Shown: positions 1 through 44,833 of the stretch, piece by piece
How positions within the stretch are numbered: the stretch's first letter is position 1
Layout: every line of letters starts with the position of its first letter
Assembly: GCA_018624035.1 (NCBI GenBank)
Contig: JAAZUU010000004.1
Coordinates: forward strand, 1 to 44,833
Reading direction: 5' to 3'
Length of the DNA stretch: 44,833 nt
Source: Rhodobiaceae bacterium
Lineage (GTDB): Bacteria > Pseudomonadota > Alphaproteobacteria > Puniceispirillales > Puniceispirillaceae
The notes under the pieces: model-generated
The model's database searches: none
What the model saw: the letters and a program-made list of their open reading frames with translations, nothing else
Told to the model about the DNA's origin: nothing
Position numbers and translations under genes: made by a program

Positions 1-231
1 ATTGGTAACGCGACCTACACGGAAACAGCTGTTTCTGGCACGCCGCAGGTTGGTGAAGCCGGATCCGAGGGCTTCGGTAACATCCTGTCGGGTTCGCTGG
101 AACGTTCGAACGTCGACATCACTGAAGAGCTGGTGAACCTGATTACCGCACAGCGGAACTTCCAGGCATCGGCAAAGGCGATTGAAACCACCACCGGCCT
201 GACCCAGACCATCATCAACATCCGGATGTAA
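1..231 (+). CDS. flgE: Flagellar hook protein FlgE, C-terminal part (5' truncated by window)
   Basis: Frame 1 reads ...GFGNILSGSLERSNVDITEELVNLITAQRNFQASAKAIETTTGLTQTIINIRM*, the typical hook/rod C-terminal motif, directly upstream of flgF. Confidence 0.9.
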   Translation: MGNATYTETAVSGTPQVGEAGSEGFGNILSGSLERSNVDITEELVNLITAQRNFQASAKAIETTTGLTQTIINIRM

Positions 232-296
232 TAGTGGCCGGCTGTCGGTAAAACCGGCCTGAAGGCCCGTACAGGGGCGATTGAAGGGAGACTGTC

Positions 297-1052
297 ATGG
301 ACAAGCTGATCTACACGGCGTTCAACACGGTCAACAACATCTACGACAATCGTGCCGTACGGGCCCAGAACCTAGCCAACATCGCAGTGCCGGGTTACAA
401 ACGCGACCTTGGGGCAAAATCTGTAGGAACGGCGTTTCTGGACAACATGGATACGCTGCAGAGCCGCGCCATGGCGATCCAGGATGATAACAACTATTTC
501 AGTACTGCGCCCGGCTCGCTCAGCCAGACCGATATCGACACCGATATCGCCATAAGCGGGGATGGATATTTCATCGTTCAGGGTCTTGGTGAACCATCAT
601 TGTCGCGCCGTGGTGATCTGCGGGTGTCGAATGAAAACTTGCTTGAAAATGGCACAAGCCAGAAAATCCTTAACACCAACCTGCAGCCGATCAATGTGCC
701 GCCACATCGGTTCATGACGGTTTCTGATGATGGAGATGTCACGATCGAGCCGCTTGGTTCTGCCCCGGGAACCAGACAGGTCATCGGACGAATCGCGATG
801 ACGCTTGGTGCTGATCAGGAATTGAAAAAGTTTCCAGATGGCGAAATTCGCACACGTGATGGCGTCGTACCGCCGCTGGATAATACGGTTCGAGTGATTG
901 CAAAACATGTCGAACTCAGCAACGTGAACATCACCGAGGAACTGATCAATTCTATCGAGGATCAGCGCCAGTACGAGATCAACGTCAAGATGATCTCATC
1001 GGCAAGCGACCTGGATGAAGCCGGCTCCAGCCTGATGCGCCTGCCGAGTTAG
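297..1052 (+). CDS. flgF: Flagellar basal-body rod protein FlgF
   Basis: N-term MDKLIYTAFNTVNNIYDNRAVRAQNLANIAVPGYKRD, C-term SNVNITEELINSIEDQRQYEINVKMI; position between flgE and flgG. Confidence 0.9.
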   Translation: MDKLIYTAFNTVNNIYDNRAVRAQNLANIAVPGYKRDLGAKSVGTAFLDNMDTLQSRAMAIQDDNNYFSTAPGSLSQTDIDTDIAISGDGYFIVQGLGEPSLSRRGDLRVSNENLLENGTSQKILNTNLQPINVPPHRFMTVSDDGDVTIEPLGSAPGTRQVIGRIAMTLGADQELKKFPDGEIRTRDGVVPPLDNTVRVIAKHVELSNVNITEELINSIEDQRQYEINVKMISSASDLDEAGSSLMRLPS

Positions 1053-1151
1053 GTCTCGCCGCCGAATTGGTGATGCAGGGTCGATCGGACCCGTGCCCAC
1101 AACCTTAAAAATCACTGATCGCTTGCAATGAGTCCGGCCTGAGGCCGGGTT

Positions 1152-1167
1152 TGGCATGCGTTTTGCT
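1152..1167 (+). promoter_or_regulatory. Putative sigma54 (RpoN) -24/-12 promoter upstream of flgG
   Basis: TGGCATGCGTTTTGCT: GG-N10-GC spacing with TGGCAYG and TTGCT blocks, 42 nt before the flgG ATG. Confidence 0.8.
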
Positions 1168-1208
1168 ACCTCAATGCAGGAAAGAATATCCCGCCGAGGA
1201 GAGGACAA

Positions 1209-1997
1209 ATGTCAACCAGCTCGATGCACGTCGCCAAGACGGGCCTGAATGCACAGCAGACCCGCATGCAGATCATCGCCAACAACCTGGCCAACGTGAA
1301 CACAACCGGGTTCAAACGTGACCGTGCGAATTTCGAAACACTGCTGTATCAGGTGCGGCGAACCGCCGGTGACCAGGTTACCGCAGAGGCGAACCTGACC
1401 TCATCCTTTTCGGTCGGTACTGGCGCGCGTATTGTCAATACGCAGAAGGCTCACACGCAGGGCAGTCTGATCACCACTGACAACTCTCTCGATCTCGCTA
1501 TCGAGGGTGGCGGTTTCTTTCAGGTTCTGCTTCCTGACGGCCGTGTTGGCTACACCCGTAACGGCGCCTTTTCGACCAATGCCGAAGGTGTGTTGACCAC
1601 ATCAAGCGGCTATGTCCTGCAGCCGGAGATTGCGCTTCCCGATGGCGTTTCCCAGATCAACATTTCTCGCGACGGCATCATTAGTGTTCTTGTGGCTGGC
1701 GGAGTTGGTGCCGAGGCTGTTGGCCAGCTTCAGGTCGCCGATTTCACCAATCGCAGCGGTCTGCAGCCGATTGGCGAAAGCTTTTATGTGGAGACCGATA
1801 CCAGCGGCGCACCGATTGTTGGGAACCCTCAGGATGCCGGGCTTGGGCGGGTCATCCAGGGCGCGCTGGAGTCATCGAACGTGAATGTTGTCACCGAGCT
1901 TGTCTCGATGATCGAGACGCAGCGCGCCTATGAGGTGAGTTCGAAGTCGATCACCTCGGTTGACGAGATGCTGCGGTATATCTCGCAGAATTTGTAA
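1209..1997 (+). CDS. flgG: Flagellar distal rod protein FlgG
   Basis: 262 aa; NNLANVNTTGFKRDRANFETLLYQ and SNVNVVTELVSMIETQRAYEVSSKSI motifs. Confidence 0.95.
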   Translation: MSTSSMHVAKTGLNAQQTRMQIIANNLANVNTTGFKRDRANFETLLYQVRRTAGDQVTAEANLTSSFSVGTGARIVNTQKAHTQGSLITTDNSLDLAIEGGGFFQVLLPDGRVGYTRNGAFSTNAEGVLTTSSGYVLQPEIALPDGVSQINISRDGIISVLVAGGVGAEAVGQLQVADFTNRSGLQPIGESFYVETDTSGAPIVGNPQDAGLGRVIQGALESSNVNVVTELVSMIETQRAYEVSSKSITSVDEMLRYISQNL

Positions 1998-2017
1998 CCC
2001 CCTTCAATGAGGTCATC

Positions 2018-2710
2018 GTGATGGCGCGTGTTCTTGCAACAGTCCTTATCCTTGGTATGGCCGGCCTCGGTTCCGGTTGCTCGACCTATGTCGAGAACGA
2101 GGCATCACTTGCCTTCGAGCCGATCTATCCTTCAGCGCATATCGCACCTGAAGGAGAGGCGCCGACCGGCGGCATTTTCAAGACAAGTGGCGGTGGCCTG
2201 TTTGCCAGTGATATCAGGGCGCGTGAGGTTGGTGATATCCTCACCGTGGCCCTGAACGAGACTTTCTCGGCCACCAAAGCGCAGTCATCGGCATCGGCAA
2301 AGAATGACAATTTTGGCGTTACCCTTCCAACGGGACTGCCGAACCTGCTTACCGGCGGTTATGATAAGAACGCCGCCGGTCTCAACGCTGGCACGGCACG
2401 CACCTTTGCCGGTTCGGGGCAGGCGGCGCAGTCGAATACGCTGACAGGTCTTCTTACTGTGACGGTGACGCGTGTCTTCGATAATGGCAACATGGAGATC
2501 GCCGGGCAGAAAAAGCTGACCCTGAACAATGGCGATGAATATGTGCGCCTGACCGGCCTGATCCGACCGGAGGATGTTTCGGCGACCAACACGGTGCTTT
2601 CAAACCGCATTGCCGATGCCGAAATCGTTTATGTGGGAGCTGGCGAGATCGCTGATTCAAGTCGGCAGGGATGGTTGAGCCGGACGATGCGTTCCGTATC
2701 ACCATTCTGA
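2018..2710 (+). CDS. flgH: Flagellar L-ring lipoprotein FlgH
   Basis: Lipobox-like LGSGC near N-term; [23 protein letters not shown]...[52 protein letters not shown]. Confidence 0.95.
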
Positions 2711-2726
2711 TCCAGAGGCGGCCGAC

Positions 2727-3875
2727 ATGCTATTCAAGAAAATGAGAAGACTGTGCCGGATTTTTGTGACCTTTGGGCTGCTCATCAGCTTTGCTGGTCA
2801 GCACGCGCTCGCCGACCGGCTGAAGGACATGACGTCTATTGCCGGCGTGCGTTCGAATCAGCTTGTCGGTTACGGCGTTGTTGTGGGGCTTGCCGGCACT
2901 GGTGACGGATCCTCGGGACTGACGCTGCAGTCTTTGCAGTCGATGGTCTCGCAGTTTGGTCTTGTGACCGATGCAAGCAATCTGAACGCCAAGAATGTTG
3001 CCTCGGTGATGGTAACGGCGGAAATGCCGGCATTCATGAAACCCGGCCAACGGCTTGATGTTACCGTCTCGACAATCAGCGGTGCGAAGTCGCTTCGCGG
3101 CGGCACCCTGCTGATGACCCCCATGCTTGGAGCCGACGGTGAAACCTACGCCATCGCGCAAGGCAACCTTGTCGTCGGGGGACTGGGGGTGGCTGGCAAT
3201 GACGGTTCCTCGGTGATCGTCAACATTCCGACGGTCGGCCGAATTCCGCGTGGTGCTTCGATCGAGAAGATGGTCGATACACCCTTCCAGTCGACCGAGA
3301 ATGTGCTGCTGAACCTTCACCAGTCGGATTTCAGCACCGCAATGCGTGTGGCAGACGCCGTTAATGAGGTTTTTGGGCCTGAAGTAGCGGTTCCGCTCGA
3401 CGCATCGACCATCAAGGTTCGCGCGCCTGTTGACCCGGCGCAGAAGGTGTCCTTTGTCAGCCTTCTGGAGAATATCGAAGTCGATCCAGCCCGGCCGGCC
3501 GCCAAGGTGATTGTGAATTCCCGTACTGGCACCATCGTCATTGGCGGTGATGTTCGGGTCACACCCTCGGTTGTCACGCACGGATCACTGACAGTGCGGA
3601 TCAATGAGGACAAGCAGGTCACCCCAGGGCTTCCTGAAGTCACACAAAATCAGCAAGGAGTCGTTGTTGCTCCAGGCGCAGCTCAGGTTAATGACGATAC
3701 TGAGATCATCATTGAAGAAGAACCAGCTCGCGCCTTCATCTTCGATCCGGGTGTCGAACTTTCGGATGTTGTCGATGCCATCAACGGGGTTGGTGCCTCT
3801 CCGGCTGACATGGTGGCCATCCTCGAGGCGTTGCGCGAGGCCGGATCGTTACGTGCTGAAATTATCGTGATCTAG
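2727..3875 (+). CDS. flgI: Flagellar P-ring protein FlgI
   Basis: [31 protein letters not shown]...[13 protein letters not shown]; characteristic FlgI body and C-term. Confidence 0.95.
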
Positions 3876-3885
3876 GGAGGCGACG

Positions 3886-4197
3886 TTGCAGAGTGATCTG
3901 AACATCAATGGCATGATCGAAGCGGCCCGGGCGACAGCACAGAACGCGTCACTGAAACCGCCGGACCGCAAGTCCAGCCTTCGTGAAGTTGCCGAGCAAT
4001 TCGAGGCAATCTTCCTGAACGAATTCATCAAGCAGTCGCGCAAGGCGAAGCTTGCCGAGGATATCCTTGGCAGTTCTGCGCAGGATACCTATCAGGACAT
4101 GATGGATCGCGAGCTGTCATCGCAACTCTCAGGCAGGGTCAATCTCGGCATCGCGGAGGCGCTCGTTCGCCAGCTTGGGCAGGGAAAGTCTGACTGA
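3886..4197 (+). CDS. flgJ: FlgJ-like rod-binding protein (short form, no muramidase domain)
   Basis: 103 aa; LREVAEQFEAIFLNEFIKQSRKAKLAEDIL...YQDMMDRELSSQLSGRVNLGIAEALVRQL; TTG start. Confidence 0.8.
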   Translation: MQSDLNINGMIEAARATAQNASLKPPDRKSSLREVAEQFEAIFLNEFIKQSRKAKLAEDILGSSAQDTYQDMMDRELSSQLSGRVNLGIAEALVRQLGQGKSD

Positions 4198-7100
4198 TGT
4201 CGAGCCTGTTTGACATTGGCCGTTCAGGTCTTCAATCCTACCGCCGCGCGCTGTCAGTGACCGGCCAGAACATCGCCAATGTCAACACTGACGGTTACAA
4301 GCGCCGCGAGGCAGAGCTGAAGGAAGTTTCGGCTGGCCAGGGCGACATTTATGGTGTCAGCAGCAATAGTGGGCTTGGTGTGCGTGTATCCGACATCAAG
4401 CGATCTTTCGACGAATTCCTGTTGAACAAGGCGCGCAATGCTGGTGCCAACGCCGAAACCTCCACTGCCTATCTTGAGGCACTTGAACAGCTGCAGGCGG
4501 TTCTGGTCCCGGGCGAGGGCAATATCGGCACGGTTCTCGAAGAGTTTTTTGCCAGCCTTCATGATGTGAGCAACGTGCCTGCCGAGATGGGGCCGCGTGT
4601 CGTGGCGCTGGAGCGGGGCAGGGCCGTTGCTGACGCTTTCAACGAAGTGGCACGCTCTGTCAACATGCTCAAAAGCGGCCTGATCACCCAGACAAATCAG
4701 GGGATCGACGATCTCAACGCCCTTGTCAAAGGATTGCTTAATGTCAATCTGCAGCTGACTAAGGCTGATTCTGGAGCGTCGAAATCCCTTCTCGACAGCC
4801 GTGACATGCTGATCGATAAGATCAGCGAATTTGTTGAGGTCAACACATCCATCGACGCCAAGGGACGCGCAACCTTGCGGCTTGGGGACTCGGTTGCGGG
4901 TCCGAAGATCATTGACGGGTCGAAGAGCTACAATGTGCGCATGACCGCACTGGATGACCGGTTTGTTTTCAAGGTTGGTGATGCCGGTGTCGAGACATTG
5001 ACCAACCAGGTGACCAACGGCCGGCTGGCTGGGCTTGAGCGGGGTTACCGCACGACGCATGAGAACGCTGGCAAGATAGATGATCTGGCGCATCTTGTGT
5101 CGCGTGACCTGAACGCGGTGCATCGCAAGGGTGTGACACTTGACGGTGACCTTGGCGGCGACCTGTTCCTTCCGCGACGCCCCATCATATCCTTCGGTCC
5201 CGCCAATGTCGGTCAGTCCTATGCCGAGATCGATGTCGAGGATATGAATCTGATCGATCCGAAACGCGTCACCTTTACCTATAATGCCAATCAGAATAGA
5301 TGGGTAGGGCGTGACGATCTTGGCGAGCTCGTGGCTTCCGGCACGAGTTCGGTCAAGCTTCCCGGAATGACAGTCAGGTTTGTCGGCCGAGGATTTGACA
5401 ATGACGAGATCATTGTGGACCCATCGCGGGGCGCCGCAGAATCCCTGGTTTTTGCGCTGAAGCGCGGTGAGGAATTTGCCGCCGCGGCAGCAAGGCTTGC
5501 CTATGCCGACAGCGCAAATGCAAGCACTTCTGTGATTGCTGCCAAGGATGGTGACGCCGCCGCTGCCTCTGACCTGCCGGCTCTTAATACAGTGTTCGGT
5601 GATGCCATCTCGTCGGTGGCCGCAACTGATTTCCTAAAGGATGGTGCTGTTGCCATCGTGCCGAAGAACACCGACAAGCTGGATCTTGTCAGCCTGGTGC
5701 AGCAGGGCTCTTTCGCCTTCTCGGTGGCGACAGACGATATTCCCAATGTCAGCATGATGACCCTGTCCTATACCGATGCCAATGATGCGGCCGCCGCGGC
5801 AAGCTTCTCAATGAGCCATGTCCTCCAATATGGCGTTACCGATGAGACCGGCTGGACAGACATGGGGCAGATCGCCGACCTCCTGAATATCGGGGCGATC
5901 ACAGGATCCGACGGCAGCAACACTGTCACGCTTTCCGATATCGGCGCGCGCGCCGCAGCCAGTGATGGCACGCTTGTCATCTCCATGGCTGACGGCGACC
6001 CGGCTTCCGGCAGCATATTCACCGGCAGCGGTCCGATTGTCAGTGCCGATATGACAAGTCGCAATGAGACAGCCTCGACCATTCATGTTTTTACCCGTGA
6101 AGGACGCCATCTGGCAGGTGAGGCACTTGACCCATCCAGCCAGGCGTCACTTCTGACCACTGACAACGGATTTGTTTCCGAGGCAAAATATGACAGCACC
6201 TATCTGAATGGTGTGAGTTCCTATCTCGAGACCGGAATTGTTCGACGGGCGAGTGCCAGTGACAATATGATCCAGTCATCTGTCTCCGGCGCGTCAGGAG
6301 CCTTCGATTTTGTGAGACTTGCCGATGTTGACGGCGCCGTGAGCGCGGATAACGGAGCGATGGCGCATGCGGAATCCGCATCCTACACATTGACCATCGA
6401 GGGGTTCACAAAGACGGTTACAGTGGCTGATTTTGGTATCGACGGCACCAGCGAGGATGTCGCCGCCGCGATGATCAAGAAGTTTCGTGATGATGCGCCG
6501 CGTGCCACACTTGCCGGCAGCGCCGTTACGAATATTCCGGTTGACGGCACAAGCGTTGCCATCAGCTTTGAAGGCAACACCTACAATATCACCATGATGG
6601 ATGGCGAGGTTTCTGTCAGCGGTGGCGAGGAGGGTCGCATCTACGCCTTCTTCAGCAATGACAACAAGCTTTACATTTCCTCGACAAGCGGCAGCATCGG
6701 GGCTGAGGCTATAGAGGTTCTGGCCAACAGCGAGGTCACCGGCAACAGCGATGCTGCATCCGCCTTCGGACTCAGTGTTGGAACCGGCCCAACCCCGTCA
6801 GCGAGTGGATTCAGTGCCTACGACTATCGGCTCAGCATCGATGGGGCCCAGATCGTCGCCACCCGCACCAGCTCTTCCGCCACGCTGAGCGCCAGTGCAT
6901 CCGGCACGAGCTCGGTTGGCGAGCGGTTGACGATGACGGATCTTCCGGATGAGGAGCTGATTGTGATTGTCACCGGTGGCGCGCGCAAGATCGCCGCCGG
7001 TTATGACATGCTTCCTGACAGTGGTCCGTCACTGGCATCCGACATCACGGTCAATATTGTTGATGCCGCAGCAGGAACGGTCGAATTCCTTGACACTGCC

Positions 7101-7538
7101 ACCGGCACATCACTCGCCACGCGGACGCTGGATTCAAACCAGATTGCCGCGGCGCGCGGGGTCGAGGTAAAGCTGGATGGTATCCTTCAGACGGGTGACA
7201 AGTTCCATGTGACATCGAACAGCAGCGGCATCGGTGATGCCCGCAACATGCTTGATCTCGTGGCGTTGCAGATGCCGGGTGGTGATAGTGGCGGGTTTCA
7301 GGATGTCTTCAGCCGCGTTGTGTCGGGGGTAGGCTCCAGCTTGCAATCGACCAAAGTCACAAATGATGCGGCCACCGAGCTCCACAATGCCAGCCTCGAG
7401 ATCGAATCATCCTTCTCTGGCGTGAGCCTTGATACCGAGGCTGCCAATCTTATCCAGCAGCAGCAGGCCTATCAGGCTTCGGCGCGGATTCTGTCAACAG
7501 CACGCGAAATTTTCCAGACCTTGCTCGATTCCGTATAG
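4197..7538 (+). CDS. flgK: Flagellar hook-associated protein 1 FlgK, unusually large (1113 aa)
   Basis: N-term MSSLFDIGRSGLQSYRRALSVTGQNIANVNTDGYKRRE and C-term LDTEAANLIQQQQAYQASARILSTAREIFQTLLDSV; start overlaps flgJ stop. Confidence 0.93.
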   Translation: MSSLFDIGRSGLQSYRRALSVTGQNIANVNTDGYKRREAELKEVSAGQGDIYGVSSNSGLGVRVSDIKRSFDEFLLNKARNAGANAETSTAYLEALEQLQAVLVPGEGNIGTVLEEFFASLHDVSNVPAEMGPRVVALERGRAVADAFNEVARSVNMLKSGLITQTNQGIDDLNALVKGLLNVNLQLTKADSGASKSLLDSRDMLIDKISEFVEVNTSIDAKGRATLRLGDSVAGPKIIDGSKSYNVRMTALDDRFVFKVGDAGVETLTNQVTNGRLAGLERGYRTTHENAGKIDDLAHLVSRDLNAVHRKGVTLDGDLGGDLFLPRRPIISFGPANVGQSYAEIDVEDMNLIDPKRVTFTYNANQNRWVGRDDLGELVASGTSSVKLPGMTVRFVGRGFDNDEIIVDPSRGAAESLVFALKRGEEFAAAAARLAYADSANASTSVIAAKDGDAAAASDLPALNTVFGDAISSVAATDFLKDGAVAIVPKNTDKLDLVSLVQQGSFAFSVATDDIPNVSMMTLSYTDANDAAAAASFSMSHVLQYGVTDETGWTDMGQIADLLNIGAITGSDGSNTVTLSDIGARAAASDGTLVISMADGDPASGSIFTGSGPIVSADMTSRNETASTIHVFTREGRHLAGEALDPSSQASLLTTDNGFVSEAKYDSTYLNGVSSYLETGIVRRASASDNMIQSSVSGASGAFDFVRLADVDGAVSADNGAMAHAESASYTLTIEGFTKTVTVADFGIDGTSEDVAAAMIKKFRDDAPRATLAGSAVTNIPVDGTSVAISFEGNTYNITMMDGEVSVSGGEEGRIYAFFSNDNKLYISSTSGSIGAEAIEVLANSEVTGNSDAASAFGLSVGTGPTPSASGFSAYDYRLSIDGAQIVATRTSSSATLSASASGTSSVGERLTMTDLPDEELIVIVTGGARKIAAGYDMLPDSGPSLASDITVNIVDAAAGTVEFLDTATGTSLATRTLDSNQIAAARGVEVKLDGILQTGDKFHVTSNSSGIGDARNMLDLVALQMPGGDSGGFQDVFSRVVSGVGSSLQSTKVTNDAATELHNASLEIESSFSGVSLDTEAANLIQQQQAYQASARILSTAREIFQTLLDSV

Positions 7539-7571
7539 GGCGGGCACAGGCTGTGACCAAGAGGTAGTGAC

Positions 7572-8474
7572 ATGCAGGTAAGCACGAAGATTTTCAACAA
7601 ACAGTCTGTTGAGACTTTCTCCGAACTGACCGCCCAGATCCAGAAGAAGCAGGAGCAGGTTGCAAGCGGCAAGGAGTTGACCAAGCCTTCCGATGATCCG
7701 GTGAAGGCCGCGCGGGTGATGGTTGTCAAGGAGCAGCGCGCCCAGAATGATCAGTTTCTGCGGAATATTGATATCAGCTATGTGAAGCTCAGCCTGACCG
7801 AAAGCGCGCTTGAACAGGCAACCAACCTTGCGACGCGTGCCTATGAGCTTGGCATTCAGGCACGCTCGGATACAAATGCGGGTGGCCGCACCGCGCTGGC
7901 TATCGAGATCAAGGGTGTTCTGGAAGGTATGCGTGATCTCGCCAATGCGACCGACGCCAGCGGACGGTCGATCTTTGGCGGCTTTCAGGTTGGGTCTTTA
8001 CCCTTCACTGTGGATGATGCCGGCACCACCAAATTTGTTGGTGATCGAGGTACGCATACCGTCAGAATTTCATCTTCGATGGAGTTGCAAACGGCTGTCG
8101 ATGGCAGTACGGCGTTTGAGCGCGTGCCTGCCGAAGCTGGTGGCTTCACCTCAGTCTTCAGCATGCTTGACTCGATGGTTGCCGATCTTGAAGCTGGCAG
8201 TGCTTCAGACCTACCTATCGACGACCTGAAGAACGCGATTTCGCATTTTGCCGATCAGCGTGCGATCGTCGGTTCACAGATGAACAAGGCGGACAATCAG
8301 CGCACGTTGCTGGAGAATCGCAATCTCATCCTGATCGAAAATATTGGTGATATGGAGGATGCCGACCTCAGCAAGATCGTTACGGATCTGCAAAACCTGC
8401 TGGTTAACAAGGAGGTCGCCCAAAAGGCATTTTCAATGATCAGCCAGCTGAGCCTGTTTGATATGATTGCTTGA
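7572..8474 (+). CDS. flgL: Flagellar hook-associated protein 3 FlgL
   Basis: N-term MQVSTKIFNKQSVETFSELTAQIQKKQEQVASGKELTKPSDDPVKAARVM; flagellin-like N/C helices, after flgK. Confidence 0.9.
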   Translation: MQVSTKIFNKQSVETFSELTAQIQKKQEQVASGKELTKPSDDPVKAARVMVVKEQRAQNDQFLRNIDISYVKLSLTESALEQATNLATRAYELGIQARSDTNAGGRTALAIEIKGVLEGMRDLANATDASGRSIFGGFQVGSLPFTVDDAGTTKFVGDRGTHTVRISSSMELQTAVDGSTAFERVPAEAGGFTSVFSMLDSMVADLEAGSASDLPIDDLKNAISHFADQRAIVGSQMNKADNQRTLLENRNLILIENIGDMEDADLSKIVTDLQNLLVNKEVAQKAFSMISQLSLFDMIA

Positions 8475-8501
8475 CTTTTCAGGCACCGGTGTAATGCACC
8501 C

Positions 8502-8534
8502 TTAGTACGCAGTTAGTACGCAGTTAGTACGCAG
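8502..8534. repeat. Three perfect tandem copies of an 11-bp unit TTAGTACGCAG
   Basis: ttagtacgcag at 8502-8512, 8513-8523 and 8524-8534. Confidence 0.95.
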
Positions 8535-8556
8535 TTTCAAAGCGGACGAGGCATAG

Positions 8557-8580
8557 AAAAAGGGGCTATTGCCCCTTTTT
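8557..8580. terminator. Bidirectional rho-independent terminator between convergent flgL and the 8624-9781 gene
   Basis: AAAAAGGGGC-TATT-GCCCCTTTTT: perfect inverted repeat with A-tract and T-tract. Confidence 0.9.
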
Positions 8581-8623
8581 CCTTTTGCTGTTTCCGGCTG
8601 TTACTTGGATTGGCGATCCAAGG

Positions 8624-9781
8624 TCAGGCAGACTTTCTCATCAGCTGCTTCATGTGGTCAGGTCGCAGTAGCGTGGAAGGATAGACCAGATCATTGGCCA
8701 GCTGGGAGGCGAAAAAATTCTCCAGCTTTTTCAGGCTGTTCTCTTCACCATGTAGAAGCTCAAGCGTGTATTTGATGCCGTTGGTCACGACATTTCGAAT
8801 GATTGATGCAGTTTCCTTGTCATTGACATGATCGGCGAGGGTAAGAAGCACCTGCCAATTATCGATGAAGGCAACCACCTCGGCATCGCCCTGTCCGGCC
8901 TTATGGTCAAAGAGCGCGCTGATTTGTCTTTGGTAGTGTAGCAACTCAGTCCAGATGCTCTTTTGCCCAAAGCGGAAGAAATGCATGTCCCAGCTGTTGT
9001 CGGCTTCGAGAATATGCGCCAACTCCACTAGCTCACCGGCAATCAGGAACATCTGCTTGGACTCAGAAATATCGCTGTTGGCATCAAAGGTCTTCACGCG
9101 GTCCTGGGCGACGAGCTTGGAGTCGATCAGCAGGCCATTCGCCTCCGCCAGCGCAAGATAGAGCAGCTGGCATTGTGTGAACGGGGTCATGCGAATGTCG
9201 CCGTCTCGCGCCTGCGCGGCCATCTCGCCAAGATGTTTGCCAAAGGCGAGGCGGAAGACATCGGCGGCCAGCACCAGCGATGAGGGTGAGCCAAGAATCT
9301 CGAAATACCCATGTGACTCGCACAGGCTGCGGACGCTGGCCATCTGTGTGTAGCCGGTGTCATTGGATTTCGGCGCGATGCAGGCATGCACAAAGCGCAC
9401 ATCCCGGTGCGCTGGCATGCCAAGCTGGGTGGTCAACTGCTCGAGGCTGAATTTGGAATAGAGACTGGCGTCGTCGGCCAATGTCCAGACCCAGTCGACA
9501 TCCTCCGGCATTGCATTCGACAGCGCCGTCAGCATGGATGCGTGGCGTGCCTGTGGATGCGCATCCTTTAGCGACATCGGGATCAGCATGACTGACATAT
9601 CATGCCCGTCGAGAACTTTGCCAATCCATTCCTCGGTCAGCTTGGCGTTGTCATGCGCGATAATAATCTTTTTGTGGATGCCTTCGCCGACCTCCTGGGC
9701 GGCAACTGTTTCCAGAGTATGCGCGGCCTTGTCGAGGTCATCCCCGGCAAGAAGGGCAAAGGCGAATGTCGTGCTGCTCAT
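8624..9781 (-). CDS. Hypothetical protein with GT-A-like N-terminal region; candidate flagellar/surface modification enzyme
   Basis: 385 aa; DVDWVWTLADDASLYSKFSLEQL is reminiscent of GT-A folds with an acidic motif; sigma54-type promoter upstream; co-located with TPR-glycosyltransferase and flagellin. Confidence 0.65.
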   Translation of the reverse strand: MSSTTFAFALLAGDDLDKAAHTLETVAAQEVGEGIHKKIIIAHDNAKLTEEWIGKVLDGHDMSVMLIPMSLKDAHPQARHASMLTALSNAMPEDVDWVWTLADDASLYSKFSLEQLTTQLGMPAHRDVRFVHACIAPKSNDTGYTQMASVRSLCESHGYFEILGSPSSLVLAADVFRLAFGKHLGEMAAQARDGDIRMTPFTQCQLLYLALAEANGLLIDSKLVAQDRVKTFDANSDISESKQMFLIAGELVELAHILEADNSWDMHFFRFGQKSIWTELLHYQRQISALFDHKAGQGDAEVVAFIDNWQVLLTLADHVNDKETASIIRNVVTNGIKYTLELLHGEENSLKKLENFFASQLANDLVYPSTLLRPDHMKQLMRKSA

Positions 9782-9819
9782 CTAGGCTCTCCTTAGTTTG
9801 CAACGGTCTGGCATCAATG

Positions 9820-9835
9820 AGCAATAAGCGTGCCA
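9820..9835 (-). promoter_or_regulatory. Putative sigma54 promoter for the 8624-9781 gene
   Basis: Reverse strand TGGCACGCTTATTGCT: full consensus TGGCACG-N4-TTGCT. Confidence 0.88.
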
Positions 9836-9894
9836 GTCATCAAAGGTGGCGATGCTGGCGATGCTGGCAGGTCTCGCCACTGGCATAAAAGTGG

Positions 9895-9910
9895 TGGCAT
9901 GAAAATTGCT
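9895..9910 (+). promoter_or_regulatory. Putative sigma54 promoter for the TPR-glycosyltransferase gene
   Basis: TGGCATGAAAATTGCT: GG-N10-GC, 47 nt before ATG at 9957. Confidence 0.88.
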
Positions 9911-9956
9911 GTTTTCTTCGGACATAACCCCTATTGCGATCTGGCAGGGAACGAAG

Positions 9957-11978
9957 ATGAACGAAATGACCGGCAATGGTATGGCTGTCGAAGAGGCAAC
10001 AGGCGGCACCGCCGCCCGCGCGCGTCTTCAATCCATCATCGCGATGCAGATGGATGGCAGAGTTCAGGAGGCGCATGACGCCTATGTCAGCTATTTTGAG
10101 CAGCATGAAATCGACTATCCAGCACTGAACATGTTCGGGATCTGCTGCATGGCGCTCGGCCGGTTTGACAAGGCCAGCGGCCTGTTCGAGCACATTGTGC
10201 AGAATGCACCGATGATCGACGAGGCAGCTCTCTATCTTGCGGAATGTCATATTGAGCTGTCCGATGCTGATGCCGCGCTTGCTGTTCTTCAACCGGTTTG
10301 CAAAGGCGCAGCCGATGATCACAAGCCGCATCTTCTTGCGGCTCGCGCGCATATCCTGAAAGACAACAAGGCGGCAGCCATCGACTGTTTGGAGACGGCG
10401 GGAAGACTTGCATCAGAGGCCACCGATATTCTGCTGCTGTTGGCGACGCTTCATTTGGCGTGTCACAATACCGAGGCAGCGCTGGAGATCTATGGCCGCA
10501 TTCTTTTTGATGATCCGCAGAATATCGATGCGCTTCTCGGTCAGAGTGATGCTCTGATTGAAGATGGTTGTTGGGAGGAGATTCTGGTAAATTCGGATCT
10601 TGTGCTTGAGCAACAACCTGAGCATCAACGGGCCCGTTATTTACATTGTTCAGCTCTTTCGAAATTGAAAAAATTTGATCTGATGCTGATTTCTGCAAAA
10701 GCCATGGCCCTAACGGCTCCTGAAAGCCCGCTAACTTTGGAAAAATTGGCGGAAGCATACCTCGAGACTGGTGACAACCATTCGGCTTTGCTGTGTGCAA
10801 AAAACCTTCTCGAACAACAGCCACGATCGGGATTCGCCCACAAGGTGGCTGCGTCAGCCTTCTTTCGCCTTGGGAAATATAAAGATGCCCTCGAGTCTAA
10901 CTCGACCTTGTTAAGGTACTTTCCAAATGACATCCAAGCGATGGAAAACTTAGCTGTAGTCTTAGACCGTTTGAACCGAACGGACGAAGCTTTGGAGGCT
11001 TTTGATCGAGTTCTTGCGAAGTGCCCAGACAGGAAATCTGCCAAATTCAACAAATCGATCAGTTTGTTATTGAAAGGAGAACTGAAAGAAGGCCTCCGGC
11101 TATATGAGAACCGATTCGATCCAACAAAGGACATGGTTCCATTTTACCTCGGTGATGAACCGATTTGGGATGGCAGGGAGGCTATCGAAAGTAAGCACCT
11201 CCTGATACATCCAGAACAAGGTCTTGGTGACACGCTTATGTGCTGTCGCTTTATCAAACACCTTGAAGATTGCAATGCGAACCTCACATTCGCTGTGCAA
11301 CCAGCGCTAGCAAGCGTTATGGAAACTCTAGAAAGCAGCGCAGAAATCATCAAAGTGGGAGAGGATATCAATCACATCGATCTACATGTTCCCCTAATGA
11401 GTCTGGCTCACCTGACCTATGAAAAATGGGCTCACGGTTCGGTTGCTGACGCCTACCTAGATGTTCCAAAAGATGTTCAAAGTATCTGGATGGATAGATT
11501 AGGAAAAAAAAGTAAATTTCGTGTGGGATTTGCATGTAGTGGTAATCCAAAGCATTCCAATGACGCCGGTCGCAGCATTAATATGAGAACCTTTTTGGAT
11601 TCGCTGCCACAGGGCCCAGAATATCATTTGTTGCAAAAGGATCTTCGTGACACTGACTTGGCGGCGCTTAGGCGTTATTCAGAAGTCATCCGCCACGATC
11701 GTGAAATTTCAGATTTCGCTGATACTGCAGCGCTTTGCTCAAACATGGACCTTATAGTCAGCGTGGACACTAGTATCGCTCACCTCGCAGGCGCCCTAGG
11801 CAAGCGGACATTTTTGATGCTGGCCTGGTGGCCAGATTGGCGCTGGGGACTAAAGCGTCACTCAAACCTTTGGTATTCCAACATGGTATCTCTTCGGCAG
11901 CAGACAGCTGGTGACTGGAGTCATCTTCTTAGTCAGCTGAATATCAAAATCCGAGATGAGATGGGGAAGACCCTTTAA
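9957..11978 (+). CDS. TPR-repeat protein with C-terminal glycosyltransferase-like domain
   Basis: Repeated TPR-like units (ALNMFGICCMALGRFDKASGLFEHIVQNAP, AMENLAVVLDRLNRTDEALEAFDRVLAKCPDR), then LLIHPEQGLGDTLMCCRFIKHLE...DLIVSVDTSIAHLAGALGKRTFLMLAWWPDWRWG typical of TPR-GT proteins. ORF-track start at 9906 lies inside the promoter; ATG 9957 preferred. Confidence 0.82.
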   Translation: MNEMTGNGMAVEEATGGTAARARLQSIIAMQMDGRVQEAHDAYVSYFEQHEIDYPALNMFGICCMALGRFDKASGLFEHIVQNAPMIDEAALYLAECHIELSDADAALAVLQPVCKGAADDHKPHLLAARAHILKDNKAAAIDCLETAGRLASEATDILLLLATLHLACHNTEAALEIYGRILFDDPQNIDALLGQSDALIEDGCWEEILVNSDLVLEQQPEHQRARYLHCSALSKLKKFDLMLISAKAMALTAPESPLTLEKLAEAYLETGDNHSALLCAKNLLEQQPRSGFAHKVAASAFFRLGKYKDALESNSTLLRYFPNDIQAMENLAVVLDRLNRTDEALEAFDRVLAKCPDRKSAKFNKSISLLLKGELKEGLRLYENRFDPTKDMVPFYLGDEPIWDGREAIESKHLLIHPEQGLGDTLMCCRFIKHLEDCNANLTFAVQPALASVMETLESSAEIIKVGEDINHIDLHVPLMSLAHLTYEKWAHGSVADAYLDVPKDVQSIWMDRLGKKSKFRVGFACSGNPKHSNDAGRSINMRTFLDSLPQGPEYHLLQKDLRDTDLAALRRYSEVIRHDREISDFADTAALCSNMDLIVSVDTSIAHLAGALGKRTFLMLAWWPDWRWGLKRHSNLWYSNMVSLRQQTAGDWSHLLSQLNIKIRDEMGKTL

Positions 11979-12023
11979 TCAAATGTAATTTGACCATCTG
12001 TTGAAAATACAAATGGGAAATAA

Positions 12024-12051
12024 AAAGGGCCCACAGTTGCATGGGCCCTTT
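12024..12051. terminator. Bidirectional terminator hairpin between the convergent TPR-GT gene and flagellin
   Basis: AAAGGGCCCA-CAGTTGCA-TGGGCCCTTT. Confidence 0.85.
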
Positions 12052-12071
12052 CGCTTTCGATATCGGGCTTA

Positions 12072-12899
12072 TTAACCCTGGATCAAAGACAGAATAGTCT
12101 GCTTTGAAGCGTTGGCCTGCGCAAGCATCGAAGTGGCAGCCTGCTGGAGGATCTGTGACTTCGCAAGCTCGGTGGTCTCGGCTGCGTAATCGGCATCCTC
12201 AATACGGCCAAGGCTAGCTTTCACAGACTCTGCGTTAGTCGCCAGATTAGACATGACATGATCAAGACGGTTCGAGTTAGCGCCATATTCTGCACGATAT
12301 CCTGCAATGTCTGCGATTGCATCGTTTACCAAGGAGATGAATGCGGTAAAGCTCCCTTGATTTGTAAGCTTTGCTACCTCGGTGGATCCTACGGACAAAG
12401 TATTTGCCAAGATTGCCGTCGTGGCAACGGTAAGCGTTTCAGATTTTTCGTCACCAATCTGGAAAACGAAGGTGCTTGCCCCCGAAATCAGTGTGTTGCC
12501 AGCCCACTTGGTCTGGTTCTTGATGGCATCGATTTCTTCATGCAGTTCTGTCAGTTCCTTGCGAATGTTGGTGCGGTCGGCGGTGCCGTTTGTATCGTTG
12601 GCGCCTTGGACAGCCAGTTCGCGCATCCTTTGCAGAATGTTCTGGATTTCGCTGTGGGAGCTCTCAATCGTGTTGATCATCGCCTGGGCGTCGGCAGCAT
12701 TCCGAGCTGCCATGTCGAGGCCGCGGGCCTCTGAAGTCAGGCGTGAGGCAATGGCTAAACCAGCCGAGTCATCAGCGGCGCTGTTGATGCGCTTGCCTGA
12801 AGACAGACGGGCCATGGATACATCCATTGCTGAGTTGACGGTGGAGGCTGCCTTGCTTGCGGCAAGCGCCCCGATGTTGGTTGCTACTGAAAGAGCCAT
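12072..12899 (-). CDS. Flagellin (single, short, 275 aa)
   Basis: MALSVATNIGALAASKAASTVNSAMDVSMARLSSGKRINSAADDSAGLAIASRLTSEARGLDMAARNAADAQAMINTIE...ILQQAATSMLAQANASKQTILSLIQG. ORF-track start 12998 is upstream of the canonical MALS start. Confidence 0.96.
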   Translation of the reverse strand: MALSVATNIGALAASKAASTVNSAMDVSMARLSSGKRINSAADDSAGLAIASRLTSEARGLDMAARNAADAQAMINTIESSHSEIQNILQRMRELAVQGANDTNGTADRTNIRKELTELHEEIDAIKNQTKWAGNTLISGASTFVFQIGDEKSETLTVATTAILANTLSVGSTEVAKLTNQGSFTAFISLVNDAIADIAGYRAEYGANSNRLDHVMSNLATNAESVKASLGRIEDADYAAETTELAKSQILQQAATSMLAQANASKQTILSLIQG

Positions 12900-12926
12900 T
12901 TCTTTCTCCTGTGTTGCACCGCTTCG

Positions 12927-12942
12927 AGCGGTTCGTTTGCCA
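12927..12942 (-). promoter_or_regulatory. Weak sigma54-type candidate upstream of flagellin
   Basis: Reverse strand TTGGCAAACGAACCGC: GG-N10-GC with TGGCA at -24 but CCGCT instead of TTGCT at -12. Confidence 0.35.
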
Positions 12943-13074
12943 AGCGGCCCAACAGTGGTTGAATGAGCCTGTTCACAGGAGTTAACGACACCTGGCAAAA
13001 AATATTAGATAAAAAACGTCAAATGCCTAATCCACTGAAATCAATATGGGAATTTAGGATTTAATAATGTCAAT

Positions 13075-13626
13075 TTGCTTGAAACCTTGGAAAATTATAG
13101 CTATTTAGAAAACGTAAGGAGTAACCAGAGGTCAATTGTTGTGTTCTGTCCGTCATGGATATTTGATATATCGGTCGCGCGTGTGGCTCAGGAGTTTCTG
13201 AGTGCAGAGGTTCCTCTGGAAGCCGTGGCAGCTAAATACGCCAATGGTCTCAGTGAAAAATACACCGCGATTACAACGGAAGAGATGGCTGAGAGTGCGC
13301 AACTCATCCTGGAGTTCCTGGCCGAGGTCGAGGCAGGCGAGAGCGCCGTACCTTTCATCAACGAGTTCTGCTATTTCCGCCTCTATTTTGCAAAGGTCGG
13401 TGTTCCGCGAAAGATGAAACCGATGTTTGGCTCGATCGAGGATCCAGTCAAGCAGAAGGAATATTCGGGCGAGCTGATGATCAAGGCGTTCCGCACCCAC
13501 ACCTTCAATGTACGTGGGAATCCTGAAATCGCGGCGCCGGCAGGCTGGAAGCTTGAGGATGACCAGAACCTTGCCGAATTCGGCGAACTGGTCAGGAAAC
13601 AGTCGAGCCTTCTTGACTCTTTCTAG
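13075..13626 (+). CDS. Hypothetical protein divergent to flagellin (start uncertain)
   Basis: 183 aa frame with TTG start; EKYTAITTEEMAESAQLILEFLAEVEAGESAVPFINEFCYFRLYFAKVGVPRKMKP looks coding; no family recognised. Confidence 0.55.
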   Translation: MLETLENYSYLENVRSNQRSIVVFCPSWIFDISVARVAQEFLSAEVPLEAVAAKYANGLSEKYTAITTEEMAESAQLILEFLAEVEAGESAVPFINEFCYFRLYFAKVGVPRKMKPMFGSIEDPVKQKEYSGELMIKAFRTHTFNVRGNPEIAAPAGWKLEDDQNLAEFGELVRKQSSLLDSF

Positions 13627-13651
13627 GGGCCGCCTCTGGCCGCCGTGCCTA

Positions 13652-15262
13652 TCAGTTCATCGAACCGCGCCACCCATCCATCATCATGTCCAGTGACTCT
13701 TTTGTCCGGTTGAGGCTAGCCACGGCCGCGTCCATGGCGGCGAACTGTGTCACATATTGATCGCGCAGACTGTCCATCTGCTTGCCAAAGTCACTCAATG
13801 CCTTGGTATAATCCGAGATGTCCTCATTGTAGTCTGAGATTCGTTCATCGATATCATTGCCAAAGGCAAGATTTGTCGATGCAAAGCTCTCCAGTTTCTC
13901 AAGGAGGCTGCGCCCCATGCGTACTGTGGTGCTGGCGCCATTGCCATCAAGAGTGATGGCGAGCCCGGACGCGTTGCCTGTGGCGACCGAATAGCGGTTG
14001 TCGGCGAAGGTCATGGAGACGCCATCAATACTTGCCGCAGCGCCGGAAAGCACGAAATTGTAGTTCCCTGCCACATAATCATCGCCTGCAACGGTGCCGC
14101 TGACCATCGTGCTGTCTGTGCTGACCCGGCTGTTAAGGATGGCATTGAAGGAGCCGGGATCAGCCTCATATTGTTCGGCGAATGTTGTGCTATTCAGGCT
14201 CAGGCTGCCGTCACGGTTGGTCAATATGCCGTAATTCGCCAGATAGACTGATCCCGGCCCGAAGCCGACAATGGCTTCATTGGTCAGGTCTGTGATCTGA
14301 CGGAGCATCGAGCGGACCAGCGGGTCACCTGCGAGGTCACCGGGTTCTTTAGTTTCATTGCCGCGGGCGGATTTCGATCTCAGCAGCATGACGAGACTGT
14401 TGAGTTCGGCAACGAATCCCTGCGCCGCGGTCAGCGCGGTATCGGTATCAAAGCTGGCTGAAATCGTTTCTGCACTGCTTGTCGTTGAATTAAGGGTAAG
14501 GGTCACACCGTTGATTACATCGGTGATGCTGTTGCTGCTGCGGGTCACAGCAACGCCGTCGATTGTCAGACTGGCATTGCTGGCTGCGGCTCTCTCTTTC
14601 GATGCGTCATAGCTCGAATAGGCAAGAAGATCGAGGCTGTCACTGGCGTTATCCTCGGTCACAGTGATCTGCATAGCGTTGGCTGCGCCGTCACTCGACT
14701 TCAGCATCAAATAGTAGCTGTCATCCTTTTCCTTCACCACCGAAGCTGTCACGCCGATAGCGGCCTCATTGATGCTCGCGGCGATACCCTCAGGGGTATC
14801 GTTGCCGCTGGAAATCGTGACATTGCTCGTGGTGCCATTGCCGGTAAAGCTGCCACCTGACCATGTGCCAAAATTGAAAGTCAGAGTGCCGGTGCCAATA
14901 GACTGGTCAGCTGAGTTGAAATCGGCAAAGGCAAGAACTTGTGCGTTAGCAAGACTGCTGACAGCGATGTCATGGGAAAACGCTGTGGCATTATCTGGAT
15001 CGCTGATCGAGGCTGTGACCGCGGTGCCGTTGCTGCCGACAGTTATGCCGTTTACACCACTATACAGTGCCATATTGGTCTGAAATGTGGACAGCGCATT
15101 CTTGATTTCCGAAAAGCCCGAAGTCTGGCTCTCGCGCTCGGTAATGTTGCCGTTGATGACCTTTTCACGTGGCACCCGGCGGGCATTTACGATGGCGTCG
15201 ACAATCTGGGTGGTGTTCAGACCCGATCCGATGTTTAGCGCCTTGAGATAGTCAGAAGACAT
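13652..15262 (-). CDS. fliD: Flagellar filament cap FliD (HAP2)
   Basis: MSSDYLKALNIGSGLNTTQIVDAIVNARRVPREKVINGNITERESQTSGFSEIKNALSTFQTNM; C-term DYTKALSDFGKQMDSLRDQYVTQFAAMDAAVASLNRTKESLDMMM. Confidence 0.92.
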   Translation of the reverse strand: MSSDYLKALNIGSGLNTTQIVDAIVNARRVPREKVINGNITERESQTSGFSEIKNALSTFQTNMALYSGVNGITVGSNGTAVTASISDPDNATAFSHDIAVSSLANAQVLAFADFNSADQSIGTGTLTFNFGTWSGGSFTGNGTTSNVTISSGNDTPEGIAASINEAAIGVTASVVKEKDDSYYLMLKSSDGAANAMQITVTEDNASDSLDLLAYSSYDASKERAAASNASLTIDGVAVTRSSNSITDVINGVTLTLNSTTSSAETISASFDTDTALTAAQGFVAELNSLVMLLRSKSARGNETKEPGDLAGDPLVRSMLRQITDLTNEAIVGFGPGSVYLANYGILTNRDGSLSLNSTTFAEQYEADPGSFNAILNSRVSTDSTMVSGTVAGDDYVAGNYNFVLSGAAASIDGVSMTFADNRYSVATGNASGLAITLDGNGASTTVRMGRSLLEKLESFASTNLAFGNDIDERISDYNEDISDYTKALSDFGKQMDSLRDQYVTQFAAMDAAVASLNRTKESLDMMMDGWRGSMN

Positions 15263-15331
15263 GGGTTCACAATGATCCGTGGTTTGGTCCGGCTCTGTCC
15301 GGCGCCGGTGGCATAAACTACGACATAGCGC

Positions 15332-15347
15332 TGCAAAATTTATGCCG
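15332..15347 (-). promoter_or_regulatory. Putative sigma54 promoter for fliD
   Basis: Reverse strand CGGCATAAATTTTGCA: GG-N10-GC, TTGCA at -12. Confidence 0.75.
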
Positions 15348-15410
15348 TGAAAGAAAAAACATGCACCGGGCTCGATAAAATATTAGCATTATCTGCAAAA
15401 GCGTCAGCGC

Positions 15411-17216
15411 ATGTGGTTCGGCGCACTGCAATCAGGCTGGGCCCATAGCGGGGTGACGTACTATCTCCGAAGAAGGGAGCGGTTAGGGGGTTTGGCTGAT
15501 CACGCCGAAATCAGCGACACGACACGTCGCGCAAAGGTAATCCAGCTGTTGGCCGGTATGGCGGTCGGGCTCGGCTTTGGGCTGGTCATGTCACTTGTCT
15601 CGAACGGGTTTGTAGCCGGGGTGATCTGGCTGACATCACTTCGTGAGTCAGAAATGGCTGCCTGGTTCGGTCTTGACCCTGCCGTTGCAGGTTTCCTACC
15701 GCTGATCTGCCTGTTGGTGGCAGCATTCCTGATCCTCCAGGTTCGCAGATTGTTTGGAATCACCCGGTGGCATGGGCCAGCTGACAGTATTTTTGCCGCG
15801 CATCGCACCGACAATGAACTTGACGTGAAGGCTGGGTTCGGGTCAACGCTGGCAGCCTTGATCTCGGCAGGTGGTGGCGCATCGGTGGGACAGTATGGCC
15901 CGCTGGTGCATTTCGGGGCCACCATGGGGAGTGCGTTCCGCACAATGACAGGCGGCTTGCTGACAACCGATGTATTCATTGGCTGCGGTGTTGCCGGTGC
16001 AATTGCTGCTGGTTTTAACGCGCCGATCGCTGGGGTGGTGTTCGCACATGAGGCTATTCTGCGACATTTCTCGATGCGTGCCATCGCTCCGATTGCGGTT
16101 GCCAGCATCAGCTCCTCTTGGTTCTCACAGCAGATTTTTGGATCTGCCCCGCTGCTGGATTTTGCGGGCATGGCTCTTGATCTGGCAGTTGTGCTGCCGG
16201 CTGCCCTAGTGCTAGGACCAGTGTTCGGGCTGGTTGCCGTGCTGTTCATGGTTTGCATACGTGGCACCCTCCGATTTGCCGCGGGAAGTGGCTGGTCCCC
16301 AACGCGTCTTGTCTTTCTGGCTGCGGGCATTACTGGGTTGGTTGGCATATTTGTTCCTGAGGTGCTTGGCCTTGGCAGTGGCCCTCTTCGCATTATGCTT
16401 GAAGGGGGATACGCCGAGGCGTATCTGCCTGTGCTGTTTGCTGGAAAGCTGCTGCTGACCGCGCTTTGCATCGGGTTCGGCCTTTTTGGTGGCGTGTTTT
16501 CGCCGGCTCTGTTTGTGGGTGCTGCTGCTGGGGCGATTTGTGGCAGAATTGCGACAAATTTGATCGGTGTCGCGGTCGCGCCGGCACTTGCCATATGCGG
16601 CATGGCGGCTGTGGCAAGCGCAGTGATCGGGGCGCCGGTCGCCGGCGTCATTATCATCCTTGAAATGACTATGAATTATGAGCTTGCATTGGCCGCCATG
16701 CTGAGCGTCGTGACATGCAGCATGATCAGCCATCTGCTGTTCGGCCATTCGTTTTTTGATCGCCAACTTCTTGATCGGGGGGTCGATGTCTCGCAGGGAC
16801 GTGGCCATATCGAAATGATGGAAACGCCAGTTCTTGGTATCGTCAGTGACGTTTTTGTCCGCATGGATACTTCTGCAACGCCTGAGGGCGCGGTGAAAGA
16901 GCTTGTCGCGGCGAATCAGTCGGAAGGCTATCTGGTCACTGACGGAAACAGGCTTGTTGGTAAGGTTGCCCTTACGCGGCTTGTTTCTCTGAAAAAGGAC
17001 GCCTCGCTGAAATCTTGTGCGGATTCTGATCCGCTTTCGATCAAGCATGATGCATCGCTGCAACAGGCCATGGAGGTGGCGAGCGGCTTTGTCGGCGAAA
17101 GCATTCCAGTGGTTGACCGCGAGACGGGGCACTTATACGGGGTTGTGACTGAAGCCGATCTGTTTCAACTCTATCTTTCGCTGCAGACGCGCATCACTGA
17201 TCTTGAACGTGCCTAG
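15411..17216 (+). CDS. ClC-family chloride channel/transporter with C-terminal CBS-like domains
   Basis: 601 aa, multi-TM; GGGASVGQYGPLVHFGATMG, FGGVFSPALFVGAAAGAICG, GAPVAGVIIILEMTMNYELALAAML motifs; C-terminal CBS-like region. Confidence 0.9.
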   Translation: MWFGALQSGWAHSGVTYYLRRRERLGGLADHAEISDTTRRAKVIQLLAGMAVGLGFGLVMSLVSNGFVAGVIWLTSLRESEMAAWFGLDPAVAGFLPLICLLVAAFLILQVRRLFGITRWHGPADSIFAAHRTDNELDVKAGFGSTLAALISAGGGASVGQYGPLVHFGATMGSAFRTMTGGLLTTDVFIGCGVAGAIAAGFNAPIAGVVFAHEAILRHFSMRAIAPIAVASISSSWFSQQIFGSAPLLDFAGMALDLAVVLPAALVLGPVFGLVAVLFMVCIRGTLRFAAGSGWSPTRLVFLAAGITGLVGIFVPEVLGLGSGPLRIMLEGGYAEAYLPVLFAGKLLLTALCIGFGLFGGVFSPALFVGAAAGAICGRIATNLIGVAVAPALAICGMAAVASAVIGAPVAGVIIILEMTMNYELALAAMLSVVTCSMISHLLFGHSFFDRQLLDRGVDVSQGRGHIEMMETPVLGIVSDVFVRMDTSATPEGAVKELVAANQSEGYLVTDGNRLVGKVALTRLVSLKKDASLKSCADSDPLSIKHDASLQQAMEVASGFVGESIPVVDRETGHLYGVVTEADLFQLYLSLQTRITDLERA

Positions 17217-17224
17217 CACCTCCC

Positions 17225-18025
17225 TCAGAGAACCGCATTGATATTGGCATCCAGATTTGATGTATATTCGTCAAACAAATCATGACGCTGCATAAAACCA
17301 TCGAATGCGGCACGGTCTTCCTTGGTTAGCGTTGAGATTAGCTGACCCATTACATGAAGCTGCCACCCTCTAACTGGTGAAAGTTTATCTAACAAGCCCG
17401 CGATATTGTTTTTGTGATTTCCAATCAGCATAGCCATCCCATGAAAGCCAAAAGGTAGATCACCAAAGTCGAAATCCCATTCCATGGAATAATTCTGCGC
17501 CATCATCCCTTTTGCGAATTCGACGTTATGCTCGCTCTCAAGATGCTCGCCTAGGGTACGACAAATTAGTTCATCTTCCGGTTGATTTTGCCAGTTAGGC
17601 ACCTTGGTAAGCAGGCTGTGAACAACTTTCATAAGGCGCTTTGACCTAAGGCTGAAGCCGCCGTTACCGATGCGGCGTGTCTTATGATGTGGCCACACAG
17701 CACCTATGTAATCCACTCCGAGAAACTCTGGCCGAAATGCCTTTGGGTTGATCACATGCCCATCCCACTGGATTACCTGAATAAAATCTGTTTCAACATG
17801 TTTCCAGGCTTCAGTAAGGAGGAGCTCGTTGTAGGCCTCAATGCTGGTGATTTTTGGGATCTGGATGAACTTCGTCGCGTCCCAGCCTTCCTCGATGTCG
17901 CTGAATACAATGCGGTTGGTCAGCGGGAATAGATGCTGCGATACGTTAAGTGCATGTTGCGCCATCTGGTGTTGCAAGGAGTCGATAATCAGATAAGAAA
18001 TGCGATCGGCATAGTCGGTCTGCAT
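17225..18025 (-). CDS. DUF5672-like (glycosyltransferase-like) protein
   Basis: VDYIGAVWPHHKTRRIGNGGFSLRSKRLMKVV...QPEDELICRTLGEHLE pattern. Start set at ATG 18025 because the longer ORF start (18079) falls at the sigma54 promoter. Confidence 0.7.
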   Translation of the reverse strand: MQTDYADRISYLIIDSLQHQMAQHALNVSQHLFPLTNRIVFSDIEEGWDATKFIQIPKITSIEAYNELLLTEAWKHVETDFIQVIQWDGHVINPKAFRPEFLGVDYIGAVWPHHKTRRIGNGGFSLRSKRLMKVVHSLLTKVPNWQNQPEDELICRTLGEHLESEHNVEFAKGMMAQNYSMEWDFDFGDLPFGFHGMAMLIGNHKNNIAGLLDKLSPVRGWQLHVMGQLISTLTKEDRAAFDGFMQRHDLFDEYTSNLDANINAVL

Positions 18026-18082
18026 GACATTGGTCCTAATACGATGGCTGCCCGGGTTTGCGCCAACCGGAGCCGTCACTAC

Positions 18083-18098
18083 TGCAAGAATGGTGCCA
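18083..18098 (-). promoter_or_regulatory. Putative sigma54 promoter for the DUF5672-like gene
   Basis: Reverse strand TGGCACCATTCTTGCA: TGGCAC-N5-TTGCA. Confidence 0.85.
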
Positions 18099-18105
18099 GA
18101 CTATG

Positions 18106-19104
18106 TCAGTCGTTGTTTGCCAGATGGAAATCGACAGTCTCTTCAAGCGCCCTGTTGAAGTTGACTTTTGCTACGTTGGGGAAGTGTGATTTAAGGCGAT
18201 TGGTGTCTATAGCGTATCGCCTGTCATGTCCTTTCCGATCACTGACAAACTCGAAGATATCCTCGAACGCCTTTGCTTGATCAGGGCGGCGTTGGTTAAA
18301 AATCTTATGAATGCGCGCCACCAGGTCAAGGTTGGTCAATTCCATGTCGCCGCCGATCAGATAGCTCTGGCCGGGGCTTCCAGCCGCCATAATGGCCTCC
18401 AGATAGGCAACATGCGTATCAACAAATAGCCAGTCGCGGATGTTCTTACCGGTGCCGTAGATCGGAATCTTGTGCTCTTTGGCAAGCGAATTGACGATGG
18501 TCGGAATCAATTTCTCGGCATTCTGCCCAGGGCCGAAATTGTTGGAACAGTTTGTCACCATGGCAGGAAAGCCAAAGGTCCGGTGCGAGGATTTTATGAT
18601 GAAATCCGAGGCAGCCTTGCTGGCTGAATAGGGTGAGCTCGGATGATAGCTGGAAGTTTCGGAAAAGGGTGGGTCCTCTGGCCCCAGATCCCCAAAGACC
18701 TCGTCAGTTGACACATGAAGGAAGCGGAAGTCATCCCTGCCGCCCTGTTCGATATGATTGCGGCAACCCTCCACCATGCTCAGGGTTCCCATGACGTTGG
18801 ACTCATAAAATGCGCGTGGGCCGGAAATAGAGCGATCGACATGGCTCTCCGCGGCAAGGTGATAGACCTGGTGAATGTTGTTGTCCCGAAGGATGGCAGA
18901 CACGAGATCCTGATTGTTGATATCATCGATATAAGTCTTGATGCGAGCCCGCCTGTCGGCAGGAACAAGCGTATCGAAATGGGTCACGCCAAGCGACAGA
19001 TTGTCGATATTGTGGATGAATACATCCGGGTTGCGTGACAGATGCTTCAGAAGCCTAACGCCGATGAAGCCAAGGCCGCCTGTTACAAGAATATGCCGCA
19101 TCAT
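18106..19104 (-). CDS. rmlB: dTDP-glucose 4,6-dehydratase RmlB
   Basis: ILVTGGLGFIGVRLLKHL...HLAAESHVDRSISGP...FLHVSTDEVFGDL...YSASKAASDF...TNCSNNFGPGQNAEKLIPTIV. Confidence 0.93.
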   Translation of the reverse strand: MMRHILVTGGLGFIGVRLLKHLSRNPDVFIHNIDNLSLGVTHFDTLVPADRRARIKTYIDDINNQDLVSAILRDNNIHQVYHLAAESHVDRSISGPRAFYESNVMGTLSMVEGCRNHIEQGGRDDFRFLHVSTDEVFGDLGPEDPPFSETSSYHPSSPYSASKAASDFIIKSSHRTFGFPAMVTNCSNNFGPGQNAEKLIPTIVNSLAKEHKIPIYGTGKNIRDWLFVDTHVAYLEAIMAAGSPGQSYLIGGDMELTNLDLVARIHKIFNQRRPDQAKAFEDIFEFVSDRKGHDRRYAIDTNRLKSHFPNVAKVNFNRALEETVDFHLANND

Positions 19105-19974
19105 TTACCTGCCATAGAGCCTGTCATGCCAGTCTTCCCATTTGCCGACAGATTTACCAAGACAGGATTGTAGGAGGTTGTTGGCCATCACCGAATTGGG
19201 AGGGCGTTTTGCTGCCTGCGGAAATTCACAAGAAGGAATGGCTTCGATCAGCGCAAGCTTGGTTGTGTTGTCGGTTTGTATCAGCTTATCGCGAATGTGG
19301 TTGGCGAACCCGAACCAGCTGGTTGCACCGTCTGGAACCGCGTGGATCAGTCGTGGAAGGTCGGTATTCCCCTGTCGATAAATATCGACAAGCCGAAGCG
19401 TTATTTCGGCCAGAAAGCCAGTAGTTGTCGGGACCCCCTTCTGATCATCGACGATGCGTAGTTGGGTACGCTCGCACATAAGCCGTTTCATCGTCAGGAA
19501 AAAATTATGCCCATCATTCGAATGCACCCAGGAAGTGCGAAGGCAAAACCCCTTTGCGTTGGATTTCAGAAACTGTGCTTCGCCTGCGGCCTTACTGCGA
19601 CCATAGACGGATAGTGGGGCGATTGGCGCATCTTCCAAATGGGGGTCTGTGGCGGTTCCGTCGAACACATAATCTGTCGAAAACTGCACCATCAACGCAT
19701 CATGCAAAGCCGCCCATCTCGCCATCTCGCCGACCGCATCGGCATTAACGCGCGTTGCCGTTGCCCCATCTTCCTCAGCGGCATCTACCGCGGTGTAGGC
19801 GGCACAATTGATAATTACTGACGGCTGTTCACGGTTCAGGCAGGCTGAAAGGCTGGCCGGACTGGAGAGGTCACACGCAGCTCGGTTCACAAAACTAACA
19901 TTGTCGCGCGACGTAATTTCCCGCTGGAATGCCATACCAAGCTGGCCGTTTGCACCGGTGACAAGCCAGGTCAT
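19105..19974 (-). CDS. rmlD: dTDP-4-dehydrorhamnose reductase RmlD
   Basis: MTWLVTGANGQLGMAFQ...VIINCAAYTAVDAAEEDG...FSTDYVFDGT...YGRSKAAGE. Confidence 0.92.
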   Translation of the reverse strand: MTWLVTGANGQLGMAFQREITSRDNVSFVNRAACDLSSPASLSACLNREQPSVIINCAAYTAVDAAEEDGATATRVNADAVGEMARWAALHDALMVQFSTDYVFDGTATDPHLEDAPIAPLSVYGRSKAAGEAQFLKSNAKGFCLRTSWVHSNDGHNFFLTMKRLMCERTQLRIVDDQKGVPTTTGFLAEITLRLVDIYRQGNTDLPRLIHAVPDGATSWFGFANHIRDKLIQTDNTTKLALIEAIPSCEFPQAAKRPPNSVMANNLLQSCLGKSVGKWEDWHDRLYGR

Positions 19975-20513
19975 GGATATGTCTCACAATCGCCGAACCT
20001 GGGTGCACTGGCATCACGGTCATTCAATGTTGGAGCCTCGATTGGCCACTCAATGCCAATCTCGGGACAGTTCCATCGCAGGAGCCTCTCGGCTGCCGGG
20101 TTGTAGATGTCTGAAGTCAAATAGGTGATCTCGGCAGTCTCGCTCAATACAAGAAAGCCATGTGCAAACCCCTCTGGCACCAGCAAACGTTGCCTGTTGT
20201 CAGCGGACAGGGTAAAGCCTTGCCATTGGCCGAAATTTGGTGATGAGCGCCGCAAATCTACAATTACATCATGTATTTCGCCAGCTGTTGCCCAGACCAG
20301 TTTCGCCTGAATATTCTCGATTTGGTAATGAAGACCGCGAAGGATGTGTTTTGTACTGCGGGAGTGATTGGTCTGCGCCACATTAAATTCATACCCAGTG
20401 GCATCTAAAATCCGTTTACAGTTGAACCCTTCATAGAAATTGCCGCGTTCGTCACCATGGATCACAGGATCAATGGTGAATGCATCCCGCAAAGTTGTTT
20501 CAGTGATGTTCAT
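19971..20513 (-). CDS. rmlC: dTDP-4-dehydrorhamnose 3,5-epimerase RmlC
   Basis: DERGNFYEGFNCKRI...FNVAQTNHSRSTKHILRGLHYQ...LVWATAGEIHDVIVDLRRSSPNFGQW...VPEGFAHGFLVLSE. Confidence 0.94.
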   Translation of the reverse strand: MNITETTLRDAFTIDPVIHGDERGNFYEGFNCKRILDATGYEFNVAQTNHSRSTKHILRGLHYQIENIQAKLVWATAGEIHDVIVDLRRSSPNFGQWQGFTLSADNRQRLLVPEGFAHGFLVLSETAEITYLTSDIYNPAAERLLRWNCPEIGIEWPIEAPTLNDRDASAPRFGDCETYP

Positions 20514-21372
20514 CGCATAAATATTTCAAATATCTTGAGTAGCTGCCATAACCCATACTGTTGGCTGCTTTTCTAACGTCAGCCTCGGTGACCCAGCCTT
20601 TTCCTAAGGCGATTTCTTCAAGACACGCAATTTTCGCGCCACTTCTTTCTTCAACGGCATAGACATATTGCGCGGCTTGCATCATTGATTTATGCGTTCC
20701 AGTATCGAGCCAGGTCAGTCCGCGCGGCAGGATCTCAAGGTTAAGTGACCCGTCATTTATATAGGCCTGAATGACTTCGGTGATCTCCAGCTCTCCGCGG
20801 GTAGATGGCTTGACACTCTTGGCGATTTCTACAACACGCCCATCAAAGAAATAGAGACCAACAATAGCAATGTCTGATTTTGGGTGCTCTGGTTTTTCTT
20901 CGAGTGACAGCACTTTGCCGTTATCGCCCACCTCGACAACACCATAGCGTGACGCATCCGCTACCCGGATGCCGAACACATGGGCGCCGGTGTCATGCCT
21001 GGCGGCGTTCATCAACAAACTGGAGAAGCCGCCGCCATGAAAGAGATTGTCACCAAGAACCAGCGCCACGCGGCCGCTATCAATGAAAGATTCGCCAATC
21101 AGGAAAGCCTCGGCAAGGCCACGCGGCGCTTCCTGGACGGCATAGCTGATGGCGCATCCGAAATGGCTGCCGTTACCAAGCAAATGCTCATATGAGGGCA
21201 CGTCATGCGGAGTCGAAATGACCAGAATGTCACGAATGCCGGCTAGCATCAGCGTCGAGATCGGATAATAGATCATTGGCTTGTCATAGATGGGGATTAG
21301 CTGCTTGCTTACACCCATGGTCACTGGATAGAGACGACTTCCAGAGCCACCAGCCAGGATAATGCCCTTCAT
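20500..21372 (-). CDS. rmlA: Glucose-1-phosphate thymidylyltransferase RmlA
   Basis: MKGIILAGGSGSRLYPVTMGVSKQLIPIYDKPMIYYPISTLMLAGIRDILVISTP. Confidence 0.96.
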   Translation of the reverse strand: MKGIILAGGSGSRLYPVTMGVSKQLIPIYDKPMIYYPISTLMLAGIRDILVISTPHDVPSYEHLLGNGSHFGCAISYAVQEAPRGLAEAFLIGESFIDSGRVALVLGDNLFHGGGFSSLLMNAARHDTGAHVFGIRVADASRYGVVEVGDNGKVLSLEEKPEHPKSDIAIVGLYFFDGRVVEIAKSVKPSTRGELEITEVIQAYINDGSLNLEILPRGLTWLDTGTHKSMMQAAQYVYAVEERSGAKIACLEEIALGKGWVTEADVRKAANSMGYGSYSRYLKYLCDEHH

Positions 21373-21612
21373 TGCACTTCTTTCCTAAAAACCAAGGTAA
21401 GGTTATGGAAGTTAAAATCCATCCCAAAACACCACAGTCTTTTTGAAAATCCCCCAACGATATTCAAATTGGGAAAATGATTAGTCTGATTACCCCAAGG
21501 CTAACACGTCATAAATACTAATGCTTGATCTGTTCTCTGTTCTGCATCCAGTTTTCTGGGTACCAACTTTGACAAGTTTCTTGATAAAGATACACAAAAT
21601 TATACAGATAGA

Positions 21613-22722
21613 TTAAATATTTATCGAAACTTTGAACAGTTCCATTCGTGCTTGAATGGCAGTAATAAAGGCTTCAGCGGCGTTTCGCCATGAATAGTTT
21701 GAACGTATTGTTGATGCGGCTTCCATGGCCAATCTTTGAAAATGATTTCTGTTAGTGCGCATGTTAACGAGACAGGCGCTGATGTCGTCGGCCTCAGCTT
21801 TAGCCCATTCACCCTCACATCCGTCTGTACCCATCGGCACCATTTTATGATCAATGATGCCAACATAGTTTTGAACCGGCTCCAAGAACTCAGAGTGTCC
21901 ACTATAGCAAGTTGTGGCGACAGGCAAGCCAGACGCCATTGCCTCGATAAGGGGGAGCCCCCATCCCTCTGCACGGCTGGGAAACAGCAGCACGTCACAT
22001 GCATTATACAAGTGCGTCATGTCTTGGTCGGACATGACACCATTCAAGAATACGGCATTTTTGATGCCGGCCTCCGTAGCCATTTGTGAGAGCCGACTTA
22101 TATCCTTGTCATAAGAGTTGTTTGGAAGAGATTTCATCCAGAGATTGTCTGATTTAAGGATCAACTGGGCTGAATTGTCAGTGCCAAAGGCCTGCGCATA
22201 GCCTTCTAGCAACTCCGGAAACCCCTTGCGCTGTTCAAATTTACTGACGACGAGTACCCGGTACATGTCGTCATTTGCATTTTGATAGTTTTTACGTAGG
22301 TAGGGATGAAACCTGTCAGAATTAACACCTTCTGGAACTACATCAATTCGCTCAGCAGGCATGCCGTTGCTTATCAAGACGCCTTTGCCCCAAGCTGATG
22401 GAACGAGAATGAACTGTGCCTCGTTAAGCCATGCCAGATAATCAGATTGCAGAATAGTCGACTCAAAGATTGCCCAGTGGACATTTACCCCTGGTAGAGT
22501 TGGCCAATGGTTGTCTTGTATTGAATTGATGTCGAAAAAATGAACATTGACATCGTTGCCTCCAGCGCCAGCGATAAAGGCGTGGTAGTCGAAATCTTTG
22601 AAATAATCATACTCATTAATTGAGTCACCTATGAGGTTGAGGGATTTAAGCGCATCACAGAACTCTCCAAAATGACGACCGCTGCCAAGTGGATTGCGTT
22701 GTCCAAATAAATTAATTTGCAT
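21613..22722 (-). CDS. Group 1 (GT4-like) glycosyltransferase
   Basis: VVSKFEQRKGFPELLEGYA...LLFPSRAEGWGLPLIEAMASGLPVATTCYSGHSEFL. Confidence 0.9.
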   Translation of the reverse strand: MQINLFGQRNPLGSGRHFGEFCDALKSLNLIGDSINEYDYFKDFDYHAFIAGAGGNDVNVHFFDINSIQDNHWPTLPGVNVHWAIFESTILQSDYLAWLNEAQFILVPSAWGKGVLISNGMPAERIDVVPEGVNSDRFHPYLRKNYQNANDDMYRVLVVSKFEQRKGFPELLEGYAQAFGTDNSAQLILKSDNLWMKSLPNNSYDKDISRLSQMATEAGIKNAVFLNGVMSDQDMTHLYNACDVLLFPSRAEGWGLPLIEAMASGLPVATTCYSGHSEFLEPVQNYVGIIDHKMVPMGTDGCEGEWAKAEADDISACLVNMRTNRNHFQRLAMEAASTIRSNYSWRNAAEAFITAIQARMELFKVSINI

Positions 22723-22754
22723 CGCTTTCTAATCCTGCATTAGGAGATTAAACC

Positions 22755-22770
22755 TGCAAATCCCATGCCG
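22755..22770 (-). promoter_or_regulatory. Putative sigma54 promoter for the GT4 gene
   Basis: Reverse strand CGGCATGGGATTTGCA: GG-N10-GC with TTGCA. Confidence 0.75.
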
Positions 22771-23004
22771 TGTTCAAAATTTATGCCTGGTTTATCGTGT
22801 GGCTGATTTCATCTGCAACCAGCGCTGCAAAGTTGCCGTCAATTAAGATTTCACTGAACAAAAACGCTTAGGTACTGACGTGCTGTTCAGGACTAGACGG
22901 AACCTCTCCTATGGAAGTTAGCATCAGCGTCAATTTGAAATATTTGGCAGTTGGCTTGTCGTCGTGAAATTTTCTTCTTTCTGACAACCTTTGTCATTTG
23001 ATGG

Positions 23005-23028
23005 AGGCGGCTTTCAGAACCGCCGCCT
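23005..23028. other. Perfect 7-bp-arm hairpin in the intergenic region
   Basis: AGGCGGC-TTTCAGAACC-GCCGCCT; no T-tract, so not clearly a terminator. Confidence 0.6.
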
Positions 23029-23127
23029 AAGGCGACGCCCTTCAAAACGGGCTTTATCAAGACTGTGGACGCTTTCAAAAAAGTTGTTAAGGCTTGTCGC
23101 TCCTGTTTATATCAACTCCATTCCAAC

Positions 23128-23868
23128 TTACGCTTGTCCAAGTTTCAGTTTTGACAACTGGATGTTTACTTGTGACTTTATTTCGTTGAGTTGTGAATAC
23201 TCAGAATATAACGCTCCCATTTTTAGCTCGATTGCATGGAGGGTGCCTCTGCATTGGTTCAGTATTTTCAGTGCTTCCGTTTGTTCATCAGCAGACCCTA
23301 CTGAAAAGGTTGGCTTATTGTTAACAATGCTTGTGGTATACTCGGTGCCTTTGGACATCGGACGAATCCACCCCTCACCGTATAGGAACTCGCAGAGAGC
23401 CTTTTTGTTTGCGGGCATGTACAACTCAACATCCCAAAACATTTCCGGTTTTAGAGGAAAAACGAGTTCTACAGGAACGTGGAGTTCGTTGGCAGGAAGC
23501 GTCCACATTGCTGTAAAGTTCCACTTATCAACAATCACCTGACCATCAAGGCTTGTCTCGTAAAAATAGAAATCAACGATAGTCGTCGTCAAGCCAACTT
23601 TTCTCTTCGCTTGAAGGAAGTGATCAGTATGGTTGACCGCATCAGAGAAATCTATTTCAAACGGAGTGTTTTCCAGTAAACTAATAACTTCTGAGCGTTT
23701 TGATTTTGCAATCCAAAAGTCTACATCATCGTCTCCATCGATGGCAGAACCATTCCTTGTAAGTCCAAGGAGTGTTCCATAAAAAGGGATTGGTCGAACA
23801 GTTTTGAGTACTTTGGAAATGAGGATTATGTTCTCCTCATGTAGCCAAGCTTGAACTGCCTCTTTCAT
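23128..23868 (-). CDS. LicD-family-like phosphotransferase/nucleotidyltransferase-fold protein
   Basis: PFYGTLLGLTRNGSAIDGDDDVDFWI matches the LicD-type GTLLGxxRxGxxIxxDDDxD signature. Confidence 0.75.
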   Translation of the reverse strand: MKEAVQAWLHEENIILISKVLKTVRPIPFYGTLLGLTRNGSAIDGDDDVDFWIAKSKRSEVISLLENTPFEIDFSDAVNHTDHFLQAKRKVGLTTTIVDFYFYETSLDGQVIVDKWNFTAMWTLPANELHVPVELVFPLKPEMFWDVELYMPANKKALCEFLYGEGWIRPMSKGTEYTTSIVNNKPTFSVGSADEQTEALKILNQCRGTLHAIELKMGALYSEYSQLNEIKSQVNIQLSKLKLGQA

Positions 23869-24569
23869 TAAACTTTCTCCAGATATATTCGTGCGACGTG
23901 AGCGTCTTCTTCCTGGAACTTTGCTAGCCCAAAACCAACGTTCATATATTTTAGGCGAAGATTAGCGGGATTAATTTTTTGCACTAAATCGTAAGGGTCT
24001 ATGTAACGTCGAAAATGAGGAGGCGCCTTTTTGGGCAGCTGCGAGTCAATTTTGGTTCTAAATTCAGCACAAATCATGGATCCTGTTCCGATAGCGCTGC
24101 TCATCTGATCAAAGAAACGCTGTTCTGTTTGTTCATCCAGTGAATGAAGGAAAAAGCGTGCGTAAACTACACATCGTTCCAGCATATTCTCGTATTTCAT
24201 CAAACATTTTTCAGTCAGACTTGAAAAGTCGAGCTGGTGGGCTTGAACTGTGGTGAGTTTTCTGCGCCTACATTCCATGCTTACCTGTTCAATAGCTGCA
24301 CCTGAGCTGTCAATGGATAGAACATTCTTCCCGTGAGATGCAAAAAAGATGCTGTCCCGACCATTTCCACAGCCACAATCGATGAAATTGTCAAAATCCC
24401 ACATTTCTAACAGGGTCATCGCAGCAAACTGACTTGGTACAAAGGTAGCAAGATTGTTTCTGTAAAAGCCGTTCCAATAGGACTTTTCCGTCTGCGAATT
24501 GGACGGAGCATCACAAATGTCGTCACCATCTGAAACGTAATGGAATTCGTTCAAAGTTCGATCAATCAT
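23868..24569 (-). CDS. Class I SAM-dependent methyltransferase
   Basis: FIDCGCGNGRDSIFFASHGKNVLSIDSSGAAIEQ motif I/II; ATG 24569 has an SD-like GAGG upstream (ORF track starts at a TTG, 24620). Confidence 0.78.
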   Translation of the reverse strand: MIDRTLNEFHYVSDGDDICDAPSNSQTEKSYWNGFYRNNLATFVPSQFAAMTLLEMWDFDNFIDCGCGNGRDSIFFASHGKNVLSIDSSGAAIEQVSMECRRRKLTTVQAHQLDFSSLTEKCLMKYENMLERCVVYARFFLHSLDEQTEQRFFDQMSSAIGTGSMICAEFRTKIDSQLPKKAPPHFRRYIDPYDLVQKINPANLRLKYMNVGFGLAKFQEEDAHVARIYLEKV

Positions 24570-24693
24570 GTTTGCCTCGTGATTGCGAGATGTTCGGTTA
24601 ACAGCCGCGGTGTTGGTCAATTGCGCACTAGATTATCGCCATCTTATAAAGCTGGCTCTTTCTGGTGTTGATGCCGCCAGTGCCATGTTTTTG

Positions 24694-25767
24694 CTATTCA
24701 GCGATCAACGCTGGCGTTTCCAAGGAATGCGCCAGGTTGGCAAGAAATTCTGCGATATCTTCATAGGGCTTGTAGGACGGTTGTTTGACCGACTCCACAA
24801 GCGAGATACGGTTTTTCTCCTCAGCCAACTTGTCAGGATCCATAAGGGTCAGAATTTCATTCCTCAACTTTGCCTCAGGAACCTTGGTGACAAACTCATA
24901 GGGTACATTTGGCATTCTGGCAGGAATTTGGTCAGGGATTTTCCAGTCGGTAACAGCAATCGGCACCGCCCCTACCATTGCTGCCTCAACAAGTGTCGAA
25001 GACTCCTCAGAGACCAGAACATCACACAGAGCAAGGGCCTGAAAGATATCCAATTTAGGATCGAGGATCTCTACATTGTCCCATCTGCCTTCATGTAACA
25101 CGGCCATTTTGTTAACCTGCTCAAGATGCTGGTCGTAGGACTCCGAGTACCATTGCTTGATGTAAATTTTGATGTCGAGGTCGGCAATCGCCTTCAAAAA
25201 GCTGTCTTGACGACCGTCATGTTCCCAGGACGGTGCATATACAACTGAGAGACGCTCATCCTTGCGCTTGGACTCCATCAGTTGAAACTCATCGTAATCG
25301 AGCTTCGGCCATCCCAATACCTTCACCCCTTTCTTGGGGTAGAAGGGATGATCTGGCTGGATGCTGAAGATATTACCTCTAATCAAATCTTCGACAGCGA
25401 CTTCATCAACCAGCTTATTCATCAAAGTAACAACGGCATCAGAAATGAAACTGCCAGCGTACATTTCAGCCCAATGCTTGTTTGGCAAAATACCATAGTC
25501 AAAAGCGCCCCATGGCTCATAACGCCAGAAATTTGGCCATGCGGGGTGAGATTGGCTGAGATCATGGATCATACAAACGGATGTATGTGCAAGGCTGGGA
25601 TTGTTCATGGGCTGGTGTCCCAAGAACAGGCCGACCTGTGACTTGACTGACATTGTCAAATCAACCTTGGGGGCCATTCCGCGTCTTCCCAATGCGTCGA
25701 TGATCTTTTCACAGTGTCTATGATCCGAGCTGTCGGTCGGATAGATGCAAATCGGCCAATTGGACAT
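24694..25767 (-). CDS. CDP-glycerol glycerophosphotransferase-like (TagB/TagF-like) protein
   Basis: GVKVLGWPKLDYDEF...VVYAPSWEHDGRQDSFLKAI...LDIFQALALCDVLVSEESSTLVEAAMVGAVPIAV resembles TagB/TagF glycerophosphotransferase motifs. Confidence 0.7.
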   Translation of the reverse strand: MSNWPICIYPTDSSDHRHCEKIIDALGRRGMAPKVDLTMSVKSQVGLFLGHQPMNNPSLAHTSVCMIHDLSQSHPAWPNFWRYEPWGAFDYGILPNKHWAEMYAGSFISDAVVTLMNKLVDEVAVEDLIRGNIFSIQPDHPFYPKKGVKVLGWPKLDYDEFQLMESKRKDERLSVVYAPSWEHDGRQDSFLKAIADLDIKIYIKQWYSESYDQHLEQVNKMAVLHEGRWDNVEILDPKLDIFQALALCDVLVSEESSTLVEAAMVGAVPIAVTDWKIPDQIPARMPNVPYEFVTKVPEAKLRNEILTLMDPDKLAEEKNRISLVESVKQPSYKPYEDIAEFLANLAHSLETPALIAE

Positions 25768-25874
25768 GTTTCACTTCCTCAACAAGTCTGTTGTTTCCTA
25801 TTCGGCAAGCTTGCAGCCAGTCGCAATTCGGTCTGGCCGCCTTGGCTAGTCCGCAAGAATTCCAGTCGTGAATG

Positions 25875-25890
25875 AGCAATAATCATGCCA
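25875..25890 (-). promoter_or_regulatory. Putative sigma54 promoter for the TagB/F-like, methyltransferase and LicD-like genes
   Basis: Reverse strand TGGCATGATTATTGCT: full -24/-12 consensus. Confidence 0.87.
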
Positions 25891-26039
25891 GCGGTGTTGT
25901 TGACCCGGTTATCGCCGATGAATTGCGTCTGCCTCGAGTTTTGGATTGGTCGTAAAACACTGATCACTCTGTATAAAGTTCGCTGATGGAAAATGTGTTA
26001 CCAGTCCGATCAACGCGACTGAAGACAACATCTGAGGAT

Positions 26040-26055
26040 TGGCATGAATAGTGCA
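26040..26055 (+). promoter_or_regulatory. Putative sigma54 promoter for the cytidylyltransferase gene
   Basis: TGGCATGAATAGTGCA: GG-N10-GC; -12 is GTGCA. Confidence 0.7.
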
Positions 26056-26101
26056 GCAGTGTGGTGGTAACCAAATGCTCATATCAGGCGGGAGCAGTGA
26101 G

Positions 26102-26527
26102 ATGGAATTTGATGCATCCAGAAGATTGATGGTGGATATGTCTGCGACGATCATCCACCATGGTCATATCCGGTTGTTGGCCAAAGCAAATCAAATCGGC
26201 TCTGTGATTGTGGGGCTTGCGACAGATGATGAAGTCTTGAAATGGAAAGGCTACGTCCCGGAACTGGCTTTTGAGCACCGCAAGGAAATTCTGGCGAGTA
26301 TTCGGTATGTTTCGGATGTCGTCGCATCTCCATGGCTGATTGATGAAGCGCATTTAGACCGTCACAACATCGACTACCTTGTTCATGGAGATGATTGCGC
26401 AAATCCCATACCTAGGGAGCGGCAGTTGATTTTCGCTAGAACCGAGAATATTTCATCTTCAGTCATTCGTGACCGAACCCTCAAGCTTCGCCCGAATTCA
26501 GGCAGCAGGCTGCGATTTGCTGTGTGA
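26102..26527 (+). CDS. Cytidylyltransferase-like (TagD/glycerol-3-phosphate cytidylyltransferase-type) protein
   Basis: HHGHIRLLAKANQIG (HxGH motif), EHRKEILASIRYVSDVV, RTENISSSVIRDR (RTxxISSS motif). ORF-track start 26051 lies in the promoter. Confidence 0.8.
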   Translation: MEFDASRRLMVDMSATIIHHGHIRLLAKANQIGSVIVGLATDDEVLKWKGYVPELAFEHRKEILASIRYVSDVVASPWLIDEAHLDRHNIDYLVHGDDCANPIPRERQLIFARTENISSSVIRDRTLKLRPNSGSRLRFAV

Positions 26528-26557
26528 AAGATTGGGAAAACGGTGTTTCAATAAGCA

Positions 26558-27352
26558 GCGCTCTTGGTGGCGCAATTCCGTCACCTTGGCCGACTACAAA
26601 GGAATACGGTAAGCTTCATCGAAATGGTGCAACTCGATTTTGATCGAAACATTTTGATATCGACCAATCTCTAGGACAGCGAGAGTCTCAAAGTTTCGTC
26701 TGCCTGTGAAGTTTTTGTGCGAGACAATACAGGCTACGATTTCTATTCCTACCGGACCGGCATTCTGCCGTTGCTTGCAGAAAACTGCGCCTTTCAAATC
26801 ACCTTGATGAACACAAGCTTCATAATTCTGGAGCTAGAAAAACTGATCGGCAATTATGTCGAAGCCACGCGGCATTTTTTACCAAGCGACTTTTACCAAG
26901 CGACGTCTATGGGCTGACAATATCACAGGAGCATTTCCCTTATATCGAGAGCTTTCTGATGACCCTGTCAGCGTCGCTCTGAAGCCAAGAGCCATTCATC
27001 GGCTGGTGGCAGCAGATTGAAACGGTGAATGATCGGTAAGAGGTCATCAACAGATGTCAGATCGAGTTGAGCCTGTTTATGACTGCGAAGGGACTCTCGC
27101 TCTTATCCGCGTTTGACCATCCACCAGACGCACCCATTCTCAATCCGACCCATGGATTGGCCAGAGCGCTCTTCGACGCATTTGTTGTCGTTAAAATCGA
27201 AACATACAGGCAGAACCCGCATCAACTCGACTTGAGTTTCCTGCGGTATGACAATGTGAAGGCACGGCACGCCTTGCTGGAAAAGGCATGCGGATTTAGG
27301 CGATCTTTCCACCCGCCCTGCCTGATGAATGCCAGATGGCACTTGGCATAGA
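26558..27352 (+). pseudogene. Degraded rhamnan-synthesis-F-like (RgpF, PF05045-type) protein
   Basis: Conceptual read: FIEMVQLDFDRNILISTNL*DSESLKVSSACEVFVRDNTGYDFYSYRTGI...HFLPS[14-bp duplication]DVYGLTISQEHFPYIESFLMTLSASL*SQEPFIGWWQQIETVNDR*EVINRCQIELSLFMTAKGLSLLSAF...NPTHGLARALFDAFVVVKIETYRQNPHQLDLSFL; three in-frame stops plus a frameshift. Confidence 0.8.
26877..26904. repeat. Perfect 14-bp tandem duplication (TTTTACCAAGCGAC x2) causing the frameshift in the pseudogene
   Basis: 26877-26890 and 26891-26904 are identical; removing one copy restores HFLPSDVYGLTISQEHF. Confidence 0.9.
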
Positions 27353-27359
27353 AATTGCT
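27344..27359 (+). promoter_or_regulatory. Putative sigma54 promoter for the 27392-28330 gene
   Basis: TGGCATAGAAATTGCT: GG-N10-GC with TTGCT. Confidence 0.85.
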
Positions 27360-27391
27360 GCTTCACTGTGCAAAACCTTGAGGGCAGCGCC

Positions 27392-28330
27392 ATGATAGAC
27401 ACCAAAACCATCAGGCTTTTCCAGATATATTACGATGATGTTTCCTATGGATCCATCCAATCAGGTTTTGAGCCCCTTGATAATTGCGATGGTCCTAAGG
27501 AATTCCGTGAGATCGTGCCGATCTTCAAATATCTAAAGGAAAATGACTTTGATGACCATGAATGGCTGGGTTTCTTTTCTCCCAAGTTCGCAGACAAGAC
27601 AGGTCTTGGCGCGGAGGATGTTCTGGCAGAGGTGACAGGACTGGCGGACGATATCGATGCCTGTCTTTTTACGTCACAATGGTCTGAGATCGCATTTTTC
27701 CAGAACATCTGGGAGCATGGCGAATATTGCCACCCCGGTCTAACTGGACTGTGCCAGATGCTTGCGGACCGCGCTGGTTATAACATCGATCTCATGAAAT
27801 CTGTTTCCACTTTAAACAGTTCCGTATTCAGCCATTACATTGTGGCGAGGGGTAAGTTCTGGCGGGAGTGGCGCCGTATTGTTGAAATCTATCTCACGAT
27901 GATCAGTGAGAATGATGAATTGTTCATATTGGAAACGCTTCATGACGGTGTTGCATTAAGCATGCATCCCTTCATTGTCGAGCGCGTGCCATCGATGATT
28001 CTTCAGGATACCAAGTTCCGCGCAATCGCGTCTGACCGTGTGCTTTGTAGATCAAGCAATTTCATTAATCAAATGCTAAACCCTCACGCTCAGTGGGCAA
28101 GAGAACTGACAGACAGCATGTCAGAGCACCTTCTCTCAGCTGATCGAATGAAAATGGCTTATGCGGCCTCGGGTGAGAATAAGTATCTCGATGAGTATTG
28201 GCGGTTTCGCCTGTGGGCGCCGGCACGGTCGGGCCATATCAACCTGACGGAATGCGCATTGAGTTACATTCGTGAAAGATGCCATCACGCAACGATGAAC
28301 GGCATCGTTATGCGTGATGCGGCTGCCTAA
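27392..28330 (+). CDS. Conserved-hypothetical-type protein of polysaccharide clusters
   Basis: MIDTKTIRLFQIYYDDVSYGSIQSGFEPLDNCDGPKEFREIVPIFKYLKENDFDDHEWLGFFSPKFADKTGLGAEDV; ATG 27392 follows the sigma54 promoter. Confidence 0.75.
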   Translation: MIDTKTIRLFQIYYDDVSYGSIQSGFEPLDNCDGPKEFREIVPIFKYLKENDFDDHEWLGFFSPKFADKTGLGAEDVLAEVTGLADDIDACLFTSQWSEIAFFQNIWEHGEYCHPGLTGLCQMLADRAGYNIDLMKSVSTLNSSVFSHYIVARGKFWREWRRIVEIYLTMISENDELFILETLHDGVALSMHPFIVERVPSMILQDTKFRAIASDRVLCRSSNFINQMLNPHAQWARELTDSMSEHLLSADRMKMAYAASGENKYLDEYWRFRLWAPARSGHINLTECALSYIRERCHHATMNGIVMRDAAA

Positions 28331-28355
28331 AATCACGCCAATCTGTGCGCTGGCT

Positions 28356-28721
28356 TTACGCCAGGATGTTGAGCTGATTCCTGAAGCGCGGCGCGTCTGC
28401 CATTAGGTTCGAGGTGCGCGCCATGCGTGTCGCCATCACATTGTGCTGGAACTGCGGGGCCAGCAGTGTGCGTGCCTCAAGCGCCCGTTCGGCGGTCACA
28501 GTTGATGGTGCCAGCCGTGGATTGACCAATACCGGACGCTGCTGCGGATAATCGCGTGCCATCGCGTGTGACGCGTCCAGCGGCGACAACTGTCGCCCCG
28601 CCGAAGTGTTGGATGGCATGAAATTTGCAGAGAAAAAGCTGGTTTCTCGGCTCTTGCTGTCGGGACCGAATGTAGGTGCAGGCGCGAACGGAGATGGCAG
28701 AGCAACCGGGAACATTCCCAA
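28356..28721 (-). CDS. Small hypothetical protein (121 aa)
   Basis: Complete ORF in the gap between the 27392 gene and fliS; no family recognised. Confidence 0.4.
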   Translation of the reverse strand: MGMFPVALPSPFAPAPTFGPDSKSRETSFFSANFMPSNTSAGRQLSPLDASHAMARDYPQQRPVLVNPRLAPSTVTAERALEARTLLAPQFQHNVMATRMARTSNLMADAPRFRNQLNILA

Positions 28722-28797
28722 GCTTTACCAAAAACCGGCCTGTTTGGGAAGACTCGTAGTTTTTTGGGCCGTGATCTGGCTCATTTAGAGGACCGGC

Positions 28798-29196
28798 ATG
28801 AATTCTCTGAAATCTCTCAAGGCCTATACCAGTGTCGATCGCCATTCCGCTGCGGAGGCCGAAGACACCCACGCGATGATTACAACATTGTTCGACGAGT
28901 TGCTCCGCCGCATGCGGAATTTCAGCCAGAATATTGCTGGAGACGGCGAGGCGCTTCAGGCTCGCAACGAGAGCTATGCCAAATCGTTGGCGATCCTCCA
29001 TGCGTTGCAATCTTGCCTTGATTTCGACAATGGCGGCGAAATTGCTGAAAACCTGTTTCGGCTTTACGAGTTCGCTCGCCAACAGCTTCTGGCCTCCTTC
29101 CAAACAGGTGAGGTCGAACGTGTTGATGCGGCGATCGACTCAATTTCTGAAATCAGGGAGGCATGGAATTCCATGGACAGGGCAAATTCCAGATAA
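28798..29196 (+). CDS. fliS: Flagellin export chaperone FliS
   Basis: LKAYTSVDRHSAAEAEDTHAMITTLFDELLRRMRNF...ILHALQSCLDFDNGGEIAENLFRLYEFARQQLL. Confidence 0.85.
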   Translation: MNSLKSLKAYTSVDRHSAAEAEDTHAMITTLFDELLRRMRNFSQNIAGDGEALQARNESYAKSLAILHALQSCLDFDNGGEIAENLFRLYEFARQQLLASFQTGEVERVDAAIDSISEIREAWNSMDRANSR

Positions 29197-29282
29197 TCCT
29201 GTCTCTGATAGAACCAAGCTACTGACGCGCGCCAGACAGTGCCTGATAAACAAAGCGTGATTCCGAAAGAGTCAACAACATC

Positions 29283-29573
29283 ATGAACAAGACCGAATTC
29301 ATCACCACGCTGTATGCCCTTAATGCGGATATTCGCGCGGCAATTGCCGACGGTAATTTCGACGAGGTGCGTCGCATTGACGGGCGGCGGCAGGAGTTGT
29401 TGCACCGGCTGGCCGCAGAAGAGGCGCCGGATGGCAATGAGAATTTCTTTGAATGTCTTGAAGGGTTCTCCAGCGAGGTTGCCGAGAATATCAAGCAGGT
29501 GGAAAAGCAGTTCGCTGGATTTTCCCGCCGCGCCAGCGGCAAATTTAAGGTGCTTGACGGCTACCGTATCTAA
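29283..29573 (+). CDS. FliT-like flagellar chaperone (position-based)
   Basis: 96 aa helical protein (DEVRRIDGRRQELLHRLAAEEAPDG...) directly after fliS. Confidence 0.5.
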   Translation: MNKTEFITTLYALNADIRAAIADGNFDEVRRIDGRRQELLHRLAAEEAPDGNENFFECLEGFSSEVAENIKQVEKQFAGFSRRASGKFKVLDGYRI

Positions 29574-29595
29574 CGGATTGTTGGCGCTGCCAGCT

Positions 29596-30711
<1,116 letters not shown>

Positions 30712-30782
30712 CCGGGAGAACAGCGAAACATGCGATAGGCGTCAATATTTTGGAGGACAATAGCGATATCACCGCCGACTTG

Positions 30783-30794
30783 TCAAAATTTTGA
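30783..30794. promoter_or_regulatory. 12-bp perfect palindrome TCAAAATTTTGA between two divergent regulator genes
   Basis: tgTCAAAATTTTGAtg at 30781-30796. Confidence 0.4.
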
Positions 30795-30971
30795 TGTCGT
30801 AACCCGTTGATAACGGAGTTCTGCGCGTTTGACTCGTGTCAATGCGTTCGCAATGCCGGCCAGACTGCCTGCATTGATATGACAGTTCAAAAAATTAATA
30901 CATTTTTAACTTATTAAATTCATATAGTTAGTTCGATTACCCCTTTTTTCTTTCTGGTAGGCCTGTCGAAC

Positions 30972-30986
30972 TGGCAGGCTTCTTGC
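30972..30986 (+). promoter_or_regulatory. Putative sigma54 promoter for the FlbD-like gene
   Basis: TGGCAGGCTTCTTGC: GG-N10-GC with TTGC. Confidence 0.82.
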
Positions 30987-31026
30987 CTGTGCCCTGGCAG
31001 AGAAAACTCCGCTTGAGGCACACACC

Positions 31027-32205
31027 ATGAGCACCATTCGCCTTGAACATGACAAATTCGCCGCTGCACCGCTTTTGGCCGAATTGTTGACTGACCGCAT
31101 GCTGACCGTCACCGAGGCGGGAAGTGAGGCTGTCGGCGATCTGAAATCGACAACCTTTGTTCTCAGCGCCGCCTATGAGGCCGCCATTGGCGGCGAGGAT
31201 GCCGCGGTGGCAAGAGGGCGCGCCCTTCGCGCCGGTCGCATGATGGTCATCGAAGAGGATGCGCCGGCATTCACGATAACCGAGATGCTTGGTGGCAAGC
31301 TCATCCGCCTTGCTCTGCCGAAGGCAACCTCTGACGGCATTGCGGACCAGTATGGTCTGCAGCTGGTGGCAACGTTGCTGTCTGATGAGCGCACTGTCGC
31401 CTGCGGAGACCGTGTCAGCCGCGACCTTCTGGGGCTGGCACGCCGGGTTGCGAAAACCGACGTCACGGTGTTCATCAACGGGCCAACCGGCACCGGCAAG
31501 GAGGTTCTTGCCAAATTCATCCATAACCATTCCGAACGTGCCGATGCTCCCTTTGTCGCCGTGAATTGCGCTGCCATTCCTGACAACATGCTTGAGGCGA
31601 TTCTCTTCGGGCATGAAAAAGGGGCGTTTACAGGCGCGTCAACGGCGAACAAGGGTATTTTCCGGGCGGCCGATGGTGGCACGCTGCTGCTTGACGAGAT
31701 TTCCGAAATGCCGATGGCGCTACAGGCAAAGCTTCTTCGTGCGTTGCAGGAAAAGGCGGTGACACCCATTGGCTCGCAAACCGACATTCCGGTCGATGTG
31801 CGTGTTGTCGCCACGACCAACCGCAACATGGCCGAGGAAATCCGCGCCGGGAATTTCCGCGAGGATCTGTATTACAGACTGAATGTGTTTCCACTGAACA
31901 CCGTGGCGCTTGCCGACCGGGTCGACGACGTTGTTCCGGTAGCGACCTTCCTGTTGCAGCGGCATGTGAAGTCCACGGGTGACATGCCCTGGCTTGACCG
32001 GGGTGCGGTCAACGCGCTTCGCGGCTACAGCTGGCCCGGCAATGTTCGCGAGTTGGAAAATGTCCTGCAGCGTGCGCTTGTCCTCGCCGAGGATGGCGTC
32101 ATCACCGCTGGTGACATTCTGATCGACTGCGCGCTTCAGGATGTGCCTGTCGGCCCGCAGCGGACCATGATTGACGCCTTCCGCCAGAGCGCGGCGCAGG
32201 CCTGA
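31027..32205 (+). CDS. FlbD-like sigma54 activator, AAA+ domain intact but no C-terminal HTH
   Basis: [69 protein letters not shown]; ends GDILIDCALQDVPVGPQRTMIDAFRQSAAQA*. Confidence 0.88.
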   Translation: MSTIRLEHDKFAAAPLLAELLTDRMLTVTEAGSEAVGDLKSTTFVLSAAYEAAIGGEDAAVARGRALRAGRMMVIEEDAPAFTITEMLGGKLIRLALPKATSDGIADQYGLQLVATLLSDERTVACGDRVSRDLLGLARRVAKTDVTVFINGPTGTGKEVLAKFIHNHSERADAPFVAVNCAAIPDNMLEAILFGHEKGAFTGASTANKGIFRAADGGTLLLDEISEMPMALQAKLLRALQEKAVTPIGSQTDIPVDVRVVATTNRNMAEEIRAGNFREDLYYRLNVFPLNTVALADRVDDVVPVATFLLQRHVKSTGDMPWLDRGAVNALRGYSWPGNVRELENVLQRALVLAEDGVITAGDILIDCALQDVPVGPQRTMIDAFRQSAAQA

Positions 32206-32229
32206 ACAGGGATAGCGAGGTAGAGTGAG

Positions 32230-32544
32230 ATGACCACGATTGGCCCCATTGGAAGCGGTGTTGGTTCCGCCCATGCACAGGTGCTTAAACGCGCCCAGGA
32301 AGCCCTTCAGACCGAGCCACAATCACAGGCATTCGGTGAGCGTATCACCAACGCCATTGATCAGGTGGCCGAGGCCCAGAACCGGACCGCAAATCTGGTC
32401 AAGGCCTACGAAATGGGCATGGAAAATGATATCAGCAAGGTGATGATCAACCAGCAGGTCTCGTCACTTGGTTTTCAGTTGACCCTGAATGTCCGCAACA
32501 AGGTACTCAGCGCCTACAAGGACATCATGAACATGCCGGTCTGA
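32230..32544 (+). CDS. fliE: Flagellar hook-basal body protein FliE
   Basis: NLVKAYEMGMENDISKVMINQQVSSLGFQLTLNVRNKVLSAYKDIMNMPV. Confidence 0.92.
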   Translation: MTTIGPIGSGVGSAHAQVLKRAQEALQTEPQSQAFGERITNAIDQVAEAQNRTANLVKAYEMGMENDISKVMINQQVSSLGFQLTLNVRNKVLSAYKDIMNMPV

Positions 32545-32595
32545 ATGATCGGACCCCTTGCATTATAACGCATATCAAAGACGGGAAGCAAACCG

Positions 32596-34338
32596 ATGGC
32601 AGAAGCAACGACAGTGATGGATCCGGCGGCCAGGGGTCAGAGTGATGACGCTGCCACTGATGTGGCAACTGTCCCGACTTCGGGACCCATGGCGATTGTC
32701 TACCGCTTGACCGGTGGCCAGAGCCTGCGCCAAATTGTGCCCGCCGCTATAGGCATTGTTGTGGCACTCATCGGAATGGTCTTCTTCGTTGTTTCACAGC
32801 AGCCGGAACGCACCACACTCTACGCGTCGCTTCCCGACTCAGAGAAGGCGCGTGTCGTCGATGCGCTGAAAAATGCCGGTGTCGATGTCGCGCTGGACCC
32901 GACCACAGGCGATGTGATCGTGCCTGTTCGCGACTACCACAGCTCACGCATGACATTGGCCGCACAGGGCCTGCCGGCCTCGATCCCCGATGGATATGAT
33001 TCGCTGGCCGATATCCCGATGGGATCCAGCCGTTCGGTCGAGAATGTTCGCTTGAAGCAAACCCAGGAAATCGAGTTGGCACGCTCGATCAGCGAGATCG
33101 AGGGGCTGGTGACAGCACGGGTGCATCTTGCGATTCCCGAAAAATCCGTGTTTGCGCGGGCCTCGACGCCGCCAACCGCGTCGGTTTTCGTTCAGATGGA
33201 GAATGGACGCTCACTGTCGCGCCAACAGGTTGACGCCGTCGTCCACCTTGTATCTTCGTCGGTTCCCTTCATGGCAAAAAATGATGTCACCGTCGTCGAC
33301 CAATATGGCAATTTGCTGTCGCGCGCGCCCCAGGACAGTGCCGGCATGGTGTCGGACGCGCAACTTGAGCATCGTATCCGCCTTGAGGATATCTATCGCA
33401 ACCGGGTTATCGCGCTGGTGAGCCCAATCGTCGGTGCCGGCAATGTGACGGCACAGGTCAATCTCAATATCGATTTTACCCGCAGCGAGGTCACCGAAGA
33501 GGTCATGGACCCAGAGGGTACCGCGCTTCGCAGCGAGCAACGCAGTTCGGAAACTTCATCGGAAATCATCGCGCGTGGCATCCCGGGTGCGACAAGCAAT
33601 CGCGCACCAACTCAGACTGATGTCACCACGCAGCAAAATGCCGACGGCAGCGATCCGAATTCGGCAAAGGCACGGTCATCGAGCGAGACACGTAATTATG
33701 AGGTCAGCCGCACCGTTTCGACAACACAGCGCCCCTCAAGCCAGATCACCGGCATTCAGGCTGCCGTTCTTGTTCGCGAGATGGAGGTTGTCGACCCGGA
33801 GACCGGCCTGAGCCAGATACAGGAAATTCCGCAGGATAAGCTTGACGAGATCGAAGCCCTTGTCTCGAATGCCATCGGTATCGATGAGGAGCGTGGCGAC
33901 AGCCTGACCGTGTCGAGTTCGACCTTTGTTTCCGCGCTCGAGGGCATCAAGAAACCATGGTATGACATGGACTGGGCGGTTACCATCATGCGACAGGGTC
34001 TGACCATTCTGATCATGGCGGTGGTGGTGCTCGGCGTGATCCGCCCGTTGATCAACCGCATCATGGTTCCGGCAGCCACCGGCGGCCCGGGTGAGGCGGT
34101 GGTGTCCTTGGATGAGGATGTCGATCTTGATACGGTCGAGATCCAGGAAGGCGAATCGCTTGAGGATATCAAGGCGAAGCTGAAGCCGAAGAAAGCGGCG
34201 ATCTCGCCGGAGATGCTGGATACCGCGAACACCTATGACGACAAGGTCGCTGTTATCCGGATGATCGTCTCAGACGAGGCGGGCCGCGTATCGAACGTCT
34301 TCAAGTCGATGATGCGAGGCGATCTGGACTCAGCCTGA
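32596..34338 (+). CDS. fliF: Flagellar MS-ring protein FliF
   Basis: LYASLPDSEKARVVDALKNAGVDVALDPTTGDVIVP...QEIELARSISEIEGLVTARVHLAIPEKSVFAR. Confidence 0.95.
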   Translation: MAEATTVMDPAARGQSDDAATDVATVPTSGPMAIVYRLTGGQSLRQIVPAAIGIVVALIGMVFFVVSQQPERTTLYASLPDSEKARVVDALKNAGVDVALDPTTGDVIVPVRDYHSSRMTLAAQGLPASIPDGYDSLADIPMGSSRSVENVRLKQTQEIELARSISEIEGLVTARVHLAIPEKSVFARASTPPTASVFVQMENGRSLSRQQVDAVVHLVSSSVPFMAKNDVTVVDQYGNLLSRAPQDSAGMVSDAQLEHRIRLEDIYRNRVIALVSPIVGAGNVTAQVNLNIDFTRSEVTEEVMDPEGTALRSEQRSSETSSEIIARGIPGATSNRAPTQTDVTTQQNADGSDPNSAKARSSSETRNYEVSRTVSTTQRPSSQITGIQAAVLVREMEVVDPETGLSQIQEIPQDKLDEIEALVSNAIGIDEERGDSLTVSSSTFVSALEGIKKPWYDMDWAVTIMRQGLTILIMAVVVLGVIRPLINRIMVPAATGGPGEAVVSLDEDVDLDTVEIQEGESLEDIKAKLKPKKAAISPEMLDTANTYDDKVAVIRMIVSDEAGRVSNVFKSMMRGDLDSA

Positions 34339-34398
34339 GGAGCAAGGGCATATACCCGGCTCCTTGTTTGAGGAGCGTTTGAGGAATACGAGGCAGCT

Positions 34399-35439
34399 AT
34401 GGCAGAACAGCAACCTGAAGATGAAGAGAAGTCGCAGTTCGAGCGGCTGAATGGCACTCAGAAGTCGGCGATCCTGATGATGCTGATCGGCGAGGACGAA
34501 GCGTCCGAGATCCTGCGCAATCTCTCACCACGCGAGGTGCAGCATCTTGGTACGGCCATGTATTCGGTACAGGGACTTGATCAGGACACGGTCAACCAGG
34601 TGCTGGACGAGTTCCTTGCCATCATCAAGGAGCAGACCAGCCTTGGTCTTGGCGCCGGCAACTATATCCGCAACGTGATGACGCGCGCGCTTGGTGATGA
34701 AAAGGCCGAGTCTGTCCTCAGCCGGATTACGCCGACCAATACCGAGCGCCCGATCGAGATTCTCGACTGGATGGATGCGAATTCGATTGCCGAACTTATT
34801 ATTGACGAGCATCCGCAGATTATCGCGCTGGTGATTTCCTATCTTGATTTCGGCCTTGGCGCGGATGTTCTAGGCCAGCTTCCCGAGGATCAGCAGGCTG
34901 ATGTCATTGCCCGTATCGCGACATTGCAGACGGTGCAACCCGAAGCTCTTCGGGAGCTTGAAATTGTCATGCAGCGGAAGTTCAAGGCCAATACATCGCT
35001 TCGTGCATCGCAGGTTGGCGGTGTTGGCGCTGCTGCGAAGATCATGAACTTCACCAAGCAGGCGATGGAAGCCCGGATCATGGGTGCGCTGAAGGATGAT
35101 GACGAGGATCTCATGATCGCCATTCAGGAGAGCATGTTCGTCTTTGACAACCTCATCATGTCGGATGACAAGTCGCTGCAGACCCTGCTTCGCAGTGTTG
35201 ACACCGAAGATCTGGTGCTGGCGCTCAAAGGCGCTGACGAACCGCTTCGCGACAAGCTTTTCAGCTGCATGTCGTCACGTGCCGCCGCCAATCTGCAGGA
35301 CGAGATGGAGGCTCTTGGCCCGGTTCGACTGACCGAGGTTCAGGAAGCGCAGAAACGAATCATCAACGTGGCCCGCCGCATGTCGGATGAAGGATCAATC
35401 GTCCTTGCCGGTCGTGGTGGCGATGACTTCGTTGGATGA
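34399..35439 (+). CDS. fliG: Flagellar motor switch protein FliG
   Basis: LNGTQKSAILMMLIGEDEASEILRNLSPREVQHLGTAM...EHPQIIALVISYLDFGLGADVLGQLPEDQQADVIARIATL. Confidence 0.96.
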   Translation: MAEQQPEDEEKSQFERLNGTQKSAILMMLIGEDEASEILRNLSPREVQHLGTAMYSVQGLDQDTVNQVLDEFLAIIKEQTSLGLGAGNYIRNVMTRALGDEKAESVLSRITPTNTERPIEILDWMDANSIAELIIDEHPQIIALVISYLDFGLGADVLGQLPEDQQADVIARIATLQTVQPEALRELEIVMQRKFKANTSLRASQVGGVGAAAKIMNFTKQAMEARIMGALKDDDEDLMIAIQESMFVFDNLIMSDDKSLQTLLRSVDTEDLVLALKGADEPLRDKLFSCMSSRAAANLQDEMEALGPVRLTEVQEAQKRIINVARRMSDEGSIVLAGRGGDDFVG

Positions 35440-35455
35440 TAGGAGAAGTTGACAG

Positions 35456-36607
35456 ATGTCATCCGGCAACGCACATCAGGAACAAATGAACGAAGCGTTC
35501 AACGCCGCCATCGCCGAGAATGCCCCGACCGGCAAGCTCGAGGATGCCGAGATCCAGCGCCTTGTGGCGTTGTCAAACGACGCCAACTTCGAGCGTACGG
35601 AGCGGATTCCGGTGAAGCCTGTTGAGGCATTTGAGCCACGGTCGCTTGTCTCGATTGCCATGGCGGCACAGCGTCGCCGTGAAAACGAGATGCGTGCCGC
35701 GGTGGCTGCCGGTGCGGTGATCGAGGATCAAGATGCTGACGGCGCGGCAGCCCCTGCCGATGGTGAGGCTGTCGGCCCCGAAGATGGCGAGAATGCCGAG
35801 GATGGCGGCGCCGGTGTCGATGCGGCAGGCGTTGATTCGGGCGTGGCCGAGCCTGGCAGTGATGTGGTGTCCGGTGACGCAGAGGATGCTGTCGAGAGTG
35901 AACCATCCTCGACCTCACAGGTTGATTTTGAGGCTGGTCGCGCCGAGGGCCTCCAGGAAGGTCGCCAGCTCGGTTTTGATGAAGGCCAGGCCAAAGGCAT
36001 GGAAGAGGGCCGCGCGGCCGGCCGCGCCGAGGCATCGGCGCAGCTGGAGCGGGCCGTGCAGGCATTTGAAACAGCCAGTGCCCGTCTTGCCGAACTGACC
36101 GAGATTGACAGCACGGCACTTGGCGAGCGCATCAACAGTGCCATTCTGCAGCTTGCCAGTGAACGCGCCGGCCAGGCCATTGCCGATCTGCCGGACAGTT
36201 TCGCCAACCGGATCGAGTCGCTTCTGGCCACCATACGCACTGTATCGGGCCAACCCAACATCAGGCTCAATCCTGGTGATCTGTCCAGCATCCAACCGCT
36301 TGCCGAAACCCGCGAGAAGCTTCGCCACTGTAATTTCGTTGCTGATTCCCGCCTTGCCAGCGGTGATCTTTCGGTGATGGTTGGAACGATTGGCATTGAC
36401 GACATTATCGTGCCTCCGCCTGTTGAAAAGGACGCTGGGGCGGCAGAAGACACGGAACAAAGGACGCTTGCCGGCATGCCAGATGCCACCGGTAATGCTA
36501 ACGCCGATACGCTTGCCGCGGCGAAAGAGCTGTCCACCGCTGCCGAAGCGCCCGCGGGCACGGAGGCCGAACCTGATGGCGGGTCGAAGGATGGCGAGGA
36601 TGGCTGA
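35456..36607 (+). CDS. fliH: Flagellar assembly protein FliH
   Basis: Between fliG and fliI; EAGRAEGLQEGRQLGFDEGQAKGMEEGRAAGRAEA Gxxx-repeat segment; acidic Ala-rich linker. Confidence 0.85.
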   Translation: MSSGNAHQEQMNEAFNAAIAENAPTGKLEDAEIQRLVALSNDANFERTERIPVKPVEAFEPRSLVSIAMAAQRRRENEMRAAVAAGAVIEDQDADGAAAPADGEAVGPEDGENAEDGGAGVDAAGVDSGVAEPGSDVVSGDAEDAVESEPSSTSQVDFEAGRAEGLQEGRQLGFDEGQAKGMEEGRAAGRAEASAQLERAVQAFETASARLAELTEIDSTALGERINSAILQLASERAGQAIADLPDSFANRIESLLATIRTVSGQPNIRLNPGDLSSIQPLAETREKLRHCNFVADSRLASGDLSVMVGTIGIDDIIVPPPVEKDAGAAEDTEQRTLAGMPDATGNANADTLAAAKELSTAAEAPAGTEAEPDGGSKDGEDG

Positions 36608-37925
36608 CCTTTCGCAGGCGCTGATAACCGACATAGACCTCGCGGCACAGGGTCGTCATCTGTCCATGTTTGGTCATGTCAGCCGATTTGACGGGCAGAT
36701 GATCGAATGTGGGGGGTTTCCCGCCAACATAGGCTCGTTATGCCATGTCGAGACGGATGATGACGAGCCGGCCGTCGCTGAACTGATCGGCTTCAACAAT
36801 GGCAACAATCTCCTGTCTCTTCATCAGTTTGGCGCGCGCATCCGCGTGGGTGCGCGGGTTACACTTGCCGATGACGGGGCGATGGTGCCAATGGGAGATG
36901 ATCTTCTTGGGCGCATCACAGACGCGCTTGGAAACCCGATTGATGGTGGTGGGGCGATGCGGTTGGATGGGTCCTGGCCGTTGATGGGACGCGAAATCAA
37001 TCCGCTCACCCGCAAGCCGGTGGACTCGCCGCTTGATGTCGGGGTGCGCGCCATCAACGCGCTTCTTACCGTTGGCAAGGGCCAGCGTATCGGAATTATC
37101 GCCGGGTCGGGCGTCGGCAAGTCTGTGCTGCTGGGCATGATGAGCCGGTTCACCACCGCGGATGTCGTTGTTGTCGGGATGATCGGTGAACGTGGCCGCG
37201 AAGTCGGGGAATTCGCAAAGACTGTTCTCGACCAGGACTCCGGGAATCGAACAACCATTGTCGCGGTGCCGGCAGACCGATCGCCGCTGCTGCGCATTCG
37301 CGGCGCTGAACGTGCGACCGCTATCGCCGAATATTATCGTGATCGGGGCAAGGATGTTCTGCTGATCATGGACTCGCTGACCCGTGTTGCGCATGCCCGC
37401 CGCGAGATTGGCCTTGCACTCGGAGAGCAGCCGACGGCGAAAGGATATCCGCCATCGGTCGTATCAATGATCCCCCGACTGATCGAACGCACGGGAAGTG
37501 GCGCCGCTGGCAAGGGGACCATCACCTCGATCTACACTGTTCTGGCTGATGGTGATGACGCCAATGACCCGGTCGTTGATACGGCGCGGGCCATTCTCGA
37601 TGGCCATATTCTGCTGTCGCGCCAGCAGGCGCAGATGGGAGTCTATCCGGCCATCGACGTTCCGATGTCGGTAAGCCGCGTGATGAATGATATCGCTGAT
37701 GAGGTTCAGCTTGAGGCGGCTCGCAAGTTCCGCCGGCTCGTCTCGCTGTATCTTGAGAATCGTGACCTGATCCTGATGGGCGGCTATACGCCCGGCCAGG
37801 ACCCCGATCTCGACCTTGCCGTCGGCATCTGGCCACAACTGATGGAACTGATCCAGCAGAACGGTGCTGACAAGGCTGAATTCGGTGCCAGCCGCAATGC
37901 ACTTGTGGCCTTGATGGGCGGTTGA
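36600..37925 (+). CDS. fliI: Flagellar export ATPase FliI
   Basis: GKGQRIGIIAGSGVGKSVLLGMM, VVVGMIGERGREVGEF, LLIMDSLTRVAHARREIGLALGEQPTAKGYPPSV. ORF-track start 36381 is inside fliH; ATG 36600 (or 36591) preferred. Confidence 0.94.
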   Translation: MADLSQALITDIDLAAQGRHLSMFGHVSRFDGQMIECGGFPANIGSLCHVETDDDEPAVAELIGFNNGNNLLSLHQFGARIRVGARVTLADDGAMVPMGDDLLGRITDALGNPIDGGGAMRLDGSWPLMGREINPLTRKPVDSPLDVGVRAINALLTVGKGQRIGIIAGSGVGKSVLLGMMSRFTTADVVVVGMIGERGREVGEFAKTVLDQDSGNRTTIVAVPADRSPLLRIRGAERATAIAEYYRDRGKDVLLIMDSLTRVAHARREIGLALGEQPTAKGYPPSVVSMIPRLIERTGSGAAGKGTITSIYTVLADGDDANDPVVDTARAILDGHILLSRQQAQMGVYPAIDVPMSVSRVMNDIADEVQLEAARKFRRLVSLYLENRDLILMGGYTPGQDPDLDLAVGIWPQLMELIQQNGADKAEFGASRNALVALMGG

Positions 37926-37927
37926 AG

Positions 37928-38338
37928 ATGACTGGCGGCAAGAGCCTTTTTCATCGTTTTGCCTTGAAACAGAAGCTTGCCCTTGTGCGCAAGACCACAG
38001 CCGTGAAAACCCTGCAGGACGAACTTGACAGGGCCGTGAATGTCCGCGACCAGCTGGCCGAAATGGCCGAGGGCATGTCGGTACCGGTTGGTGAGACAAC
38101 GATCCGTCATCTCCGGTCCGCCAGCTGGTATGGCAATCAGGTCCATGATCAGCTGAATACCATTTCCAACCGGACTGAATTCCTGTCAGAGGAGGTGGCA
38201 AGCCATCGCCGCGATGCCGCCCAGACCCGTCATCGGCTTTCGCGTGCCGTCGAGCGAAGCGAGGCCGAGGATCGCGCCCGCCAGACCGAGCGTGAGGAAA
38301 GGTTCGAAGCCTCGATGCCGCCGCGTTATCGGAAGTAA
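37928..38338 (+). CDS. fliJ: Flagellar FliJ-like protein
   Basis: Directly after fliI; coiled-coil-rich MTGGKSLFHRFALKQKLALVRKTTAVKTLQDELDRAVNVRDQLAEMAEG. Confidence 0.7.
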   Translation: MTGGKSLFHRFALKQKLALVRKTTAVKTLQDELDRAVNVRDQLAEMAEGMSVPVGETTIRHLRSASWYGNQVHDQLNTISNRTEFLSEEVASHRRDAAQTRHRLSRAVERSEAEDRARQTEREERFEASMPPRYRK

Positions 38339-38350
38339 TGAGGCGCACTG

Positions 38351-40471
38351 ATGTTCGCGGACAATGGCGGGCATCTCTCCAGCGCTGGCATCCTTCTTGC
38401 AGTTACCCCTGTGGAATTGTCTTTCAATGCCGACATCACATTGGTCGGTGGCAGCAAACGGGGTCAGGTCATGAACACATTGAATGCCACGGCAGGCATG
38501 GTGCAAACATCTTCCTCCCTGTCACCTGCGGGAGATCTTGCAGGCATGAATCTTGGTGCCGACTCCGAAACGCTTGCCCTGTTTGCAAGTCTGTTTGCCA
38601 TGATGCAGACGCCGCAGCCTGACGGTTCTGCTGCCGTGCATGATGGTTGGGAAGAGGTGCCTCCGGCCATGGCAGACCCGGTGGGTCAGACGCCCGTTCC
38701 AGCAGCGGCCATGCTGATGGCGGCGCGGGGTCTTGGCAGTGGCGATGCACCGCAACTTTCAGACGATAACAGTGCCGGCGGCCGCGACATGACCCTGAAA
38801 ACCCAGGTTGATGGAGACGCTGCCAATCTTGTCAGGCTGCTGCTGACTGCGCGTGATATTGCGATGCCGGACCGTATCGGGGCCGAATCTGGCGCGCCGG
38901 ACGAGGTTGCGTCGGTACAGCTTGGCTCAGATCAGGATGAGGTTCCCGAAGGCACCGGTAAGACAGCGACTGAAATGCTCGCTGGCGCGATTGAAATTTT
39001 ACGCTCACTGGAGACAGCCGGCACCACCGAGGATGTCGTTGCCAACATAGCCGAGGTTACGCCGACGCCATCAAGGCAGGGCGAGATGGTGATGAACGCA
39101 TCACCGGATTTTGTCGGACCGATGCCGGTGGTAAGAACGCCGACACTTGCGGCACCATCGGCAGCATTCACAGGCCCGATGCCTTTGGCGACAATGCCGG
39201 TGGCGACAATGCCGGTGGCGACAATGCCGGAGTCCGGCGCCCCGTTGGCTGAATTGACAGGTCCGACGCCGGCGGTGACTGTGCCGACGCTTGTCGCAGC
39301 CTCGCCGGAATTCGTCGGCCCGATGCCGGCTGCGGTGATGGTGAATGCTGTTTCAGAAGCGGTTGGCACGGCTCAATCAGTCCCAGCCAACATGCCTGTC
39401 AGTGTTCCCGCCGGTGTTCATGCTAATGTTTCTGCCAATATCCCTGCCAATATCCCTGCCAATATTTCTGCCAATATTTCTGCTAATATTTCCGGCGGTG
39501 AACCCGGTCTGCGTCAATCCGCTGGGCTGTCGTCACCGATGACGATGACCGTGACCGAATTCGAGAGCGCCGAAGGTGAACTCCATCCTGCCGATATGGT
39601 GGCAGCCAGGAAAGATGGACGGGCCATGACTGGTGGTCGTGATCCGATCGGCAAAGATGCGGATGGTCAGCTTGGCAGGGGTGCGCGCCAGATGACAGAG
39701 ACGCAGGTTCAGACATCCACAAACATGGCGGCCACCCTGAGGCAATCCACAATGCAGGGTGCCACGCAGATCCTTTCCCAGATGCACACCAAACAGGCAC
39801 CGCATACCTCGCAGACCGCTACAGCGATATCTACAAGCACCGCAAGTGATGTAACCGGGCAGTCAAATGCCAGCCAGACAGGTGGGCACACCGGCGGTCA
39901 GTCTGGCGGTCAGTCTGGCGGTCAGTCCGGCACACAACATATGGCAGATGCGAGCAGCGCACGTGGCGCCGGTGATCGCACCATGCTTCATCGGCTGAAT
40001 ACCGAGACGGCAGGATGGACCGAAGCGATGGTCAAGCGCCTGAGCTCCGATCTTCAGGCAGGCGTGCGGAATGTGCGCATGATCCTCGAACCTCGTCACC
40101 TTGGCAGATTGAATGTCGAGCTTGGCCTTCGCGATGGTCGGGCATCGATCCGGATCGCTGCCGAGACCGCAGAGGCGGCACGACTGCTGTCCACCGCGCG
40201 TGGCCAGCTTGGTCAGATGCTGGAAAGTGCCGGTCTGCGGCTTGCCGGTTTTCAGGCATCAGGGACCGGTGGTGATGCCTCCTTCGTAGATGGCCAGGGT
40301 TCGAATGCGCAGGCTGGTCAGGATGGCGGCAAAAATGCTGGCCGTAATCAAGATTTTTCTAATAAAATGATGTCACAGGACTCGGATCCTCGTGAAAATG
40401 AAACGTCGAGTGAAGGGGCGGATGATGCTATTCGTGCCGGCGAAACGGCCGTGTTGAGTATTTTGGCATAA
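38351..40471 (+). CDS. fliK: Flagellar hook-length control protein FliK
   Basis: C-terminal LSSDLQAGVRNVRMILEPRHLGRLNVELGLRDGRASIRIAAETAEAARLLSTARGQLGQMLESAGLRL is the FliK core; long low-complexity N-terminal part. Confidence 0.9.
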   Translation: MFADNGGHLSSAGILLAVTPVELSFNADITLVGGSKRGQVMNTLNATAGMVQTSSSLSPAGDLAGMNLGADSETLALFASLFAMMQTPQPDGSAAVHDGWEEVPPAMADPVGQTPVPAAAMLMAARGLGSGDAPQLSDDNSAGGRDMTLKTQVDGDAANLVRLLLTARDIAMPDRIGAESGAPDEVASVQLGSDQDEVPEGTGKTATEMLAGAIEILRSLETAGTTEDVVANIAEVTPTPSRQGEMVMNASPDFVGPMPVVRTPTLAAPSAAFTGPMPLATMPVATMPVATMPESGAPLAELTGPTPAVTVPTLVAASPEFVGPMPAAVMVNAVSEAVGTAQSVPANMPVSVPAGVHANVSANIPANIPANISANISANISGGEPGLRQSAGLSSPMTMTVTEFESAEGELHPADMVAARKDGRAMTGGRDPIGKDADGQLGRGARQMTETQVQTSTNMAATLRQSTMQGATQILSQMHTKQAPHTSQTATAISTSTASDVTGQSNASQTGGHTGGQSGGQSGGQSGTQHMADASSARGAGDRTMLHRLNTETAGWTEAMVKRLSSDLQAGVRNVRMILEPRHLGRLNVELGLRDGRASIRIAAETAEAARLLSTARGQLGQMLESAGLRLAGFQASGTGGDASFVDGQGSNAQAGQDGGKNAGRNQDFSNKMMSQDSDPRENETSSEGADDAIRAGETAVLSILA
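39186..39230. repeat. Three perfect 15-bp tandem repeats (TGGCGACAATGCCGG) in fliK
   Basis: 39186-39200, 39201-39215, 39216-39230. Confidence 0.95.
39421..39492. repeat. Six 12-bp tandem repeats (TGCCAATATYYC) in fliK
   Basis: Encodes (S/P)AN(V/I) repeats: ANVSANIPANIPANISANISANIS. Confidence 0.95.
39893..39928. repeat. Three 12-bp tandem repeats (GGCGGTCAGTCT) in fliK
   Basis: Encodes GGQSGGQSGGQS; third copy has one mismatch. Confidence 0.95.
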
Positions 40472-40479
40472 ACTATGCA
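40464..40479 (+). promoter_or_regulatory. Putative sigma54 promoter for fliL, overlapping the fliK stop codon
   Basis: TGGCATAAACTATGCA: GG-N10-GC; -12 is ATGCA. Confidence 0.7.
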
Positions 40480-40566
40480 TTGTCCCATCCGGATGTTGAC
40501 ACCGGGTTTTGTTTGATCCCCCGCCATGTTTCGATATTGGCGAGGTCGCAAGGAAGGAAAAGTTAG

Positions 40567-41142
40567 ATGGCTGAAGATGATGCAGAAAAGAAGGCAAGCA
40601 GCGGGCTTGTCAAGAAACTGCTTATTTTTGGCGGTGGTGGCCTGCTGCTGGTGGCGATAGGTGTTGCTGCCGGCTGGCTGATCTTTGGCAGCAGCCAACC
40701 TGATCCTTCCGAAGAGATCGAGGAGATCATCGAGCGCAAGATGCAGGAGCGCGAGGCGGCCGAAATGGAGGCCGACAACGCTACTCCGCAGAAGCAGTCC
40801 AAGGACACGCCTGAGGAAGAAGTGTTTGAGACAATCTATCATGAATTCCCGGGGACCTTCACCACCAACCTGTCGGGATCACGCAAGATGTTGCAGGTCG
40901 GTATTGGCGTATCGACACAGTATGATGATACCGTCATGATGAATGTGGAGTCGCACCAGCTGGCGCTTCGCTCGGTAATTCTTGGCGTGATCAGCGATTT
41001 CACCGAGGATGATGTGAAGGGCGCGACAGGCCGCGACAAGCTTGCCGTCGCGCTTCGAGACAGCATCAACGCAAAGCTCGAGGCGCTGGAGAATTTTGGC
41101 GGCGTCGAGGAGGTTCATTTCACTTCCTTCGTGCTGCAATAG
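40567..41142 (+). CDS. fliL: Flagellar basal body-associated protein FliL
   Basis: Single N-terminal TM (LLIFGGGGLLLVAIGVAAGWLIFG), FTTNLSGSRKMLQVGIGVSTQYDD...LRDSINAKLEALENFGGVEEVHFTSFVLQ. Confidence 0.9.
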   Translation: MAEDDAEKKASSGLVKKLLIFGGGGLLLVAIGVAAGWLIFGSSQPDPSEEIEEIIERKMQEREAAEMEADNATPQKQSKDTPEEEVFETIYHEFPGTFTTNLSGSRKMLQVGIGVSTQYDDTVMMNVESHQLALRSVILGVISDFTEDDVKGATGRDKLAVALRDSINAKLEALENFGGVEEVHFTSFVLQ

Positions 41143-41215
41143 CGGCAGAGGAACGGTGACAGAGGACCGTGAAGCCGCGCCGTGTGCGTGGAGACCGGAA
41201 CCGAGGTAGAGAGAC

Positions 41216-42181
41216 GTGGCATCGACTCGCAAACTGAGCAGTGATGAAGTCAACGCCCTGATCGAGGGGCTTGGCAGCGAAAGCGCCCCGCCGTCCGCCA
41301 TTATGGATGGCGACGATGTGCGGCCTTTCCAGTTTGGTTCGGACGATCTTTCACTTCTTGGCGACTATCACGCTCTGCGCATCATCAATGAACGTTTTGC
41401 CAGGCTGGCGCGCGCGGTCTATCTGCCGATGTTGCGGATCCAGCCTCGTATTTCCTCATTCCCGCCGGAGGTTAAAACCTTTGATGAGTACACGGCCGGC
41501 ATCGAGAACTTCATGAGCCTCAGCATATCCCGTATTGAGGAATTGCGCGGCAACGTGTTGACGGTCTTCACACCGAACTTCATCTCGGTACTGACGAACA
41601 GCTATTACGGTGGCAAGATTGCCGCGTTGCCATCGAAGAAAACGGAATTCACGGCCACAGAAGAGCGCATCATAGAATTGGTCAATGATGGCCTCAATGA
41701 CACGCTCCAGGTAGCGTGGCGTGATCTGATGCAGATTACGGTGACGCATCAGAACCGCGAGATCAATCCGCAGTTCGCGTCCTTCGTGGATGGTGCGGAA
41801 CTGGTGATCATCTGTTCGTTTGTGGTCCAGCTCCCCGACACCGACGCAGCAAGTTTCGACGTGATCTATCCGCTGCAGACGCTGAAGCCGATTGCCGCAC
41901 AGCTGCGCTCGCGCCTGCAGGCCGATGTTGCCGAGGATGACCACACCTGGCGCGAAAAGATGGAACGGGCTGTTCTCAATATCCCGCTGTCGGTCACAGG
42001 ACGCCTCAGCGAACCGGTGGTATCGATGTACCAGCTGATCAACATGCAGATCGGCGACACCTTCCCCATTACGATCGGTGAGGGGGTCGAGGTCCAGATT
42101 GACGGTCAGGACGCCTTCCTTGGTGAACTTGGCGAGGTTGGTGTCAACGCCGCGATCAATTTGAAATCCCGCCTGAAATAG
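41216..42181 (+). CDS. fliM: Flagellar motor switch protein FliM
   Basis: LSSDEVNALIEGLG; ALRIINERFARLARAVYLPMLRIQPRIS...; GTG start. Confidence 0.93.
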   Translation: MASTRKLSSDEVNALIEGLGSESAPPSAIMDGDDVRPFQFGSDDLSLLGDYHALRIINERFARLARAVYLPMLRIQPRISSFPPEVKTFDEYTAGIENFMSLSISRIEELRGNVLTVFTPNFISVLTNSYYGGKIAALPSKKTEFTATEERIIELVNDGLNDTLQVAWRDLMQITVTHQNREINPQFASFVDGAELVIICSFVVQLPDTDAASFDVIYPLQTLKPIAAQLRSRLQADVAEDDHTWREKMERAVLNIPLSVTGRLSEPVVSMYQLINMQIGDTFPITIGEGVEVQIDGQDAFLGELGEVGVNAAINLKSRLK

Positions 42182-42207
42182 GGTGCGAGACGCGAAAGGA
42201 ACAGACG

Positions 42208-42528
42208 ATGTCTGACGAAACCGAGGTTGCAGAACCGGCCATAGATGCTGCCACAGCTGAACGTGTCAGTGCCGAGAATATGCGACTTCTCGAGAATATC
42301 GATGTTGCCCTGACCGTCGAGGTTGGCAAGGCGGAGATCAAGATTCGCGACCTTTTGCGCTTGAATGAGGGGTCGGTGATCGAACTTGACCGTCTTGCCG
42401 GTGATCCGCTGGATATTCTGGCCAATGGCACGATGATCGCCAAGGGCGAGGTCGTGATGGTTGGCGAGAGGTTTGGAATCCGCTTCACCGAAATCGTCGA
42501 CCCGGCGGCACGGATGGAGTCAATCTAG
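42208..42528 (+). CDS. fliN: Flagellar motor switch protein FliN
   Basis: LTVEVGKAEIKIRDLLRLNEGSVIELDRLAGDPLDILANGTMIAKGEVVMVGERFGIRFTEIV. Confidence 0.96.
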   Translation: MSDETEVAEPAIDAATAERVSAENMRLLENIDVALTVEVGKAEIKIRDLLRLNEGSVIELDRLAGDPLDILANGTMIAKGEVVMVGERFGIRFTEIVDPAARMESI

Positions 42529-42698
42529 GCTGAAGCCGCCCATTGTCGGCATTTTGACGGCAACAGCACCCGATCCGGATAACCTGTCGGGAAACTGGCT
42601 CACTGTCGCAGCTGTTTAAAGCCGCTGGTCTGTGAATATTTAAATTTTCACCAAAAAAACAGTGCATTAGAAAGTCGCAGCAGAGATGCTGCGTCTTC

Positions 42699-42714
42699 TG
42701 GCACGGTCTTTGCC
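42699..42714 (+). promoter_or_regulatory. Putative sigma54 promoter for fliO-P-Q-R
   Basis: TGGCACGGTCTTTGCC: TGGCACG-N4-TTGC. Confidence 0.87.
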
Positions 42715-42751
42715 TTTGGAATGGCGAACGCGCCACCAAGGGAGCCGTACC

Positions 42752-43195
42752 ATGCCAGTTCAGCCTGCCGTCTCGCTGGAGCAGATCGTCATCATCGTGG
42801 CGTTTCTCATGCTTCTGTTCGGGCTTACGTGGTTTATCCGGCGCCATCGTGGTGGCATCACGCGTCGCATCCATGCCGACCGGCGGATGACGCATATTGA
42901 GGATCTGTCACTGGCACCGCAGCAACGCGTTCACCTCATCGAGGTCGATGGCCGCACCTTTCTTGTTCATGCCGGCAAGGGGCATGCGGCGAGTTTCATT
43001 GCCGTTGATGGCAAGCCGGCCGAAGGCACTGCCTCGGCAAAACCGGATACGCCGCCACGTCGCAAGGGCAAGCCGGTCAGCAAGAAATCCACACCCGCGT
43101 CCGACACCGCCTCCGGCGCAAAGCCCGGAAACGCATTCGCCGCCGCTATTGCGCAGGCGCGCCGTAACAACCCTTCTGTGGAGTTTGGCAAATGA
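42752..43195 (+). CDS. fliO: Flagellar FliO-like protein
   Basis: MPVQPAVSLEQIVIIVAFLMLLFGLTWFIRR...; single TM then basic cytoplasmic part; overlaps fliP start. Confidence 0.75.
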   Translation: MPVQPAVSLEQIVIIVAFLMLLFGLTWFIRRHRGGITRRIHADRRMTHIEDLSLAPQQRVHLIEVDGRTFLVHAGKGHAASFIAVDGKPAEGTASAKPDTPPRRKGKPVSKKSTPASDTASGAKPGNAFAAAIAQARRNNPSVEFGK

Positions 43196-43977
43196 TTTCT
43201 GCCGCCACCATACCTGTCCGGCCCCTTGTTGGGCTTGGCATCCTGGCGTCCTTCATTTTAATGACGGTTCTGCCCACCACTCCCGTTCTGGCGCAGATCG
43301 GAGGCATTCCGGCGTTCAATATCAGTGAGGGTGAAGGCGGGTCCACCTATTCCCTGTCGCTGCAGATTCTGGCCCTGATGACGGCATTGACGCTGTTGCC
43401 ATCGCTTGTTCTGGGGATGACTTCCTTTACCCGTATCATCATTGTGCTGTCGCTTTTGCGTCAGGCAATGGGTACCCAGCAGACACCGCCGAACCAGGTT
43501 CTTGTGGCGATTGCGCTGTTCCTGACCCTGTTCATCATGGCACCAACGTTTTCCACGCTGAACGTCGATGTGATCGGCCCCTATCTGGACGGCCAGTTGC
43601 CGGCGGATATGGCGTTGGCAAACGGCGCCGAGGTGATGAAGCGCTTTCTGGTGCAAAATACCCGGGTCAACGATCTGGTCATGTTCACCGAGATGATGGG
43701 CGATCAGCCCTATGCGTCGGCAGAGGACGTGCCGTTAAACGTTCTGTTGCCTGCCTTCATCACTTCGGAGTTGAAGACCGCGTTTCAGATTGGTTTCCTG
43801 CTGTTTCTGCCCTTCCTTGTGATCGATATGGTGATCGCCTCTACATTGATGTCGCTTGGCATGATGATGTTGAGCCCGATGCTTGTATCGCTTCCCTTCA
43901 AGCTTTTGCTCTTTGTCCTTGTGGATGGCTGGGCAATGACTGTCGGATCGCTTGTCGCGACCTATTCAGTGGCCTGA
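43192..43977 (+). CDS. fliP: Flagellar export protein FliP
   Basis: SLSLQILALMTALTLLPSLVLGMTSFTRIIIVLSLLRQAMGTQQTPPNQVLVAIALFLTLFIM. Confidence 0.97.
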   Translation: MISAATIPVRPLVGLGILASFILMTVLPTTPVLAQIGGIPAFNISEGEGGSTYSLSLQILALMTALTLLPSLVLGMTSFTRIIIVLSLLRQAMGTQQTPPNQVLVAIALFLTLFIMAPTFSTLNVDVIGPYLDGQLPADMALANGAEVMKRFLVQNTRVNDLVMFTEMMGDQPYASAEDVPLNVLLPAFITSELKTAFQIGFLLFLPFLVIDMVIASTLMSLGMMMLSPMLVSLPFKLLLFVLVDGWAMTVGSLVATYSVA

Positions 43978-44004
43978 CAGAACATGTTCAGGAAGGAGTA
44001 ACCC

Positions 44005-44271
44005 ATGGGATTTGATGCAAATGTCGAACTTTTGAGGATCGCCTTCTGGCAGATCATCATGACGGCAGGCCCGCTTCTCGCTGTGGCTCTGGCAATCGGC
44101 CTTCTGGTCGGCATCATCCAGGCGGCGACCTCGATCAACGAGATGACGCTCAGCTTTGTGCCAAAGCTGGTTGTGGTGATCCTGACCTTTGGCATGCTGT
44201 CGACCTTCATGCTGACGCAGCTGTCGGACTTCTTCATCTTCACCTTCGACCAGATCGCCCAGGTGGGCTAG
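44005..44271 (+). CDS. fliQ: Flagellar export protein FliQ
   Basis: LLAVALAIGLLVGIIQAATSINEMTLSFVPKLVVVILTFGMLSTFMLTQLSDFF. Confidence 0.95.
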   Translation: MGFDANVELLRIAFWQIIMTAGPLLAVALAIGLLVGIIQAATSINEMTLSFVPKLVVVILTFGMLSTFMLTQLSDFFIFTFDQIAQVG

Positions 44272-44278
44272 ACACCTC

Positions 44279-44833
44279 ATGTTGGGAATGGCGACATCAC
44301 AGGTGATGCAGATGCCGGGTGTCGATCTGCAACTGGTGATGGAAATGCTTCTGCAGTACTTCCTTGCCAGCCTGCGGATTGGTGCCTTCCTGTTGTCGGC
44401 GCCGTTGTTTGGTGCCAGATGGCTTCCCCTGCAGGCTCGGATCATCATGGCGCTCAGTATTGGTGCGGCGGTGGTCAGCCTTGTGCCACCAATGGATGTG
44501 AACTTGCTGACATCCTCTATTGGAATGGCGATGATCTTCATCGAGATTGCCGTCGGCCTGACCGCGGGACTGACCCTGACGATCTGGTTTGCGGCGATGC
44601 TGATGGCAGGCGAGAAGATAGCTCACAGTTCCGGCCTTGGCTTTGCAGCGCAAGTTGATCCGATGACTGGCGCAAATACTCCGGTTGTCAGCCAAATTCT
44701 CTATCTCTTTCTTCTTGTTGTTTTCCTTTCGGTGGATGGGCATCTGTTCGCCATTGCGACCATGATTGAAAGCTACCGTATTCTCCCGCTTGGCACGCCA
44801 CTTGCGCCCGATGTGCTGGTGGCTGCCGGGATC
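44279..44833 (+). CDS. fliR: Flagellar export protein FliR (3' truncated by window)
   Basis: Open frame from ATG 44279 to window end: MLGMATSQVMQMPGVDLQLVMEMLLQYFLASLRIGAFLLSAPLFGARWLPLQARIIMALSIGAAV...; missing from the ORF track because it has no stop in the window. Confidence 0.92.
   Translation, partial: MLGMATSQVMQMPGVDLQLVMEMLLQYFLASLRIGAFLLSAPLFGARWLPLQARIIMALSIGAAVVSLVPPMDVNLLTSSIGMAMIFIEIAVGLTAGLTLTIWFAAMLMAGEKIAHSSGLGFAAQVDPMTGANTPVVSQILYLFLLVVFLSVDGHLFAIATMIESYRILPLGTPLAPDVLVAAGI

Follow-up and report, generated by a model that had tools for sequence, protein, structure and literature searches.

A group of four genes in the flagellar locus of a marine SAR116 bacterium, encoding a LicD-like protein, a methyltransferase, a 'TagB/F-like' protein (P3) and a cytidylyltransferase (CyT), appears from sequence comparison to serve the decoration of a flagellin glycan with 2-aminoethylphosphonate (AEP) or a close analogue, a reading to which we assign a probability of roughly 0.55; the flagellum probably bears a small phosphonate-type group rather than glycerol phosphate. 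The evidence consists of homology, gene neighbourhoods and promoter matches, from which we infer every substrate, the acceptor and the sequence of reactions. In the proposed mechanism, the module belongs to an island for flagellin glycosylation in which CyT would use CTP to load CMP onto a small phosphonate or phospho-amine acid, AEP being the likeliest, to yield CMP-AEP, and P3 would then move the aminoethylphosphonyl group onto a flagellin-glycan hydroxyl. The acceptor sugar would perhaps be rhamnose, made by the adjacent rmlABCD genes and placed by local glycosyltransferases, and the methyltransferase may methylate either the phospho group or the sugar. Sigma54, together with local NtrC-family activators, would turn the module genes on together with the flagellum.

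The window, by which we mean the whole stretch of 44,833 nucleotides that was analysed, holds a flagellar locus that extends from genes of the flgF/G/H/I/K/L type, by way of flagellin, fliD and fliS, to fliF-M, and the proteins encoded across it (FlgF/G/H/I/K/L-type, flagellin, FliD, FliS and FliF/G/H/I/K/M) bear out the flagellar context given in the first-pass annotation. Over 21-27 kb the GC content is 42-48%, against 55-60% in the flagellar core, a drop that fits an acquired island. The LicD-like, methyltransferase and P3 genes lie on the minus strand and CyT diverges from them on the plus strand, their positions and divergent orientation being as first stated. Alongside them, rmlB, rmlD, rmlC and rmlA (18106..21372, minus strand) would supply dTDP-rhamnose for a candidate glycan core, rmlB (TIGR01181, 335 bits) and rmlA (PF00483, 1.6e-69) being assigned by family match and rmlD and rmlC from their translations. 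Two glycosyltransferase genes are local: a GT4 enzyme (21613..22722, minus strand; PF00534, 2.1e-18) with a sigma54-like site (1 mismatch) 33 bp upstream, and a TPR and GT-B-like protein of 690 aa (9906..11978, plus strand) that is a candidate flagellin glycosyltransferase. Two uncharacterised proteins are probably also products of flagellar-island genes, namely orf8624 (8624-9781, minus strand), with an exact sigma54 site upstream, and orf27329 (27392..28330, plus strand), which has no family match and an exact sigma54 site of its own at 27344-27359. The stretch 26530-27350 holds no intact gene; its short frames resemble glycosyltransferase-type remnants (RDNTGYDFYSYRTGI), and a Pfam search of it returned no match. 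Between fliD and the glycan genes, 15411-17216 encodes a chloride channel of the ClC type that has a CBS domain.

The sigma54 promoters that had been proposed for this flagellar setting are borne out as sequence matches, with 15 sites in the window matching TGGCAYRNNNNTTGCW with at most one mismatch against 2.5 expected, an excess somewhat favoured by the fact that Y was substituted for C in the pattern after a first scan; the original pattern, which had C and was allowed two mismatches, found 35 sites against 18.6 expected, and none of 100 shuffles reached as high. Exact sites precede flgG, orf8624, the TPR-glycosyltransferase gene, P3, orf27329 and fliS, and sites with one mismatch precede CyT and the GT4, DUF5672 and fliD genes. 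The exact sequence match before P3, TGGCATGATTATTGCT (25875..25890, minus strand), lies 108 bp upstream of the gene, and the one-mismatch site before CyT, TGGCATGAATAGTGCA (26040..26055, plus strand), lies 47 bp before its likely start. The start called for the TPR and GT-B-like gene falls within the exact site at 9895-9910, and the true start therefore lies downstream.

CyT (26051..26527, plus strand) is a PF01467 cytidylyltransferase (1.2e-12) of an AEP-associated clade, for which ATG 26102 is a likelier start than 26051; the shorter form still includes MEFDASRRLMVDMSATIIHHGHI. It had initially been called a CDP-glycerol-type, TagD-like enzyme, an assignment that we reject on four grounds: its score of 56.6 bits against the TagD equivalog TIGR01518 is below the cut-off of 165.4, it branches outside TagD in the tree, its signature residues differ and its relatives sit beside genes of AEP biosynthesis or uptake. 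In the maximum-likelihood tree, the CyTs form one 62-row group (support 95/87) outside TagD, ethanolamine-phosphate cytidylyltransferase (PCYT2) and CCT, and within that group the window CyT sits on a long branch whose placement has weak support (80/79). The window enzyme keeps 42 of the 45 clade signature positions (DMSAT, HHGH, Y68, E71, H112, N118, RT..SS), the exceptions being T57A, G133N and N116C, the last of which breaks an HGxDNxN motif intact in 58 of 61 CyTs; the TagD-type residues Y29, M112, W116 and G118 (window numbering) are absent from it. Among relatives of solved structure, PCYT2, 5x3d and TagD score too closely to decide between them: PCYT2 ranks top by summed score, and among single-domain matches the best is 5x3d, the cytidylyltransferase domain of a phosphonate-pathway (PEP phosphomutase) protein.

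The neighbourhoods of CyT homologues point to AEP. A scan of 85,462 species yielded 61 loci, and among the 60 tallied for neighbours, 43 carry PepM, Ppd or an AEP transaminase, nine carry an AEP ABC importer and eight have neither synthesis nor importer genes; curated cut-offs are exceeded in example loci (PepM TIGR02320, 409 bits; phnS2 TIGR03261, 424.5 bits). The two closest relatives in the bacterium's own order (56% and 51% identity) are both in AEP clusters, where CyT is either adjoined by PepM, Ppd and a PhnW-type transaminase or fused to the transaminase.

P3 (24694..25767, minus strand, 357 aa) is proposed, from its sequence, to be a CMP-AEP:glycan phosphonotransferase. Its original designation as TagB/F-like holds for the family, in which nine of ten alignment rows match PF04464; the window protein is the remaining row, and a Pfam search with it alone gave no match, PF04464 included. 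A homologue in Methylophilus (locus L064) scores 29.6 bits against the PF04464 gathering threshold of 22.1, and profile comparison of the P3 family with PF04464 relatives gives 97.6% probability; by family membership of this kind P3 is probably a TagF-superfamily enzyme, the window copy being the most diverged. AlphaFold predictions for P3 and the LicD-like protein, each from a single sequence, reached a pLDDT of 33, too low to be of use.

The distribution of P3 is narrow. It was found in none of the other genomes searched in its order (136, own included) or class (387, own included) and in no plasmids, and among 299 Burkholderiales a full-length match occurred only in Methylophilus, the other two matches being to TPRs. 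Homologues are present in 12 Methylophilus/Methylotenera loci (32-36% identity, 168-189 bits), together with CyT homologues and AEP-synthesis genes, the link between P3 and CyT being partly conditioned because these P3 homologues were found via the CyT search; a contig search with P3 alone as query gave no match. In the Methylophilaceae fragments that are long enough, the gene order is PepM(CyT-fused)-Ppd-transaminase-CyT-methyltransferase-P3. The first-pass annotation would have counted homologues lying consistently in capsule or LPS loci away from flagella as a refutation; that is not the case for P3, since all 12 further homologues lie beside CyT in Methylophilaceae, nine of them on fragments that also carry flagellin or FliD, and two of the remaining three fragments are shorter than 5 kb. 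The fragments L064 and L053 hold genes for flagellin, FliD and FliS as well as the AEP-CyT-P3 cluster. Beside the L064 cluster, a protein of 2493 aa (L064:12615-20096) that combines TPRs and GT41 domains with a methyltransferase domain is a candidate flagellin glycosyltransferase.

We also propose, tentatively and at somewhat less than even odds, a dedicated flagellar phosphonate pathway in which a PF01467 enzyme makes CMP-AEP and a TagF-superfamily AEP transferase loads the flagellin glycan, with C-P synthesis encoded beside flagellin in Methylophilaceae and scavenged AEP used in the SAR116 bacterium. The CyT-P3 pair beside PepM and flagellin in culturable Methylophilus is a directly testable candidate for AEP activation and transfer; if the proposal is right, some aquatic bacteria would lock phosphorus into their flagella as phosphonate.

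The LicD-like protein (23128..23868, minus strand, 246 aa) carries the GTLLGLTRNGSAIDGDDDVD motif and is possibly a second (CDP-alcohol/CMP-phosphonate) phosphotransferase. Its earlier family call was upheld narrowly, at 24.3 bits against a PF04991 gathering threshold of 22.6 over residues 30-70 only (the GTLLG..DDDVD motif), and the match is marginal because a six-frame search of the genome with PF04991 did not list the gene. No further match to it was found in its class; LicD-family genes adjoin CyT in L027, L029, L040, L043 and L074. The methyltransferase gene (23868..24620, minus strand), which overlaps that of the LicD-like protein by one base, encodes a class I SAM methyltransferase, as first proposed (PF13847, 2.9e-9), of 250 aa by a TTG start, with an internal ATG start possible instead. 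It has no detectable homology to the methyltransferase in the same position in Methylophilus, and its relatives occur in mixed glycan or plasmid contexts that give no clue to its substrate.

The bacterium's own assembly, 95.6% complete, raises the question of where AEP would come from. Three PF13714 matches were found, none with the EDKxxxxxNS motif, leaving PepM undetected, and nothing scored above the cut-off for a phnS2-type importer; a 38.8-bit phnS2 match (L079/L095) was discarded, being far under the cut-off and part of what looks like a polyamine-type importer. PF12974 binding proteins are present, the best of them with no recognised PhnC/PhnE-type partner within the 3.5 kb examined. 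With neither PepM nor a clear AEP importer, the cell would need to import or salvage AEP, or else the substrate is phosphoethanolamine.

In the latter case, the flagellar decoration would draw on CDP-ethanolamine as donor, made from phosphoethanolamine that most cells have available and possibly N-methylated towards phosphocholine, with no phosphonate involved. Such a donor accounts for the missing PepM and importer and agrees with the summed-score rank of PCYT2, the adjacent methyltransferase gene and the fusion of a CyT to a CDP-alcohol phosphatidyltransferase in an alphaproteobacterium; we nonetheless consider it unlikely, since 52 of the 60 CyT neighbourhoods are of AEP synthesis or uptake and the best single-domain structural match is the phosphonate-pathway domain of 5x3d. 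Glycerophosphate, placed on flagellin or envelope from CDP-glycerol made by a TagD-type enzyme, is improbable. CyT and P3 do share the PF01467 and PF04464 superfamilies, the second named after CDP-glycerol, with the TagD and TagF of wall teichoic acid synthesis, CyT does match TIGR01518 weakly, and a Phaeobacter plasmid pairs an annotated TagD with a CDP-glycerol glycerophosphotransferase-family gene, but the shortfall against the TagD cut-off, the separate TagD branch and the missing TagD residues all weigh against it, and P3 is far diverged from TagF. Of the first idea of an alditol-phosphate or phospho-amine substituent, then, a CDP-activated phospho-substituent module tied to the flagellum survives, phospho-amine being its better half, and the glycerol phosphate or teichoic chemistry finds no support. 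It is quite improbable that the module acts on LPS or capsule and sits in the flagellar locus by coincidence: rmlABCD, LicD and GT4 genes are also frequent in O-antigen and capsule loci, but the exact sigma54 promoter upstream of P3 is of the type that also precedes FliS and FlgG, and P3 homologues sit beside flagellin or FliD in Methylophilaceae.

A phospho-amino-acid glycan with a CDP-threonine donor, of the kind made by Clostridioides difficile (type A) and Pseudomonas aeruginosa (b-type), is very improbable here, for all that it shares the logic of a cytidylyltransferase, a methyltransferase and a TagF-like protein near flagellin. The C. difficile type A cluster (CD0240-CD0244) encodes such a set, and AEP has been observed on GlcNAc of C. 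difficile flagellin by mass spectrometry, its origin unexplained in a genome without PepM (PMC10714395, PMC8861647), a puzzle common to the window module. It differs in its proposed CDP-threonine donor, in CD0242, modelled on GDP-mannose pyrophosphorylase whereas CyT is a PF01467 protein, in the ThrH-like CD0241 and in having no LicD in the cluster as described. Among the scanned window proteins there is neither a ThrH-like HAD enzyme nor a CD0242-type nucleotidyltransferase beside the TagF-like gene, the comparison with CD0241-0244 and PA1088-1091 being by description only. The P. aeruginosa b-type glycan (PA1088-PA1091) has, like the proposed window product, a deoxyhexose core with a methylated phospho-substituent, but that substituent contains N,N-dimethylthreonine, and glycosyltransferase and transferase are fused in PA1091 (PMC11833859). 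Flagellin glycans with methylated phospho-substituents are thus already known, as is AEP on the flagellin of C. difficile, and the initial remark that the module matched no established pathway was too strong.

The AEP reading has a counterpart in phosphonyl tailoring (Pnt), in which PntC activates AEP with a cytidylyl group for surface tailoring, as proposed for CyT, and 23.6% of PepM proteins carry a fused PF01467 domain; those PntC enzymes that have been characterised belong to PF12804 (LicC-like), and the available part of that account names no flagellar role or transferase (PMC6697681). That pathway is recognised by PepM in the genome, which was not found in the bacterium's own assembly. 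Phosphonate tailoring relies chiefly on nucleotidyl activation. For bacterial phosphonyl tailoring, what happens once AEP has been made has been described as enigmatic, and phosphonoglycoproteins have been proposed for SAR11 and Prochlorococcus. Among the open-access papers searched, which make a limited test of novelty, none was found to describe genes that couple the activation and transfer of AEP to the flagellum.

Beyond the Methylophilaceae, other PF04464 genes pair with CyT in gut Sutterellaceae and Mailhella (AEP-importer type), and in Campylobacterales CyT is paired with LicD and PF04464 genes. CyT lies near a 2-AEP ABC importer in L020, L025, L026, L028, L031, L032, L035, L045 and L046, mostly with a membrane PF04464-type transferase, in gut Mailhella, Parasutterella and Duodenibacillus and in Vibrio and Photobacterium; these loci look like surface decoration with scavenged AEP. 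The alphaproteobacterial fusion of CyT to a CDP-alcohol phosphatidyltransferase (L101:7971-9434) might allow a single protein to produce ethanolamine- or phosphono-lipids. A PepM-like protein from SAR116 (L010:10543-11829) has VVESKRFPKVNS in place of EDKxxxxxNS, and its gene adjoins a CyT-transaminase fusion, Ppd and a CDP-alcohol transferase.
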